A stretch of 64,000 bases of DNA, taken from positions 1-64,000 of the forward strand of contig CAMWYX010000005.1 in the NCBI GenBank assembly GCA_947178575.1, written 5' to 3'. This DNA comes from an uncultured Ruminococcus sp. (GTDB taxonomy: Bacteria > Bacillota > Clostridia > Oscillospirales > Ruminococcaceae). The notes below the pieces were generated by a model. The model made no database searches, was not told the origin of the DNA, and saw only the letters and a list, made by a program, of their open reading frames with translations. Positions 1 to 64,000 of this stretch are shown piece after piece; the first letter of the stretch is position 1, and each line of letters begins with the position of its first letter. The position numbers and the translations under genes were made by a program.

Positions 1-97
1 ATCCGGAGCAGAATATGATATAATTATCTTAGTGAATCCCGGGAATTTTATTCCCTTTTTTTTACTCTTGAAAATGTCATTATTTTACCATAAACGC

Positions 98-604
98 TGT
101 TGAAAAAATGATACCGTTCTGTAATAATTATACCACACGTTTTCACAAAAATCAATAGGGAAAAAGGAGAAAAAAAACAAGTTTTCAACAGTGTTTTTGA
201 CATTTTGTTGAAAACTTGTTGAAAACTTTGTTGAAAACTCGGCGATTGTTGAAAACTCTGGATTTGCTCTTAAAACAGCAGTTTCCTGACTGTTGAAAAC
301 TTGATTTCAACAGTGTTTCAACAGGTTTTCAACACCCTTTTCAACAGTTTCAACATTTCAACATTCAACAATGTGATAGTTTTGTGAAAACGGAGAAATG
401 TGATAAACGTGTTAGATTTGTGAAGTTTATGGTAATTGTGTGAAATTGTTGAAAACTATGTTGAAAACCTGTTGAAAGTGTGTTGAAAAGTGTTGAAAGT
501 CATGTTGAAAACTTTTTGGAGTTCAAAAAATTCGACTAAAAAATCAATAAAAAAATCCATAATTAAATAATTTGACTACTAAAAATATTGATTAATGTTG
601 AAAA
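98..604. repeat. Cluster of TGTTGAAAA/TTTTCAACA 9-mers; putative oriC DnaA-box-like array
   Basis: About 14 exact copies read at 98, 182(-), 206, 217, 229, 247, 291, 326(-), 338(-), 447, 459, 481, 503 and 596, plus one-mismatch copies. Followed by an AT-rich stretch at about 530-600. Located directly upstream of rpmH, the usual dnaA-rpmH oriC position. Confidence 0.7.
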
Positions 605-659
605 ATAATTGTGAATAATCACAAAATCGCTTTTTCGAAGAAAAAATTTCAAAAACCGC

Positions 660-688
660 TTGACATATACTTGGATTTGTTGTATAAT
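660..688 (+). promoter_or_regulatory. Sigma-A type promoter for rpmH (TTGACA-17-TATAAT)
   Basis: TTGACA at 660-665, 17-nt spacer, TATAAT at 683-688. Confidence 0.8.
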
Positions 689-773
689 TTCATAGTGTAA
701 TGCGTGATTATCACACTCATGGGACTCTTGTAACCCGTGTATATACCATATTTGCGAGAGGAGGTTCTATATT

Positions 774-908
774 ATGAAAAGAACATATCAGCCAAAGAAG
801 CTCCACAGAAAAAAGGAGCACGGCTTTATGAAAAGAATGGCTACCAAGAACGGCAGAAAGGTTTTAGCTCGTAGAAGATCTAAGGGCAGAGCAAGATTAA
901 CTCACTGA
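774..908 (+). CDS. rpmH: 50S ribosomal protein L34
   Basis: Translates to [44 protein letters not shown]; preceded by GAGAGGAGG. Below the length cutoff of the supplied ORF track. Confidence 0.97.
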
Positions 909-916
909 CGACGCTG

Positions 917-947
917 ACCACAAAAATACGTTTTTGTGGTCTTTTTT
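917..947 (+). terminator. Intrinsic terminator/attenuator between rpmH and rnpA
   Basis: ACCACAAAAA-TACG-TTTTTGTGGT followed by a T tract. Confidence 0.8.
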
Positions 948-984
948 GTTAATGAATTATTCCCCGCTCTGAATCGGTATTTTT

Positions 985-1350
985 ATGCTATATACTGTAA
1001 TTTTAAAAGATAATAAGGACTTTCGCAACCTGTACAGAAACGGAAAATATATACCGTCTAAATATTCGGTGATATACATAAAGCCAAATAAACGTCCCTA
1101 TAACCGTTTCGGCATCACCGCCGGCAGAAAAATCGGCAATGCAGTATGCAGAAACAGGGCTAAACGGCTTATCCGCCTTGCATATCAGCAGTCAGAAATA
1201 AATCTCCCTGTGGGAATCGATATTGTTGTGGTCGCAAGAAGCGGTATTCTTGGAATAAAATCAGACGAGTACTGCTCTTATTTCAGTACGTACGGCGTGA
1301 AAGAAATAAATAAGGAAATCAGAAAATTCACGGGAAAATCAAGAAAATGA
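985..1350 (+). CDS. rnpA: Ribonuclease P protein component
   Basis: RnpA motif RNRAKRLIR; position after rpmH. Confidence 0.92.
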
Positions 1351-1643
1351 AGTTCATGTTGATTGCACTGATAAAATTTTACAGGAAATTTTTGTCTCCT
1401 CTGTCTCCGCCAAGATGTAAATATTACCCTACGTGCAGCTGCTATGCTCTAGATGCTGTGAAGAAATTCGGGGCATTCAGAGGAACGGCTCTCGCTGTAT
1501 GGCGCATTCTCCGCTGTAATCCGTGGTCTCTCGGAGGAATCGACTATGTTCCGGAAAGATTTACATTCAGAGTAAAAAAAATTGACTATTCGAGACTTCA
1601 TAACGACGAATCCCCTGCCGATAAGGAGAGTTTTGAAAATTGA
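1347..1643 (+). CDS. yidD: Membrane protein insertion efficiency factor YidD
   Basis: [54 protein letters not shown] is YidD-like; synteny. Confidence 0.95.
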
Positions 1644-2791
1644 GTTCACTTTATGATATTTTCGGTATCCCTTTCGGATACCTTATGAGCTGGATTTATA
1701 AGCTTATACCAAATTATGCTGTCGCTATCATCATCTTTACTCTTGTTACAAAGATACTGCTTTTTCCGGTAAACTACAAGACTCAGAAAGATGCTGCACG
1801 TATGCGTCTGCTCCAGCCGAAATTACAAAAAATTCAGAAAAGTTTCGCAAATAATCAGCAGCGTATGCTTGAGGAACAACAGAAACTCTACCAGCAGGAG
1901 GGCGTGAACCAGATGGCATCATGTCTCCCTATGATGATACAGTTCTTTCTGCTTTTCGGAGTAATTGATGTTGTGTACAAGCCGATTACACATATTCTGC
2001 ATATATCAAAATCCGTAAGAAATGCAGCCATTGAAAGAGCTTCACAGATTGCGACGGAATTCGGAATCGTAAACGGTGGCAGAGCTATAAGCTCCGGCGA
2101 CCTGAGAAACGAGCTGTATACTATGGAGGCTCTTAATAATCACCCTGACAAGTTCAGCGATATTGCGGAAAATTTCCTGAATGCCGTTTCGGAATTTTCA
2201 GAAAAATTCACTATATTCGGAGCAAATCTCGGCAAAACACCCACACTTCACCCCGAAGTCTGGAACAGTGAGGCAGTTGTTCTCGCTCTTATTCCGTTCC
2301 TTGCAGGTCTTGCACAGCTTCTTGTATCTATTTATTCCATGATACATCAGAAGAAAACAAATCCTGTTCCGCAGGCCGGAGGCGGATGTATGTGGGGTAT
2401 GATGCTTGGTATGCCACTTTTATCTGTGTGGTGGGGATTTACATTCCCGGCAGGTGTTGGTTTTTATTGGATATGGTCATCAGTATTCTCTTTCCTCATC
2501 ACTTTTGCACTGAATCTGTATTTCACCAACGAGCGTGTTGCGGAGATAAATGAAAAGGAAAAGAAAAAGGCTCTTGCATATGCTGAGAAACACCCTGGTA
2601 AGAAAACATTTATGCAGAAAATGATGGAAACTTCGGCAGCTTATAATGATGCTGCATCTGCAGTTCAAAATAATAATGGTGAAAAGATGTCACGTTCAGA
2701 ACAGAATAAGGTTGACAGCGATGCACTTAAAGCTGCACGCAGAAGAATGGCCGAAAAATACGGTGATTCATACGAAGACGATAATAAGTAA
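1640..2791 (+). CDS. yidC: Membrane protein insertase YidC/Oxa1 family (TTG start)
   Basis: Hydrophobic segments and YidC motifs ([38 protein letters not shown]); overlaps the yidD stop. Confidence 0.93.
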
Positions 2792-2805
2792 CTGGAGGTT
2801 AGAAA

Positions 2806-3930
2806 ATGACTGAAATTTTTACTGCTAAAACAGTTGGTGAGGCAAAAGCCGCCGCAGCTAAGAAGTTCGGCAGAAAAATAAATGAAATAAGATTTGAAAT
2901 AATCGAAGAGGGAAAAAAAGGCTTTCTGGGAATCGGTCAGGTTGATGCCAAAGTAAAGGCAACATATATCGCACCTGTTCAGAAACCAGTGGCAATGAAA
3001 GCTCCAAAGGCTGAATCGATTGCCAAAAAACCAGCAGAAGCAACAGTTCCAAAGGCTGAACCAGCTGTCAAAAAACCGGCAGAAGCAACAGTTCCAAAGG
3101 CTGAACCGACTGCCCAAAAAACGGCACAAGTGACAGTGCCAAAGGCTGAAATGGCTGTCGAAAAAACGGTGGAAATGAAAGCTACAAAGTCTGAACCGGA
3201 ATCTGTTTCAGAGTCTAAAAGCGATGATGAATGCTTCTCTCTTGATGATTATACGATTGTTGAAGATGAATCCATGCTCCACGCAAAGGTTAAAATAGCT
3301 CGTGATTATATCACAAGTATTCTGAAAGCAATGGATATTGATGTGACATATACTATATATCAGAATGAGACAGGTGCAGTAATCAATATCGAAAGCAATA
3401 ATAACGGAACTGTTATTGGCCGTCGTGGTGAAACTTTGGATTCTATACAGTATCTCTGTTCGATAATTGCCAATAAGGGTGATAAGGATTATTTCCGTAT
3501 CACTATTGATTGCCTCGGCTACCGTAGCAAGCGTATGGAAACTCTTCAGCAGCTTGCAGCAAAGGTATCGAAATCAGTTATCAGAACCGGTCGTTCACAG
3601 CAGCTTGAACCGATGAATCCCTATGAAAGACGGATAATTCATTCGGCTGTATCAGGTATCGAGGGAGTTTCGTCACGTTCTGTTGGAGAAGAGCCGTACA
3701 GAAAGATAATTATTTCTTCAACCAATCCAAAAAGTAACAGCCGTGGACGTGGTAAAGGCGGAAGACATGACGACCGTCGCAGTAATAACAGAAACCGCAG
3801 CGAAAGACGCAGCAGAGAACCTTTTGAATCGAAAGCTATTGATGTTTCCACATCTTTTGAAAAAGAGTATAAAAAACCAAAGCCGGAGGATTCAATGGAA
3901 GGCGGTCTTTACGGAAAGATTGAGTTTTAA
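2806..3930 (+). CDS. jag: Jag/KhpB RNA-binding protein (Jag_N, KH, R3H)
   Basis: Jag_N start (TAKTVGEAKAAAAKKFG), KH GTVIGRRGETLDSIQYL, R3H-like MNPYERRIIHSAV; synteny. Confidence 0.92.
   Translation: MTEIFTAKTVGEAKAAAAKKFGRKINEIRFEIIEEGKKGFLGIGQVDAKVKATYIAPVQKPVAMKAPKAESIAKKPAEATVPKAEPAVKKPAEATVPKAEPTAQKTAQVTVPKAEMAVEKTVEMKATKSEPESVSESKSDDECFSLDDYTIVEDESMLHAKVKIARDYITSILKAMDIDVTYTIYQNETGAVINIESNNNGTVIGRRGETLDSIQYLCSIIANKGDKDYFRITIDCLGYRSKRMETLQQLAAKVSKSVIRTGRSQQLEPMNPYERRIIHSAVSGIEGVSSRSVGEEPYRKIIISSTNPKSNSRGRGKGGRHDDRRSNNRNRSERRSREPFESKAIDVSTSFEKEYKKPKPEDSMEGGLYGKIEF
3004..3183 (+). repeat. Tandem 45-bp coding repeat in the jag linker, about 4 copies
   Basis: Units begin ccaaaggctgaa; encode PKAEx-x-(A/V)-x-K-(P/T)-(A/V)-(E/Q)-... 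repeats. Confidence 0.85.
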
Positions 3931-3987
3931 GCAGTTTTCACGGAGAAGCAACGGTGTAACAGCCGTTGCTTTTTTAGGAGGGATAAT

Positions 3988-5349
3988 ATGTCAACAGTTG
4001 CTGCAATTTCTACGCCGAATGCAGTTGGCGGAATTGCTGTTATCAGAATATCCGGAGATGATGCCATAGGTGTTGCCGAACGTATTTTCACGCCGTTCAG
4101 AGGTAAAAATGTAGGAGATATGAATGGATATACGTGTGCATATGGGACAGCTCATGACAGCGGTGAACGAATTGATGATTGTATTCTTACGGTTTTCAGA
4201 GCGCCTCATAGTTATACCGGTGAAGATACAGCAGAAATTTCCTGCCACGGCGGACTTTTTGTATCACGGAAAATTTTGCAGGCAGCATTGAGGCATGGAG
4301 CAGTTACTGCCGAAGCAGGAGAATTTACAAGACGTGCTTTTCTGAATGGAAAAATTGACCTCACACAAGCTGAATCGGTTATGGATATAATTTCAGCAAA
4401 AGGCGATGCAGAACTGAAAATGGCTGAAAATCTCCGTAGTGGTGCAGCTTTCAGGGCGGCAAAAAAATGCTCGGATTCTTTGCTGAGAATCCTTAGCGGA
4501 CTTGCGGCATGGACAGATTATCCTGATGAGGATATTCCGGAAGTCGAACCCGATAATCTGCTCTCAGAACTTCTGAAAATAAAAAATGATTTATTCAGTC
4601 TTGTAAAAAATTATGACAGCGGAAGAATTATTCGTGAGGGCGTATCAACGGCTATAGTCGGTCGTCCGAATGTCGGAAAATCAACTCTTTTCAATTGTCT
4701 CAGCGGTTTCCAGCGCAGTATTGTTACTGATATTGCCGGTACAACACGTGATGTTATTGAGGAAACGGTGAGACTTGGTGATATTACACTCCGTCTTGCA
4801 GATACGGCAGGAATACACTTGACAGATGATGTTGTCGAGGAAATCGGTGTTGAAATCGCACGGAAAACACTTGAATCCGCTGAAATTGTAATTGCTGTAT
4901 TCGACGGTAGTTGTCCGCTCACAACGGACGATTTTGAACTTATCAGCAGACTTAAATCCGAAAACAGTATCGCAGTTATAAACAAAACCGATAAGAATAT
5001 TGCACTGAATGAAGAAGTATTGAAAAAACATTTTATACATATAGTATATATTTCAGCAAAGGAAAACACCGGAATCAATAATATACAAACAGCTGTAAGT
5101 GAAATTATTGGTCTCAGACCTGAAATTTTTTCTACAGTAACCGTCGCAAATGAGCGTCAGAAAATGTGTATCGAAAACGCTCTTGATTCAGTAAATCAGG
5201 CTGTGAATGCCATTGAATGCGGTGAACTTCTCGACGCTGTAAATGTTCTTCTTGACGATGCCGAACAAAAACTTCTTGAATTGACAGGAGAAAAGATTAC
5301 AGATGCAGTTGTAGACGAAGTGTTTTCAAGATTCTGTGTCGGAAAATAG
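3988..5349 (+). CDS. mnmE: tRNA uridine-5-carboxymethylaminomethyl modification GTPase MnmE
   Basis: GRPNVGKSTLFN, DIAGTTRD, C-terminal FCVGK. Confidence 0.97.
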   Translation: MSTVAAISTPNAVGGIAVIRISGDDAIGVAERIFTPFRGKNVGDMNGYTCAYGTAHDSGERIDDCILTVFRAPHSYTGEDTAEISCHGGLFVSRKILQAALRHGAVTAEAGEFTRRAFLNGKIDLTQAESVMDIISAKGDAELKMAENLRSGAAFRAAKKCSDSLLRILSGLAAWTDYPDEDIPEVEPDNLLSELLKIKNDLFSLVKNYDSGRIIREGVSTAIVGRPNVGKSTLFNCLSGFQRSIVTDIAGTTRDVIEETVRLGDITLRLADTAGIHLTDDVVEEIGVEIARKTLESAEIVIAVFDGSCPLTTDDFELISRLKSENSIAVINKTDKNIALNEEVLKKHFIHIVYISAKENTGINNIQTAVSEIIGLRPEIFSTVTVANERQKMCIENALDSVNQAVNAIECGELLDAVNVLLDDAEQKLLELTGEKITDAVVDEVFSRFCVGK

Positions 5350-5357
5350 CGTAAAAA

Positions 5358-5373
5358 TGTTCCACGTAGAACA
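5358..5373. promoter_or_regulatory. parS-like site TGTTCCACGTAGAACA
   Basis: One mismatch from the perfect palindrome TGTTCCACGTGGAACA; between mnmE and mnmG. Confidence 0.8.
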
Positions 5374-5395
5374 TTCATGACTTTTTTCGTGATTT

Positions 5396-5411
5396 TGTTC
5401 CACGTGGAACA
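5396..5411. promoter_or_regulatory. parS-like site TGTTCCACGTGGAACA
   Basis: Perfect 16-bp palindrome. Confidence 0.9.
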
Positions 5412-5429
5412 CTAAAGGTGAGGTTTGAT

Positions 5430-7304
5430 ATGTCATATAAAATGGGTGAATTTGATGTTATTGTCGTGGGAGCTGGTCATGCCGGTGTTGAAGCGGCTCT
5501 TGCATCTTCAAGACTTGGTTGCAAAACGGCAATGTTTACGATTTCTCTTGACCAAATTGCTAATATGCCATGTAATCCGTCAATCGGCGGTACTGCAAAG
5601 GGTCATCTTGTACGTGAAATTGATGCTCTTGGCGGAGAAATGGGAAAGGCAGCTGATAAATGTTTTATACAAAGTCGTATGCTGAATAAAGGCAAAGGTC
5701 CGGCTGTTCATAGTCTCCGGGTTCAGGCTGACCGTGTTATGTATCATAATTATATGAAGCAGGTCTGCGAAAAACAGGAAAATCTGTATGTAAAACAGGG
5801 AGAAGTCTCGCAGGTATTAGTTGAAAACGGTAGAATTTCCGGAATAATTACATCTCTTGGAGCTGAATATTCGGCAAAGGCGGTAATTATCGCTACCGGA
5901 ACATATCTGAAAGGAAAAATTCATATCGGCGAGTCATCATTTGAAAGCGGACCTGATTCAGCACTTCCAAGTATCGGACTGTCGGCAAGTCTTATCGCCA
6001 ATGGTGTTGAACTGAGAAGATTTAAAACCGGCACGCCCTGCCGTGTTCATCGCAGAAGTATCGATTTTGACTCTATGGAACGGCAGGACGGAGATGATAA
6101 AATTACTCCGTTTTCATTTGATACTCCTGTTGATTATCTTGAAAATAAAGTCAGTTGTTATGTGACTTATACAAATAGTAATACTCATGAAGTGATACTT
6201 TCCAATCTTGAAAGGTCACCGTTATACTCCGGAAGAATAGAGGGTGTCGGCCCACGATACTGTCCGTCAATCGAGGACAAGGTAGTAAGATTTTCAGATA
6301 AGCCACGTCATCAGCTTTTCGTCGAACCGATGGGGCTGTCAACCGATGAATATTATCTGCAGGGAATGTCGTCATCGCTGCCGGAAGATGTACAGCTTGC
6401 ATTTCTGCGAACAATAAAAGGTCTCGAAAATGTTGAGATAATGCGTCCGGCATATGCTATCGAATATGATTGTTGTAATCCGCTTCAATTGTCTGCTACG
6501 CTTGAATTTAAAAATATTGAGGGACTGTACGGTGCGGGACAGTTTAACGGAAGTTCAGGATATGAAGAAGCTGCGGCACAGGGGATAGTTGCCGGAATCA
6601 ATGCAGCTTTGAAAATCGCAGGGAAAAATCCGCTGATTCTGGAACGCTCCGGCTCTTATATCGGAACACTTATTGATGACCTTGTAACTAAAGGCTGTTC
6701 CGACCCGTACAGAATGATGACTTCACGAAGTGAATATCGTCTGATTCTCAGACAAGATAACGCTGACCAAAGGCTTATTCCTATCGGTCACAAAATCGGT
6801 CTTGTTTCGGATTCACGTCTTGAACGCTTAAACAGAAAAATCTTTCTTGTGAATGAAGAATTGAAGCGTGTTTCACGTGAAAATATCAGTCCAAGTAATG
6901 AGTTAAACAAAATGCTGTCCGCAAAAGGTACATCTCCGCTGAAAACAATATGCAGGATTGCAGAACTTATCAAACGTCCGCAGTTGAAGTATAGCGATAT
7001 TGCACCGTTTGATATTAACCGTCCTCCGCTTCCTGATGAGGTATGTGAGCAGGTAGAGCTTCAGATAAAGTATAAGGGATATATCGAAAAGCAGCTTGCA
7101 CAGATTGAACAGGCACACCGGCTTGAGAAAAAAATTCTTCCGCAAAAAATGGATTACAATAAGATTCATGGATTAAGACTTGAAGCAGCTGAAAAACTCA
7201 ATAAGATACAGCCGGTATCAATCGGACAGGCATCACGTATATCCGGAGTTTCTCCGGCTGATATATCAATGCTTATCGTTTGGCTGAAAAGAGAAAAGGG
7301 GTGA
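5430..7304 (+). CDS. mnmG: tRNA uridine-5-carboxymethylaminomethyl modification enzyme MnmG
   Basis: FAD-binding VVGAGHAGVEAALASSRLG, MPCNPSIGGTAKGHLVREIDALGGEMG. Confidence 0.97.
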   Translation: MSYKMGEFDVIVVGAGHAGVEAALASSRLGCKTAMFTISLDQIANMPCNPSIGGTAKGHLVREIDALGGEMGKAADKCFIQSRMLNKGKGPAVHSLRVQADRVMYHNYMKQVCEKQENLYVKQGEVSQVLVENGRISGIITSLGAEYSAKAVIIATGTYLKGKIHIGESSFESGPDSALPSIGLSASLIANGVELRRFKTGTPCRVHRRSIDFDSMERQDGDDKITPFSFDTPVDYLENKVSCYVTYTNSNTHEVILSNLERSPLYSGRIEGVGPRYCPSIEDKVVRFSDKPRHQLFVEPMGLSTDEYYLQGMSSSLPEDVQLAFLRTIKGLENVEIMRPAYAIEYDCCNPLQLSATLEFKNIEGLYGAGQFNGSSGYEEAAAQGIVAGINAALKIAGKNPLILERSGSYIGTLIDDLVTKGCSDPYRMMTSRSEYRLILRQDNADQRLIPIGHKIGLVSDSRLERLNRKIFLVNEELKRVSRENISPSNELNKMLSAKGTSPLKTICRIAELIKRPQLKYSDIAPFDINRPPLPDEVCEQVELQIKYKGYIEKQLAQIEQAHRLEKKILPQKMDYNKIHGLRLEAAEKLNKIQPVSIGQASRISGVSPADISMLIVWLKREKG

Positions 7305-7308
7305 TAAT

Positions 7309-8013
7309 ATGTTGATGGGTTTCGATTTTTGCTGTTCTGAGTTTAAAAAATATGGAATTGTAATAAATAGTGAACAGTATGAAAAATTCGATAAATATGC
7401 TGGTTTTCTCGTGAAATACAACGAAAACGTGAACCTTACCTCAATTACTGAACCACAGCAAATACTTACAAAACATTTCATAGACAGTGTATTGATTACA
7501 AAATATATTGATTTTCCGCTTAATTCCACTGTTATTGATGTGGGAACAGGAGCGGGATTTCCCTCAGTTCCGATTAAAATTATTCGTCCCGATTTAAAAA
7601 TCACACTTTTGGATAGTCTGGCGAAAAGAATAAAATTTCTGAATGAGCTATGTAATATTCTTGATATTGATGCTGAATTGATTCACGGACGAGCAGAAGA
7701 TTTTGGAAAAATGCCTGAATACAGAGAAAAATTTGATTTCTCATGCGCCCGTGCTGTTGCAAATCTTTCTGTCTTGTCTGAATATTGCATACCATTTGTA
7801 AAAAAAGACGGAGAATTTATTGCAATGAAAGGACCGAATGAAAATCCGGACGACAGCATAAAGGCAATTATGTTATTGGGCGGTAAAATTGGAAATGTTT
7901 TTGATTATTTTGTTGACGGCGACAAAAGAAAAGTTATCAGTATCAGAAAAATATCGCAAACGCCGACAAATTATCCACGAAATAGCAGTCAAATTAAAAA
8001 GAAAACATTATAA
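7309..8013 (+). CDS. rsmG: 16S rRNA (guanine527-N7)-methyltransferase RsmG
   Basis: SAM motif VIDVGTGAGFPSVPIKI, RAVANLSVLSEYCIPFVKKDGEFIAMKG. Confidence 0.95.
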   Translation: MLMGFDFCCSEFKKYGIVINSEQYEKFDKYAGFLVKYNENVNLTSITEPQQILTKHFIDSVLITKYIDFPLNSTVIDVGTGAGFPSVPIKIIRPDLKITLLDSLAKRIKFLNELCNILDIDAELIHGRAEDFGKMPEYREKFDFSCARAVANLSVLSEYCIPFVKKDGEFIAMKGPNENPDDSIKAIMLLGGKIGNVFDYFVDGDKRKVISIRKISQTPTNYPRNSSQIKKKTL

Positions 8014-8194
8014 TAATGTCATAATGAGCAAAAAAAACTGTTGTGTTGTCATAATACAGCAGATTTTTTTTATAGATTTTATTTCCCATGCATGATAGAA
8101 TATAATTACAGTAATAGAAACTATGTTTAGAGTATAATTTTATGAGATTTATATATTAACATAGCTCTAAATTCAAAAGTGAGGAAACAGTAAA

Positions 8195-8995
8195 ATGATT
8201 TTAAATTTGACAAAGAAAGAAACGCTCAACGATGTTATTGATATTGAAATCAGCCGGATTGTTTTTAATCCGGCAGAAACTGATTTTTCAGATGCTGAAA
8301 TAAGTATGCTCGCAGATAAAATTGCAGAAAATGGAATTTCCGAGCCCTTTTTTGTTAGGAAATCAGGTGAAAGATATGAACTTATATTTGATAAAAAAAG
8401 ATTGATTGCTGCAAAAATGTGTGAATTTCATTCAGTTCCGTGTATAGTTCATGAGATAAGCGACCGTGATTCAGCTATTCTTGTACTTGTGAAAAGAATA
8501 CAGCATCAGAATATGTCATTTTTTGATGAAGCTTCGGCGATTGAACAGCTTATCAATTATTATGGTATGACTCAGGAAGAAGCAGCATCGAGGCTTGGCA
8601 GAGCGCAGAGTACAATAGCAAATAAACTTCGGCTTTTAAGACTGACTTCTGCTGAACGTGAAATTATTATGGAAAACGGACTGACTGAACGACATTCACG
8701 GGCATTGCTTAAAGTTGCAAGCGTAGAGGACAGGGCAATATTACTTGACAGAATAATCAATGACCGTCTGAACGTTGACAGAACAGAAATTCTTATTAAT
8801 GAGTTTATCGGAAAACAAAAAGAGCATCAAGTATATAAAAGACGTGTGCAGCCTTTTAAAAATATGAATGTATTTATAAATTCCATAAGCAAGTCTGTCG
8901 AGGCAATGAAACTGGCTGGGATTATGGCGGATTTCCGACAGATTAAAAGTGACAGTTACATAGAGTATCGTATCCGAATCCCGATTAAATTATAA
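8195..8995 (+). CDS. noc: Noc-like ParB-family nucleoid occlusion protein with divergent CTP-binding motifs
   Basis: Noc-type HTH TQEEAASRLGRAQSTIANKLRLLRL and C-terminal YIEYRIRIPIKL; position after rsmG. Confidence 0.8.
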   Translation: MILNLTKKETLNDVIDIEISRIVFNPAETDFSDAEISMLADKIAENGISEPFFVRKSGERYELIFDKKRLIAAKMCEFHSVPCIVHEISDRDSAILVLVKRIQHQNMSFFDEASAIEQLINYYGMTQEEAASRLGRAQSTIANKLRLLRLTSAEREIIMENGLTERHSRALLKVASVEDRAILLDRIINDRLNVDRTEILINEFIGKQKEHQVYKRRVQPFKNMNVFINSISKSVEAMKLAGIMADFRQIKSDSYIEYRIRIPIKL

Positions 8996-9040
8996 ATATA
9001 ATGACAGATTTATGTGTATAAATCTTAGAAATTGTCATAA

Positions 9041-9056
9041 TGTTCCACGTGAAACA
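9041..9056. promoter_or_regulatory. parS-like site TGTTCCACGTGAAACA
   Basis: Matches the established Firmicutes parS consensus TGTTNCACGTGAAACA. Confidence 0.92.
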
Positions 9057-9076
9057 CTTTGATTAGATTAAAGGAA

Positions 9077-9092
9077 TGTTCCACGTGGAACA
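9077..9092. promoter_or_regulatory. parS-like site TGTTCCACGTGGAACA
   Basis: Perfect palindrome 20 bp after the previous site, upstream of parA. Confidence 0.92.
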
Positions 9093-9180
9093 TTTTTGTA
9101 AAAAAATACCGGAAGAGTATTTACAATCGCAGAAAAGTATGATATAATATTAGTAATGATTTTGGAAAGGATTGAATACC

Positions 9181-9999
9181 ATGGGAAAAATTATTGCTGT
9201 GGCTAATCAAAAAGGCGGTGTCGGCAAGTCAACTACAGTCGTTAATCTTGCTGCTTTTCTCGGCGCACGAGGAAAAAAAGTTCTCTGTGTTGACTGCGAC
9301 CCACAGGGAAATGCAACTACCGGATTCGGAATAAAAAAAAGAGGTATTGAATATTCTACATATACTGTTCTGATAGGAAAATCAAGAGTTCAGGAAGCAG
9401 TTATCAAAACTGCGTTTGAAAATATTTCAATAATTCCCGGAACCGAATCTCTTGCAGGTGTGGAATTTGAACTTATAAATATGGAAAATCGTGTGAACCG
9501 GCTGAAAATGCAGCTTTTATCAGTAAAAAATGACTATGATTTCATTTTTATTGATTGTCCGCCGGCACTTGGCTCACTTACAATAAATGCACTTGTTGCA
9601 AGTGACAGTATAATTGTACCGATGCTTGCAGAATTTTACGCTCTTGAGGGACTTTCACAGCTTGTAAATACAATAAAAATAGTTAAAAAGAATTATAATC
9701 CTGCTCTTGACATTGAGGGAATCCTTTTTACTATGTTCGACGGACGGCTTAATCTCTCTAATGATGTTGTCTCTGAAGTTGAAAAATATTTCCCGAACAA
9801 GGTTTTTAAAACAAAAATACCAAGAAATGTGCGTATTTCCGAAGCACCAAGTCATGGTAAACCTGTAATGTATTATGATAAATCCTCAAAAGGAACAGAG
9901 TCATATACGCTTTTAGGACTTGAAATTCTCGGTGAGCCTCTGGAACTTCCGCAGAAAAAGAGACGAGGTATATTTAACTTCAAAAAAGAAAGGCAGTGA
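9181..9999 (+). CDS. parA: Chromosome partitioning ATPase ParA/Soj
   Basis: NQKGGVGKSTTVVNLAA deviant Walker A; FIDCPPALGSLTINAL. Confidence 0.96.
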   Translation: MGKIIAVANQKGGVGKSTTVVNLAAFLGARGKKVLCVDCDPQGNATTGFGIKKRGIEYSTYTVLIGKSRVQEAVIKTAFENISIIPGTESLAGVEFELINMENRVNRLKMQLLSVKNDYDFIFIDCPPALGSLTINALVASDSIIVPMLAEFYALEGLSQLVNTIKIVKKNYNPALDIEGILFTMFDGRLNLSNDVVSEVEKYFPNKVFKTKIPRNVRISEAPSHGKPVMYYDKSSKGTESYTLLGLEILGEPLELPQKKRRGIFNFKKERQ

Positions 10000-10004
10000 A
10001 TGAT

Positions 10005-10859
10005 ATGGGATTTGGAGGATTAGGTTCTGGACTTGATTCACTTTTCAGTGATAATGCCGGAGACGTTCAGGTTAAATCCACACTGCGTACATCTGAGATT
10101 GAGCCGAATCGCAGTCAGCCACGAAAAAATTTCAGTATTGAGGGCATTTCATCTCTTGCTGATTCAATACGTGAACATGGAATATTACAGCCTATACTTG
10201 TACGTCCGCTTGATACCGGAAATTATCAGATAGTTGCAGGTGAAAGGCGATGGCGTGCGGCAAGAATGCTCGGACTTGATGAAATTCCGGTTCAGATAAG
10301 GCAACTTACCGATTCCGAAACAATGCAGATTGCAATAATCGAAAATCTTCAGCGTGAAAATCTTAATCCTGTTGAGGAAGCCATGGGATATGAAGAACTT
10401 ATATCAGAATACGGCATGACTCAGGAACAGGTTGGAAAGATAGTCGGAAAATCACGTTCTGCGGTTGCAAATATGATTCGTATTCTGACACTTCCAGAGG
10501 ATATACTTGTAATGCTGAAAGACGGTGATTTGACAGTGGGTCATGCAAAGGTACTCCTCAGAATCAACGACCCGATAAAGCTTCAGCATACGGCGTCACG
10601 AGCTGCAGACGGCGGAATGACTGTTCGTCAGCTTGAAAGATATGTAATCAGTCTTGCTGATGAAGATATTTCCAAAAAAGCAGAGGCATATAATAAAGTT
10701 GATAATTACTTTATGGAGATGGAAATTTCACTTAAAGAACGTCTTGGCAGAAAAGTAAAGGTTGACTTTTCTAAAAATAAAGGCGCATTGATACTGGAAT
10801 TTTATGATAAGGAAGATTTAGCTGTACTGGCCGAAAAACTCACGGCAGAACTCGAATAA
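10005..10859 (+). CDS. parB: Chromosome partitioning protein ParB/Spo0J
   Basis: GERRWRAARMLG, ENLQRENLNPVEEA and HTH TQEQVGKIVGKSRSAVANMIRILTLP. The ATG at 10005 has better RBS spacing than the GTG at 9996. Confidence 0.95.
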   Translation: MGFGGLGSGLDSLFSDNAGDVQVKSTLRTSEIEPNRSQPRKNFSIEGISSLADSIREHGILQPILVRPLDTGNYQIVAGERRWRAARMLGLDEIPVQIRQLTDSETMQIAIIENLQRENLNPVEEAMGYEELISEYGMTQEQVGKIVGKSRSAVANMIRILTLPEDILVMLKDGDLTVGHAKVLLRINDPIKLQHTASRAADGGMTVRQLERYVISLADEDISKKAEAYNKVDNYFMEMEISLKERLGRKVKVDFSKNKGALILEFYDKEDLAVLAEKLTAELE

Positions 10860-10873
10860 AAGGAGTAAATTAA

Positions 10874-12163
10874 ATGATTGATATTAAATTTTTAAGAGAA
10901 AATCCTGAGATTGTAAAGGAAAATATCAGAAAAAAGTTTCAGGATAAAAAAATTGAACTTGTTGATAAGGTAATCGAACTGGACGAGCAGTCAAGAAAAG
11001 CGAAAGCAGAGGGCGATGAACTCAGAAGCAGACGTAATGCTATCAGCAGTAAAATAGGAGAACTCAAAAGAACTGGACAGCATGAAGAAGCAGAAAAAAT
11101 AATGGCGGAAGTTGCAGCAATTAAAACAAGACTTCCCGAACTTGAAAAGTTGGAAGCAGAACTTGAAGAAGAAGTACGCAAGATTATGCTTGTAATTCCG
11201 AATATAATTGATGAAAGCGTTCCGATTGGCAAAAATGACAAAGAAAATGTCGAGGTTGAGCGTTTCGGTGACCCTTTTGTTCCGGATTTTGAAGTACCGC
11301 ATCATGCTGAAATTATGAAAAAGCTCAACGGATTGGACAAGGATTCTGCCGGCAGAACAAGCGGTGAGGGATTTTATTATCTCTGCGGAGATATTGCACA
11401 GCTCCAGTCATGTATACTCTCATATGCACGTGATTTTATGATAGACAAGGGATTTACTTATTATATTCCTCCGTTCATGATAAGAAGCAGTGTTGTTACA
11501 GGAGTTATGAGTTTTGATGAAATGGACAGTATGATGTATAAAATCGAAGGTGAGGATTTATATTTAATCGGTACATCTGAACATTCAATGATTGGTAAAT
11601 TTATTGATACAATTATTCCTGAAAGCGAACTTCCGAAAACACTCACCAGCTATTCGCCGTGTTTCCGTAAGGAAGTCGGCTCGCATGGTCTTGAAGAACG
11701 TGGAGTATACCGTATTCATCAGTTTGAAAAACAGGAAATGGTTGTTGTCTGCAAACCGGAAGAAAGTATGGAATGGTTTCATAAACTTTACAGCTATACA
11801 GTTGAATTTTTCCGTACACTTGATATACCAGTGCGTACACTTGAATGTTGCTCAGGCGATTTGGCAGACCTTAAAGTAAAAAGCATTGATGTTGAAGCAT
11901 GGTCGCCTCGTCAGAAGAAATATTTTGAGGTCGGAAGCTGTTCAAATTTGGGAGATGCACAGGCAAGACGGCTGAAAATCAGAGTAAAGGGCAGTGAAAA
12001 GAAAAATTATTTTGCTCATACTTTGAATAACACGGTTGTTGCGCCTCCGAGAATGCTGATAGCATTCCTTGAAAACAATCTCAATGAGGACGGAAGCATC
12101 AGAATCCCCGAGGCACTCAGACCATATATGCGTAAAGACGTAATTTCAGTACCAAAAAAATAA
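10874..12163 (+). CDS. serS: Serine--tRNA ligase
   Basis: N-terminal coiled coil plus class II motifs (TSYSPCFRKEVGSHG..RGVYRIHQFEKQE; NNTVVAPPRMLIAFLENN). Confidence 0.97.
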   Translation: MIDIKFLRENPEIVKENIRKKFQDKKIELVDKVIELDEQSRKAKAEGDELRSRRNAISSKIGELKRTGQHEEAEKIMAEVAAIKTRLPELEKLEAELEEEVRKIMLVIPNIIDESVPIGKNDKENVEVERFGDPFVPDFEVPHHAEIMKKLNGLDKDSAGRTSGEGFYYLCGDIAQLQSCILSYARDFMIDKGFTYYIPPFMIRSSVVTGVMSFDEMDSMMYKIEGEDLYLIGTSEHSMIGKFIDTIIPESELPKTLTSYSPCFRKEVGSHGLEERGVYRIHQFEKQEMVVVCKPEESMEWFHKLYSYTVEFFRTLDIPVRTLECCSGDLADLKVKSIDVEAWSPRQKKYFEVGSCSNLGDAQARRLKIRVKGSEKKNYFAHTLNNTVVAPPRMLIAFLENNLNEDGSIRIPEALRPYMRKDVISVPKK

Positions 12164-12170
12164 AAATCAC

Positions 12171-12213
12171 AGAGCTTGTGTGGATTTTTGTCGGACACAA
12201 GCTCTTATTTTTT
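12171..12213 (+). terminator. serS terminator
   Basis: AGAGCTTGTGT...ACACAAGCTCT hairpin then T-rich. Confidence 0.8.
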
Positions 12214-12300
12214 ATCAGATTCTTTGGCAGCTACACACATACACATAGTAAAAACACCAACAGTACCGCCGACCATACTGCCTAAAATAAAGCCAATCAA
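12205..12300 (-). CDS. 31-aa single-TM small protein, DUF3789-like (TTG start)
   Basis: Reverse strand GGAGGTGAT-6 nt-TTG then (M)IGFILGSMVGGTVGVFTMCMCVAAKESDKK*. Below the ORF track cutoff; resembles DUF3789 from memory. Confidence 0.7.
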   Translation of the reverse strand: MIGFILGSMVGGTVGVFTMCMCVAAKESDKK

Positions 12301-12366
12301 AAAAATCACCTCCCCGATTAGTATTTGCTGAACCGGAGAGGTTTAAACATATTTATGTCAGAATTA

Positions 12367-12681
12367 TTATAAATCCAACATTTTAATTATATCAGTTTTT
12401 TCACGGTAGCCGACGGACATGTTATGAATTGCACCGTTTTTGACAACAACGAGCAGGGGAATGCTTTCACATCGGAATGCAGCGGCAAGCTCCGGCTGTT
12501 CATCTACATTTATTTTTCCGACTTTTATTTTTCCGTCATATTCTTCAGCAATTTCAGAAACTGCCGGAGAAAGCATCATGCACGGACCGCACCAGCCGGC
12601 CCATAAATCGAGGAGTACAATGCCATTATAATTGCGTACTTCCTCATCAAAATTTTCTTTGGTGATAATAATTTCAGCCAT
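12367..12681 (-). CDS. trxA: Thioredoxin
   Basis: MAEIIITKENFDEEV..LLDLWAGWCGPCMMLSP..VDEQPELAAAFRCESIPLLVVVKNG. Confidence 0.93.
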   Translation of the reverse strand: MAEIIITKENFDEEVRNYNGIVLLDLWAGWCGPCMMLSPAVSEIAEEYDGKIKVGKINVDEQPELAAAFRCESIPLLVVVKNGAIHNMSVGYREKTDIIKMLDL

Positions 12682-12682
12682 A

Positions 12683-12889
12683 TTATTTCTCCTTATAGTA
12701 CAGCATACAGTGGCAGAAGCCTTCAAAATCGGGGTCGGCAATCTGTTCACGGAATTCCTTGCACATACATTTGTTTTCAGGAATTTTAGCGATTTTGCAG
12801 GGACAATAACCGTCTTTGCGTTCAAGACCTTCTTTAAGTCTTGCGACGATATTTTCATCGGGATTAAGGATTACTTTTATAGGAATCAC
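12683..12889 (-). CDS. Minimal ferredoxin-thioredoxin reductase catalytic-chain-like protein (68 aa)
   Basis: Three CxC motifs CPC..CMC..CHC: YCPCKIAKIPENKCMCKEFREQIADPDFEGFCHCMLYYK, an FTR beta-chain pattern. Confidence 0.8.
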   Translation of the reverse strand: MIPIKVILNPDENIVARLKEGLERKDGYCPCKIAKIPENKCMCKEFREQIADPDFEGFCHCMLYYKEK

Positions 12890-12909
12890 TTCCTTATCTA
12901 AATGATTTA

Positions 12910-14067
12910 TTATTTCATCAGTTCTTCGGCTAAAGCAGTAATCTGAGCGATATTTTCCGGTTTAACGGCGGATTTTATTGATACAACAGTATCAGTCCAT
13001 TTTATATTTTTGGATTTCTCGAATTTCGCCTTTATGCATTTTGCGACGGTGGAAGCCCATGAACCGTTTTCAATTATTCCGATAGTACGGTTCTGATAGT
13101 TGCGTTCAACGAGCCAGTCTATATACTGGGACATGAACGGGAAAAGTTCGCCGTTATATGTGGGAGATGCAAGAACAATCTTACCATATCTGAAACCGTC
13201 CTCAACTGATTCCGCCATATCTTCACGGGCGAGGTCAGCGATTGCGACTTTCGGACAGCCGAGTTCAAGGAGTTTATCTTTAAGAAGTTCTGCGGCTTTT
13301 TTGGTATTGCCGTATACTGAAGTATATGCAATGAAAACGCCTTCGGATTCAACACCATAGCTTGACCAGATATTATAGAGATTAAGATAATATCCGAGGT
13401 TCTCTATAAGAATAGGACCGTGAAGCGGACATATAGTCTGAATATCAAGAGCGGAGGCTTTTTTGAGAAGATTCTGAACCTGCACACCATATTTTCCGAC
13501 AATTCCGAAGTAATAACGGCGAGCTTCACACGCCCAGTCTTCTTCTACATCGAGTGCACCGAATTTACCGAAGCCGTCAGCGGAGAAAAGAACCTTGTCT
13601 GTGGAATCATAGGTGACCATAACTTCCGGCCAGTGAACCATAGGAGCTGTAACAAATGTAAGCATATGTGAGCCGAGATTAAGGGAATCCCCCTCTTTGA
13701 CTGTCAGTTTGTTTGCGATTATAAGTTCCGGAAAGAAAGCGGAAATCATAGCAAATGTTTTAGCGTTTCCGACAACGGTCACATCTGGGAACTCTTTTAT
13801 AAACTGGTCAATACAGGCGGAATGGTCTGGTTCCATATGCTGAACGACAAGATAATCCGGTGAGCGGTCTCCAAGAACTTCACGAAGATTATCAAGCCAC
13901 TGACTGCCGAAATTTATATCCACAGTATCCATAACAGCGATTTTTTCGTCAACGATAGCATAGGAATTATAAGCCATGCCGTTTGGAACATCATACTGAC
14001 CTTCAAACAGGTCAACATTGTGGTCATTTACGCCGATATAAAAAATATCATTGGTAATTTTTTTCAT
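12910..14067 (-). CDS. Flavodiiron protein (FprA-type)
   Basis: Metallo-beta-lactamase-like QHMEPDHSACIDQF plus C-terminal flavodoxin domain (AYTSVYGNTKKAAELL; LASPTYNGELFPFMSQYIDWL). Confidence 0.92.
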   Translation of the reverse strand: MKKITNDIFYIGVNDHNVDLFEGQYDVPNGMAYNSYAIVDEKIAVMDTVDINFGSQWLDNLREVLGDRSPDYLVVQHMEPDHSACIDQFIKEFPDVTVVGNAKTFAMISAFFPELIIANKLTVKEGDSLNLGSHMLTFVTAPMVHWPEVMVTYDSTDKVLFSADGFGKFGALDVEEDWACEARRYYFGIVGKYGVQVQNLLKKASALDIQTICPLHGPILIENLGYYLNLYNIWSSYGVESEGVFIAYTSVYGNTKKAAELLKDKLLELGCPKVAIADLAREDMAESVEDGFRYGKIVLASPTYNGELFPFMSQYIDWLVERNYQNRTIGIIENGSWASTVAKCIKAKFEKSKNIKWTDTVVSIKSAVKPENIAQITALAEELMK

Positions 14068-14202
14068 GATAAACATTCCTCACTTATTATTATGTATTTT
14101 CCGTGCAGTTATGCACTGAGTATATTATAGCATAATTTTCCTGAAATTGATACCGTCAATCAGTACAAAAATCATAGGATAAACTATGCAGAATGCCGGA
14201 AA

Positions 14203-14218
14203 TGTTCCACGTGGAACA
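14203..14218. promoter_or_regulatory. parS-like site TGTTCCACGTGGAACA
   Basis: Perfect palindrome in an intergenic region. Confidence 0.9.
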
Positions 14219-14284
14219 TTATAGGATTATATTGACAATCGGCAGTATATATGTTAAAATTAACATTGAAAGCAGGTGAAAGAT

Positions 14285-14872
14285 ATGCGAAGAATATTTT
14301 ATATAATCGGAAAGAGTTCGTCAGGCAAAGATACAATTTACAAGGAATTGCTTAAAAAACTGGATTTAAGACCAATTGTTCTGTATACCACAAGACCTAT
14401 GCGTGAAAATGAGATTCAGGGCAGAGAATACAATTTCACAGATTTTGAAAATTTTTATAAGATGAAATCAGCCGGAAAAGTAATTGAAGAGCGGATATAT
14501 AATACAATTTATGGAGAGTGGGCATATTTTACAGCGGAGGGAAGTATAAATTCTGAATATGATTATATAGGAATCGGAACACTTGAATCATATTTGAAAT
14601 TACTTGGAAGATACGGAAAAGAGCTTGTTCCGGTTTATATAGAAACAGCTGACGATATACGTCTTATCCGTGCTATAGAACGTGAGCGAATGGAAAGCAT
14701 ACCTAAATATACAGAGATGTGCCGGCGGTTTATAGCTGATACCCAAGATTTTTCCGAAGATAATCTGAGAAAAGCCGGAATAAAACATCGTTTCGGAAAT
14801 AACGGAAAAATAGAGGCTTGTATTTCTGAGATACTTGAATATATTGAAAGCATAAGAAAAGAGGAGAAATAA
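14285..14872 (+). CDS. Guanylate kinase-like P-loop kinase
   Basis: P-loop GKSSSGKDT, YTTRPMRENEIQGREYNFTDFENF. Confidence 0.75.
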   Translation: MRRIFYIIGKSSSGKDTIYKELLKKLDLRPIVLYTTRPMRENEIQGREYNFTDFENFYKMKSAGKVIEERIYNTIYGEWAYFTAEGSINSEYDYIGIGTLESYLKLLGRYGKELVPVYIETADDIRLIRAIERERMESIPKYTEMCRRFIADTQDFSEDNLRKAGIKHRFGNNGKIEACISEILEYIESIRKEEK

Positions 14873-14873
14873 T

Positions 14874-15983
14874 CTGGAAACGATTAAAAAATTCTGCAAA
14901 TCACAGCCAGTGTTGATAATATCATTTTTGGCGGCATTGATAACGATATTTATAATTCCGCCGGACGGGGAATATTTAAGTTACTGCAACAGAACGGTGC
15001 TTATACAGCTGTTTTGTCTAATGATATCGGTAGGTGGATTCCGAAGTATCGGGATATTTGAAAATACCGCAGGATTTCTTTTGAAAAAAGCGGGGAATAT
15101 GCGTAGAATTGGAATAATATTTACGCTGATATGTTTTTTTTCGTCCATGTTTGTGACAAATGATGTTGCGCTGATAACATTTGTACCGCTGACGCTGATG
15201 GTATACAGGGGAATACAGGACGAAAAAAGCAGAATACTTACAATAGTTCTGGAAACAGCGTCGGCAAATTTAGGAAGTATGGTAACTCCGTTCGGAAATC
15301 CGCAGAACCTATATATCTATGATAAATACAGACTTTCACTGGGCGATTTTTTTGGTACAATGCTTCCGTCGGCAGTGGTAAGTCTGATGTTGCTGATAAT
15401 TTTATGCATGATTCTTCCAAAAAGCGTATACGGTGCGGAATCATATAAAAACCGGCAAATACCGAAAGTTCAGGCAATATCATACGCATTATTATTTATA
15501 GTATGTCTGCTTACGGTATTTCGTGTAATTCCGGACTGGATATGTCTTGTCATAACAATTTTCGTGACAGTGATTCTTGATAGAAAATTATTACTGAAAG
15601 CGGATTACGGACTTCTTGCAACATTTGTATGTTTTTTTGTATTTGTGGGAAATATAGCACGTATAGATATGATTAGCGGATTTTTTTCTGAAATTCTAAA
15701 CGGCAGGGAACTAATAGTATCAGCGTTGTTATCACAGGTAATAAGTAACGTACCGTCAGCGGTAATGCTTTCCGGATTTACAGAAAACGGAAAAGAACTT
15801 CTTTTAGGGGTAAATTTAGGCGGATTAGGAACAATAATAGCATCTTTGGCGAGTTTAATATCATTCCAATATTACAGAAAAGAATCAGGTTCTGAATCAG
15901 GTACATACATGAGGATATTCAGTCTGGTTAATTTCGGACTTCTTGCAATTCTGCTTATTTTTGCAGTTGTCGGAATTTTATAG
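14874..15983 (+). CDS. SLC13/ArsB-like anion transporter; probable CTG start at 14874 (GTG at 14910 has no RBS)
   Basis: Polytopic; FVTNDVALITFVPLTL, ANLGSMVTPFGNPQNLYIY. GAGGAG at 14861 sits 7 nt before CTG; in-frame stop at 14853-14855 limits upstream extension. Confidence 0.75.
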   Translation: METIKKFCKSQPVLIISFLAALITIFIIPPDGEYLSYCNRTVLIQLFCLMISVGGFRSIGIFENTAGFLLKKAGNMRRIGIIFTLICFFSSMFVTNDVALITFVPLTLMVYRGIQDEKSRILTIVLETASANLGSMVTPFGNPQNLYIYDKYRLSLGDFFGTMLPSAVVSLMLLIILCMILPKSVYGAESYKNRQIPKVQAISYALLFIVCLLTVFRVIPDWICLVITIFVTVILDRKLLLKADYGLLATFVCFFVFVGNIARIDMISGFFSEILNGRELIVSALLSQVISNVPSAVMLSGFTENGKELLLGVNLGGLGTIIASLASLISFQYYRKESGSESGTYMRIFSLVNFGLLAILLIFAVVGIL

Positions 15984-16181
15984 GATTTTAACGTAAAAAA
16001 GCGGTACAAAACCGACTTAATACATGATATAATATAGACAGTAAAGGGGAAGCTATAAAATGAGTTTTTAAATGAAGGGTAAGTTTGAAAATTCATTTTA
16101 TAGACTGGGACAGCATAACTGCACATTTGCTGTCCGGCGAATAAGAATCGGAGTATGGCAGAAGCCGTGCTTTTGATAGAG

Positions 16182-16225
16182 ACAGGATTTCACAGCAACA
16201 GGTGAAATCCTGTTCTTATTTCTTT
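16182..16225. terminator. Strong 12-bp hairpin, possible terminator
   Basis: ACAGGATTTCAC-8 nt-GTGAAATCCTGT followed by TCTTATTTCTTT. Confidence 0.55.
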
Positions 16226-16279
16226 CAGTTCCAGTATTTCTTTCTCATATTCTTTAATGTGTCTGTAACTTCTTGCCAT
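16190..16279 (-). pseudogene. Truncated IS3-family OrfA-like transposase N-terminus
   Basis: MARSYRHIKEYEKEILELKEIRTGFHLLL*. The first ~20 residues resemble IS3 OrfA starts, then it stops. AGGAGG RBS. Confidence 0.6.
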
Positions 16280-16378
16280 AACAAAACCTCCTATGGTTTC
16301 TATTATACCATAGGAGGCTCTTTTTGTCTATTGTCCGTTTTTACTGGTTCTGTTCACACAGACACAGTTTTTTACGTA

Positions 16379-17647
16379 TTAATTATTAATCAGTTTTCTT
16401 CTTATCAGAACCATATCGAATGCATCAACTCCGCCGTCCCTGTTCAAATCGGCAAAGGCAAGCTGTTCCGAATTAAGTTCCTTTCTGCCCAGAACATATG
16501 ACTGAATTATCAGCATATCTGCTATTGTAATTTTATCATCACGGTTTACATCGCCGAGATTTTCGGCATCGCATACCATGAAATTCTGTTCGACGAGACA
16601 GCAGGAATATCCTTCTGAATCTTCGGCGGTCAGTCTGTAGACATAAGACCCGCTTTTCAGACGGCTGAAAAGCAGTATATTATCAAAAGTTTTGATATTG
16701 TAATAATTGGAATCAGGATTTGCTTCGGCAGTATAAACCGGTGTTTCGCCGTCGGCTTCATAGATACCGCCGTGTACGGATTTAAGCGAAAATTCTGATT
16801 TTATTATTCCTCTTACTCTGAAAAGTTCACCTTTGAGCATGAGATTATTAAGAGTACCAGTATCATTAAGTTCTATACCGGAGACTTTTTCTTCGGCTTT
16901 CTGGATATATTCTGTTGAGCAGAATCCTGAAATTCCGTTGTATTCAACGTGTGCCCATTCTGAATCGGCTTTAGTGACAACAAATTCGGAATCGGGGTAT
17001 AATTTTCCGACCGCTTTATATTCCGAACCGTGACCGCTTCTTATATTCAGATATGTATCAACATTTTTTGTTACATAGATGCCGGCATATTCTTCCGAGC
17101 ATGAACACTCTGTTATTTCCGGAACATCGGCATAACTGAACGTGAAATATGTCAGAGGGTCATAATATGTAATATCAGGCCAGCCGTTGATAAGTGTGTC
17201 GCAGATTCCGAAATGTACATGGTTTCCGGAAGATGTTCCGGTACTTCCTACAAAGCCGATAACATCGCCGGAACTTACGGACTGACCGGCACTGACATTA
17301 AGTCCGGAGCAATGGGCATAGAAAGTATATATTCCCTGAGCCTCGTGCCACAGGATAATAAGATAGCCGTAATCGTTCATATATCCGGCGGAAACGCATT
17401 CGCCGTCGAGAGAGGCGTATATATTTGTGCCGTATCCGGCAGGAATATCAATAGCATTATGACCGTAATTGTAGATATTTCTGTTCGGGTCGAAATATGT
17501 AGTGATTTCCTGATATTCTTCTTCCACAGGCCACAGAGCATCGACAGTTGCTGAGGCTGACGGAATATTCATATGTGAAGCAGGGGAGAAAAGAACTCCC
17601 AAAGCACACAATCCGGCGGCAAGTTTACGGGTAAACGTAAGAATCAC
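16379..17647 (-). CDS. Secreted M23 peptidase with SH3b domain and C-terminal type I dockerin
   Basis: Signal peptide; GHNAIDIPAG and GNHVHFGI (M23 motifs); SH3b LNIRSGHGSEYKAVGKLYPDSEF; dockerin DVNRDDKITIADMLIIQSYVLG..DLNRDGGVDAFDMVLIRRKLIN. Confidence 0.88.
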   Translation of the reverse strand: MILTFTRKLAAGLCALGVLFSPASHMNIPSASATVDALWPVEEEYQEITTYFDPNRNIYNYGHNAIDIPAGYGTNIYASLDGECVSAGYMNDYGYLIILWHEAQGIYTFYAHCSGLNVSAGQSVSSGDVIGFVGSTGTSSGNHVHFGICDTLINGWPDITYYDPLTYFTFSYADVPEITECSCSEEYAGIYVTKNVDTYLNIRSGHGSEYKAVGKLYPDSEFVVTKADSEWAHVEYNGISGFCSTEYIQKAEEKVSGIELNDTGTLNNLMLKGELFRVRGIIKSEFSLKSVHGGIYEADGETPVYTAEANPDSNYYNIKTFDNILLFSRLKSGSYVYRLTAEDSEGYSCCLVEQNFMVCDAENLGDVNRDDKITIADMLIIQSYVLGRKELNSEQLAFADLNRDGGVDAFDMVLIRRKLINN

Positions 17648-17696
17648 AATCCTTTCTGAAAAGCCGTGAGGCTTGTCTTTGAGACGAGTTTATTTA

Positions 17697-19136
17697 TTAA
17701 TATGCTTTGCCCCAGTAAACCATATGCTTTGCGGGTTTTCCGCAGCATACGCACACACCGGCTATTTTTTCCTGCTGTAACGGAATACAGCGTGAACCCA
17801 CGCCGGTTTTTTCCTTGACTTCGTCTTCACAGGCTTCATCTCCGCACCACATTGCCTTGATGAATCCGTCGCCTTTTTCAGCAAGAGTGCTGATAATTTC
17901 GTCCATATTCTCACAGGCATAAGTTCTGTTCTCCTGATTTTCGAGAGCCTTATTGAACATACCGTCATGAGCTTCCGAGAGTTTCTGAACGGCAGCGGTT
18001 TCGAGGTTTTCGAGAGAGACAATATTTTTTTCGCCGTTCCAGCGTGAAGCGATAACGCACTGACCTGCTTCAATATCTTTCGGACCTATTTCGACTCTTA
18101 TCGGAATGCCTTTCATTTCATATTCAGCGAACTTCCAGCCGGGTGAATTTTCGCTCTTGTCAAGTTTCACACGGATTCCGGCAGCAGCGAGACGGTCGGC
18201 GAGTTCCTGAGCTTTTTCGAGAACTCCCTCTTTATGCTGTGCAATCGGGACGATAACCGCCTGAACCGGAGCAACGGCAGGCGGAAGAACAAGACCGTTA
18301 TCATCGCCGTGAGTCATTATTACTGCACCGATAAGACGGGTTGTAACGCCCCAGCTTGTCTGATGAGGGAATACACGTTTATTTTCCTTGTCGGTGTATT
18401 CGATGTTGAAAGCCTTGGCGAATCCGTCGCCGAAGTAGTGGGAAGTACCGGCCTGTAAAGCTTTTCCGTCGTGCATAAGAGCTTCGATAGCATATGTTGA
18501 GACAGCACCGGCGAATTTATCGCTTTCGGTTTTTTTGCCTTTTACTACGGGCATTGCGAGAGCTTCCTCGCAGAACTGAGCGTATACGTTCAGCATTCTT
18601 TCTGTTTCCTCAACGGCTTCCTGAGCGGTTGCGTGAATTGTGTGACCCTCCTGCCAGAGAAATTCACGTGAACGCAGGAAAGGACGGGTAGTTTTTTCCC
18701 AGCGTACAACACTTACCCACTGATTATAGAGTTTCGGGAGGTCACGGTATGAGTGAACGATATTTGCATAATGTTCACAGAAAAGCGTTTCCGAGGTAGG
18801 GCGTACACAGAGGCGTTCCTCAAGCTTTTCGTTTCCGCCGTGAGTAACCCACGCAACTTCGGGAGCGAATCCCTCAACGTGGTCTTTTTCTTTCTGGAGG
18901 AGGCTTTCGGGGATAAACATAGGCATACACACATTTTCGTGACCTGTAGCCTTGAACATATCGTCGAGTATTTTCTGAATGTTTTCCCATATGGCGTAAC
19001 CGTAGGGACGTATAACCATACAGCCTTTGACGCTGGTATATTCAACGAGTTCGGCTTTTTTGCAAATATCGGTGTACCACTGTGCGAAATCCTCATTCAT
19101 AGAGGTAATGGCAGTGACCTTTTTATCTTTTGCCAT
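17697..19136 (-). CDS. proS: Proline--tRNA ligase (short, type 3)
   Basis: [50 protein letters not shown]. Confidence 0.95.
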
Positions 19137-19280
19137 GAAATCAATCCTTTACTTAAAATTAAGAAATAAAAAAATATCAAATCTGATTTATTATAACATT
19201 TTTTTTAATACTTGTCAATGGTAATCCTGACCGGTTTTTTTATATTCGTTCTGAATCATATTAGATTAATTATATAATTT

Positions 19281-20231
19281 TCAGATATAATTCAGGCTTT
19301 TGAGAGCGAAAAGCCACGCAGTAAGCGTAAATGCAGAGCATAGCGTTGTAAGCATTACAGCGAAGGCGGTAATTATTCCTTTATGACCGAAATTTTTTGC
19401 CATAACGAAACAGTTTCCGGTCGTTGCACTTCCGAGCATAACGAGTATAGCAATCAGTTTTTCTCCACGGAATCCGAGATAAACAGCGACGGGCAGGAAA
19501 ATTCCGCACAGAAGTATCAGCTTGATAAATGTGATTCCGAGCGTTACTGGAAGTCTTCCTTTAGCCTCGCTTGTTTTGAAAGAAGCCCCGAGAGCTATAA
19601 GCGAAAGCGGAGTTGACATATTTCCGAAATACGAAACGGATTTCTGAAGTATAACCGGCTGAGGTATACGCAGAACAGACCACACCGTGCCGACAGCAAT
19701 GGCAAGTATAATCGGATTTGTTGCTATTCCTTTGAGAGTATTCAAAAAAAGTTTTTTTCCGTTTCCTTTTTCATGGGGAGCGGTCAGGGAAAGAGCGGTC
19801 ACGGCGACTATATTGTATATCGGTACTGTTCCGGCAATCATAAGAGCAGCCATTGCGGCTTCTCCGTAGATATTTTTAACGAACGCTATACCAAGTACAG
19901 CCGCCGAACTTCTGTAAGATGCCTGAATTATTTCTCCACGCTCGCATTTATCCTTATGAATCAGCGAATATGTAAAAGCTATTCCCACGCTTATAAGAGT
20001 TGCGGTAATACAGAAAAGCACAAATTTTGTATCCCATACGGAACGGAAATCAGCGGTTGACAAATCTTCAAACAGAAGTGCCGGAAGTGTGACCGTAAAG
20101 GAAAATTTATTTATTTTTTCTGTGGTATGCTCATCAAAAAGATTAATCTTTCTGAATATATATCCGAACACCATCATAAGAAATACGGGTATAGTGGCAT
20201 TCAGTGAGAATATGAGATTTTCGGCAAACAA
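19281..20231 (-). CDS. AEC family transporter
   Basis: Polytopic; FGYIFRKINLFDEHTTEKINKFSFTVTLPALLFEDLS. Confidence 0.85.
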   Translation of the reverse strand: MFAENLIFSLNATIPVFLMMVFGYIFRKINLFDEHTTEKINKFSFTVTLPALLFEDLSTADFRSVWDTKFVLFCITATLISVGIAFTYSLIHKDKCERGEIIQASYRSSAAVLGIAFVKNIYGEAAMAALMIAGTVPIYNIVAVTALSLTAPHEKGNGKKLFLNTLKGIATNPIILAIAVGTVWSVLRIPQPVILQKSVSYFGNMSTPLSLIALGASFKTSEAKGRLPVTLGITFIKLILLCGIFLPVAVYLGFRGEKLIAILVMLGSATTGNCFVMAKNFGHKGIITAFAVMLTTLCSAFTLTAWLFALKSLNYI

Positions 20232-20268
20232 GTTAACATCTTCTTTTTTTATGATTTTATTTTATAAT

Positions 20269-21552
20269 TCAGAATATATCTTTTTTATTTCGGATATGCC
20301 TGCGCACGAGAACAAATATCATAATAATCACGCAGAAAATAAGAAATACCGGAACTATCCATCTGTTGGAACTTTCGTCTTCAGCGGATTTCATTTCCGT
20401 CCACAGATTCTGCATAAGAAGATTTGCTTCGTCGGAAAGATTGACGAAAACCGTTGTCTTATCTCTTATAAAATCCTGATTCGGATAAGATACTGTACTG
20501 TTGCGGACATCTTCATCAAGCATTTCATAAGCTGCCTGATGAGGTGTGGAATAGCATATATAATCAATGTTTGAATATGCAATGTCAGGCTCACACATAA
20601 AATTGATATACATTTCAGCGGCTTCCTTCTGCCTTGCCGATACCGGAATACACATAGCATCTATAAAAAGATTCGTACCGCTTTTAGGAACTACAAAATT
20701 AAGGTCTTCGTTTTCGTCCATTATAGTGAGAGCATCTCCGGCATAATACGGAGCTATAAGGGCATCGCCTGCTCCCATTTTATCGAAAATTTCGTCCATG
20801 ACATAGCCCTGAACTATTTTCTTCTGATTTTTCAGCTTATACGCCGCCTGTTCGAGTTCGTCTTTATCTTCGGTATTTATGGAATATCCGAGCATTATTT
20901 CCGAAATAGCGAAAGCATCACGGGGATTGTCAAACATAAGAATCTGGTCTGCATAATCCTGATTCCAGAGCAAATCCCAGTCAATATCTTCCGGTGCAAT
21001 ATCTATCATTGTGGAATCGTATATTATTCCGACAGTTCCCCACGTATACGGCACGGAATAGGCATTCTGAGGGTCATAGTCCTGACAGCGGAAATTTTCC
21101 ATAATATATTCAAAGTTCGGAATATTCCCGAAATTGAGGGGCTGTACCATATTTTCCCTAATCATTTTACTAATCATATAATCTGACGGGATAATAACAT
21201 CATACGAGGCAGCACCGCCTTTGAGTTTGGCATAAAGTTCCTCATTGGTTGCGAATGTTGTGTAATTTACTTTTATTCCGGTCAGCTTTTCAAATTCGCT
21301 GTTTACATCGAGAGTTCCCTCGTCTGCGCCTGTTGATATGTATTCGCCCCAGTTATAGACATTTATCGATATTCCGGCATCTTTGAAACGGGTGTAATAA
21401 TCTGTATCGGCGATTGTAAGTGTCTGTCTGCTGATTTCCTCATCTTCGTCTGTTCCGGATTCGTCGGAAGCCGTACACGCCGTAAGCATCGAAACACCAA
21501 GAACCGCCGTAACAGATACGGAAAATATATTTTTTATCAAGTTCATTCTCAT
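20269..21552 (-). CDS. potD: Spermidine/putrescine ABC transporter substrate-binding lipoprotein with C-terminal TM
   Basis: Lipobox VSMLTACTA; INVYNWGEYI; operon with potABC; C-terminal RWIVPVFLIFCVIIMIFVLVRRHIRNKK. Confidence 0.9.
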   Translation of the reverse strand: MRMNLIKNIFSVSVTAVLGVSMLTACTASDESGTDEDEEISRQTLTIADTDYYTRFKDAGISINVYNWGEYISTGADEGTLDVNSEFEKLTGIKVNYTTFATNEELYAKLKGGAASYDVIIPSDYMISKMIRENMVQPLNFGNIPNFEYIMENFRCQDYDPQNAYSVPYTWGTVGIIYDSTMIDIAPEDIDWDLLWNQDYADQILMFDNPRDAFAISEIMLGYSINTEDKDELEQAAYKLKNQKKIVQGYVMDEIFDKMGAGDALIAPYYAGDALTIMDENEDLNFVVPKSGTNLFIDAMCIPVSARQKEAAEMYINFMCEPDIAYSNIDYICYSTPHQAAYEMLDEDVRNSTVSYPNQDFIRDKTTVFVNLSDEANLLMQNLWTEMKSAEDESSNRWIVPVFLIFCVIIMIFVLVRRHIRNKKDIF

Positions 21553-22340
21553 GCCTCCCTGCGTTTCTGCGACCTGTTTTCAATCACATTCTTTACGATA
21601 AGCACAATTACAACAGCTATGAAAATCAGGGTTGAAAGCGCATTTATTTCCGGCGATACCTTTCGTCTTGTCATAGAATATATTGTTATGGGAAGTGTCT
21701 GCGATGTAGAACCGCTTGTAAAATAGCTTATAACAAAATCGTCAAGCGAATATGTAAACGACATGAGAAATCCGCTGACAACTCCGGGCATGATTTCCGG
21801 CAGAACAACTTTCCGGAACGCCTTGAACGGACTACAGCCCAAATCCTGCGCCGCCTCATAGATATGCGGATTCATCTGATTGAATTTCGGCATCACATTC
21901 AGTATGACATACGGAACATCAAATGTTATATGTGCAATCAGGAGCGTAGCAAATCCGAATTCAAGATTCATGCGTGCCGCAAAGAACACAAAAAGAAGCA
22001 TAAGCGATACACCGGTAACTATTTCCGGATTTATAATCGGCATATTTGTAACATTCATGACAACTGCTTTCGGGATTTTTTTCATATTGTTTATTCCGAT
22101 AGCCGCAAGAGTTCCAAGCACTGTTGAAATTATGCTTGCAAGACAGGCTATAATAATCGTATTTACGAGAGATGATATTATTATCTTGTTATTGAACAGA
22201 CGGACATACCAGTCAAGAGTAAATCCGCTGAATACACTTCTGCTTTTTGTTTCGTTGAATGAAAATACAATAAGAACAAAAATCGGTATGTACAGAAAAA
22301 AGAGTACAAGCGACATATATATTTTTCCTAATTTTTTCAT
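21549..22340 (-). CDS. potC: Spermidine/putrescine ABC transporter permease
   Basis: EAAQDLGCSPFKAFRKVVLPEIMPGVVSGFLMSFTYSLDDFVISYF. Confidence 0.93.
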   Translation of the reverse strand: MKKLGKIYMSLVLFFLYIPIFVLIVFSFNETKSRSVFSGFTLDWYVRLFNNKIIISSLVNTIIIACLASIISTVLGTLAAIGINNMKKIPKAVVMNVTNMPIINPEIVTGVSLMLLFVFFAARMNLEFGFATLLIAHITFDVPYVILNVMPKFNQMNPHIYEAAQDLGCSPFKAFRKVVLPEIMPGVVSGFLMSFTYSLDDFVISYFTSGSTSQTLPITIYSMTRRKVSPEINALSTLIFIAVVIVLIVKNVIENRSQKRREA

Positions 22341-22352
22341 GCCTGTTCCTCC

Positions 22353-23159
22353 TTACATAAGCACCTGTTCATCGGGGTCAAACTGATTCATTACTGTCAT
22401 TATTACAAGAATAATAACCATAAGCACAAATGAAATAGCTGCGCCGAGATGCGGATTATAGGCATTTCCGAGGAACTGCATTTCAATGAGGTCGCCTATG
22501 AGAAGATTCGAGCCTCCGCCGAGCATACGGGAAATAATAAAAGTGGAAATTGCCGGTACAAAAACCATAGTAATTCCGGAAGTGATTCCGGGCATACTCA
22601 GCGGAACTATTACACGGAAAAGGGTCTGCACAGAACTGCACCCGAGGTCGTCCGCAGCTTCAAACATACTTTTATCTATCTTCTCCATTACGGAGTACAG
22701 CGGAAGTATCATAAACGGCAGATAATTGTATACCATTCCGAGAACCACAGCCGCAGAAGTATTTATGAGCTTGTACGGGCCAAGACCGACAAGACCGAGG
22801 ATATAATTTATTATTCCGTTGTTTCCTAAAAGTGTCATCCACGCATAAGTCCGGAGCAGGAAATTCATCCACATCGGGAGCATTACTATCATCAGCATAG
22901 TGCCCTGTTTATGTTTTTCCATGCGTGAAAGTATAAATGCTACCGGATACGCAATCACAAGGCATATTGCTGTAGCAATCAGCGAAAGCCATATCGAGCG
23001 GACAAATATATTTGCATACTGTCCGACATCGGAAATATATTTTACAGTGAATCCGCCGTCATCATTTGTAAATGCAAAGTAGGCAATCATAAGCAGGGGA
23101 ACAAGTATAAATACTATCATCCATACAAGATACGGTGCGGAAAAATATTTCAGTTTCAT
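22353..23159 (-). CDS. potB: Spermidine/putrescine ABC transporter permease
   Basis: EAADDLGCSSVQTLFRVIVPLSMPGITSGI EAA loop; operon. Confidence 0.93.
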   Translation of the reverse strand: MKLKYFSAPYLVWMIVFILVPLLMIAYFAFTNDDGGFTVKYISDVGQYANIFVRSIWLSLIATAICLVIAYPVAFILSRMEKHKQGTMLMIVMLPMWMNFLLRTYAWMTLLGNNGIINYILGLVGLGPYKLINTSAAVVLGMVYNYLPFMILPLYSVMEKIDKSMFEAADDLGCSSVQTLFRVIVPLSMPGITSGITMVFVPAISTFIISRMLGGGSNLLIGDLIEMQFLGNAYNPHLGAAISFVLMVIILVIMTVMNQFDPDEQVLM

Positions 23160-23163
23160 TTTT

Positions 23164-24207
23164 TTATTCCTCCGTTTTTCTCATAATGTGAATATCATCG
23201 GGTGCGATGTTCATTCCGACCATATTTCCGGCTGATTCGGCTTTTGTGGAATGTACTGTCCATGTATGTTCCTTGCCGTCGATTATCATTTCATAGTGAA
23301 CACCTTTGAATACCACGGATTTTACAATACCTGTGAGTTTCGCCTTATCTGCCGGAATAATCTTCACATCTTCCGGACGTATGACAACATCAACTTTTTC
23401 TCCGGCATTGAATCCGCTGTCGACGCATTCAAATTTTTTGCCGTTAAATTCAACAATGAAGTCTTCCGGCATAGTTCCGCTGATTATATTGCTTTCGCCG
23501 ATGAAATCGGCAACAAATGCGTTGACGGGTTCGTTGTATATATCAGTCGGCGAGCCAATCTGCTGTATAGAACCGTTATTCATAACAACAATGCTGTCGC
23601 TCATGGTAAGAGCTTCTTCCTGGTCGTGCGTTACGTATATGAATGTAAGTTCAAGTTCCTGCTGAATTTTTCGCAGTTCTATCTGCATTTCCTTGCGGAG
23701 CTTCAAATCAAGTGCGCCAAGCGGTTCGTCAAGAAGAAGTACTTTAGGGTGATTGACCAATGCCCTCGCAATTGCAACTCTCTGTTGCTGACCGCCGGAA
23801 AGTCTGTTTACGGAACGTTTTTCATATCCCATAAGATTCACGATTTCCAGCATTTCGCCGACTCTCCGGACTATTTCCTTTTCCGGAACTTTCTTGACAC
23901 GCAGTCCGAAAGCAATGTTTTCGTATACGTTCAGGTGGGGAAAAAGTGCATATCTCTGGAATACTGTATTGACATTCCGTTTATGCGGAGGCATACCGTT
24001 TATACGTTTTCCCTCAAAAAGAACATCACCGCTTTTCGGCTCAAGAAATCCGGCGATTATTCTGAGCGTGGTAGTCTTTCCACAGCCCGACGGTCCGAGA
24101 AATGTAACAAATTCCTTGTCTTTTATGTCAAGGCTGATATTTTTGAGTATCTGTTCGCCGTCCTCAAATTCCATGATGATATTCTGCAAGCTTACAATAT
24201 TTTCCAT
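23164..24207 (-). CDS. potA: Spermidine/putrescine ABC transporter ATP-binding protein
   Basis: Walker [13 protein letters not shown], signature [19 protein letters not shown]-like C-terminus. Confidence 0.95.
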
Positions 24208-24429
24208 TTATTCAACTCCATTCGTATTTCTGAGAAAATCAGGTGATTTATAAAAAATCCAATACAATTATATCACAGTATAATATAAAATGCAAGAAAT
24301 AATATGATTATTGTACTTATTTTCTTAAATATCGCACAGTTGACAAATCAGAAATAATGTGCTATACTATATAGGCGGTATATAATCTGCTTTAAAGCGA
24401 TAAAGTACAAACGAAAGGATTTTTTTATT

Positions 24430-25404
24430 ATGAAAGATGTTTCAAAACTTATGGACTACAGAGCCGATATTAAGGTTCTTGATGCTACTCTCCGTGACGG
24501 CGGTCTTGTGAATGATTTCCGCTTCTCCGATGATTTCGTGAAAGCTCTCTATCTTGCCAATATCCGTGCCGGTGTTGATTATATGGAATTCGGCTACAAG
24601 GGCGATAAATCAATGTTCGATGTTGATAAATTCGGCCCGTGCAAGTTCTGCGATGATGAATATATCCGTTCAATCGTAGGCGAAAATAATACCGACCTCA
24701 AAATCGCCGTGATGGCTGATGTCGGTCGCTGTGACTATAAAAACGATATTCACGACCGTTCTGAAAGCCCTGTAGACCTCGTGCGTGTTGCGACTTATCT
24801 CCACCAGATACCCACCGCTGTAAGCATGATTGAAGATGCTAAATCAAAGGGTTATGAAGTAAGCTGTAATATAATGGCTATTTCAAACGCCCGTGAGTCC
24901 GATATTGAGGCAGCTCTCGAAATTCTGGGAAAATCTCCGGTTGATGTGTTCTATATCGTTGACAGCTTCGGCTCGCTCTATCCGGAACAGATTGCACGCA
25001 CTGTAAATATCTACAAAGAATACGCCGAAAAATACGGCAAAAAACTCGGAATCCATGCCCATAACAACCAACAGCTTGCCTTTGCGAATACTATCGAAGC
25101 CGTAGGCGACGGCGTTGACTGGCTTGATGCAACATACGCCGCAATGGGTCGTGGTGCCGGTAACTGTGCTATGGAACTTCTTCTCGGTTTCCTGAAAAAT
25201 CCGAAATACAACGTTTATCCGGCTATCCAGTTCATCGAAAAATATATGCCGGCAGTCCGTGAAGCCGGTGCAGTATGGGGATATGATTTCCAGTATCTCA
25301 TGACCGGTCTTCTGAATCAGCACCCACGTACAGCTATTGAATTCACAAAGCAGAAACGTACCGATTATTCTGAGTTCTACAAGGAAATTCTTGCACAGGA
25401 ATAA
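24430..25404 (+). CDS. DRE-TIM metallolyase/HMGL-like aldolase family protein
   Basis: LDATLRDGGLVNDFRF start motif; IHAHNNQQLAFANTIEAV..DATYAAMGRGAGN. Confidence 0.85.
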   Translation: MKDVSKLMDYRADIKVLDATLRDGGLVNDFRFSDDFVKALYLANIRAGVDYMEFGYKGDKSMFDVDKFGPCKFCDDEYIRSIVGENNTDLKIAVMADVGRCDYKNDIHDRSESPVDLVRVATYLHQIPTAVSMIEDAKSKGYEVSCNIMAISNARESDIEAALEILGKSPVDVFYIVDSFGSLYPEQIARTVNIYKEYAEKYGKKLGIHAHNNQQLAFANTIEAVGDGVDWLDATYAAMGRGAGNCAMELLLGFLKNPKYNVYPAIQFIEKYMPAVREAGAVWGYDFQYLMTGLLNQHPRTAIEFTKQKRTDYSEFYKEILAQE

Positions 25405-25419
25405 TAATATAAACAGCAA

Positions 25420-25457
25420 AAATGCTGTGCGGAAATTAATCCGTACAGCATTTTTTT
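25420..25457. terminator. Terminator between the convergent aldolase and histidine kinase genes
   Basis: AATGCTGTGCGGA...TCCGTACAGCATTTTTTT. Confidence 0.8.
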
Positions 25458-25470
25458 AATGAACACACTT

Positions 25471-27915
25471 TTATATGTGGGGAGAGTTCACCATTGTGAA
25501 TCTTATTTCGGCTTTGAATAAATCTCCGTCAACCGAAACCGTGAATTTTCCACCGCTTGCTTCCGTGAAGCTTTTTGCAATCGAAAGACCTAAACCGTTT
25601 CCGTCAGTAGTTCTGGATTCATCACCCCGTGTGAAACGTTCTGTTATTTCGTCGGGTGAAAATGTCATTTCATAAGATGCGATATTCTTTATTGATATTA
25701 TACATTCGCTGTTTTCGCCTGTTACTGTCAGATATATACGTGTTCCGTCAAGTGAATATTTCAGTGCGTTGTCGATGAGATTCTGCAATACTCTGTACAT
25801 ACGCTTTCCGTCTGCCGTTATCAGTGCCGTTTTAATCTGTATATCTTTTCGGAGTTCATTTCCAGATGATTTTATTCTGTCCTCTGAATCCGCCAGAACC
25901 TGCTCCGTAAGAATAACCGCATCTATCTGCTCAAGATTGACATCTGTCCGGCTTGTAGCTTTTGCAAGGTCGAACAAATCCGCAACCATTATTTTAAGCT
26001 GTTCAGATTTCTGCTGAATTACTGTAACATAATCACGTGCAGAGGGTTCAAGTTCTTCCGAAGAAAGCAAATCAATATAACTTATGATTGATGTCAGGGG
26101 AGTTTTCAAATCATGTGAAACATTGGTTACCAAATCTATTTTCATGCGTTCTGATTTAATCTGACGGTCAACAGCGGTCTGTATTCCGGCAGAAATGTTA
26201 TTAAGTTTTTGTGTAGGAACGTATATCAGCGATTTTTCTTCCTCTTTACGGCTGTTATAGTTACCGCTGTTCATATCGGATATATGACTGCAAAGTCTGT
26301 CCATTGCATTTATATCGCTGAGACTAAGATATACATATAATCCGACTATGATTATACTTCCTATTACAAATACGGCAAATTCTTCACAACCTAATCCGAC
26401 AAGGAGTACAAAAAATTCAAGAATAAGCACAAGTACAAGGCGTGAAACGAAATTGCGGACGATTTTGTTGTTTTTCATCATTTCACGGCTTATTCTGGCA
26501 TCTGAAATATTCTTACATAATTTTCCGAATCGTTCACGGATTACTGAAAATATTTTCTTTAACCTGACACACACGAATTTTGCACATCTTGTTACAAGAG
26601 ATGTCCTGAATAAAGTTCTGCATTTTATACGTATTATTATACTGTTCATACAGATTGCGAATACAGCGAAAACAATACTGAATATTACTGAGTATATTAT
26701 ATATACTGTGTTTTCATCATAGTAATTTTTAAAAAATTTAGTAATATCATAATATTCCGCACCGTATATTATTCCGAAAAATACTGCCACGCCTGCAATA
26801 ATAACAGGCAATTCCACAAACAGATTATCAAGACTACCTGTTACGAATTTCTTTTCCTTGATGCTGTAACCTCCGGCAGTCAAAAAATATATCATCAGCA
26901 GAAGTGCAATTGCAAATACAGGAATACAGTCAACCAGTGAGTGAACCATATCTATGTCAAAGGCTGATTCTTCTGCGATATAGTTTTCATATTCCGCAAT
27001 TTTTCCATCATCAAGTCTTATTGATATTGTGAGAGACTGTTCCAGACCGGCTTTCTGTGAAAAATTCTCTGACTTTACTTTATGGAATCTGCCGTCATTG
27101 TAAACATAAATGCTTCCGTCTGTGATATTGTTTTCGGTTTCATAATAGACGTTTCCCAGTTCGTCATACATGATTCTGTTTACCGGATTTCCGTTTTCAT
27201 CATATAAAACCGTGTTATCATATGTTTCATTGATTGTAAGTGTATCGTTATATCGTCCGTCATTATTTGTAAAAGCTGATTCAGGTATCGGAGTTGTGCC
27301 GTCGGTATTATAATATATAGTAGCTCCTTTTCCGTCTTTTACACTGTTCATACCGTCTGTATCGAAATCATAAACAGCTGTGCTTCGTTCCGGAATATCA
27401 TAATATGTCATTCCGTAATTTGTTTCATACCAGTTGAAATTATATATAGAATATGACCAGTTGCACACTTCCGGTATGTCTATACAGTCCTCATATCTCC
27501 GGAAAGTATATTTATCATTTACAATTTCCTTGTCTGTGTTCGTAAATTCTGCATTGTCATAGGAAACGCTGTACACATAACCTTCGGGAGTATTTCCGGT
27601 TAAAGCAAGATTCCCGTTTGTATCCATACAGCCATATCGTTTGAGTTCAAAAATTGTATTTTCTTCCAGTTCTCTTGTTCCGGTAAAATTTCCGTTTTTG
27701 TCGCAGTTTCTGAGATACATAACGCCGATTATCCAGAGTTTGCGGTAAATCTCGTTAATATCCTCGCTGATTTGATATTTTGAAATTACATCATGATTAT
27801 TATAGAAACGGTCGGCTTTGTTTGAGATTTTAAGAACGCTGAAAACACCTGTCACAACAAGTATACAGCTCACGATAAAAGCGGTTATCCTTGTTATTTT
27901 ATGTTTTATTATCAT
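25471..27915 (-). CDS. Sensor histidine kinase with large extracytoplasmic domain
   Basis: HisKA VTNVSHDLKTPLTSIISYIDLL; HATPase VLQNLIDNALKYS, GNGLGLSIAKSF. Confidence 0.92.
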   Translation of the reverse strand: MIIKHKITRITAFIVSCILVVTGVFSVLKISNKADRFYNNHDVISKYQISEDINEIYRKLWIIGVMYLRNCDKNGNFTGTRELEENTIFELKRYGCMDTNGNLALTGNTPEGYVYSVSYDNAEFTNTDKEIVNDKYTFRRYEDCIDIPEVCNWSYSIYNFNWYETNYGMTYYDIPERSTAVYDFDTDGMNSVKDGKGATIYYNTDGTTPIPESAFTNNDGRYNDTLTINETYDNTVLYDENGNPVNRIMYDELGNVYYETENNITDGSIYVYNDGRFHKVKSENFSQKAGLEQSLTISIRLDDGKIAEYENYIAEESAFDIDMVHSLVDCIPVFAIALLLMIYFLTAGGYSIKEKKFVTGSLDNLFVELPVIIAGVAVFFGIIYGAEYYDITKFFKNYYDENTVYIIYSVIFSIVFAVFAICMNSIIIRIKCRTLFRTSLVTRCAKFVCVRLKKIFSVIRERFGKLCKNISDARISREMMKNNKIVRNFVSRLVLVLILEFFVLLVGLGCEEFAVFVIGSIIIVGLYVYLSLSDINAMDRLCSHISDMNSGNYNSRKEEEKSLIYVPTQKLNNISAGIQTAVDRQIKSERMKIDLVTNVSHDLKTPLTSIISYIDLLSSEELEPSARDYVTVIQQKSEQLKIMVADLFDLAKATSRTDVNLEQIDAVILTEQVLADSEDRIKSSGNELRKDIQIKTALITADGKRMYRVLQNLIDNALKYSLDGTRIYLTVTGENSECIISIKNIASYEMTFSPDEITERFTRGDESRTTDGNGLGLSIAKSFTEASGGKFTVSVDGDLFKAEIRFTMVNSPHI

Positions 27916-28631
27916 TTTTTATTTCCCTGCCTTTCTATTTTGTAGCCTATTCCCCACACGACTTTGAGATAGCGTGGGTCACTCGGATTGATTTCGATTT
28001 TCTCACGTATATGCCGGATATGTACCATTACTGTATTTTCAACCGAATATGAATCCTCGTTCCAGATTCTGCTGTATATTTCTTCCGCCGAAAATATACG
28101 TCCTGCATTTTCCATAAGAAGTTCTGTTATTTTGTATTCTGTCGCCGTGAGTTTCACCGCCTCCCCGTCTGCATACACCTGTTTTTCGTCTCTGTCAAGA
28201 ACAAGACCGCCTATTCTGATTACCGAACTTTTTTTCACGCTGTCAGCAGCTCCGAGACTAAGATAACGGCGGAGATTTGCCTGAACACGTGCGGTCAGTT
28301 CCATAGGATTGTAAGGCTTTGTGATATAGTCATCAGCTCCCATTGAGAGACCGAGGATTTTATCGCTGTCCTCGGATTTTGCAGAAAGTACAATTATCGG
28401 GATATTTCTTGTAGTGCGTATTTTCATCATAGCCGATAAGCCGTCCATTTTCGGCATCATTATGTCTATAAGTATCAGCTGAACATCGTTGTGTATAAGT
28501 TCGTCAAGTGCTTCGAGTCCGTTGTATGCCTTGCGGATTCTGTAACCCTCACGTTCCAGAAGTGCGGCTATGGCATTTACAATGTCGTGGTCATCATCAA
28601 CAACAAGTATAGTAGTATTTTCGTTATTCAT
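27912..28631 (-). CDS. OmpR/PhoB-type response regulator
   Basis: ILVVDDDHDIVNAI; LIDIMMPKMDGL; winged-helix C-terminus. Confidence 0.93.
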   Translation of the reverse strand: MNNENTTILVVDDDHDIVNAIAALLEREGYRIRKAYNGLEALDELIHNDVQLILIDIMMPKMDGLSAMMKIRTTRNIPIIVLSAKSEDSDKILGLSMGADDYITKPYNPMELTARVQANLRRYLSLGAADSVKKSSVIRIGGLVLDRDEKQVYADGEAVKLTATEYKITELLMENAGRIFSAEEIYSRIWNEDSYSVENTVMVHIRHIREKIEINPSDPRYLKVVWGIGYKIERQGNKK

Positions 28632-28663
28632 ACAGAAAAAATCCTTTCGCTGTTCCACCGGAG

Positions 28664-28679
28664 TGTTCCACGTGGAACA
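28664..28679. promoter_or_regulatory. parS-like site TGTTCCACGTGGAACA
   Basis: Perfect palindrome upstream of the response regulator gene. Confidence 0.88.
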
Positions 28680-28934
28680 TTTGTAATTATAATATAATTA
28701 CATTGTACTATATCACTTCCTTTATGTCAATATTATAAAGTTTATTTCTTATTTTTCATTTGCTGAATTTCTTATGATTTTCTTAAATTTTGATTTTGGA
28801 TATTTTGAATAAATACAAGATTAAAAACGAAAAAAATATATATAAAGATACGAAATTCAAAAAAACTATTGACATTTCTGATTTTATGGTGTATAATAAT
28901 TAAGTCACAGGCGGTAAAGCAGTGATAAAGATAT

Positions 28935-29011
28935 GGCGGCATAGCTCAGTTGGCTAGAGTACTCGGTTCATACCCGATTGGTCGTTGGTTCAAATCCTAC
29001 TGCCGCTACCA
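28935..29011 (+). tRNA. tRNA-Met(CAT), elongator-like, CCA encoded
   Basis: GGCGGCATAGCTCAGTTGGC...GGTTCATACCCG...GGTTCAAATCC...CCA cloverleaf. Confidence 0.93.
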
Positions 29012-29015
29012 TAGA

Positions 29016-29090
29016 GGCCCGTTGGTCAAGCGGTTAAGACATCGCCCTTTCACGGCGGAATCATGGGTTCGATTCCCGTACGGGTCACCA
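29016..29090 (+). tRNA. tRNA-Glu(TTC), CCA encoded
   Basis: GGCCCGTTGGTCAAGCGGTTAAGACATCGCCCTTTCACGGCGG...GGTTCGATTCCCGTACGGGTCACCA. Confidence 0.95.
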
Positions 29091-29096
29091 AAAAGA

Positions 29097-29122
29097 AAAG
29101 CAGTGTTTTTCACTGCTTTTTT
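29097..29122 (+). terminator. Terminator after the tRNA pair
   Basis: AAAGCAGTG-TTTTT-CACTGCTTTTTTT. Confidence 0.8.
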
Positions 29123-29143
29123 TATATGTAAATCATGTATAAG

Positions 29144-29182
29144 AAATCCGGCATATGTTTTCAAGCATACGCCGGATTTTTG
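29144..29182 (-). terminator. Terminator of the iscS-iscU unit
   Basis: AAATCCGGC...GCCGGATTTTT hairpin. Confidence 0.65.
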
Positions 29183-29196
29183 ATACTATATTGTTA

Positions 29197-29613
29197 TTAT
29201 TCTTCGGGCATATGAATTTCACCGACAATCGGGAGCGGGTCAACGCCCTGACGTGTATAATAATCTGAAAGAGCCGAGCGGACAGCCTGTTCAGCGAGTA
29301 CGGAACAGTGTATCTTTACAGCCGGCAGACCGTCAAGAGCATCCACAACAGCGTCGTTTGTGAGCTTGAGAGCATCATCGATTGATTTTCCCTTGATGAG
29401 TTCGGTAGCCATTGAAGAAGTCGCAACGGCAGCGCCACAGCCGAATGTCTTGAATTTGGCATCTGTAATGATACCGTCATTGATTTTGAGATACATTTTC
29501 ATAATATCTCCGCATTTTGCGTTACCGATTTCTCCCACGCCGTCGGCATCGGGTATTTCGCCGACATTACGGGGATTTGAAAAATGGTCCATAACCTTTT
29601 CACTGTACATCAT
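29197..29613 (-). CDS. iscU: Fe-S cluster assembly scaffold NifU/IscU
   Basis: MMYSEKVMDHFSNPRNVGEI..NAKCGDIMKMYLKI..FKTFGCGAAVATSSMATELIKGK. Confidence 0.93.
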   Translation of the reverse strand: MMYSEKVMDHFSNPRNVGEIPDADGVGEIGNAKCGDIMKMYLKINDGIITDAKFKTFGCGAAVATSSMATELIKGKSIDDALKLTNDAVVDALDGLPAVKIHCSVLAEQAVRSALSDYYTRQGVDPLPIVGEIHMPEE

Positions 29614-29650
29614 AATATATCATACTCCTTTGTAATTCTGTTATTTTATA

Positions 29651-30841
29651 TTATTCGTATTTTTCGCCTTTCATCATCTTTTCCCACACGGGAGACATGG
29701 AACGAAGGCGGTCAACGACTTTCGGGATAACTTCGAGGATATAATCAACATCTTCATCTGTAACATCTTCTTCAATAGAAAGACGGAGCGAGCCGTGAGC
29801 TATTTCATGTTTAAGACCGATAGACAGCAGAACGTGTGACGGGTCAAGAGAGCCGGAAGTGCAGGCAGAACCGGAAGAAGCACAGATTCCGTACATATCA
29901 AGCATAAGGAGAAGTGATTCACCTTCAATTCCCTCTATGGAAATATTCAGATTTCCGGGAAGACGCTTGTCCCTGTCGCCGTTGAGACGGGTAAAGGGAA
30001 GTTTCAGGATTCCGTCAATAAGCCGGTTGCGTCGTGGTGTAATAATTTCGGCTTTTTCGGTGATATTTCTGCACGCCGATTCAATGGCAACACCGAGACC
30101 GACAATAGCAGGAACATTTTCAGTTCCGGCACGTTTAGCCCGTTCCTGACCGCCACCGTGAATAAGATTCGGGAGGGAGATTCCACGGCGGACATAGAGT
30201 GCGCCGATACCCTTTTGGGCGTGGATTTTATGACCGGAGAGGGAAAGCATATCGATTCCCTGTTTGTGAACATCAATTTCCACGTGACCTACAGCCTGAA
30301 CGGCATCGGTATGGAATAGAACATTTTTTTCCCTGCATATTTCAGCGATTTCATTGATTGGCTGAATAGTACCGATTTCGTTATTTGCGTACATGATAGT
30401 TACAAGGGCGGTATCTTCACGGATAGCACGGCGGACGTTTTCGGGGTCGATGAGACCTTTTTCGTCAACCGGAACGTATGTTACTTCAAAGCCCTGTTTT
30501 TCGAGATATTCGGCAGTATGCAGAACAGCATGATGTTCAAATACAGAAGTTACTATGTGTTTTTTGCCTTTTTTTGCGAGCCGTTCGGCAGTTCCCTTGA
30601 TAGCCCAGTTATCGGATTCTGAACCACAGCTCGTAAAGAATATTTCATTCGGGAATGCACCTATTGCAGAGGCGACTTTTTCACGGGCAATTTCAACATC
30701 ACGCTGAGCATTACGACCAAGTTCATAGATGCTTGAAGCGTTGCCGTAAGCTGTTGTGAAATGGGGAAGCATAGCGTTGAGAACTTCCTCAGAAACGGCG
30801 GTAGTAGCAGCGTTATCGGCATAAATAAATTTTTTTTCCAT
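29651..30841 (-). CDS. iscS: Cysteine desulfurase NifS/IscS
   Basis: [56 protein letters not shown]. Confidence 0.95.
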
Positions 30842-30856
30842 TTTTAAAATCCTCGC

Positions 30857-31297
30857 TTATTTTGAAAATATATCACGCTGTTCGACGGCGAGTCTGTCAC
30901 AGCGTTCGTTTTCGGGGTGACCTGCATGACCTTTGACCCAGTTAAACTGAACATCATGTTTTTCAAGGAGAGGCAGGAGTTTTTCCCATAAATCCACATT
31001 AAGGGCAGGTTTTCCGTCGGATTTTTTCCAACCCTTTTTTTTCCATGAGTAGACCCATTTTTTTGTTACGCTGTCAACGACATATTTGCTGTCTGTGGTC
31101 AGAATAACACGGCAGGGTTCTTTGAGGGCGGAAAGACCAGCAATAACGCCCATAAGTTCCATACGGTTGTTAGTGGTATACGGTTCACCGCCAGAGAGTT
31201 CCTTTTCGGACGAACCGAAACGGAGGATAGTTCCATAACCGCCTGCACCGGGATTCCCACTGCATGCACCGTCGGAAAAAATTTCAACAGTTTTCAA
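30857..31297 (-). CDS. rnhA: Ribonuclease HI
   Basis: [54 protein letters not shown]. Confidence 0.96.
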
Positions 31298-31396
31298 ATA
31301 TATCCTCCTTTTTAAATGATAGCAACTTACAATATAATTATACCCTTATCAGTTCAGGAATATTGTAAATGTTTCCCAATGGAAACTGCAATTTCG

Positions 31397-32428
31397 TTAT
31401 TCTATACTAACTAAATCAGCATTGGGATAATAATGAGCAAGAATCTGTTTCCAGTTTTTGCCTTCAAGAGCCATAGAATTTGCGCCATACTGAGACATTC
31501 CGACACCGTGACCGAATCCATGAGTTGTAAAAACTACATCATTTCCGTCAAAACTTATTTCAAAATCGGCGGAACGCAGACCGAAAGCGTCACGTATTTC
31601 AGAACCTGTTACGGTAATATCTCCGGCTTTGGCGGTAAGAACTGTTCCGGAATCCGAAACATCAACAATTTCAATCCATTTATGTGGGTCATCTCCGAGA
31701 TTGACACCATCAAAAACTTTTTCGAGTCTGCTTTTAAAGAAGCTTTCAGTAATTTTTACTTCATCGGTATATCTCGGAGCTGAAATATCGCTTTTACTGT
31801 CCACGGGAATGAGATAATCCACAGCAGTTCCCCAGACATTTTCTGCACTTTCGGTGATACCGGAGGACATGGAATGAAAAGCGGCGATAATTGGTTCATC
31901 GTCGTATACGAGAATATAATCAAGAACATCATCAACAGCCGACGATATTTTTTCATAGTGAGTGCGGTAATTATCCCCGAAATACTGGCGTATCTGTTCA
32001 TTTGTAAAAAATGCCTGATATTTGTTTGGGTCGTCGGAGAAATCGGCATTTCCGAGAGCGGAATCAGGATTTTCATTCTGAATATTCCGCTGACGTTCGG
32101 CGTATGTATGAGCGGCGACGGCTTGTGCCTTGAGGGCTTCGGGTTCAAATGATGCCGGCATTTCGGCGGCAACAGCTCCAATAACATAATCACGTACAGA
32201 AACTTCGTCTATCTGACCGGTTTCGCAGTCAAGAACAAGATACGGCTTGTCTGATGATTCTTTAAAAACAAATTCCCTTAGAGTGATATTTTCTGAATCC
32301 GACACAGAATCGGGTACAGAATCAGATACAGAAACAGGCACATCTGATTTCGGAGCAATAAGCACGGGAACAGCCGGAACAGCTGTGGTGGCTACAAGAA
32401 AAAATGCAAATGATACAAAAGATTTCAT
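31397..32428 (-). CDS. SpoIID/LytB domain protein
   Basis: VRDYVIGAVAAEMPASFEPEALKAQAVAAHTYAER; GFGHGVGMSQYGANSMALEGKNWKQILAHYYP. Confidence 0.93.
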   Translation of the reverse strand: MKSFVSFAFFLVATTAVPAVPVLIAPKSDVPVSVSDSVPDSVSDSENITLREFVFKESSDKPYLVLDCETGQIDEVSVRDYVIGAVAAEMPASFEPEALKAQAVAAHTYAERQRNIQNENPDSALGNADFSDDPNKYQAFFTNEQIRQYFGDNYRTHYEKISSAVDDVLDYILVYDDEPIIAAFHSMSSGITESAENVWGTAVDYLIPVDSKSDISAPRYTDEVKITESFFKSRLEKVFDGVNLGDDPHKWIEIVDVSDSGTVLTAKAGDITVTGSEIRDAFGLRSADFEISFDGNDVVFTTHGFGHGVGMSQYGANSMALEGKNWKQILAHYYPNADLVSIE

Positions 32429-32598
32429 AATACCTCCGGTATATTTAATAAACAAATTTACAATATTTCAATTTTACGGACTGTTTTCAGATTTCACTGT
32501 ATTATCACAAAATATTCACATTTATCACGGAAATGCGATTGACATAAAGCGGAATATGGTGTATAATTATTACTGAACTAATTTAAGGAGTGATTTTT

Positions 32599-33957
32599 AT
32601 GCCGTCAATGAATATCAGTATTAAAAATTTATGCAGGGAACTTGCAGAAAAGAACGCTATCGCACCAAGATTATATGAAAAATATCACGTAAAACGTGGA
32701 CTTCGGAACAGTGACGGCACAGGTGTTGTTGCAGGTATCACAAATATATGCAACGTACACGGATATGTGCTGAATGAGGGAGAAGTCGAACCTATTCCGG
32801 GTGAGCTTATCTATCGTGGATATAACATAAACGACATCGTGAATAATGTTGAAGCTGAGGACAGATTCGGATTTGAAGAAATCGTATATCTTCTTATAAT
32901 GGGAAAACTTCCGACAAGGGACGAACTTGAATCATTCAACACAATACTTTCTCTCGGACGTGACCTGCCGTCCGGATTCGTTGAAGATATGATACTCAAA
33001 GCTCCGTCAAAAAATATCATGAACAAGCTGTCACGTTCGGTGCTTGCACTTTATTCATATGATGAGGAATGCGAAAATAAATCGCTTGAAAATGAAATGA
33101 GAATCGCAATAAGTCTCCTCTCAAAGCTGCCTGTTATAATGTCAAATGCGTATCAGGTAAAACGCCGTGTATTCGATAATCAGAGCATGATTATGCACCC
33201 TATAAACTACGAGGAAAACACAGCACAGACTATACTCTCACTTCTGCGGACTGACAGACAGTACACAAAAGAAGAAGCTCAGATGCTTGATTGTCTGCTT
33301 ATGCTTCAGGCTGAACACGGGGGCGGAAACAACTCCACATTTACGTGCAGAGTGCTTACATCATCAGGAACAGACCCGTATTCAGCATATTCATCGGCGA
33401 TATGTTCTCTTAAAGGACCTCGTCACGGCGGAGCTAATATACAGGTTATAAATATGCTGGACAATTTCAAAGCCAACATAAAAAACTGGGAGAACGAGGG
33501 CGAAGTCGCTGATTATATGCGACGTACAATACGCAAAGAAACAAATGACAAATCCGGTCTTATATACGGAATGGGACACGCTGTATATACTATTTCCGAC
33601 CCCCGTGCTGTAATCCTTAAAAAGAAGGCTTTTGAACTCGCAAAGGGCAGGGAGATAGAGGCAGAATTCAGACTTCTTGAAACAATCGAGCGTCTTACTC
33701 CTGAGATATTCAGGGATATGAAAGGCAGTGAAAAGTGTATGTGTGCCAATGTCGATATGTATTCCGGTCTTGTTTACCGTATGCTCGGTATTCCGGACGA
33801 GCTTTTCACGCCTCTTTTTGCTGTTGCAAGAATGGCGGGCTGGTCGGCTCACCGTATGGAAGAAGTAATTACCGGCAACAGAATAATACGTCCGGCATAT
33901 AAACCGGTTTCAAAACGTCTTGAATATGTAAAGCTTGACAGCAGGGATAATGGATAA
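32599..33957 (+). CDS. Citrate synthase
   Basis: PGELIYRGYNINDIV; EHGGGNNSTFTCRVLTSSGTDPYSAYSSAICSLKGPRHGGAN; GMGHAVYTISDPRA. Confidence 0.93.
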   Translation: MPSMNISIKNLCRELAEKNAIAPRLYEKYHVKRGLRNSDGTGVVAGITNICNVHGYVLNEGEVEPIPGELIYRGYNINDIVNNVEAEDRFGFEEIVYLLIMGKLPTRDELESFNTILSLGRDLPSGFVEDMILKAPSKNIMNKLSRSVLALYSYDEECENKSLENEMRIAISLLSKLPVIMSNAYQVKRRVFDNQSMIMHPINYEENTAQTILSLLRTDRQYTKEEAQMLDCLLMLQAEHGGGNNSTFTCRVLTSSGTDPYSAYSSAICSLKGPRHGGANIQVINMLDNFKANIKNWENEGEVADYMRRTIRKETNDKSGLIYGMGHAVYTISDPRAVILKKKAFELAKGREIEAEFRLLETIERLTPEIFRDMKGSEKCMCANVDMYSGLVYRMLGIPDELFTPLFAVARMAGWSAHRMEEVITGNRIIRPAYKPVSKRLEYVKLDSRDNG

Positions 33958-35302
33958 AAATAACATAAAGTCTGTTTGTTTCCTGTCCGGAAAGCTTTTC
34001 AGGATTTCCGCAGTCTGTTCGGCGGTACTGTTTCCGCTGACAGGCTGTACATTCGGAGCAAATATAGATATGCTTATGACTCCGCCTAAGTTGAGTATCG
34101 AACAGGAACAGATATACAGTGCGCTGACAGATGCCGCCGGAGAATCCGTAAGCCTTAAATATCCCAAATCCGGAAAATATCTGTCCGCTTTCATAGTTGA
34201 GGATATAGACGGAGACAGTCAGAATGAAGCCGTTGTGTTTTATGAGAAAAAAGGTCTTGCGGTTACGGAAAATACGCTCAGAATAAATATTCTGGACAGG
34301 AGCGACAACGGAACATGGCGTTCTGTCTATGATATGGCGGCTGAAGGAACTGAAATAGAAAGAGTTATGATTTCTCGGCTTGGCGAAAATGAAAGAGTTA
34401 ATCTCATAATAGGAACAAGCTTTGCCAATCGTCTTGATAAAACAGCAACAGTCTACAGTTACAACAACGGCATACTGGAACGCACTTTTTCGGAATCTTA
34501 TTCATTCCTCGATGTAACTGACCTTGATACCGACGGTAAAAATGAATTTCTGCTTCTTAAAGGTGCGTCAGGCGATACAAATGCCTCGGCACAGGCATAT
34601 AAGCTTGACGAGGACGGCAGATACAATAAATATTCGGTTGACCTCAGCTATAATTTTCCGGAGTTCGACAGCGTGCGCTATGGCATTATCAACGGAATAA
34701 ACGGTCTTTATATAGATGCGGTTTCCGGAAACGGACATATACAGACCGATGTCGTCTATATGGACGGCGACGGTATGAAACGTCTTTTTGCAGATTCCGG
34801 AGAATCAAACGGAACTCTCAGACCGTCAGGATTCAGCACCTATGATGTGGACGGAGACGGAACACTTGAAATTCCGGTACAGACAATAGCACTCGGCTAT
34901 GAGGAAATGCCGGAAAGCGAACAGCTGTGGCTTACCGACTGGACAACAATAACGGAAAAGGGCAGGGGCGAAAGAAAATATACTTCATATTACAGCGCAG
35001 GCGACGGATATGTATTTATTTTTCCGGAAAAATGGAAGAATAAAGTAACTGTCCGCCGTGATGCCATAAATGATGAAATAGTAATATGTACATATGATAA
35101 TGAAAAAATGGGACAGGAGCTTCTGAGGATATACTGTGCCGAAGATGATGCTTCTCTTGAGGACAGAACAGCTTCCGGATATATATTGCTGAGAACACGG
35201 GGAGAATCGGCATATCTTGCATATGTTCCGCAGAATGACAACAGCGGATTGAATATAACTCAGTCAGAGGCGGCAATATGCTTTACAGCACTTCCGCTCT
35301 GA
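33950..35302 (+). CDS. Lipoprotein with VCBS/FG-GAP-like DxDGD repeats
   Basis: Lipobox FPLTGC; VEDIDGDSQNEAVV, DLDTDGKNEFLLL, YDVDGDGTLEIPV. Confidence 0.75.
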   Translation: MDKNNIKSVCFLSGKLFRISAVCSAVLFPLTGCTFGANIDMLMTPPKLSIEQEQIYSALTDAAGESVSLKYPKSGKYLSAFIVEDIDGDSQNEAVVFYEKKGLAVTENTLRINILDRSDNGTWRSVYDMAAEGTEIERVMISRLGENERVNLIIGTSFANRLDKTATVYSYNNGILERTFSESYSFLDVTDLDTDGKNEFLLLKGASGDTNASAQAYKLDEDGRYNKYSVDLSYNFPEFDSVRYGIINGINGLYIDAVSGNGHIQTDVVYMDGDGMKRLFADSGESNGTLRPSGFSTYDVDGDGTLEIPVQTIALGYEEMPESEQLWLTDWTTITEKGRGERKYTSYYSAGDGYVFIFPEKWKNKVTVRRDAINDEIVICTYDNEKMGQELLRIYCAEDDASLEDRTASGYILLRTRGESAYLAYVPQNDNSGLNITQSEAAICFTALPL

Positions 35303-35322
35303 ACCGGCAGGAGGAACTTAAA

Positions 35323-36024
35323 ATGAAAAGAATACTGATTTGCGAAGACGAAGATACAATAAGAGAATTTGTTGTTATAAATCTTAAACGTGCAGGCTAT
35401 GATGTTGTAGATGTAAACTGCGGTGAGTCTGCATTGAAAACATTTGAATCCGAACACGGCAATTTTGATATAGTTCTGCTGGATATAATGATGCCTGGTA
35501 TCGACGGTTTCACGGTATGCAAGAAAATCCGTGAAAAAAGCTCCACTATCGGGATAATCATGCTTACGGCACGGACACAGGAAATGGATAAGGTCAGCGG
35601 TCTGATGATAGGTGCGGACGATTATATAACAAAGCCGTTTTCGCCCTCGGAGCTTACGGCAAGAGTTGACGCAATATACCGCCGTGTGTGCATGAGTTTT
35701 ATCAAGAACGAAAAACTTTCCGTTATAGAGAGCGGGCCGTTTGTTCTTAATCTCAAAAGCCGTACCGTAACAAAAAACGGTTCGCCGATTGAACTCACAC
35801 AAGTGGAATATCAGATTCTTGAATATTTCATGAACAACAAGAATACTGCTCTTGACAGAGCAAGTATACTCAATCACATATGGGGCGAAAGCTATTACGG
35901 CGATGACAAGATAGTTGATGTAAATATAAGGCGTATACGCATGAAAATCGAGGAAGAACCGTCAAGCCCCAAGTATATCATAACGATATGGGGATACGGC
36001 TATAAATGGAATGATATGCAGTAA
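35323..36024 (+). CDS. OmpR-type response regulator
   Basis: RILICEDEDTIREFVV; LLDIMMPGIDGFTV; KPFSPSELTARV. Confidence 0.94.
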   Translation: MKRILICEDEDTIREFVVINLKRAGYDVVDVNCGESALKTFESEHGNFDIVLLDIMMPGIDGFTVCKKIREKSSTIGIIMLTARTQEMDKVSGLMIGADDYITKPFSPSELTARVDAIYRRVCMSFIKNEKLSVIESGPFVLNLKSRTVTKNGSPIELTQVEYQILEYFMNNKNTALDRASILNHIWGESYYGDDKIVDVNIRRIRMKIEEEPSSPKYIITIWGYGYKWNDMQ

Positions 36025-37430
36025 TGGCACGTAAAAGTATCACGAAACGCTGGATATTCAATAATCTCGGTGTTATTGTTCTTGCACTGATAGTTATTTC
36101 ACTTGTGGTAATTTATGCCATACAGAGCTATTATTATAATTCAGCAAAACAGTATCTCGTATCGAAAATAAACGCAGTCACAAGTGTACTGAGTATACAT
36201 TCTCAGGACAGTTCAACGAATTTTTCGGCTCAGGTTCGCAATATGCTTGAAACTTTCAATGAGAAGGACAAAATCGAACTCATGGCGATAAATTCAAAGG
36301 GTAGAATAGCTCTTACATCATCGGGATTTTCTCCGGAGGACGATTCGTTTATGCCGGATTATGATGATGCTATGGAGTCAGGCGAGGGAAGCTATATCGG
36401 CAGACTTGCCGGCGGAGAAAAAATACTTGCGGTATCTGTTCCGCTGTCGTCTTTCAATAATGAATACAGCTCTGTGCGTATGGTTACGTCGCTTACGGCG
36501 ATAGACAATACAATCAAGGGATATATATTATTCGTTACGGCGGTGTGTACGGCGATAATATTGATAATAGTGATAATGGGACTGTATTTTGCCGGTTCGA
36601 TAGTAAAACCTATCCGGCAGATAAGCAATATAACACGTAAATTTGCTATGGGTGATTTTTCTGTCCGTATCGAGAACAACACAGAGGACGAAATCGGCGA
36701 ACTCTGCACGGCTATAAATCATATGGCAGATGAACTTTCATCAGCCGAAGCAATGAAGAACGAGTTTATTTCATCTGTTTCGCATGAACTCAGAACTCCT
36801 CTTACAGCGATAAAAGGCTGGGCGGAAACTCTTATGGTTGACGGCGGAGAAAATCCCGATACCATGAAAAAGGGTGTCGGAGTTATTGTCAACGAGACCG
36901 AAAGGCTTTCGCAGATGGTTGAGGAACTCCTCGACTTTTCACGTATGCAGAACGGACATTTCACATTGCAGAATGCAACTCTTGATATACTTGCTGAACT
37001 CGGTGACGCAGTTCTTATCTACAGTGACAAGGCAAGGCGTGAGAGAATCGAAATAATTTACGATGAACCGGAAATGCTTCCGTTTGTATTCGGCGATAAA
37101 AACCGTATACGTCAGGTATTTATAAATGTTATCGACAATGCGGTGAAATATTCCTCCCCTGGAGATGTAGTCACAATAACCGCCAGTGAAAAAGACGGAA
37201 TGATAAAAGTTTCCGTGGCAGATACAGGGTGCGGAATCAAGGAATCGGATTTGGCAAAGGTAAAGACAAAATTTTATAAAGCGAATCACACACGGCGTGG
37301 CTCGGGAATCGGACTCGCTGTTGCCGATGAGATAATCGCCATGCACGGCGGAAAACTTGACATATCAAGTCAGGGCGAGGGACTGGGAACAACAGTTACA
37401 ATTATTATCCCTGCAAAAAGCAACAAATAA
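36024..37430 (+). CDS. Sensor histidine kinase (HAMP, HisKA, HATPase_c)
   Basis: FISSVSHELRTPLTAIKGWAETL; NVIDNAVKYSSPGD; GSGIGLAVADEIIAMHGG. Confidence 0.94.
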   Translation: MARKSITKRWIFNNLGVIVLALIVISLVVIYAIQSYYYNSAKQYLVSKINAVTSVLSIHSQDSSTNFSAQVRNMLETFNEKDKIELMAINSKGRIALTSSGFSPEDDSFMPDYDDAMESGEGSYIGRLAGGEKILAVSVPLSSFNNEYSSVRMVTSLTAIDNTIKGYILFVTAVCTAIILIIVIMGLYFAGSIVKPIRQISNITRKFAMGDFSVRIENNTEDEIGELCTAINHMADELSSAEAMKNEFISSVSHELRTPLTAIKGWAETLMVDGGENPDTMKKGVGVIVNETERLSQMVEELLDFSRMQNGHFTLQNATLDILAELGDAVLIYSDKARRERIEIIYDEPEMLPFVFGDKNRIRQVFINVIDNAVKYSSPGDVVTITASEKDGMIKVSVADTGCGIKESDLAKVKTKFYKANHTRRGSGIGLAVADEIIAMHGGKLDISSQGEGLGTTVTIIIPAKSNK

Positions 37431-37477
37431 TATTTTTTAAAATCAGGATATAAAAATATTACAGGAGAAATATTACA

Positions 37478-38419
37478 ATGAGCAGAAATACACCGGAATC
37501 AGGTGAAAAATTTAAATCTAAAATCGGCGGACAGGCACTTATTGAGGGAATAATGATGCTCGGACCGTCAAATGGAGCAATGGCGTGCCGGCTTCCGGAC
37601 GGAACTGTCGATATCGAAATATGGGAGGAAAACAGCGGAAAAAATGCTCCGTGGTACAGAAAGACTCCGTTTATACGGGGCTGTTTCAATTTTGTATCGT
37701 CTCTTGTGAAAGGATATAAATACACCATGAAATCCGCCGAAAAACAGATGACGGAAGAAGAATCCGAAAACAGCAATGATGAAAAACTTTCGGAAAAGGC
37801 ATTCGGCATTATAATGATTATTGGTTCTTTTATCGGGGTAGCTCTGGCAATGGGATTGTTTTTCTTTCTGCCGAAGTTTCTGACAGGACTTATTCCAAAT
37901 ATTGCAGATACCGGAATACTTCGTTCCGTTATTGAGGGAATCATAAAAATTGCTCTTTTTGTAGCGTATATGTGGGCTGTCAGTCTTACAAAAGATATAA
38001 AGCGTCAGTATATGTATCACGGTGCAGAGCATAAGACAATAGCCTGCCATGAGGCAGAACTTCCGCTTACCGTTGAAAATATCCGGAAACAGTCAAGATT
38101 TCACAAACGTTGCGGAACGAGCTTTATATTTATAGTCCTGATAATCGGAATATTTGTTATGTGCTTTGTTCCGAAAGGATTATTATGGTGGCAGCGTTCG
38201 ATTATAAGTCTCTGCACACTTCCGCTTGTGGTAAGCATATCCTATGAGTGCATACGTCTTGCCGGAACATATGATAATATATTCACAAAGATTCTTTCTG
38301 CTCCGGGGCTCGCCATGCAGAGAATAACAACAAGAGAACCCGATGACAGCATGATTGAAATAGCAATAGAAGCCATGAAACCCTGTATACCGGAAGATAA
38401 AGAGGAAGATAAATGGTGA
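37478..38419 (+). CDS. DUF1385 family membrane protein
   Basis: IGGQALIEGIMMLGPSNGAMACRLPDG; YHGAEHKTIACHEAELPLTVENI. Confidence 0.9.
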   Translation: MSRNTPESGEKFKSKIGGQALIEGIMMLGPSNGAMACRLPDGTVDIEIWEENSGKNAPWYRKTPFIRGCFNFVSSLVKGYKYTMKSAEKQMTEEESENSNDEKLSEKAFGIIMIIGSFIGVALAMGLFFFLPKFLTGLIPNIADTGILRSVIEGIIKIALFVAYMWAVSLTKDIKRQYMYHGAEHKTIACHEAELPLTVENIRKQSRFHKRCGTSFIFIVLIIGIFVMCFVPKGLLWWQRSIISLCTLPLVVSISYECIRLAGTYDNIFTKILSAPGLAMQRITTREPDDSMIEIAIEAMKPCIPEDKEEDKW

Positions 38420-39264
38420 ACCGTCTGGAACTCTACAGGAAATGTATTCGGGAACTCGAAAAGAATGATATTCCCGATGCGGAATTTGATACAGCGTGTA
38501 TTTTTCAGGAAGCACTGAATGAAAAAAATCCGCTTTTCAGACCCGATGCCTCTGTAAGCCGTTCATGCGAACTAAGAATATTCAGCGATATTGAAAAACG
38601 CTGTAAGGGTATTCCGTTGCAGTATATCATAGGTAAATGGGATTTCTGGAAATATACTTTCAAAGTCGGCAAAGGGGTTCTTATTCCTCGTCCAGATACT
38701 GAAACCCTGATTGAAAACGTACTTGACATATGCAGAAAAAACAGTCTGAAATCGCCGAAAATTCTTGATTTATGTGCCGGAAGCGGTTGTATTGCAGTTA
38801 CGCTTGATAAAGAAATCAACAGTTCTGTTGTTTATGCTGTTGAAAAATCAGAAAATGCATTCCGGTATCTTGAGGAAAATATACGGCTGAACAATTCAGG
38901 TGTAAAATCAGTAATGGCAGATGTACTTGACGTTAAAACAGCGGAGAATTTCAGGGATTTTGATATAATCGTATCAAATCCGCCCTATCTTACGGCAGAG
39001 GAAATGACAGAACTTCAGACCGAAGTCAGACATGAACCGGAAACGGCTCTTTACGGAGGAACGGACGGTTTTGATTTTTACCGGGGTATTACGGAAATAT
39101 GGAAAAATTCGCTGAAAAAAGGCGGATATATATGCTTTGAATTCGGTATGGGACAGCACGAAGCAGTCGGGGAAATACTGAAATCACATAATTTCAAGGA
39201 TATTATATACAGTCGTGACGGTGGAAAAATAATACGTTCGGCTGTGGGAAAGCTGGAGGAATAA
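38413..39264 (+). CDS. prmC: Release factor glutamine methyltransferase PrmC
   Basis: [29 protein letters not shown] (NPPY). Confidence 0.95.
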
Positions 39265-39266
39265 AA

Positions 39267-40457
39267 ATGGCTAAAAAAGAACTTAAAAGCAAACCGTCAG
39301 TAATAAGAGTAACAGCAAAGGAGGATAAGCAGACCGCACTTGAAAATGCATTGAAACAGCTTGAAAAAAAATACGGTGCAGGAGCTGTAATGCGTCTCGG
39401 CGAAACAAAGGTGATGAATGTAGATGCTATTCCTACCGGTTCGATGATGCTGGATATGGCTCTCGGAATAGGCGGTGTGCCTCGTGGACGTATCGTGGAG
39501 ATATACGGTCCTGAAAGTTCAGGAAAGACTACCGTCGCACTGTCTATAATTGCACAGGCTCAGAAGTTTGACGGCGAAGCAGCATTTATCGATGTTGAAC
39601 ACGCTCTTGACCCTGCATATGCAAAATCTTTGGGAGTCAATATAGATAATCTTCTTGTATCACAGCCGGACAGCGGTGAACAGGCACTCGAAATCGCCGA
39701 AGCCCTTATACGTTCCGGAGCTATTGATGTTATTGTTCTTGATTCAATTGCAGCTATGACTACACGTGCCGAAATCGACGGCGAAATGGGTGACCTTCAT
39801 GTCGGACAGCTTGCACGGCTCATGTCTCAGGCAATGAGAAAACTTACTGCTGCAATTGCAAAATCAAACTGTGTCGCAATATTTATCAATCAGATACGTG
39901 AGAAAATCGGAGTTATGTACGGAAATCCAGAAACTACTCCGGGAGGACGTGCGTTGAAATTCTATTCATCAGTAAGAATAGAAGTCCGCAGAGGCGAAGC
40001 TATTAAAGACGGCGGAATGATAGTCGGTGCAAGCACCCGATGCAAGATTGTAAAAAATAAAGTCGCTCCGCCGTTCAAAGAAGCAGAATTTGACCTCATG
40101 TACGGCGAGGGAATTTCACGTACCGGAGAAGTTCTGGATATGGCAGTAGACCTTGATATTATAAAGAAAGGCGGTTCGTGGTTCAGTTACGGAGATAAAA
40201 AACTCGGACAGGGACGTGATAATGTAAAGGAACTGCTCAAGAATAATCCTGACCTTATGGAAGAAATCGAAGAAAAGATTCTTGAATGCAAAGACGAAAT
40301 TATGGCTCAGAATTTGATGAAAACTGACAGGAAAGAAAAGAGCAGGGCTGCAAAAGCAGCAGAAGAAGCTGTTTCAGGTAATATAAACAAAAGCCATGAA
40401 ATTGACATTCTGGAAAATATAGACGAACAGTTCGACGAGTTCACACCGGCTGAATAA
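39267..40457 (+). CDS. recA: Recombinase RecA
   Basis: [49 protein letters not shown]. Confidence 0.98.
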
Positions 40458-41086
40458 TGAAAATAATATCAATAAGTCAGTACAAGGGTACGACATACGA
40501 GGTGGAAATTGACGGCGGACGGAAATTCTATCTGCATATTGACATAATAGCCGATTACGGTATCACAGCCGGTATGCAGATAGAACGTTCCGAACTGAAA
40601 AAAATAATATATGCTTCAAATTTCCGCCGTGCGTATCAGTATTCCCTGTACTGCCTTGACTACCGTGATTATTCGGCGGAGGAACTTTTTGAAAAACTCG
40701 TCAGAACATATAAAAATGAAACGCTGTGTCTTGAAGTAATAAGAAAACTGGCTTCGGCAGGTCTTATAAACGACAGACGATATGCGGAAAAGCTTGCCCG
40801 AAAATTTGTGGAAGTCCGTAAATACGGCAGAAAACGTGCGGAAAGCGAAATGCTCCGGAAAGGACTTGATTCGGAAACAGTCCGGAACGCCCTTGACATC
40901 TTTGAAGATGTCTGCACGGAAAATCTCAATGAACTTATAAATACAAAGTTCAGCCGTTTTCTTACGGACAGAAACGACAGAAAATCTACCGAAAAAGCAA
41001 AGAATGCACTTGTACGTCTGGGATATGGCTTTGACGAAATCAATACGGCAGTCAGGAATTACTATACAGAACATGAGGAGAGTTGA
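40457..41086 (+). CDS. recX: Regulatory protein RecX
   Basis: Immediately after recA; three-helix repeats (LINDRRYAEKLARKFVEVRKYGRKRAESEMLRKGL). Confidence 0.9.
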   Translation: MKIISISQYKGTTYEVEIDGGRKFYLHIDIIADYGITAGMQIERSELKKIIYASNFRRAYQYSLYCLDYRDYSAEELFEKLVRTYKNETLCLEVIRKLASAGLINDRRYAEKLARKFVEVRKYGRKRAESEMLRKGLDSETVRNALDIFEDVCTENLNELINTKFSRFLTDRNDRKSTEKAKNALVRLGYGFDEINTAVRNYYTEHEES

Positions 41087-41091
41087 AAAAA

Positions 41092-42435
41092 ATGGCAGTA
41101 AAAGTAGGAATGGTATCGCTGGGTTGCTCAAAAAATCTTGTGGATTCGGAGCGTATGCTCTATAAGCTGAAAAAAAACGGATATGAACTTGTGACAGAAC
41201 CGGGAATGGCAGATGTGGCAGTAGTCAATACCTGCGGATTTATACAGTCGGCAAAGGAAGAAGCTATCGAAACTATACTCGAACTTGCGGCACTTAAAGC
41301 AGACGGAACATTGAAAAAAATCGTAATAACAGGCTGTCTCACAGAACGCTACAGGGAAGAAGCGGCAGAACTCTTTCCGGAAGCCGATGCAGTTATCGGA
41401 ATCGGCAATAACAAGGATATTGTTGACATTCTTAACGAAGTCATGAGCGGAAACCGTGTAGTAAAATTCGCCCCGAAACTCGATGCGGAACTGACAGGAG
41501 AACGTATAATATCAACATTACCGTTTTTCTCATATCTTAAAGTAGCGGAAGGCTGTTCCAACTGCTGTACATACTGTGCAATACCGATGATACGTGGAAA
41601 ATTCAGAAGTTTACCTATGGAGGACGTTCTTGCCGAAGCCCGTACCCTTGCGGAAAACGGCGTTACCGAACTCGTAGTCATAGCACAGGATACATCACGG
41701 TACGGCGAGGATTTGTACGGAAAATCAAAACTGCCGGAACTTCTCAGGGAATTGTGCAGAATTGACGGTCTTAAATGGATACGTACCCTTTACTGTTATC
41801 CGGAACGTATAACAGACGAACTTCTTGATACAATAGCTTCTGAGGAAAAACTTGTGAAGTATCTTGAAATCCCGATACAGCACTGTGACGGCGGAATACT
41901 CAGCCGTATGAACCGCTGGGGCGATGAGGAAAAACTTGAATCGCTGTTCAGGCATATCCGAAAAAAAATACCGGACGTCATACTCCGCACAACTCTTATA
42001 ACAGGATTTCCGGACGAAACCGAAGAGCAGTTCAATAAACTTGCGGAATTTGTTCAGCGTGTAAGATTCGACAGGCTTGGCTGTTTTGCGTATTCCGCTG
42101 AAGAAGGCACAAAAGCTGCGGAATTTGAAAATCAGATTGATACACAGACAGCAATTCACCGTGCAGATATAATCATGGAACAACAGCTTGAAATAACCTG
42201 TGAAAATAATCAGAAGCTCCTCGGCACTGAACTTACAGCAGTCGTTGAGGGATATGACCGTTTCGGCGAATGCTTTTTCGGACGCACCGCTCTTGACGCT
42301 CCGGATATAGACGGAAAGGTATTTTTCACATCGGAAAAACCTCTGAAAATAGGCGATTATGTTAAAATCATAATAAATGATACACTTGATTACGACCTGA
42401 TAGGAGAGGTGACAGGTAATGAATCTGCCGAATAA
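41092..42435 (+). CDS. rimO: Ribosomal protein S12 methylthiotransferase RimO
   Basis: VSLGCSKNLVDSERML; GCSNCCTYCAIPMIRGKFRS radical SAM; TRAM domain. Confidence 0.95.
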   Translation: MAVKVGMVSLGCSKNLVDSERMLYKLKKNGYELVTEPGMADVAVVNTCGFIQSAKEEAIETILELAALKADGTLKKIVITGCLTERYREEAAELFPEADAVIGIGNNKDIVDILNEVMSGNRVVKFAPKLDAELTGERIISTLPFFSYLKVAEGCSNCCTYCAIPMIRGKFRSLPMEDVLAEARTLAENGVTELVVIAQDTSRYGEDLYGKSKLPELLRELCRIDGLKWIRTLYCYPERITDELLDTIASEEKLVKYLEIPIQHCDGGILSRMNRWGDEEKLESLFRHIRKKIPDVILRTTLITGFPDETEEQFNKLAEFVQRVRFDRLGCFAYSAEEGTKAAEFENQIDTQTAIHRADIIMEQQLEITCENNQKLLGTELTAVVEGYDRFGECFFGRTALDAPDIDGKVFFTSEKPLKIGDYVKIIINDTLDYDLIGEVTGNESAE

Positions 42436-43003
42436 ACTCACTCTTATGAGAGTATGTTTCATACCGTTTTTTCTGCTTTTCATGTATCTTGACATACCGT
42501 TTCATTATCTGATTGCACTTGTTATATTTGCGGCGGCATCGATAACCGATGCTCTTGACGGAAAAATAGCAAGAGCAAGAAATCTTGTCACAAATTTCGG
42601 TAAATTTCTTGACCCGCTTGCCGATAAGGTTCTTGTTATTTCTGCGCTTACTGTGTTTGTGGATATTCCCGAAATAAAAATGGGTGCAGTACCGCTGATA
42701 ATTATAAGTTCCCGTGAATTTATGGTATCGGGTTTAAGACTTCTTGCCGCCGACAGCGGAATTGTTGTGGCTGCCGGAATATGGGGAAAACTGAAAACCG
42801 CATTCACAATGGTAACTATAATAGCTGCGATTTTTTGGTTGAGCATATCCAATGATTTCGGATTTACAGTTCCGGATATTGTTGCAGGAGCTGTTGACAA
42901 CTGGATAATTCCGGTACTGATATGGATTTCCACGGCACTTACTGTCATATCCGGTCTTGTATATCTTAAAGGCTACTGGCATCTTATAGATACCGATAAA
43001 TGA
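42419..43003 (+). CDS. pgsA: CDP-diacylglycerol--glycerol-3-phosphate 3-phosphatidyltransferase
   Basis: CDP-alcohol transferase motif DALDGKIARARNLVTNFGKFLDPLADK. Confidence 0.95.
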   Translation: MNLPNKLTLMRVCFIPFFLLFMYLDIPFHYLIALVIFAAASITDALDGKIARARNLVTNFGKFLDPLADKVLVISALTVFVDIPEIKMGAVPLIIISSREFMVSGLRLLAADSGIVVAAGIWGKLKTAFTMVTIIAAIFWLSISNDFGFTVPDIVAGAVDNWIIPVLIWISTALTVISGLVYLKGYWHLIDTDK

Positions 43004-43023
43004 TAAAAGAAAGGGTTGTTCAT

Positions 43024-43407
43024 ATGAAATGCTGTGCGGCACAGATAAAATATCTTGTGGCAATACGTGAACTTGCAGCTGAATCCGAAGATGTTAAAAG
43101 TGTTCAGATAGCTCGTTATTTAGGCGTATCACGTTCAAGTGTGAGCAAGACTCTGCGATGTCTTGCAAATTCCGGATTTGTATATGAAGATTTCTGCAAC
43201 AGTGTTGTTCTTACTCCGGAGGGAAATGAAGCGGTAGGGGAGATATTCCGCAATTTCAATGATGTGTATATATTTTTCAGGCGGTTTCTCAGGCTTTCAC
43301 ATGAAGAAGCACATTCCCACGCTCTGACTTTTGTAACTACATATCCGGAGGATACCTGCGAACGGCTGAAAAAAATCGTCCGCCGGACGATTAACAAAAA
43401 TAAATAA
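43024..43407 (+). CDS. Short DtxR/MntR-like metal-dependent regulator
   Basis: HTH VKSVQIARYLGVSRSSVSKTLRCLANSGFVYED; LTPEGNEAVGEIFRNF; EEAHSHA. Confidence 0.7.
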   Translation: MKCCAAQIKYLVAIRELAAESEDVKSVQIARYLGVSRSSVSKTLRCLANSGFVYEDFCNSVVLTPEGNEAVGEIFRNFNDVYIFFRRFLRLSHEEAHSHALTFVTTYPEDTCERLKKIVRRTINKNK

Positions 43408-43409
43408 TT

Positions 43410-43450
43410 AAAACCGCTGAGGAATTTTTATAATCCCCAGCGGTTTTTTT
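43410..43450. terminator. Bidirectional terminator between the regulator gene and dnaJ
   Basis: AAAACCGCTGaGGA...TCCcCAGCGGTTTTTTT. Confidence 0.8.
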
Positions 43451-43451
43451 A

Positions 43452-44606
43452 TCAGAAATTCAGTTTATCCTTTATTTTTTCAAAGAAGCTCTGACGTTTT
43501 GTGTAGTTCTTTTCTGAAAGCGACTCCTCAAAATTTTTCAGGAGTTCTTTCTGTTTTTTGGAAAGATTCTTCGGAACTTCCACGTAAATTTTAACATATT
43601 GATTTCCACGGTCGCTGCGGTTTATTTTCTTCACGCCCTTGCCTTTAAGGCGGAATACTGTGCCGGATTGAGTTCCCTCGCCTATAGGATAGCGGACATC
43701 TCCGTCAATTGTGGGAACTGTTATTTCATCTCCGAGAACCGCCTGACTGTAGGTAACAGGGATTTCGCAATGAATATCATATCCCTCACGTGAAAATATC
43801 GGGTGATTTTTTACCGATACATTCAGAAGCAGGTCGCCGGAAGGACCTCCGTTTATACCGCAGTCACCCTGACCGCTGAGGCGTATTGTCTGACCGTTGT
43901 CAATACCGGCAGGAATATCCACAGATACAGTTTTCTGAACACGTGTACGTCCTGTGCCACGGCATTTCTGACAAGGATTTTTGATAATCTTACCTTTTCC
44001 GGAACAGTGCGGGCATGGTCTTGTCGAGGAAATTGCACCGAGAGGAGTACGCTGAGTTGTTTTTATTGTGCCACGTCCCTGACAGTCCGGACATACTTCA
44101 GATGAACTTCCTGCACTTGCTCCCGAACCGTTGCAGGAATCACAGACCGCCATCCGGAATATTTTGACTTCCTGTTTCTTACCCTGACAGGCGTCCATGA
44201 AGTTTATAAGTACAGATTCCTGAATATCAGAGCCACGTTTTGGAGCATTGACATTTGAGCGTGAGCTATTTCCTGTAAAGCCGCCGAAACCTCCGAAAAT
44301 ATTCTCGAAAAGGTCGCCTATATCTCCGAATCCGCCCATGCCTCCCATACCGCCCATACCGCCGAATCCGGCGTTTCCGTCAACTCCGTCATGGCCGAAC
44401 TGGTCATAGCGTGATTTCTTTTCGGGGTCGGAAAGAACTTCGTACGCCTCGTTTACTTCCTGCATCTTTTCAACGCACGAAGGGTCGTCAGGATTCAAGT
44501 CAGGGTGATACTCTCTTGCTTTTTTCTTATAGGCTTTTTTTATTTCGCTTTCAGAAGCACCTTTTTGCAATCCGAGGACTTCATAGTAATCTCTTTTATC
44601 TGCCAT
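43452..44606 (-). CDS. dnaJ: Chaperone DnaJ
   Basis: J domain with HPD; G/F region; four CxxCxGxG zinc motifs. Confidence 0.97.
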   Translation of the reverse strand: MADKRDYYEVLGLQKGASESEIKKAYKKKAREYHPDLNPDDPSCVEKMQEVNEAYEVLSDPEKKSRYDQFGHDGVDGNAGFGGMGGMGGMGGFGDIGDLFENIFGGFGGFTGNSSRSNVNAPKRGSDIQESVLINFMDACQGKKQEVKIFRMAVCDSCNGSGASAGSSSEVCPDCQGRGTIKTTQRTPLGAISSTRPCPHCSGKGKIIKNPCQKCRGTGRTRVQKTVSVDIPAGIDNGQTIRLSGQGDCGINGGPSGDLLLNVSVKNHPIFSREGYDIHCEIPVTYSQAVLGDEITVPTIDGDVRYPIGEGTQSGTVFRLKGKGVKKINRSDRGNQYVKIYVEVPKNLSKKQKELLKNFEESLSEKNYTKRQSFFEKIKDKLNF

Positions 44607-44716
44607 ATGTTTATTCTCCAATCAAATCAAAACAGGATTCTGTCTGTAAATACCGCCAACCTATGCGGAGATACCGCATAGGCTGAAAGTAGCAAATATA
44701 TAATCAGGACAAGTTA

Positions 44717-46567
44717 TCAGACTTCAGTGAAATCTGCATCAACAACACCGTTATCATCAACAGGTGATTCGGCTTCTCCGCCAGCCATATTGCTGAACTG
44801 TGACGGGTCAATTCCCTGACCGTCGGGATTTGCCTGCTGATATATCTTTGATGAAAGGTCGTAGAATGCTTTCTGAAGTTCGTCTTTGAGTCTCTTTATT
44901 TCACTGTTGTTATTAGCTCCGATAGCTGATTTGAGTGCTGAACATTTCTGTTCTATATTGGCTTTCTCGTCGGCGGAAACCTTATCACCGAAATCGGCAA
45001 GAGCCTTTTCGCACTGGAATACGAGATTTTCGGCTTCGTTCTTTGCGTCTACTTCTTCTCTGCGCTTTTTGTCCTCGGAAGCGAACTGTTCGGCTTCCTT
45101 TACAGCCTTGTCAATATCTTCCTTTGACATATTTGTTGAAGAAGTGATAGTGATGTTCTGTTCCTTGCCTGTGCCGAGGTCTTTGGCTGAAACATGAACA
45201 ATACCGTTCTGGTCAACATTGAAAGTAACTTCAATCTGAGGGATTCCTCTTGGTGCAGGAGCGATTCCGTCGAGCCGGAATGTACCGAGCTGTTTATTGT
45301 CACGTGCAAATTCACGCTCGCCCTGAAGTACGTTTATATCAACAGCAGGCTGATTGTCTGAGTAAGTTGAGAATACCTGAGATTTCTTTGTAGGAATTGT
45401 AGTATTTCTTTCAATCATTCGTGTGCAGACACCGCCGGCTGTTTCGATTCCGAGTGAAAGAGGCATTACATCGAGGAGAAGCAATCCGCCCTCAACATCA
45501 CCGCTGAGAAGTCCGCCCTGAAGTGCAGCACCGAGAGCAACGCATTCATCGGGGTTGATTCCCTTGAACGGTTCTTTGCCGATAAGTTTCTTTACAGCTT
45601 CCTGAACGGCAGGAATACGTGAAGAACCGCCCACCATAAGAACTTTATTGAGTTCGGAAGCAGTAAGTCCGCTGTCGGAAAGTGCCTGACGTACAGGTCC
45701 CATAGTAGCTTCCACGAGGTCAGCAGTCAGCTCATTGAATTTGGCCTGAGAAAGTGTGAGGTCGAGATGTTTCGGAGTTCCTGTAGCATCAACAGTGATG
45801 AACGGAATATTTATATTTGAAGTAGTTGTTGAGGAAAGTTCAATTTTAGCCTTTTCGGCAGCGTCTTTAAGTCTCTGTGAAGCCATTTTATCTTTGGAGA
45901 GGTCAACGCCGTCTGTCTTTTTAAATTCTTCAATCATCCAGTTGATGATTCTCTGGTCAAAGTCGTCACCGCCGAGCCTGTTGTTTCCTGCTGTTGCAAG
46001 AACCTGCTGAACATCTTCGCCCATTTCGATAATTGAAACGTCGAAAGTACCGCCTCCGAGGTCATAAACCATAATTGTCTGGTCCTCTTCCTTGTCGATA
46101 CCGTATGAAAGAGCGGCAGCAGTAGGTTCGTTGATAATACGCTTTACTGTAAGACCTGCAATCTGACCGGCATCTTTTGTAGCCTGTCTCTGTGCGTCTG
46201 TGAAGTAAGCTGGAACAGTGATAACAGCTTCCGAAACCGGTTCGCCGAGATAGGATTCGGCATCGGACTTGAGCTTCTGGAGAATCATAGAGGAAATCTC
46301 CTGCGGAGTATAGTTTTTGCCGTCGATAGCAACTTTATAATCAGAACCCATGTGTCTTTTTATGGAAGATATAGTTCTGTCATGATTGGTGATAGCCTGT
46401 CTTTTGGCTACCTGACCTACAAGACGTTCGCCGTTGTTTGTGAAAGCTACAACAGAAGGAGTAGTTCTTGCACCCTCAGCGTTAGCGATAACGACTGCGT
46501 TTCCGCCTTCCATAACGGCGACGCATGAATTTGTTGTACCGAGGTCAATACCGATAATTTTTCCCAT
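44717..46567 (-). CDS. dnaK: Chaperone DnaK (Hsp70)
   Basis: [46 protein letters not shown]. Confidence 0.98.
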
Positions 46568-46762
46568 AATAAATCTTCCTTTCTATAATAAGCCGGTGAG
46601 CTTTATTATACTATAAATGAGCACTCACCGTCATTTTGTATAATATCCCCGTTATTTATGCCGTTTCTGCAATCAAAAATGGGTTTATCATGTGAAATTA
46701 CAATATAATCTTGTGTAAAGTGATGAAAACGCTCATTTATAGTTTGATATTTGTATTTCAAT

Positions 46763-47173
46763 CTATAGATTAGCAGCATACCATATACCGTCATGAATAA
46801 GAATTTCCCAATCTTCATTATCATGTATAAATTTTATTGAAATCCAAGTATCAATATCATCTTCTGAATTTGTTTTTGAAATTTCTGATTTGATTTCAAG
46901 ATTGCATATATCAAATATATCATGTTTACCAAAAGTACTGATTATATCATGATGTTCAACCAATAAATATTGATTAACAACAGGATATTTTCCATTTTCA
47001 TCTGGCGAGTGGTCATCATAATATATTGGATTTGGCATATCATCTTCATTCAATTCAGCACTTTCAAAAAAAGAAATTTCTTTAGCTTTTGAAAATGGCT
47101 TAATACCATTTTTTGATTGCTCTGCTAATTGATTTATTGTACTAACAAGAGTTAACATTTCAATTGGTGTCAT
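46763..47173 (-). CDS. Hypothetical acidic protein inserted between grpE and dnaK
   Basis: 136-aa ORF with RBS AGAGG, AT-rich composition; no family recognised. Confidence 0.6.
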   Translation of the reverse strand: MTPIEMLTLVSTINQLAEQSKNGIKPFSKAKEISFFESAELNEDDMPNPIYYDDHSPDENGKYPVVNQYLLVEHHDIISTFGKHDIFDICNLEIKSEISKTNSEDDIDTWISIKFIHDNEDWEILIHDGIWYAANL

Positions 47174-47184
47174 AAAATAACCTC

Positions 47185-47730
47185 TTATACAGCTACAGCG
47201 ACCATAGCCGGACGTATGAGTTTATCGCCGAGTACGTAGCCTTTCTGGAAAACAGTGCATACATGACCGCTTGCGTAGTCAGTATTTTCAAGCTGCTGGA
47301 CTGCATTGTGGAACTGCGGGTCAAATTCCGCACCCAGTGCATCAATTGCTGAAACATTCATGTCAGTCAGGAATTTCTGAAGCTGATTTGAAATCATTTC
47401 AAGACCTTTCCGGAAATTATCATCAGAGCATTCCACTTCAAGTGAACGCTCGAAGCTGTCGATAACAGGAAGAAGCTTTTCGATACATTTTGATGATGCA
47501 AAGCTGAAAGTTTCGGATTTTTCTCTTGCCGCCCTCTTTCTGAAATTATCATATTCGGCATAAAGGCGGACGTATCTGTCATTCAGACTGTCGAGTTTTT
47601 CTTCAAGTTCAGCTACAGTTGAAACCGGTTCGGATTCTGTTTCACTGCTGGCATCAGTGTTGTCAGTGATTTCGTTAATTTCCGTGATTTCTTCATCTTC
47701 GCTGCATACATTTTTTTCTTTCTCGTCCAT
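47185..47730 (-). CDS. grpE: Nucleotide exchange factor GrpE
   Basis: RLYAEYDNFRKRAAREK; DALGAEFDPQFHNAVQQLE; VFQKGYVLGDKLIRPAMVAVA. Confidence 0.95.
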   Translation of the reverse strand: MDEKEKNVCSEDEEITEINEITDNTDASSETESEPVSTVAELEEKLDSLNDRYVRLYAEYDNFRKRAAREKSETFSFASSKCIEKLLPVIDSFERSLEVECSDDNFRKGLEMISNQLQKFLTDMNVSAIDALGAEFDPQFHNAVQQLENTDYASGHVCTVFQKGYVLGDKLIRPAMVAVAV

Positions 47731-47742
47731 ATCTGCTCCTTT

Positions 47743-48792
47743 CTATAAATCGGGATTATCCGGTTCAATAATTATATTATCTTCGTCCTCAGACATAAGA
47801 GCAGAAATCTTATGTGTAAGGTATTCGACGTATGGAATAATTTTTTTATAGTCAACTCTCATAGGACCGATGATTCCGAGAGAGCCGGCATCATGTCCTT
47901 TTTTGCGGTATTTTGAGACTATCATGCTTGAATTTCCGATGGCGAAAGTACCGCCTGCTCCGAATTTTATCTGAATACCGCTGAAAGAATCTTCTATAAG
48001 GTCGGCGAGTTCGTTTTTATGTTCGATAAAGCGGACTACTTCCATTTTATTGAGTTCGTCGCACGAGAGGAGTTTTTCGCTTCCGCTTATATTAAACTGC
48101 TGATGTTTCAAGTCCTCGGAAAGTTCGCATATTCCTTTGACGAGGGGAGAGAGACTCACCATATAGGCAGAAACGGCGGTAATCATTTTATCGAGCATTT
48201 CTTCGGAAAGCTCGTCAACGGAAATTCCGCTGAGATTTTCGTCGATATAGTGTGTAAAGAAATCAAGTTGTTCATTGCTCAGGTCAAATTCCAACCGGCA
48301 GGCTTTGTTTTTGATACTTCCGTTTGATGTTATCAGGAGTATAACATACAGACGTTTTCCGGTGGGAATTACTTCAACCTTGGAAATAACTGAAAACCGA
48401 GGAGCTGAATTTGTTACTACGGCAGCGCACTGGGTAAGTTCTGTAAGTGCAGCTGCGGCATTCTGGATAAGCAGTTCTTCGGGGGTATCGTCATCTCCGA
48501 GAAGTCTGTCGAGGCGGATTTTTTCTTCCTGTGAAAGTTCAGGCAGAGTGATAAGTTCGTCTACATAAAGTCTGTAGCCGGCGTATGTTGGTATTCTGCC
48601 TGCTGATGTGTGAGGCTGTTCAAGGTAGCCGAGTTGTTCGAGGACAGCCATATCATTTCTGACCGTAGCGGCAGAAACCTTTATGTGTTCAAGTCTGGCG
48701 ATAGTCTTTGAACCCACCGGCTCGCCTGTTCTGATATACTCGTCAACCACAGCAGCAAGTACCTTAAGCTTTCTGTCGTTTACGATAATCAC
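47743..48792 (-). CDS. hrcA: Heat-inducible transcription repressor HrcA (GTG start)
   Basis: DRKLKVLAAVVDEYIRTGEPVGSKTIARLEHIKVSAATVRNDMAVLEQLGYLEQPHTSAGRIPT. AAGGAG 6 nt before GTG. Confidence 0.95.
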   Translation of the reverse strand: MIIVNDRKLKVLAAVVDEYIRTGEPVGSKTIARLEHIKVSAATVRNDMAVLEQLGYLEQPHTSAGRIPTYAGYRLYVDELITLPELSQEEKIRLDRLLGDDDTPEELLIQNAAAALTELTQCAAVVTNSAPRFSVISKVEVIPTGKRLYVILLITSNGSIKNKACRLEFDLSNEQLDFFTHYIDENLSGISVDELSEEMLDKMITAVSAYMVSLSPLVKGICELSEDLKHQQFNISGSEKLLSCDELNKMEVVRFIEHKNELADLIEDSFSGIQIKFGAGGTFAIGNSSMIVSKYRKKGHDAGSLGIIGPMRVDYKKIIPYVEYLTHKISALMSEDEDNIIIEPDNPDL

Positions 48793-48838
48793 AACCAGCT
48801 CCTTTCTTGACAGTGACAGCACCGTATGCTTGAGAGTG

Positions 48839-48865
48839 TTAGCACTCAATCAGTTCGAGTGCTAA
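48839..48865. promoter_or_regulatory. CIRCE operator
   Basis: TTAGCACTC-N9-GAGTGCTAA, exact consensus, upstream of hrcA. Confidence 0.97.
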
Positions 48866-49093
48866 TAATAATTTACCACTATTATAACCATTTGTCAAGA
48901 GGTTTATTCGTGATTCGGCGTTTTGCATAAATTTTACATTATATCCGGCGATGTTTTGTGAATTAAAAATCTTTCTGCGGAGGTTTTGAATGGAAAATCT
49001 GAAAAATCTCTTGACTATTCAGATGATATGTGCTAAAATCATTATAAGCGGCTTAATCAGTCAGCTATAATGTTTATTTAAGGAGAAAAGATA

Positions 49094-50479
49094 ATGGGCA
49101 GATATTTCGGTACTGACGGCTTCAGAGGAACAGCTAATGAAAATCTTACAGCAGACCATGCCTATAAGATAGGACGGTTTATAGGCTGGTACTACGGTGA
49201 ACTCAAAAAACAGGCAGGAGACGATTCTCCGGCAAGAATAGTTATCGGCAAGGATACACGCCGTTCGAGTTATATGTTTGAATATTCCCTTGCGGGCGGA
49301 CTTACTGCTTCGGGTGCAGACGCATATCTTCTCCACGTAACGACTACTCCGTCAGTGGCGTATATCGCAAGAACAGACCAGTTTGACTGTGCTGTCATGA
49401 TTTCCGCAAGTCATAACCCGTACTACGACAACGGACTGAAACTCATCAACAGCAACGGAGAAAAAATGCCTGACGATGTTATCGGACTGATTGAGGATTA
49501 TCTTGACGGCAAACTCAATGTTTTCGGCAAAGACTGGAATGAGCTTCCTTTTGCAACAGGTGATAAAATCGGACGTTCTGTGGATTATGTATCGGGCAGA
49601 AACAGATATATCGGGTATCTTATATCACTTGGAATATATTCTTTCCGTGGTATGAAGATTGCTCTCGACTGTGCAAACGGAGCAGCATGGAATATCGCAC
49701 GGTCGGTTTTTGATGCTCTCGGAGCTGAAACACATATTATCAATGCTTCCCCGAACGGAATAAATATCAATAATAATGCAGGTTCAACGCATATTAATGT
49801 GTTGCAGAAATATGTGGTTGAAAATAATCTCGATGCCGGATTCGCTTACGACGGCGATGCAGACCGCTGTCTGTGCGTTGACGATAAGGGAAATGTAGTT
49901 ACCGGCGACCATATACTTTACATTTACGGCAAGTATATGAAAGAAAGAGATAAGCTGATGAATAATACTGTTGTTGCAACAGTAATGAGTAATTTCGGAC
50001 TTTTCAGGGCTCTTGACGATGCCGGAATCGGTTACGCCAAAACTGCCGTAGGCGACAAGTATGTGTATGAGTACATGAAAGCAAATAACTGCAGTATCGG
50101 CGGCGAACAGTCAGGACATATCATATTTGCAAAGTATGCTTCAACAGGTGACGGAATACTTACAAGTCTTAAAATTATGCAGGTAATAATGTCAAAAAAG
50201 AGAAAACTCAGCGAACTTGCTTCGGAAATGAAAGTATATCCGCAGGTTCTCGAAAATGTGAGAGTAAAAGATAAATCAGCTGCTCAGAATGACCCCGATG
50301 TTCAGAAAGCAGTTGAAAAGGCTTCGCAGGAACTCGGCTCTTCCGGACGTATGCTTGTACGTGAAAGCGGTACAGAGCCCGTTATAAGAGTAATGGCAGA
50401 AGCAGAAAATGAAGAAATCTGCCGTATGCACGTAAATAATATTGTTAATGTTCTTGCGGAAAAAGGTCACACAGTATAA
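49094..50479 (+). CDS. glmM: Phosphoglucosamine mutase
   Basis: GRYFGTDGFRGTAN; MISASHNPYYDNGLKL; DGDADRC; RESGTEPVIRVMAE. Confidence 0.95.
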   Translation: MGRYFGTDGFRGTANENLTADHAYKIGRFIGWYYGELKKQAGDDSPARIVIGKDTRRSSYMFEYSLAGGLTASGADAYLLHVTTTPSVAYIARTDQFDCAVMISASHNPYYDNGLKLINSNGEKMPDDVIGLIEDYLDGKLNVFGKDWNELPFATGDKIGRSVDYVSGRNRYIGYLISLGIYSFRGMKIALDCANGAAWNIARSVFDALGAETHIINASPNGININNNAGSTHINVLQKYVVENNLDAGFAYDGDADRCLCVDDKGNVVTGDHILYIYGKYMKERDKLMNNTVVATVMSNFGLFRALDDAGIGYAKTAVGDKYVYEYMKANNCSIGGEQSGHIIFAKYASTGDGILTSLKIMQVIMSKKRKLSELASEMKVYPQVLENVRVKDKSAAQNDPDVQKAVEKASQELGSSGRMLVRESGTEPVIRVMAEAENEEICRMHVNNIVNVLAEKGHTV

Positions 50480-50617
50480 TATAAATCGTAGTAAAAATTG
50501 AGCAGAATACCGAAAAATAAAGGAAATTTAAAATATCTATTGACATTTGTTCTTTGATGTGATATTATGTATACGGACTGAAATGTCCGTATTCTAAAAA
50601 AATTACAGGAGGCAGAA

Positions 50618-52132
50618 ATGGCAAAAAACGATGAACGTAATCTGAATATCACCATAAACAACAGTGAAAAAGAGGATTCTGAGGTAATAATCTCTATCGG
50701 CACGATACTGAAAAAACTGAAAAAGTATCTTGTTATATGGATTGTCGTTGCTGTTGTATTCGTAGGTGCAGCATTTGGATATTCAACTGTAACCACACAT
50801 TCAAATAAGGCAGTGCTTACCTCACTTATAGGTTTTTCCTATGACGGAATTGAAAAGGGTCTTGACCCTAATGGCAGGTCGTTCGATATAAATACAGTAA
50901 AGAGTCCTGCTGTTATCGAATCTGCTCTTACAGAGCTCGGGTTTGATGTGAAAGACTTGGAAAATATACGCTCCGGTATATATTTCAGGTCAAGTATTCC
51001 GAAAAATGCTCTTGACAGATTTACTGTATACAACAGTATTCTGGAACAGGGTTCAAGCGGTTCAATCACAGCTGCTGAAAGAGTTCTCGAAACTTCTTAT
51101 TTCCCGACACAGTATACTGTATGTTTTGACTACAACGGAACAAGTCTGAGCGATGATGATGCAGTTGACGTATTTAATAAGATTCTTGAACGTTATAAAG
51201 AGTATTTCTATATCAGTTACGGATATAATACATCTCTCGGAAATGCCGTATCAGCGATAAGTTACAACGATTATGACTACACAGAAGCTATTGATGTATT
51301 CAGCAACAGCCTCAGTACACTGAGAAAATATATCAAGGACCTTTCAGACGAAGATGACAGTCGATTCCGTTCAACTGTTACAGGATATACATTTTCCGAC
51401 CTTTATGAAGCTATAAATACAGTAGAAACTATTGACCTTGATAAGTTGTCCTCTTACATAACAGTAAATAATCTTACAAAGGATAAGGACGCATCACTTG
51501 CCTATTACGAGTACAGAATAAAAGCTCTTACACGTCAGAAATCGCAGCTTGAAGAACAGCTTGCCGCTTATGAGGATTCTATAAAGAAGTACGAGAAAGA
51601 CCAGATAATCGTATTTGGAAACAATGAGGATACAAATACACAATCAAGTCTTGCTTCTGAACAGTATGACAAAATGTTTGGTGAAAAGAACGAAATCGCA
51701 AATCAGCTTGCAGAAACAAAGCAGCAGATAAATTTCTATAAAGAAAGACAGCAGGCTCTCAAGGGCAATACAGCGGGTTCAAAGGATATGCAGGAAAGAG
51801 CAGATGCTGATTTTGTCGCACTCAATGAAAAGGTTAATCGTCTTGTAGATTTGGTATGTGATACTTCTGAAGATTACTACAAGAATGTTACTTTTGCCAA
51901 TGCTTACAATGTAATTGTTCCGGCATCAAATACATCATCTGACAAAATGGGACGTATCATAAACAATGCCAAGATGCCGGCTATTGTTCTCGAAGTTCTT
52001 GCTTTTGTTGCATACTTCGCAGTTGCCTTTATTGAGGCACTTGTGTGCGACAACCGAAAGAGAAAAGCGGCTGCCAACGCTGAAAAATCAGATGACGACA
52101 GCACTGATGAAGATAAAGACAACAAGAAATAA
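50618..52132 (+). CDS. Wzz/chain-length-determinant-like membrane protein
   Basis: Two terminal TM segments flanking a long extracytoplasmic coiled-coil region. Confidence 0.55.
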   Translation: MAKNDERNLNITINNSEKEDSEVIISIGTILKKLKKYLVIWIVVAVVFVGAAFGYSTVTTHSNKAVLTSLIGFSYDGIEKGLDPNGRSFDINTVKSPAVIESALTELGFDVKDLENIRSGIYFRSSIPKNALDRFTVYNSILEQGSSGSITAAERVLETSYFPTQYTVCFDYNGTSLSDDDAVDVFNKILERYKEYFYISYGYNTSLGNAVSAISYNDYDYTEAIDVFSNSLSTLRKYIKDLSDEDDSRFRSTVTGYTFSDLYEAINTVETIDLDKLSSYITVNNLTKDKDASLAYYEYRIKALTRQKSQLEEQLAAYEDSIKKYEKDQIIVFGNNEDTNTQSSLASEQYDKMFGEKNEIANQLAETKQQINFYKERQQALKGNTAGSKDMQERADADFVALNEKVNRLVDLVCDTSEDYYKNVTFANAYNVIVPASNTSSDKMGRIINNAKMPAIVLEVLAFVAYFAVAFIEALVCDNRKRKAAANAEKSDDDSTDEDKDNKK

Positions 52133-52143
52133 TACATAATTTA

Positions 52144-52178
52144 AAGCCTGTTCACGTAATATTTCGGTGAACAGGCTT
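52144..52178 (+). terminator. Hairpin, first of two
   Basis: AAGCCTGTTCAC...GTGAACAGGCTT. Confidence 0.6.
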
Positions 52179-52183
52179 ATAAG

Positions 52184-52214
52184 GCTGTTCTGAATAAAAT
52201 CAGAACAGCTTTTT
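52184..52214 (+). terminator. Terminator, second of two
   Basis: GCTGTTCTGA-ATAAAA-TCAGAACAGCTTTTT. Confidence 0.75.
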
Positions 52215-52265
52215 GATTTTGAATTCAATAAGCTTTGCTTGTTGTTATAAATTATCATAGGGAGA

Positions 52266-55070
52266 ATGATTATGAGAAAAAAAATCAGAAGATTGACAGC
52301 ATTTGTTTCGGCAGCCGCAATATGCACTGCGACATTTCCATACTGCGGAACTGTTACAGCCGTAGATGACTATAAGGTGCGTGACCCTTTCTTTAATTTC
52401 AGGGACGACTATAATTATTACGAGTCGGAGCATTTTCAGTTTATCTGGGGAAACAACGGAGCAGATTCATCACGTGTTACTCAGGAATTTCTTGAAGCAA
52501 ATGCAAGAAATATGGAATCATGCTGGGACGTTTATATGAATGAGCTTGCAATGGCTCCGCCGTCTCAGTCCGTTGAGGAAAATCTCAGGGACGGAAACAA
52601 TTACAAGACGAATTTCTATATTTCAGGAACAGGTCTTGAAGGAATGGCTGACGACTGGGCATATATGTCATGGGATAACGGAGGATTTGCGTATATGTTC
52701 TGCTGTGTTGATTCCATGCAGACAAATCCGCCGTCATGGGTTCTGCCGCATGAATTCGGACACGTTATGACGGCTCACCAGAAAGGCTGGAATAATAATA
52801 AATATTCATATGCATGGTGGGAGGCTATCGGAAACTGGTACAGGGAACAATATCTTTACAGTGATTATTCCAATGATAATACCGGTCACGGAACGGATTT
52901 CTTTGAAACGTACATGAAGAATATGTCATTTACTTTTCCATGTGGACGTGACTATTACGCATCATGGGCGTTTTTGCAGTATCTGACGGAAAATCCGGAT
53001 AATCTTGACGGCTACGGTGCAGATTTCGTCAAGAAAATGCTTCAGGAGGGTCAGGTAGATGAATATCCTTTTGAGCAGGTTGAACGTCTTGCACCGGCTG
53101 ACCTGAAAGAAACGCTCGGAATGTATGCAGCACATATGGCAGGACTTGATTTTGCAAACGGCGATTCATATCGTGCAAGACTGAATGAACTTCTTGAGCA
53201 GGGCGACTGGAACTGGCAGCAGATATACACAATGCTCGAACCTGTGGGAACTTCCGGAAATACATATGCAGTTCCGACAGAAAGAGCTCCGCAGTTTGCA
53301 GGACTTAATATAATTCCTTTGGAAGTTTCCGGCGATTTTACCGTTGATTTAAAAGGTCTTTCAAGCCTTGACGGTGCGGACTGGAGAGCCTGTGTAATAC
53401 AGCAGAAATCTGACGGAAAATGCGTATATTCTCCGCTTTTCAAATCCGGAGAGGGCGTATCTGTATCAAATATCGGCGCACAGTCGGTATATCTCGCAGT
53501 AATTGCTACTCCTGACCTTGATAAGATAACAAAATACGGTCTGCCCGGAATCTATGACGATGCGTCGGAGTTCTCCGAAAGCAATGTGCCTTTTTCCTCA
53601 AAAGAACGCTATCCCTATCAGATTACAGTCAGTGAAAATGTATCAATGAAAAAACGTCGGATAGATATTCCGGATTCCGGAAGCTATTCCAGACACCCTA
53701 ACGGCGGAGGACTTGTTGCGCCGACTGCTTCAGTTGATGCAAGTGTATACGTTGCTCCCGATGCTGTTGTAAAGGATTATGCAAGAGTAACCGGTAATGT
53801 GAAACTCCTTGACCATGCAGTTGTTGAGGGCGGTGCGCAGGTTTCCGGAAATGCTGTTGTAGCAGGGTTCGGAATGGTTGCTGAAAATGCCGTAGTATCG
53901 GGAAACGCCCGTGTTGACGATTACGCTATGGTTATGGGCAGAGCGAATATAAGCGGAAATGCTCAGATTATCGAAAGTGCCTGTGTTTACGGAAATGTCA
54001 CAATGACTGACAATTCCGTGGCAAAGGGAATCGCTTTCGCTATGGCTGACGGAAAACTCAGCGGAAGCGGAAAAATCGACGGCGATTACTATGACGACAG
54101 CGGAAAGACTGTTTCAAAGGGAACATCTTTCGGCTGGACGAGTTCGCAGAGCTATTCCGACAGCCGTCCGTACACCGAAAATCTCATATATGCATATGAC
54201 TTTACAGATAACAGCAGTATGACATTCAGCGACCGTTATACTTCGACATACGGAATGAACAGCGGAGCATTATGGGAGCAGGAAAGAACTTCCGCAAACG
54301 GTGTTCTTACGTTCAGCGGAAAGCAGTTCGGCGAACTCGACGGAAGCATATTGTACAATGATAATCTTGAAATACAGCTTGGACTTCTTAACCGTGACGC
54401 TTCCGGAAATGATGATACCATACTTTATCTCGGCGATGAAAATGCACATATCAGGGTAAGTATTCAGGACAGTGTGGTAAATGTAGAATTTAAAAACGGA
54501 GACATTACCGAAAACATCACAACGCATAAGGATTTACTGACCTGCGGTGAATGGGCGAATATTGTTACCGGGATAATAGACGGTCAGGCGTTTATTGTCA
54601 AAAATGATTATGTTTCCGCAGAAAAATCCGTGACCATAAAGCCGTCAGATATTGCAGATTCCGTCGGAGAATCAGCTGTCTACCGCATAGGCGGAGGAAT
54701 TTCAGATAAAAATAATTTCAATGGTTCACTGGATTACGTCAGGTTCTTTAACGGTATCGGTGAAGCTCCGGAAGAAAAATACACCGAAAAAGAGGAAATA
54801 AATGAACCTCCGACGGAAGAACCAACTAAAGAACCGGACAAAGAAATTTTATACGGCGATGCAAACTGTGACGGCGAAGTATCTGTTGCAGATGCAACGC
54901 TGATATTGCAGGTTCTCGGCAATAGTGACAAATATCATCTCAGTGAACAGGGCAGAAAAAATGCAGATTGCTGTGATACAGGCGACGGCATATCTGCTAT
55001 TGATGCTCTTGCAATACAGCGTTATGATGCAGGTGCTGTAACATCTCTTCCTACTTTTTCCAAGCAGTAA
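52266..55070 (+). CDS. Secreted dockerin protein with gluzincin-like HExxH domain, beta-helix-like repeats and LamG-like domain
   Basis: Signal peptide; PSWVLPHEFGHVMTAH; repeats (NAVVAGFGMVAENAVVSGNARVDDYAMVMGRANISGNAQI); dockerin GDANCDGEVSVADATLILQVLG..DTGDGISAIDALAIQRY. Confidence 0.82.
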   Translation: MIMRKKIRRLTAFVSAAAICTATFPYCGTVTAVDDYKVRDPFFNFRDDYNYYESEHFQFIWGNNGADSSRVTQEFLEANARNMESCWDVYMNELAMAPPSQSVEENLRDGNNYKTNFYISGTGLEGMADDWAYMSWDNGGFAYMFCCVDSMQTNPPSWVLPHEFGHVMTAHQKGWNNNKYSYAWWEAIGNWYREQYLYSDYSNDNTGHGTDFFETYMKNMSFTFPCGRDYYASWAFLQYLTENPDNLDGYGADFVKKMLQEGQVDEYPFEQVERLAPADLKETLGMYAAHMAGLDFANGDSYRARLNELLEQGDWNWQQIYTMLEPVGTSGNTYAVPTERAPQFAGLNIIPLEVSGDFTVDLKGLSSLDGADWRACVIQQKSDGKCVYSPLFKSGEGVSVSNIGAQSVYLAVIATPDLDKITKYGLPGIYDDASEFSESNVPFSSKERYPYQITVSENVSMKKRRIDIPDSGSYSRHPNGGGLVAPTASVDASVYVAPDAVVKDYARVTGNVKLLDHAVVEGGAQVSGNAVVAGFGMVAENAVVSGNARVDDYAMVMGRANISGNAQIIESACVYGNVTMTDNSVAKGIAFAMADGKLSGSGKIDGDYYDDSGKTVSKGTSFGWTSSQSYSDSRPYTENLIYAYDFTDNSSMTFSDRYTSTYGMNSGALWEQERTSANGVLTFSGKQFGELDGSILYNDNLEIQLGLLNRDASGNDDTILYLGDENAHIRVSIQDSVVNVEFKNGDITENITTHKDLLTCGEWANIVTGIIDGQAFIVKNDYVSAEKSVTIKPSDIADSVGESAVYRIGGGISDKNNFNGSLDYVRFFNGIGEAPEEKYTEKEEINEPPTEEPTKEPDKEILYGDANCDGEVSVADATLILQVLGNSDKYHLSEQGRKNADCCDTGDGISAIDALAIQRYDAGAVTSLPTFSKQ

Positions 55071-55162
55071 GATTTATTTTTTAAACTCTGATTTATATGT
55101 AAATCAGGATTTAAGAATAAAATAATAAAAAAACGGCATAATATCCTCGAAGGAGTGATATT

Positions 55163-56179
55163 ATGCCGAAATTTTTATCAAGAGGAGTATTCCTGTTCGA
55201 TACGCCTCCAAAAATTGAAAGCTTTGCGGCGGTAGTCGGCGAAAAGGAGGGCGAAGGTCCTCTGGGTTCGTGTTTTGACAAAATCGTGACAGACAGCCAT
55301 TTCGGACAGAAAACATGGGAGCAGGCAGAAAGCAGATTCCAGCTTGAAGCCGTAAGCTATGCCGTCCGTAAAGCCGGACTGACTAAGGAAGATATTGACA
55401 TCATATGTGCCGGTGACCTGATAAATCAGTGTACCGGTTCGTCATACGGATTGCGACAGCTTGAAATACCGTTTATGGGATTGTACGGAGCGTGTTCTAC
55501 AATGGCGGAGGGAATAATAACCGCTTCGCTTTTAGCGGACAGCGGAGCAGCAATGCGGACGGCAGCAGTTACATCATCTCATTTTTCGACGGCAGAACGT
55601 CAGTTCCGTGCACCCTTGTCATATGGCGGACAGCGTACTCCGACGGCTCAGTGGACGTGTACGGCTTCGGGAGCTGTTATAATTTCCGGAATAACCGGAA
55701 AAACCGAAATATACGGCTGTTGTGTAGGCAGAATAGCCGACCTCGGAATAACCGATATAACAAATATGGGAGCAGCAATGGCTCCGGCAGCGGCTGATGT
55801 AATATGCCGGTATTTCGCAGTATCCGGAACATCTCCGGTGGATTATGATTATATTGTCACCGGCGACCTCGGAGAACTCGGAAGCAGTCTCCTTGTGGAA
55901 CTTCTTGCAAAAGAGGGCATTGATATATCTGTAAATCATCGTGACTGCGGAGCAATGATATTTGATAAGGAAAAACAGGATACTCACTGCGGAGGTTCAG
56001 GATGTGGTTGCAGTGCGAGTGTTCTGTGCGGATATTTTCTTCCGGCTCTGGAATGCGGAGACGTGCATCGGATTCTGTTCATTGCTACCGGTGCATTGAT
56101 GTCAACAATGTCGGTCCAGCAGGGAGAATCCATTCCGACAATTGCACATCTTGTTGAACTGAGAGGTAGTATAAAATGA
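55163..56179 (+). CDS. spoVAD: Stage V sporulation protein AD
   Basis: GPLGSCFDKIVTDSHFGQKTWEQAESRFQLEAV; FMGLYGACSTMAEGI; SSHFSTAERQFRAPLSYGGQRTPTAQWT. Confidence 0.95.
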   Translation: MPKFLSRGVFLFDTPPKIESFAAVVGEKEGEGPLGSCFDKIVTDSHFGQKTWEQAESRFQLEAVSYAVRKAGLTKEDIDIICAGDLINQCTGSSYGLRQLEIPFMGLYGACSTMAEGIITASLLADSGAAMRTAAVTSSHFSTAERQFRAPLSYGGQRTPTAQWTCTASGAVIISGITGKTEIYGCCVGRIADLGITDITNMGAAMAPAAADVICRYFAVSGTSPVDYDYIVTGDLGELGSSLLVELLAKEGIDISVNHRDCGAMIFDKEKQDTHCGGSGCGCSASVLCGYFLPALECGDVHRILFIATGALMSTMSVQQGESIPTIAHLVELRGSIK

Positions 56180-56535
56180 TTGAACTTCTGAAAGCATTTA
56201 TAATAGGCGGAGCTATATGTGCTGTAGGTCAGCTTCTTATTGATTTTACAAAGCTTACTCCGGCACGTATACTGACGGGATTTGTTGTAGCAGGTGTTAT
56301 TCTTTCGGCGATAGGTCTTTACAAACCGCTTGCTGATTTCGGGGGAGCAGGAGCAAGCGTACCGCTTACGGGATTCGGACATCTTTTGGCGGACGGCGTT
56401 CGGAAAGCCGTTGACAGGGACGGATTTGTGGGGGTTTTCACCGGCGGACTTACAGCATCTTCGGCAGGAATAACAACCGCACTTCTTGCAGGTCTTGGGG
56501 CATCTCTTGTGTTCAGGCAGAAAGACAAGAGTTAG
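56176..56535 (+). CDS. spoVAE: Stage V sporulation protein AE
   Basis: Polytopic; AFIIGGAICAVGQLLIDFTKLTPARILTGFVVAGV; follows spoVAD. Confidence 0.92.
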   Translation: MIELLKAFIIGGAICAVGQLLIDFTKLTPARILTGFVVAGVILSAIGLYKPLADFGGAGASVPLTGFGHLLADGVRKAVDRDGFVGVFTGGLTASSAGITTALLAGLGASLVFRQKDKS

Positions 56536-56656
56536 TATATTTTTAATGTTTGTTATGGATAGTATTCCCTTGTTTTCTCCTGATTTATCAATTGACAAAC
56601 AAGCTGTAGTATGATATAATGAACTTGTTTATTATTATTTTTCAAGGAGAATTACT

Positions 56657-57100
56657 ATGGCTGAAAATTTGACCAGCTGGCAGATGATTGCCGGAGTTTA
56701 CAAAAGGGTTATCCATGACAGACCAGGCACATGGGACAGGCAGGTTGTTGAGGTTTCCATATCCGAAAAGATTGCCGAAATTGTCCGTAATGACGAGTTG
56801 TGCTATGCGGCGGTTTCGGAAAAACCGGTTCAGAATGAAAAAGAAATGAAAATTGATTTTACTCTTATAACCGGTGAGGGAAAGGATTATCTGATTCTGT
56901 TCCCCGATTCTGAAACAGCACAGAAAATGGGAATGCAGTGTATTTCATGCTCCACGGGCTATATACTGAAAACACTTCTGAACGCTCAGGAACTCGCCGG
57001 AATACAGCTTATTGTCGAACTCGATGAAAAAAACAAAAGTTACAGTATAGGTGAGATAACAAAAGAAATGGCACAGTCTGCACTTTCGATGACAGAATAA
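56657..57100 (+). CDS. Hypothetical protein (SseB-like?)
   Basis: 147-aa ORF with AAGGAG RBS. Confidence 0.6.
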   Translation: MAENLTSWQMIAGVYKRVIHDRPGTWDRQVVEVSISEKIAEIVRNDELCYAAVSEKPVQNEKEMKIDFTLITGEGKDYLILFPDSETAQKMGMQCISCSTGYILKTLLNAQELAGIQLIVELDEKNKSYSIGEITKEMAQSALSMTE

Positions 57101-57170
57101 TATAACATCATGACCGGATAACAGAAAAGCCGGAAAAATACAATTCATATCTTTCCGGCTGATATATTTA

Positions 57171-57899
57171 TCAATATCCTCTGTCGTTTTCGGTTGCATG
57201 ATATTTTGCACGTGTGCGGGCAATGCTTTCCTCACTGCGTTTGATAAGATTAAGAAGCGATGACGAATATTGAGCATAATCTTTTTGTAGTGTGGAAGTT
57301 GTTATATACAGCGTGTCGTAATTGTCAACACAGTCGTTTCCGTCGAGGGCGATTCCGCAGGAGGAAGCTTTTATATCTGCTTCGCTCATGGAAATTATTG
57401 CATTTGAACTGTCATTCGCTATTACTTTCGGAATCCTGAAAAGTTTCTGGTCGTTATGCGGATTGGCATTGTATATAATGCGGAAGAGCTTGTACACCGA
57501 CAGCATAAGATAGCTGGAAACTTCTTTTATAAGTGTAATACTTCCGGCTTTCTGTGCGAGACTGAAAAGCAGACTGATAGAGTTGTTTATTATACGGCGG
57601 TTGAAGTTTATTATTTCCGGCGACGGCATTTCGAGATTATTGTTTCCGTCGTCATCGGGAATATCTTCGATAGTGATTACTTTTCCCTCGGGTTCGGGAG
57701 TACGTCCGAGAAGATAGTCGCAGGAAACATTATAATAGTCGGCGATTTTGACGAGGAAATTAAGACCGCATTCACGTATTCCTTTTTCGTAGTGTGAGAG
57801 CAGAGCCTGTGAAATTCCGAGGTCTGCGGCGGCTTGTTTCTGACTGATATGGCGTTCTTTTCTTTGAAGTGTAATTATTCTTGCGAAATCCGAGTTCAT
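57171..57899 (-). CDS. XRE-family transcriptional regulator
   Basis: HTH ISQKQAAADLGISQALLSHYEKGIRECGLNFLVKIADYYNVSCDYLLGR. Confidence 0.9.
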   Translation of the reverse strand: MNSDFARIITLQRKERHISQKQAAADLGISQALLSHYEKGIRECGLNFLVKIADYYNVSCDYLLGRTPEPEGKVITIEDIPDDDGNNNLEMPSPEIINFNRRIINNSISLLFSLAQKAGSITLIKEVSSYLMLSVYKLFRIIYNANPHNDQKLFRIPKVIANDSSNAIISMSEADIKASSCGIALDGNDCVDNYDTLYITTSTLQKDYAQYSSSLLNLIKRSEESIARTRAKYHATENDRGY

Positions 57900-58062
57900 A
57901 TTATAAGTCCTCCTGTATAATTATTAATAATCGATACTTAAAGTATATTATTATTATAATACAATTTGTATAATATGTAAATAGTCAGAACAGACAATAA
58001 TTATCGGAAAGAGTATGATTATTTTGTATAAATATGGCATAATTTAGGATAGGTGATGTTTT

Positions 58063-58686
58063 GTGAAAGGCTACAGAATCAGTCTTGTCCGTCATGGAAT
58101 GACGGAAGCAAATGAAAAAGGTATGTATATCGGAAAAACAGACCTTCCGCTTTCGGATAAGGGAGCGGCGGAACTCGTCGCAAAAACAGATGAATTTGAT
58201 TATCCGAAAGTACATAAGGTATATACTTCTCCGCTTAAAAGATGTACCGAAACCGCCGACATACTTTTCCCCGATACGGAAATAATGACTGTGGACGGTC
58301 TGCGTGAACTTGATTTCGGCACATTTGATGGCAAAACAGTTGACGAACTTATTGAACGTCCCGACTATAAGGAATGGCTCAAAGGCGGACGGAGTTCCAG
58401 ACCGCCGGAGGGGGAAAGCCTTGAGGAAATGACGGCACGTATTTTTTCGGCGGTTCACGGCATAATTATGGATATGATGGAAAACGGACTTACACATTGT
58501 GCAGTAGTTACTCACGGCGGAATAATATCAAATCTTCTGACAGGATTCGGAATCCCGAAATATGACCCGAAATATCTTAATGCCTCATACGGAGAGGGAT
58601 TTGATATTATGGTAACTGCTCAGATGTGGCTTAATTCTCAGGCGTTTGAGATACTTAATCTTTTTCCTTATATCGATTCAGAATAA
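58063..58686 (+). CDS. Histidine phosphatase family protein (GTG start)
   Basis: LVRHGMTEANEKGMYIG; TSPLKRCTETADIL; ELDFGTFDGKTVDEL; VVTHGGII. Confidence 0.9.
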   Translation: MKGYRISLVRHGMTEANEKGMYIGKTDLPLSDKGAAELVAKTDEFDYPKVHKVYTSPLKRCTETADILFPDTEIMTVDGLRELDFGTFDGKTVDELIERPDYKEWLKGGRSSRPPEGESLEEMTARIFSAVHGIIMDMMENGLTHCAVVTHGGIISNLLTGFGIPKYDPKYLNASYGEGFDIMVTAQMWLNSQAFEILNLFPYIDSE

Positions 58687-58782
58687 TTTTCCGGAAACAG
58701 GCAATAATATCCTTATAATTTGTATATATGTATAATTTTGTGTATTATTATGAATTATACTGAAAGGCAGTGAACGGATATT

Positions 58783-59655
58783 ATGAAAACACATCAGCTT
58801 ATCAGATACTCACGGCAGAAAATCGCCGGACGGAGGGGAGAAATTCTGCTTATATGCCTTGTTCCTCTGAGTGCAGAAATTTTTCTGCTTCTCGGGGAAG
58901 CTGCTGTATATTGTATAATGCTGTATTTCGGAGATTTAAATCCGGCGGAACTGTTTACCGCCGGAAATATCGAGCAGACTATTATGGCTGTATTGTTCGG
59001 AATTACACGGATTATTGTTATGCCTCCGCTGTGGTGTGCGGTATCGGTGCGTATTCTTGAAATAGTTGAAAACCGTCAGCACGAATCGGCAATGATTCGT
59101 ATGCTTATAAACTGGAAATTTATCAGAAAATCAATATCTGTTTTTCTTGCAGGAAGAATTATTTCGGCATTGGCTTTGTGTTTTCCGCTTATATTCTTTT
59201 CGGCGGCATTTATTATGCTAAGTGACGGCGGAGACTGGATAGAGCTGTTTCTTGTTGCGAACACAATAGTTTTCGGACTTATATCAACTGCAATCTGGGC
59301 AGGAATAAAAATAAGTCTTATGTCAGCACCTTTTTTAATGGCGGATTTTCCGGAAAAGGGAGTATGGCGGACTGTGTTCATGTCTTTAAGATTCATGCGT
59401 GGACGGCGGAAAATGCCGGTATATATTGCACTGTATTATTTTCTTCCGGTGATTACAATAATTCCGGTATTATATTTTATTCCGGAAATTGCGGCGGCTT
59501 ATGCTACCGGAATTTCAATATTCATGAAAGAGGACGAGTACTATGTCAGAACTGATTTTCACGGCAGACTGCGAAAATCCGGTAATGCTGAAAAAATATC
59601 TCTGCGAAAGATGCGGCGTATCGCAGGGGCTGCTGCGGAAACTGAAAAACACTGA
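58783..59655 (+). CDS. Polytopic membrane protein of unknown function
   Basis: Several TM segments; C-terminus overlaps the next CDS by 113 nt in another frame. Confidence 0.65.
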   Translation: MKTHQLIRYSRQKIAGRRGEILLICLVPLSAEIFLLLGEAAVYCIMLYFGDLNPAELFTAGNIEQTIMAVLFGITRIIVMPPLWCAVSVRILEIVENRQHESAMIRMLINWKFIRKSISVFLAGRIISALALCFPLIFFSAAFIMLSDGGDWIELFLVANTIVFGLISTAIWAGIKISLMSAPFLMADFPEKGVWRTVFMSLRFMRGRRKMPVYIALYYFLPVITIIPVLYFIPEIAAAYATGISIFMKEDEYYVRTDFHGRLRKSGNAEKISLRKMRRIAGAAAETEKH

Positions 59656-60394
59656 CGGCGGAATAACCAGAAACGGAAACCATATCCGGACGGTTGACGA
59701 AGTATTCTGCGGAGATGTTATTGTTCTGAATATGGACGAAACAGGAGGTTCTGCGAATATTGTTCCTAACGGAAATCTTTCGGCGGATATAGTTTACCAA
59801 AATCAGAATCTTGTTGTATTCAATAAACCTTCGGGAATGCCGGTTCACCCGTCTGTCAGGCACAGAAATGATACTCTTGCGAATTGGTTTGCATATCTTT
59901 ATCCCGACTGCGTATTCCGAGCCGTAAACCGGCTTGATAAGGATACGTCGGGACTTTGTATTATTGCTAAAAATGCCTACTCTGCGAATTTATTACAGCA
60001 CAATTGTGAAAAGATATATTATGCGGCAGTTCACGGAAAAACAGATGAGACCGGACATATTGACGCTCCCATAGCGAGGGAGCAGGAAAGCATAATCATA
60101 AGATGTGTGCGGAGCGACGGCAGGAAAGCAGTTACGGATTACCGGAAAATTGCAGAAAATGATGAATTTTCACTTCTGGAAATACATCTTGAAACCGGAC
60201 GTACACATCAGATAAGAGTTCATATGAGCTATTCCGGACACCCTCTTGCCGGTGATGAACTATACGGCGGAAGCCGTGAAAAAATAGGCAGACAGGCACT
60301 TCATTGCGGAAAAATCACTTTCCGAGAGCCGGAAACAGGAGAATTTATAACCGCTGAAGCTGAACTGCCGCAAGATATAAAAAGTTTATTCTAA
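59543..60394 (+). CDS. RluA/RluD-family pseudouridine synthase with S4-like N-terminus
   Basis: VNRLDKDTSGLCIIAK; LETGRTHQIRVHMSYSGHPLAGDELYGG. Confidence 0.93.
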   Translation: MSELIFTADCENPVMLKKYLCERCGVSQGLLRKLKNTDGGITRNGNHIRTVDEVFCGDVIVLNMDETGGSANIVPNGNLSADIVYQNQNLVVFNKPSGMPVHPSVRHRNDTLANWFAYLYPDCVFRAVNRLDKDTSGLCIIAKNAYSANLLQHNCEKIYYAAVHGKTDETGHIDAPIAREQESIIIRCVRSDGRKAVTDYRKIAENDEFSLLEIHLETGRTHQIRVHMSYSGHPLAGDELYGGSREKIGRQALHCGKITFREPETGEFITAEAELPQDIKSLF

Positions 60395-60425
60395 AAAAAT
60401 TATTTTTATCAGGGAGAAAAATTTT

Positions 60426-60893
60426 ATGAAAAAAATTGCAAGTTTTCAGGTTGACCATACAAAATTCGGAATCGGAATGTACATATCAAGAGTTGACGGC
60501 GATGTTGTAACATACGATGTCCGCATGGTAAGACCAAACGGCGGAGCTTATATTTCAAATCCGTCACTTCACACAATAGAACATCTTTTTGCAACATATG
60601 CACGCAACAGCAGATTTTCCGAAAGTATTATATATGTCGGTCCAATGGGCTGTCGTACAGGATTTTATCTTCTTACACGTGATGATATGAGCGGAAATGA
60701 TGCCATTTCTCTTGTACGTGACGCATACAGATTTATTGCGGATTTCAGCGGTGAAATTCCCGGCTGTACTGCTGTTGAATGCGGAAATTATCTGGAACAT
60801 GACCTCGAATCCGCTAAAAAAGATGTTCTGCCTCTGCTTGAAAAACTTGAGAATTACACACCGGAAATGCTGGATTATAATTTTAAAAATTAA
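60426..60893 (+). CDS. luxS: S-ribosylhomocysteine lyase
   Basis: LHTIEHLFATYARN; VGPMGCRTGFYLL. Confidence 0.95.
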   Translation: MKKIASFQVDHTKFGIGMYISRVDGDVVTYDVRMVRPNGGAYISNPSLHTIEHLFATYARNSRFSESIIYVGPMGCRTGFYLLTRDDMSGNDAISLVRDAYRFIADFSGEIPGCTAVECGNYLEHDLESAKKDVLPLLEKLENYTPEMLDYNFKN

Positions 60894-60920
60894 TTTTCGG
60901 AATTTTTTGATTATTCTGAG

Positions 60921-62666
60921 GTGTATATTTTGAAATTCATTGAATCATTGTTTATACGTGCCGGAATTTTTGCAGTAAAATTTTTAACAGTGATAATTAT
61001 TGCCGTATGTAGTATGTTCTCTTTTATATTTCGTGGAATACGTCGTTTTATAATGTGGATTTTCCGTGAATTTACAGAATCATTCCGGCATAGAGTGAGT
61101 GTTTCAAACAGACTTGTTGCAGAGATTCGCAGGACAAAAAAATCAGGAGGGAAGCCCTATATCACAGCGGTAATGAACTTTATCGGTTCATTTTTTTTCG
61201 GCGAGGACGGCGTGATATATACGGCATTTAACTATATTCTCCCGATAGTTTCGGCAGCGTTCCTTATTGGTGTTGTAAGATACAGTTCAGGACTTCAATA
61301 TGGTCTTGCCGTGGAATACAACGGTAAGGAACTTGGAATTATTATGGCTGAAGCAGATTTTGAGGAAGCCGAAAGAGATGTCCGGCAGAGAATTTCACAT
61401 GATAATAATGATGAGATTATTGACCTTTCCGCAAAATTTGCTCTTAAGGCAATATCTTCGGACGATAAGTTAATAAGTTCCGGACAGCTTGCGGATAAGA
61501 TTCTGGAAGCATCGGACGAGGAACTTACCGAGGCTTACGGAATTTATATTGACGGTTCGTTTATCGGAGCTGTAAAAAATAAGAAAGCTGTTCAGGACGC
61601 TCTTGACAAGAATCTTCTTGACTATAAGCCGGACGGAATCGTAAAGGAAGTCAAATACGCCAGCAAAATAGAATATATCAAGGGTATATATCTTGCCGAC
61701 AGCGTGCGGAGCGAAAAGGATACGATTGCACTTCTTACATCATCGACTGAGAATATTCACCCGTATGTTGTCCAGAAAGATGATACGGAACTTTCAATTG
61801 TTCAGAAATTCGGCATGAAGCTTGATGATTTTTTCAGAATGAATCCGAAAGCAGAAAATAAACTGAAAGCCGGTCAGATTGTCAGTGTCGCAGAAAGCGA
61901 GCGTTATCTGCCTGTACAATATGTCCGTGAGCTTGAAACAATTACTTTTCTTGATTATGAAACAGTGGAAGTCGAAACAAGTTCGCTCAGTATAGGAATC
62001 CGTGCGGTTCTTGTCAAGGGTGAACGTGGAGAAAAGAAAAGCAGTGTTGAAATAACATACGTAGACGGAATAGAAAAATCACGAAAAGTGCTTAAAAGTT
62101 ATATTACAAAAAAACCAGTAGTGGAAACTATCGGAATCGGAACATATTCGGCGATTCCCGATGACCCCCAGACGGTTTATTTCGGTTCGCCGCTGGTAGG
62201 AACGGGAGAGATGGGCTGGCCGGTTGACGGCGGCTGGGTCAGCGACAGCTTTATATCCGACCGGAATCATAAGGGAATGGATATTGCGGCTTCCGAGGGT
62301 ACTGAAATATACGCCGCCAAGGAAGGCTGGGTTGTGGCATCGGGCTGGAACTCCGGAGGTTACGGAAATATGGTAATGATAGAGCATGAGGACGGCTATT
62401 CAACTCTTTATGCCCATATGATAATGGTATACGCTGCCGAGGGACAGTATGTCACAAAGGGTCAGCTTATCGGATTTGTCGGAAATACCGGAAATTCATT
62501 CGGAGACCACTGCCATTTTGAAGTTCGTAGTCAGGGAATATGCGTTGACCCGTCAGGATTCCTGAATACTCAGAATATTTACAAAGAAGATGAAGATACA
62601 GAAAATAAAGATATGGAAATTTATTCCGAAAGTGAATATCCAGAATACAACGAAATTCAGTGGTGA
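60921..62666 (+). CDS. M23 peptidase with LysM-like and G5 domains
   Basis: LysM YVVQKDDTELSIVQKFGMKLDDFFRMNP; G5-like segment; NHKGMDIAASEGTEIYA, GDHCHFEV. Confidence 0.9.
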   Translation: MYILKFIESLFIRAGIFAVKFLTVIIIAVCSMFSFIFRGIRRFIMWIFREFTESFRHRVSVSNRLVAEIRRTKKSGGKPYITAVMNFIGSFFFGEDGVIYTAFNYILPIVSAAFLIGVVRYSSGLQYGLAVEYNGKELGIIMAEADFEEAERDVRQRISHDNNDEIIDLSAKFALKAISSDDKLISSGQLADKILEASDEELTEAYGIYIDGSFIGAVKNKKAVQDALDKNLLDYKPDGIVKEVKYASKIEYIKGIYLADSVRSEKDTIALLTSSTENIHPYVVQKDDTELSIVQKFGMKLDDFFRMNPKAENKLKAGQIVSVAESERYLPVQYVRELETITFLDYETVEVETSSLSIGIRAVLVKGERGEKKSSVEITYVDGIEKSRKVLKSYITKKPVVETIGIGTYSAIPDDPQTVYFGSPLVGTGEMGWPVDGGWVSDSFISDRNHKGMDIAASEGTEIYAAKEGWVVASGWNSGGYGNMVMIEHEDGYSTLYAHMIMVYAAEGQYVTKGQLIGFVGNTGNSFGDHCHFEVRSQGICVDPSGFLNTQNIYKEDEDTENKDMEIYSESEYPEYNEIQW

Positions 62667-62735
62667 AAGAAATTTACAGAATTTCTGCAGTAAAAATCTG
62701 TTAAGATGTTAGTTTTGTGAAAAGTGTATAAAAAA

Positions 62736-62773
62736 CGGTGCAGATGTGAAATAAAAATCTGCACCGATTTTTT
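62736..62773 (+). terminator. Terminator after the M23 gene
   Basis: CGGTGCAGAT...ATCTGCACCG then ATTTTTT. Confidence 0.8.
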
Positions 62774-62783
62774 CCTGCAGGTG

Positions 62784-62812
62784 TTGCAAAATATGATAAA
62801 TTGTGGTATAAT
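62784..62812 (+). promoter_or_regulatory. Promoter of the S10 operon (TTGCAA-17-TATAAT)
   Basis: TTGCAA at 62784-62789, TATAAT at 62107+700 i.e. 62807-62812. Confidence 0.65.
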
Positions 62813-63063
62813 CTGTATTGTTGAGTCGGTGCATTGGTTTGCACCTGCTGCAAGATATGCGTTGAAGCAGAAGGTGGCTGCCGGTATGGCAGGGAATTTC
62901 TGCTGAGTATGTCCGATTTCAAACCGGGCGAGAGGGATATTGGACACTGTATTGTGTTTTTCTGTAATCATACTGAATTATGTCAGTCATGCTTTGTCGG
63001 TCTGATGTTTTATGATTTGTCAGTACGTGTGCAGATTCTTACTGTGTCTGTTAATATCGCTGC

Positions 63064-63094
63064 ACTCGAAAATATCTTGTTTTCGAGTTTTTTT
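63064..63094 (+). terminator. Leader terminator/attenuator upstream of rpsJ
   Basis: ACTCGAAAA-TATCTTG-TTTTCGAGT then a run of seven T. Confidence 0.75.
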
Positions 63095-63174
63095 GTCAGA
63101 TGCAGCGTGGAACACTCGGCAACGTGTGTATATCCCGTTCAACGTCCCCAATACCACTCAAGGAGGCGAAAAGA

Positions 63175-63489
63175 ATGGCAGTCAACGAAAGAATCAGATT
63201 CAGAATCAAAGGCTACGACCACGCTACAGTTGATATTGCTGCAGCAAAAATCGTTGAGGCAGCTAAGAGAAGCGGTGCAAGAGTTTCAGGTCCTATACCG
63301 CTCCCTACAAATAAGGAGATAATCACTATCCTTCGTGCTACTCATAAGTACAAGGACAGCCGTGAGCAGTTTGAGATGAGAACTCACAAGAGACTTATCG
63401 ACGTGCTCCGTCCTACAGAAAAGACAACTGCTGCTTTTGATAAGCTTGAACTCCCCGCAGGCGTAGATGTCGTTATGGAAGTTAAGTAA
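63175..63489 (+). CDS. rpsJ: 30S ribosomal protein S10
   Basis: [56 protein letters not shown]. Confidence 0.97.
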
Positions 63490-63597
63490 TTTCCAGTCTA
63501 TGTCCCAAAAATACCGTCCGGGAAACGGAATGGCGGTAGTCCGCCGGTCAAGTTGATATAAATATATCAACCAATAACCTGTCAGGAGGAAATGGAA

Positions 63598-64000
63598 ATG
63601 CAGAAAGGCATTATCGGAAAGAAAATCGGTATGACACAGATTTTCGATGAATCAGGAAAAGTTATTCCTGTTACAGTAATTGAAGCCGGTCCTTGTGTTG
63701 TAGTTCAGAAAAAAACCGTTGAAAATGACGGATATGCTGCTCTTCAGCTCGGATTCGGCGACGTTAAGGTTCAGAGAGTGAACAAGCCAATGAAAGGTCA
63801 TTTCGGAAAGGCTGACGTAGCCTGCAAGAAAACACTCAAGGAATTCAGACTCGATGACTGTGATTCGCTCAATGTCGGCGACATCATCAAGGCAGATGTT
63901 TTTGCTGCCGGAGATGCTGTAGATGTTGTAGGAATCAGCAAAGGTAAAGGATTTCAGGGTGCTATAAAGCGTCACAATCAGCACAGACTCAAGGAAACTC
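63598..64000 (+). CDS. rplC: 50S ribosomal protein L3 (truncated at window edge)
   Basis: [32 protein letters not shown]...; AGGAGG 8 nt upstream; no stop before 64000. Confidence 0.97.

Follow-up and report, generated by a model that had tools for sequence, protein, structure and literature searches.

A probable bipartite replication origin and lineage-specific DnaA box in a Ruminococcus-like genus

The closest described counterparts of the locus reported here are the bipartite oriC regions of Bacillus subtilis and Clostridioides difficile (PMC6669920, PMC7561715). In these origins the genes follow the order rnpA-rpmH-dnaA-dnaN, clusters of DnaA boxes flank dnaA on both sides, a DnaA-trio with a GG-rich spacer stands before dnaN with an AT-rich tract beyond it, and the DNA is unwound on the dnaA-dnaN side. 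The present locus shares this gene order, the flanking clusters and the trio with its AT-rich tract. However, its presumed box is TTTTCAACA, not TTATCCACA or TTWTNCACA, and the boxes are far more numerous and densely phased. The low-affinity DnaA-ATP arrays of the Escherichia coli oriC (PMC6070618) are similar in another way, since they too are same-strand runs of 9-mers with gaps of about 2 bp. Those sites are degenerate, whereas the repeats here are near-identical, and neither array of this genome contains a TTATCCACA or TTTTCCACA anchor. Species-specific boxes are also known, including TCATTCACA in H. pylori, TGATCCACA in Caulobacter, TTGTCCACA in Streptomyces and Mycobacterium, and a 12-mer in T. 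maritima (PMC4285127 Table 1). Like these, the 9-mer described here is a lineage deviation within two mismatches of TTATCCACA, but in the tabulated 9-mer high-affinity boxes of other bacteria position 6 is always C, and here it is mostly A.

The probable origin and its box array

The window is the whole stretch of DNA that was analysed, 64,000 nucleotides, and it starts at base 1 of contig C5 in an assembly of 84 contigs and 2.1 Mb. No true copy of dnaA was found anywhere in this assembly, and the window's left edge lacks the gene for this reason and because the contig itself begins at window position 1. The end of a second contig, C30 (21,485 bp), carries another array of 10 exact 9-mers leading into dnaN-recF-gyrB-gyrA. 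The dnaA gene therefore falls between C30 and the window's contig, in a gap that runs from C30:21485 to window position 1, and was probably lost during assembly. Both contig ends carry repeat arrays, and these may be the reason for the break. The assembly lacks dnaA despite a completeness rating of 91%.

The first-pass annotation had proposed an oriC candidate next to a divergent dnaA. In the relatives this arrangement is constant: all 28 same-genus genomes with a readable rpmH have the gene divergent from dnaA (330-1092 bp between the two), although the window genome's own dnaA lies in the assembly gap. The GC-skew inversion expected at an origin is present as well: across dnaA in the near-complete relative G035 the skew goes from -0.031 to +0.054. 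In the window's genome C30 has a negative skew and the first 16 kb of the window have values of +0.10 to +0.12, followed by two slightly negative 8-kb bins (16-32 kb). Together with the enrichment of the 9-mer at the flanks of dnaA, these results uphold the candidate. The features by which bipartite origins are recognised were found here: the position in the rpmH-dnaA and dnaA-dnaN intervals (rpmH at window 774, dnaN on C30), the change of skew sign at the locus, and a cluster on either side of dnaA (14 and 10 exact 9-mers), if TTTTCAACA counts as a box. It is highly probable from these sequence comparisons that window 98-604 is the rpmH-dnaA (oriC1) half of a bipartite Firmicutes-type oriC and that TTTTCAACA prevails among the DnaA boxes of this Ruminococcus-like genus. 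Among the flanking genes, the Jag-like protein encoded at window 2806-3930 carries in translation an internal repeat of PAEATVPKAEP-type units, which separates the N-terminal part from the C-terminal one.

Table. Features of the probable origin and of the distal element (window positions unless another contig or a start codon is named).
Feature	Coordinates	Strand	Basis or remarks
Box array, probable rpmH-dnaA (oriC1) half of the origin	98..604	.	14 exact 9-mers and 6 extra cores
Sub-array, four same-strand boxes (206, 217, 229, 247)	206..255	-	
Reverse-orientation sub-array, TTTCAACA cores at 305, 316, 327, 339, 348, 356	304..363	+	
Sub-array, six cores (447, 459, 470, 481, 491, 503), 10-12 bp apart	447..511	-	
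AT-rich stretch, 83% AT	530..600	.	Secondary DUE candidate only
Lone site matching E. coli consensus TTWTNCACA (TTATTCACA)	610..618	-	Just outside the array
Probable rpmH promoter, TTGACA-17-TATAAT, in a stretch conserved in relatives	660..688	+	Sequence reading; homology of 600-780
rpmH (ribosomal protein L34)	774..908	+	PF00468, E=2.9e-23
Conserved origin-flanking genes rnpA, yidD, yidC/oxaA, jag, mnmE, mnmG, rsmG, ParB/Noc-like	985..8995	+	Names read from ORF translations
Distal element	L031 (contig C30) 6836-7001		Lipoprotein gene 6361-6894, minus strand
Distal sites TTTTCAACA/TGTTGAAN	around -207/-195 from start codon		
Distal sites TGTTGAAAA/TGTKGAAAN	around -163/-151 from start codon		
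Distal site TGTGGATAA	-88 from start codon		
Distal site TGTGGAAAA	-47 from start codon		

About 14 exact copies of the 9-mer had been reported upstream of rpmH, and a recount gives exactly 14 within 98-604 (starts at 98, 182, 206, 217, 229, 247, 291, 326, 338, 447, 459, 481, 503 and 596), of which 11 read TGTTGAAAA and three read TTTTCAACA on the plus strand. The 8-mer core TGTTGAAA adds six sites, for 20 cores in 1-773, and the several one-mismatch copies mentioned earlier come to seven within 1-770. The reported spacings of 11-12 bp (206/217/229, 447/459, 491/503) are likewise correct, 491 being the one-mismatch copy TGTTGAAAG. The copies form three phased runs, the middle one in opposite orientation and with two exact 9-mers (326, 338) among its six cores. 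In both origin halves of the window's genome taken together, 16 of 24 short same-strand spacings are 10-12 bp. The rest of the window, some 63 kb, holds a single further exact copy, at 38838. The genome-wide rate, taken from pattern searches, gives an expectation of 0.02 copies for 507 bp (Poisson P about 8e-35), and 1000 dinucleotide shuffles of 98-770 gave a mean of 0.22 copies and a maximum of 3. The absence of a canonical box from the region also stands, with zero sites for TTATCCACA across the whole window, though the lone TTATTCACA site fits TTWTNCACA.

The motif is conserved in the genus, but copy number varies. In the rpmH-dnaA interval there are 14 exact boxes in the window's genome and 0-5 in its relatives, so the rpmH-side array is partly a lineage-specific expansion. 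Two relatives (G002 and G026) have 16-17 exact boxes, located between dnaA and dnaN instead.

The 9-mer as a probable DnaA box and the likely site of unwinding

When all 9-mers around dnaA were ranked blindly in 30 genus genomes, TGTTGAAAA came first both by presence (30/30) and by count (163). Closely paired copies in the 2.1-Mb genome number 32, and 31 of them belong to the origin region: the window array holds 13, the dnaA-dnaN gap 11 and a cluster some 14 kb distant 7, which leaves 1 elsewhere. Genus-wide, the same-strand spacings have their main peak at 11-12 bp and smaller peaks at 21-22 and 30-31.

The array on C30 includes TAGTAGTAGTAG-GGAC-TGTTGAAAA, a DnaA-trio-spacer-box unit of a pattern that is absent from 464 kb of control sequence. 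The adjoining 60-bp tract is 93% AT, giving the combination of trio unit and AT-rich tract that marks a bipartite origin. The trio-adjacent box reads TGTTGAAAA in three genomes (the window's, G012 and G029) and TGTGGAAAA in six others, and the 4-bp GG-rich spacer is the same in both groups; in a Bacillus-type relative (L156), trio-GGGC-TGTGGATAT is oriented like the C30 unit. Of the 28 genus loci checked, only about half showed a clear DnaA-trio beside a box. A scan for the trio-plus-box pattern in 396 genomes of the order proved too noisy for use. Since the trio unit lies beside the 93% AT tract, and since B. subtilis and C. difficile unwind on that side, the main DUE is more probably on C30 beside the DnaA-trios than at window 530-600. 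The latter had been described as DUE-like in the first-pass annotation. It is indeed AT-rich, but as the main DUE it ranks below C30, where the DnaA-trio-linked AT tract provides the better unwinding site.

TTTTCAACA breaks the consensus TTWTNCACA at position 6. As previously noted, it is two mismatches from TTATCCACA, at positions 3 and 6 only, and so within the limit for DnaA boxes taken from PMC4285127. It also stands where relatives have canonical boxes: at homologous sites (the trio-side box and the conserved distal element), TTTTCAACA is exchanged for TTTTCCACA or TTATCCACA. Because it is top-ranked in 30 of 30 genus genomes and exchanged for accepted boxes at homologous sites, TTTTCAACA is very probably a DnaA box, and the proposal of a lineage-specific box sequence gains from both observations. 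An origin with such a box is real and well supported. A literature search on the 9-mer itself returned only unrelated papers among the matches listed; DoriC, perhaps listing a Ruminococcus box, lay outside that search.

In the mechanism proposed here, domain IV of DnaA would bind each 9-mer. The gaps between 9-mers, mostly 2-3 bp, would put neighboring boxes on the same helical face, so that DnaA-ATP could assemble head to tail along the sub-arrays and fill the phased boxes on both sides of dnaA. Window 98-604 would act as the upstream assembly platform, and the filament on the rpmH side may cooperate across the dnaA gene, by looping, with the dnaA-dnaN array. There, the box-GGAC-DnaA-trio unit would steer DnaA onto one strand, opening the AT tract before dnaN.

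The same gaps, being near the 2 bp of the E. coli low-affinity arrays (PMC6070618), could be read differently. The TTTTCAACA copies might be low-affinity ATP-DnaA sites, comparable to tau, I and C of the E. coli oriC, that are loaded cooperatively from a few high-affinity TTTTCCACA or TTATCCACA sites, with no real change of specificity. The canonical box retained in the distal element and the TTTTCCACA that adjoins the trios in several genus members agree with this. However, neither TTATCCACA nor TTTTCCACA occurs in the two arrays of the window's genome and there is therefore no obvious high-affinity anchor; the trio-proximal box in this genome is TGTTGAAAA itself; and in the genus A outnumbers C at position 6. 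On balance this explanation is possible but rather unlikely. It is very improbable that the repeats are instead iterons of another protein, such as a nucleoid, segregation or transcription factor acting at the origin. A box two mismatches off the textbook sequence and a nearby ParB/Noc-like gene (window 8195-8995) could be taken that way, but the natural exchange with TTATCCACA and TTTTCCACA at homologous positions, the boxes directly beside DnaA-trios and the want of any other DnaA-box array at this origin all speak for DnaA. Neutral tandem-repeat expansion without function, which might explain copy numbers here and in a few relatives far above most of the genus and the apparently duplicated local units (TGTTGAAAACT), is scarcely credible for a motif that recurs around dnaA in every one of the 30 genomes, in both orientations and both origin halves, with helical phasing.

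DnaA domain IV and the extent of the apparent shift

If TTTTCAACA is a DnaA box, the initiator would be expected to differ as well, and a matching change in domain IV had been suggested. The base contacts of E. coli DnaA are at residues 399, 423, 432-435 and 438-439 (PMC5043019). Domain IV of the genus aligns to that of E. coli (chain 1J1V) without gaps and carries P423A, T435S, L438V and H439Y at base-contacting positions, the kind of substitution by which altered specificity was judged, while retaining R399, R432, D433 and H434. Adjacent to the contact residues the genus has K408, T/N442 and S/N443. K408, A423, S435, V438 and Y439 are invariant in the genus, and two Ruminococcus sp. loci (L126 and L129) carry the genus-specific residues. 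The residues of the window's genome, with dnaA in the assembly gap, are presumed from these relatives.

The domain IV substitutions may be what causes the altered preference, namely T and not A at position 3 and A over C at position 6. The substitutions themselves are present as suggested, but the association between residue and box is not significant on independent changes. The strong raw association between Y439 and T at box position 3 (111/34/17/1) comprises only 2-3 independent pairs. Supported pairs per comparison numbered 2-6, on a tree of DnaA domains I-III; the sign tests could not reach significance because this tree holds only a handful of independent changes. A causal link between K408 and A at position 6 (p=0.010 in a plain comparison) was rejected, as it fails in the independent-pairs check.

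The box counts show how far the shift extends. The ratio NTTTCAACA : NTTTCCACA : TTATCAACA : TTATCCACA is 247 : 50 : 10 : 4 at the genus origins (32 genomes), 174 : 129 : 11 : 6 at 73 other DnaA-similar loci with S435/Y439, and 10 : 24 : 33 : 104 at 35 more distant loci with T435/H439. The change from A to T at position 3 therefore extends far outside the genus, and A at position 6 is most pronounced inside it. Around dnaA of Spirochaetes bacterium GH29 (L190), TTNTNAACA occurs 13 times and TTNTNCACA not at all, and this may be a further lineage whose boxes have A at position 6.

The canonical box is not gone from the lineage. Its TTATCCACA site persists in the distal element, as TGTGGATAA at -88, in 12 of 16 genus members, among them the window's genome. 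Because of this conservation, the specificity of DnaA looks broadened or shifted rather than replaced.

A distal DnaA-box element

On the gyrA side of dnaA, at a distance of 14-23 kb, the distal element occupies the upstream region of a small lipoprotein gene. It was seen in the 16 genus genomes that have this gene, more weakly in G029, G025 and G002; the small acidic lipoprotein itself has no Pfam match. Three box types stand in a set order at fixed distances from the start codon, and the order is unchanged in two genomes (G028 and G032) with the gene block inverted. At -163 most genomes have TGTTGAAAA, G019 has TGTTGATAA and G007 has TGTGGATAA. An extra conserved motif, AGCAATATAGTNCTAA, is found upstream in many of the 16.

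In its ordered boxes the element resembles the off-origin box clusters of B. subtilis and datA/DARS of E. coli (PMC5295017). Unlike them, it sits upstream of a lipoprotein gene and combines three box types at fixed positions. The cluster about 14 kb from the window's origin is apparently undescribed. One could tentatively propose, at somewhat less than even confidence, that domain IV substitutions moved the lineage's box preference at position 6 from C to A, and that initiation is also controlled by this additional, position-fixed, datA/DARS-like element of mixed boxes 14-23 kb from the origin.

More TTTTCAACA copies occur on the same contig (L031 7402-7505, 8086, 9779 and 9869) inside pepV-like peptidase and pseudouridine-synthase coding regions, and the pair in the pseudouridine-synthase gene recurs 90-102 bp apart in several relatives. 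In G000, TTTTCAACA and TTATCCACA abut on the same strand (C17:34122-34139), another possible DnaA target.

Of the unexpected results of this analysis, the distal element is the most useful lead: it offers a definite candidate for the control of initiation in a group for which nothing of the kind was found in the literature. Searches by TTATCCACA or TTWTNCACA would miss most boxes in these gut bacteria, and origin predictors and maps of the DnaA regulon should therefore work with a motif specific to the lineage. The natural interchange of TTTTCAACA, TTTTCCACA and TTATCCACA at homologous sites, together with invariant domain IV substitutions, offers a system for testing how initiator recognition can change without loss of the origin.
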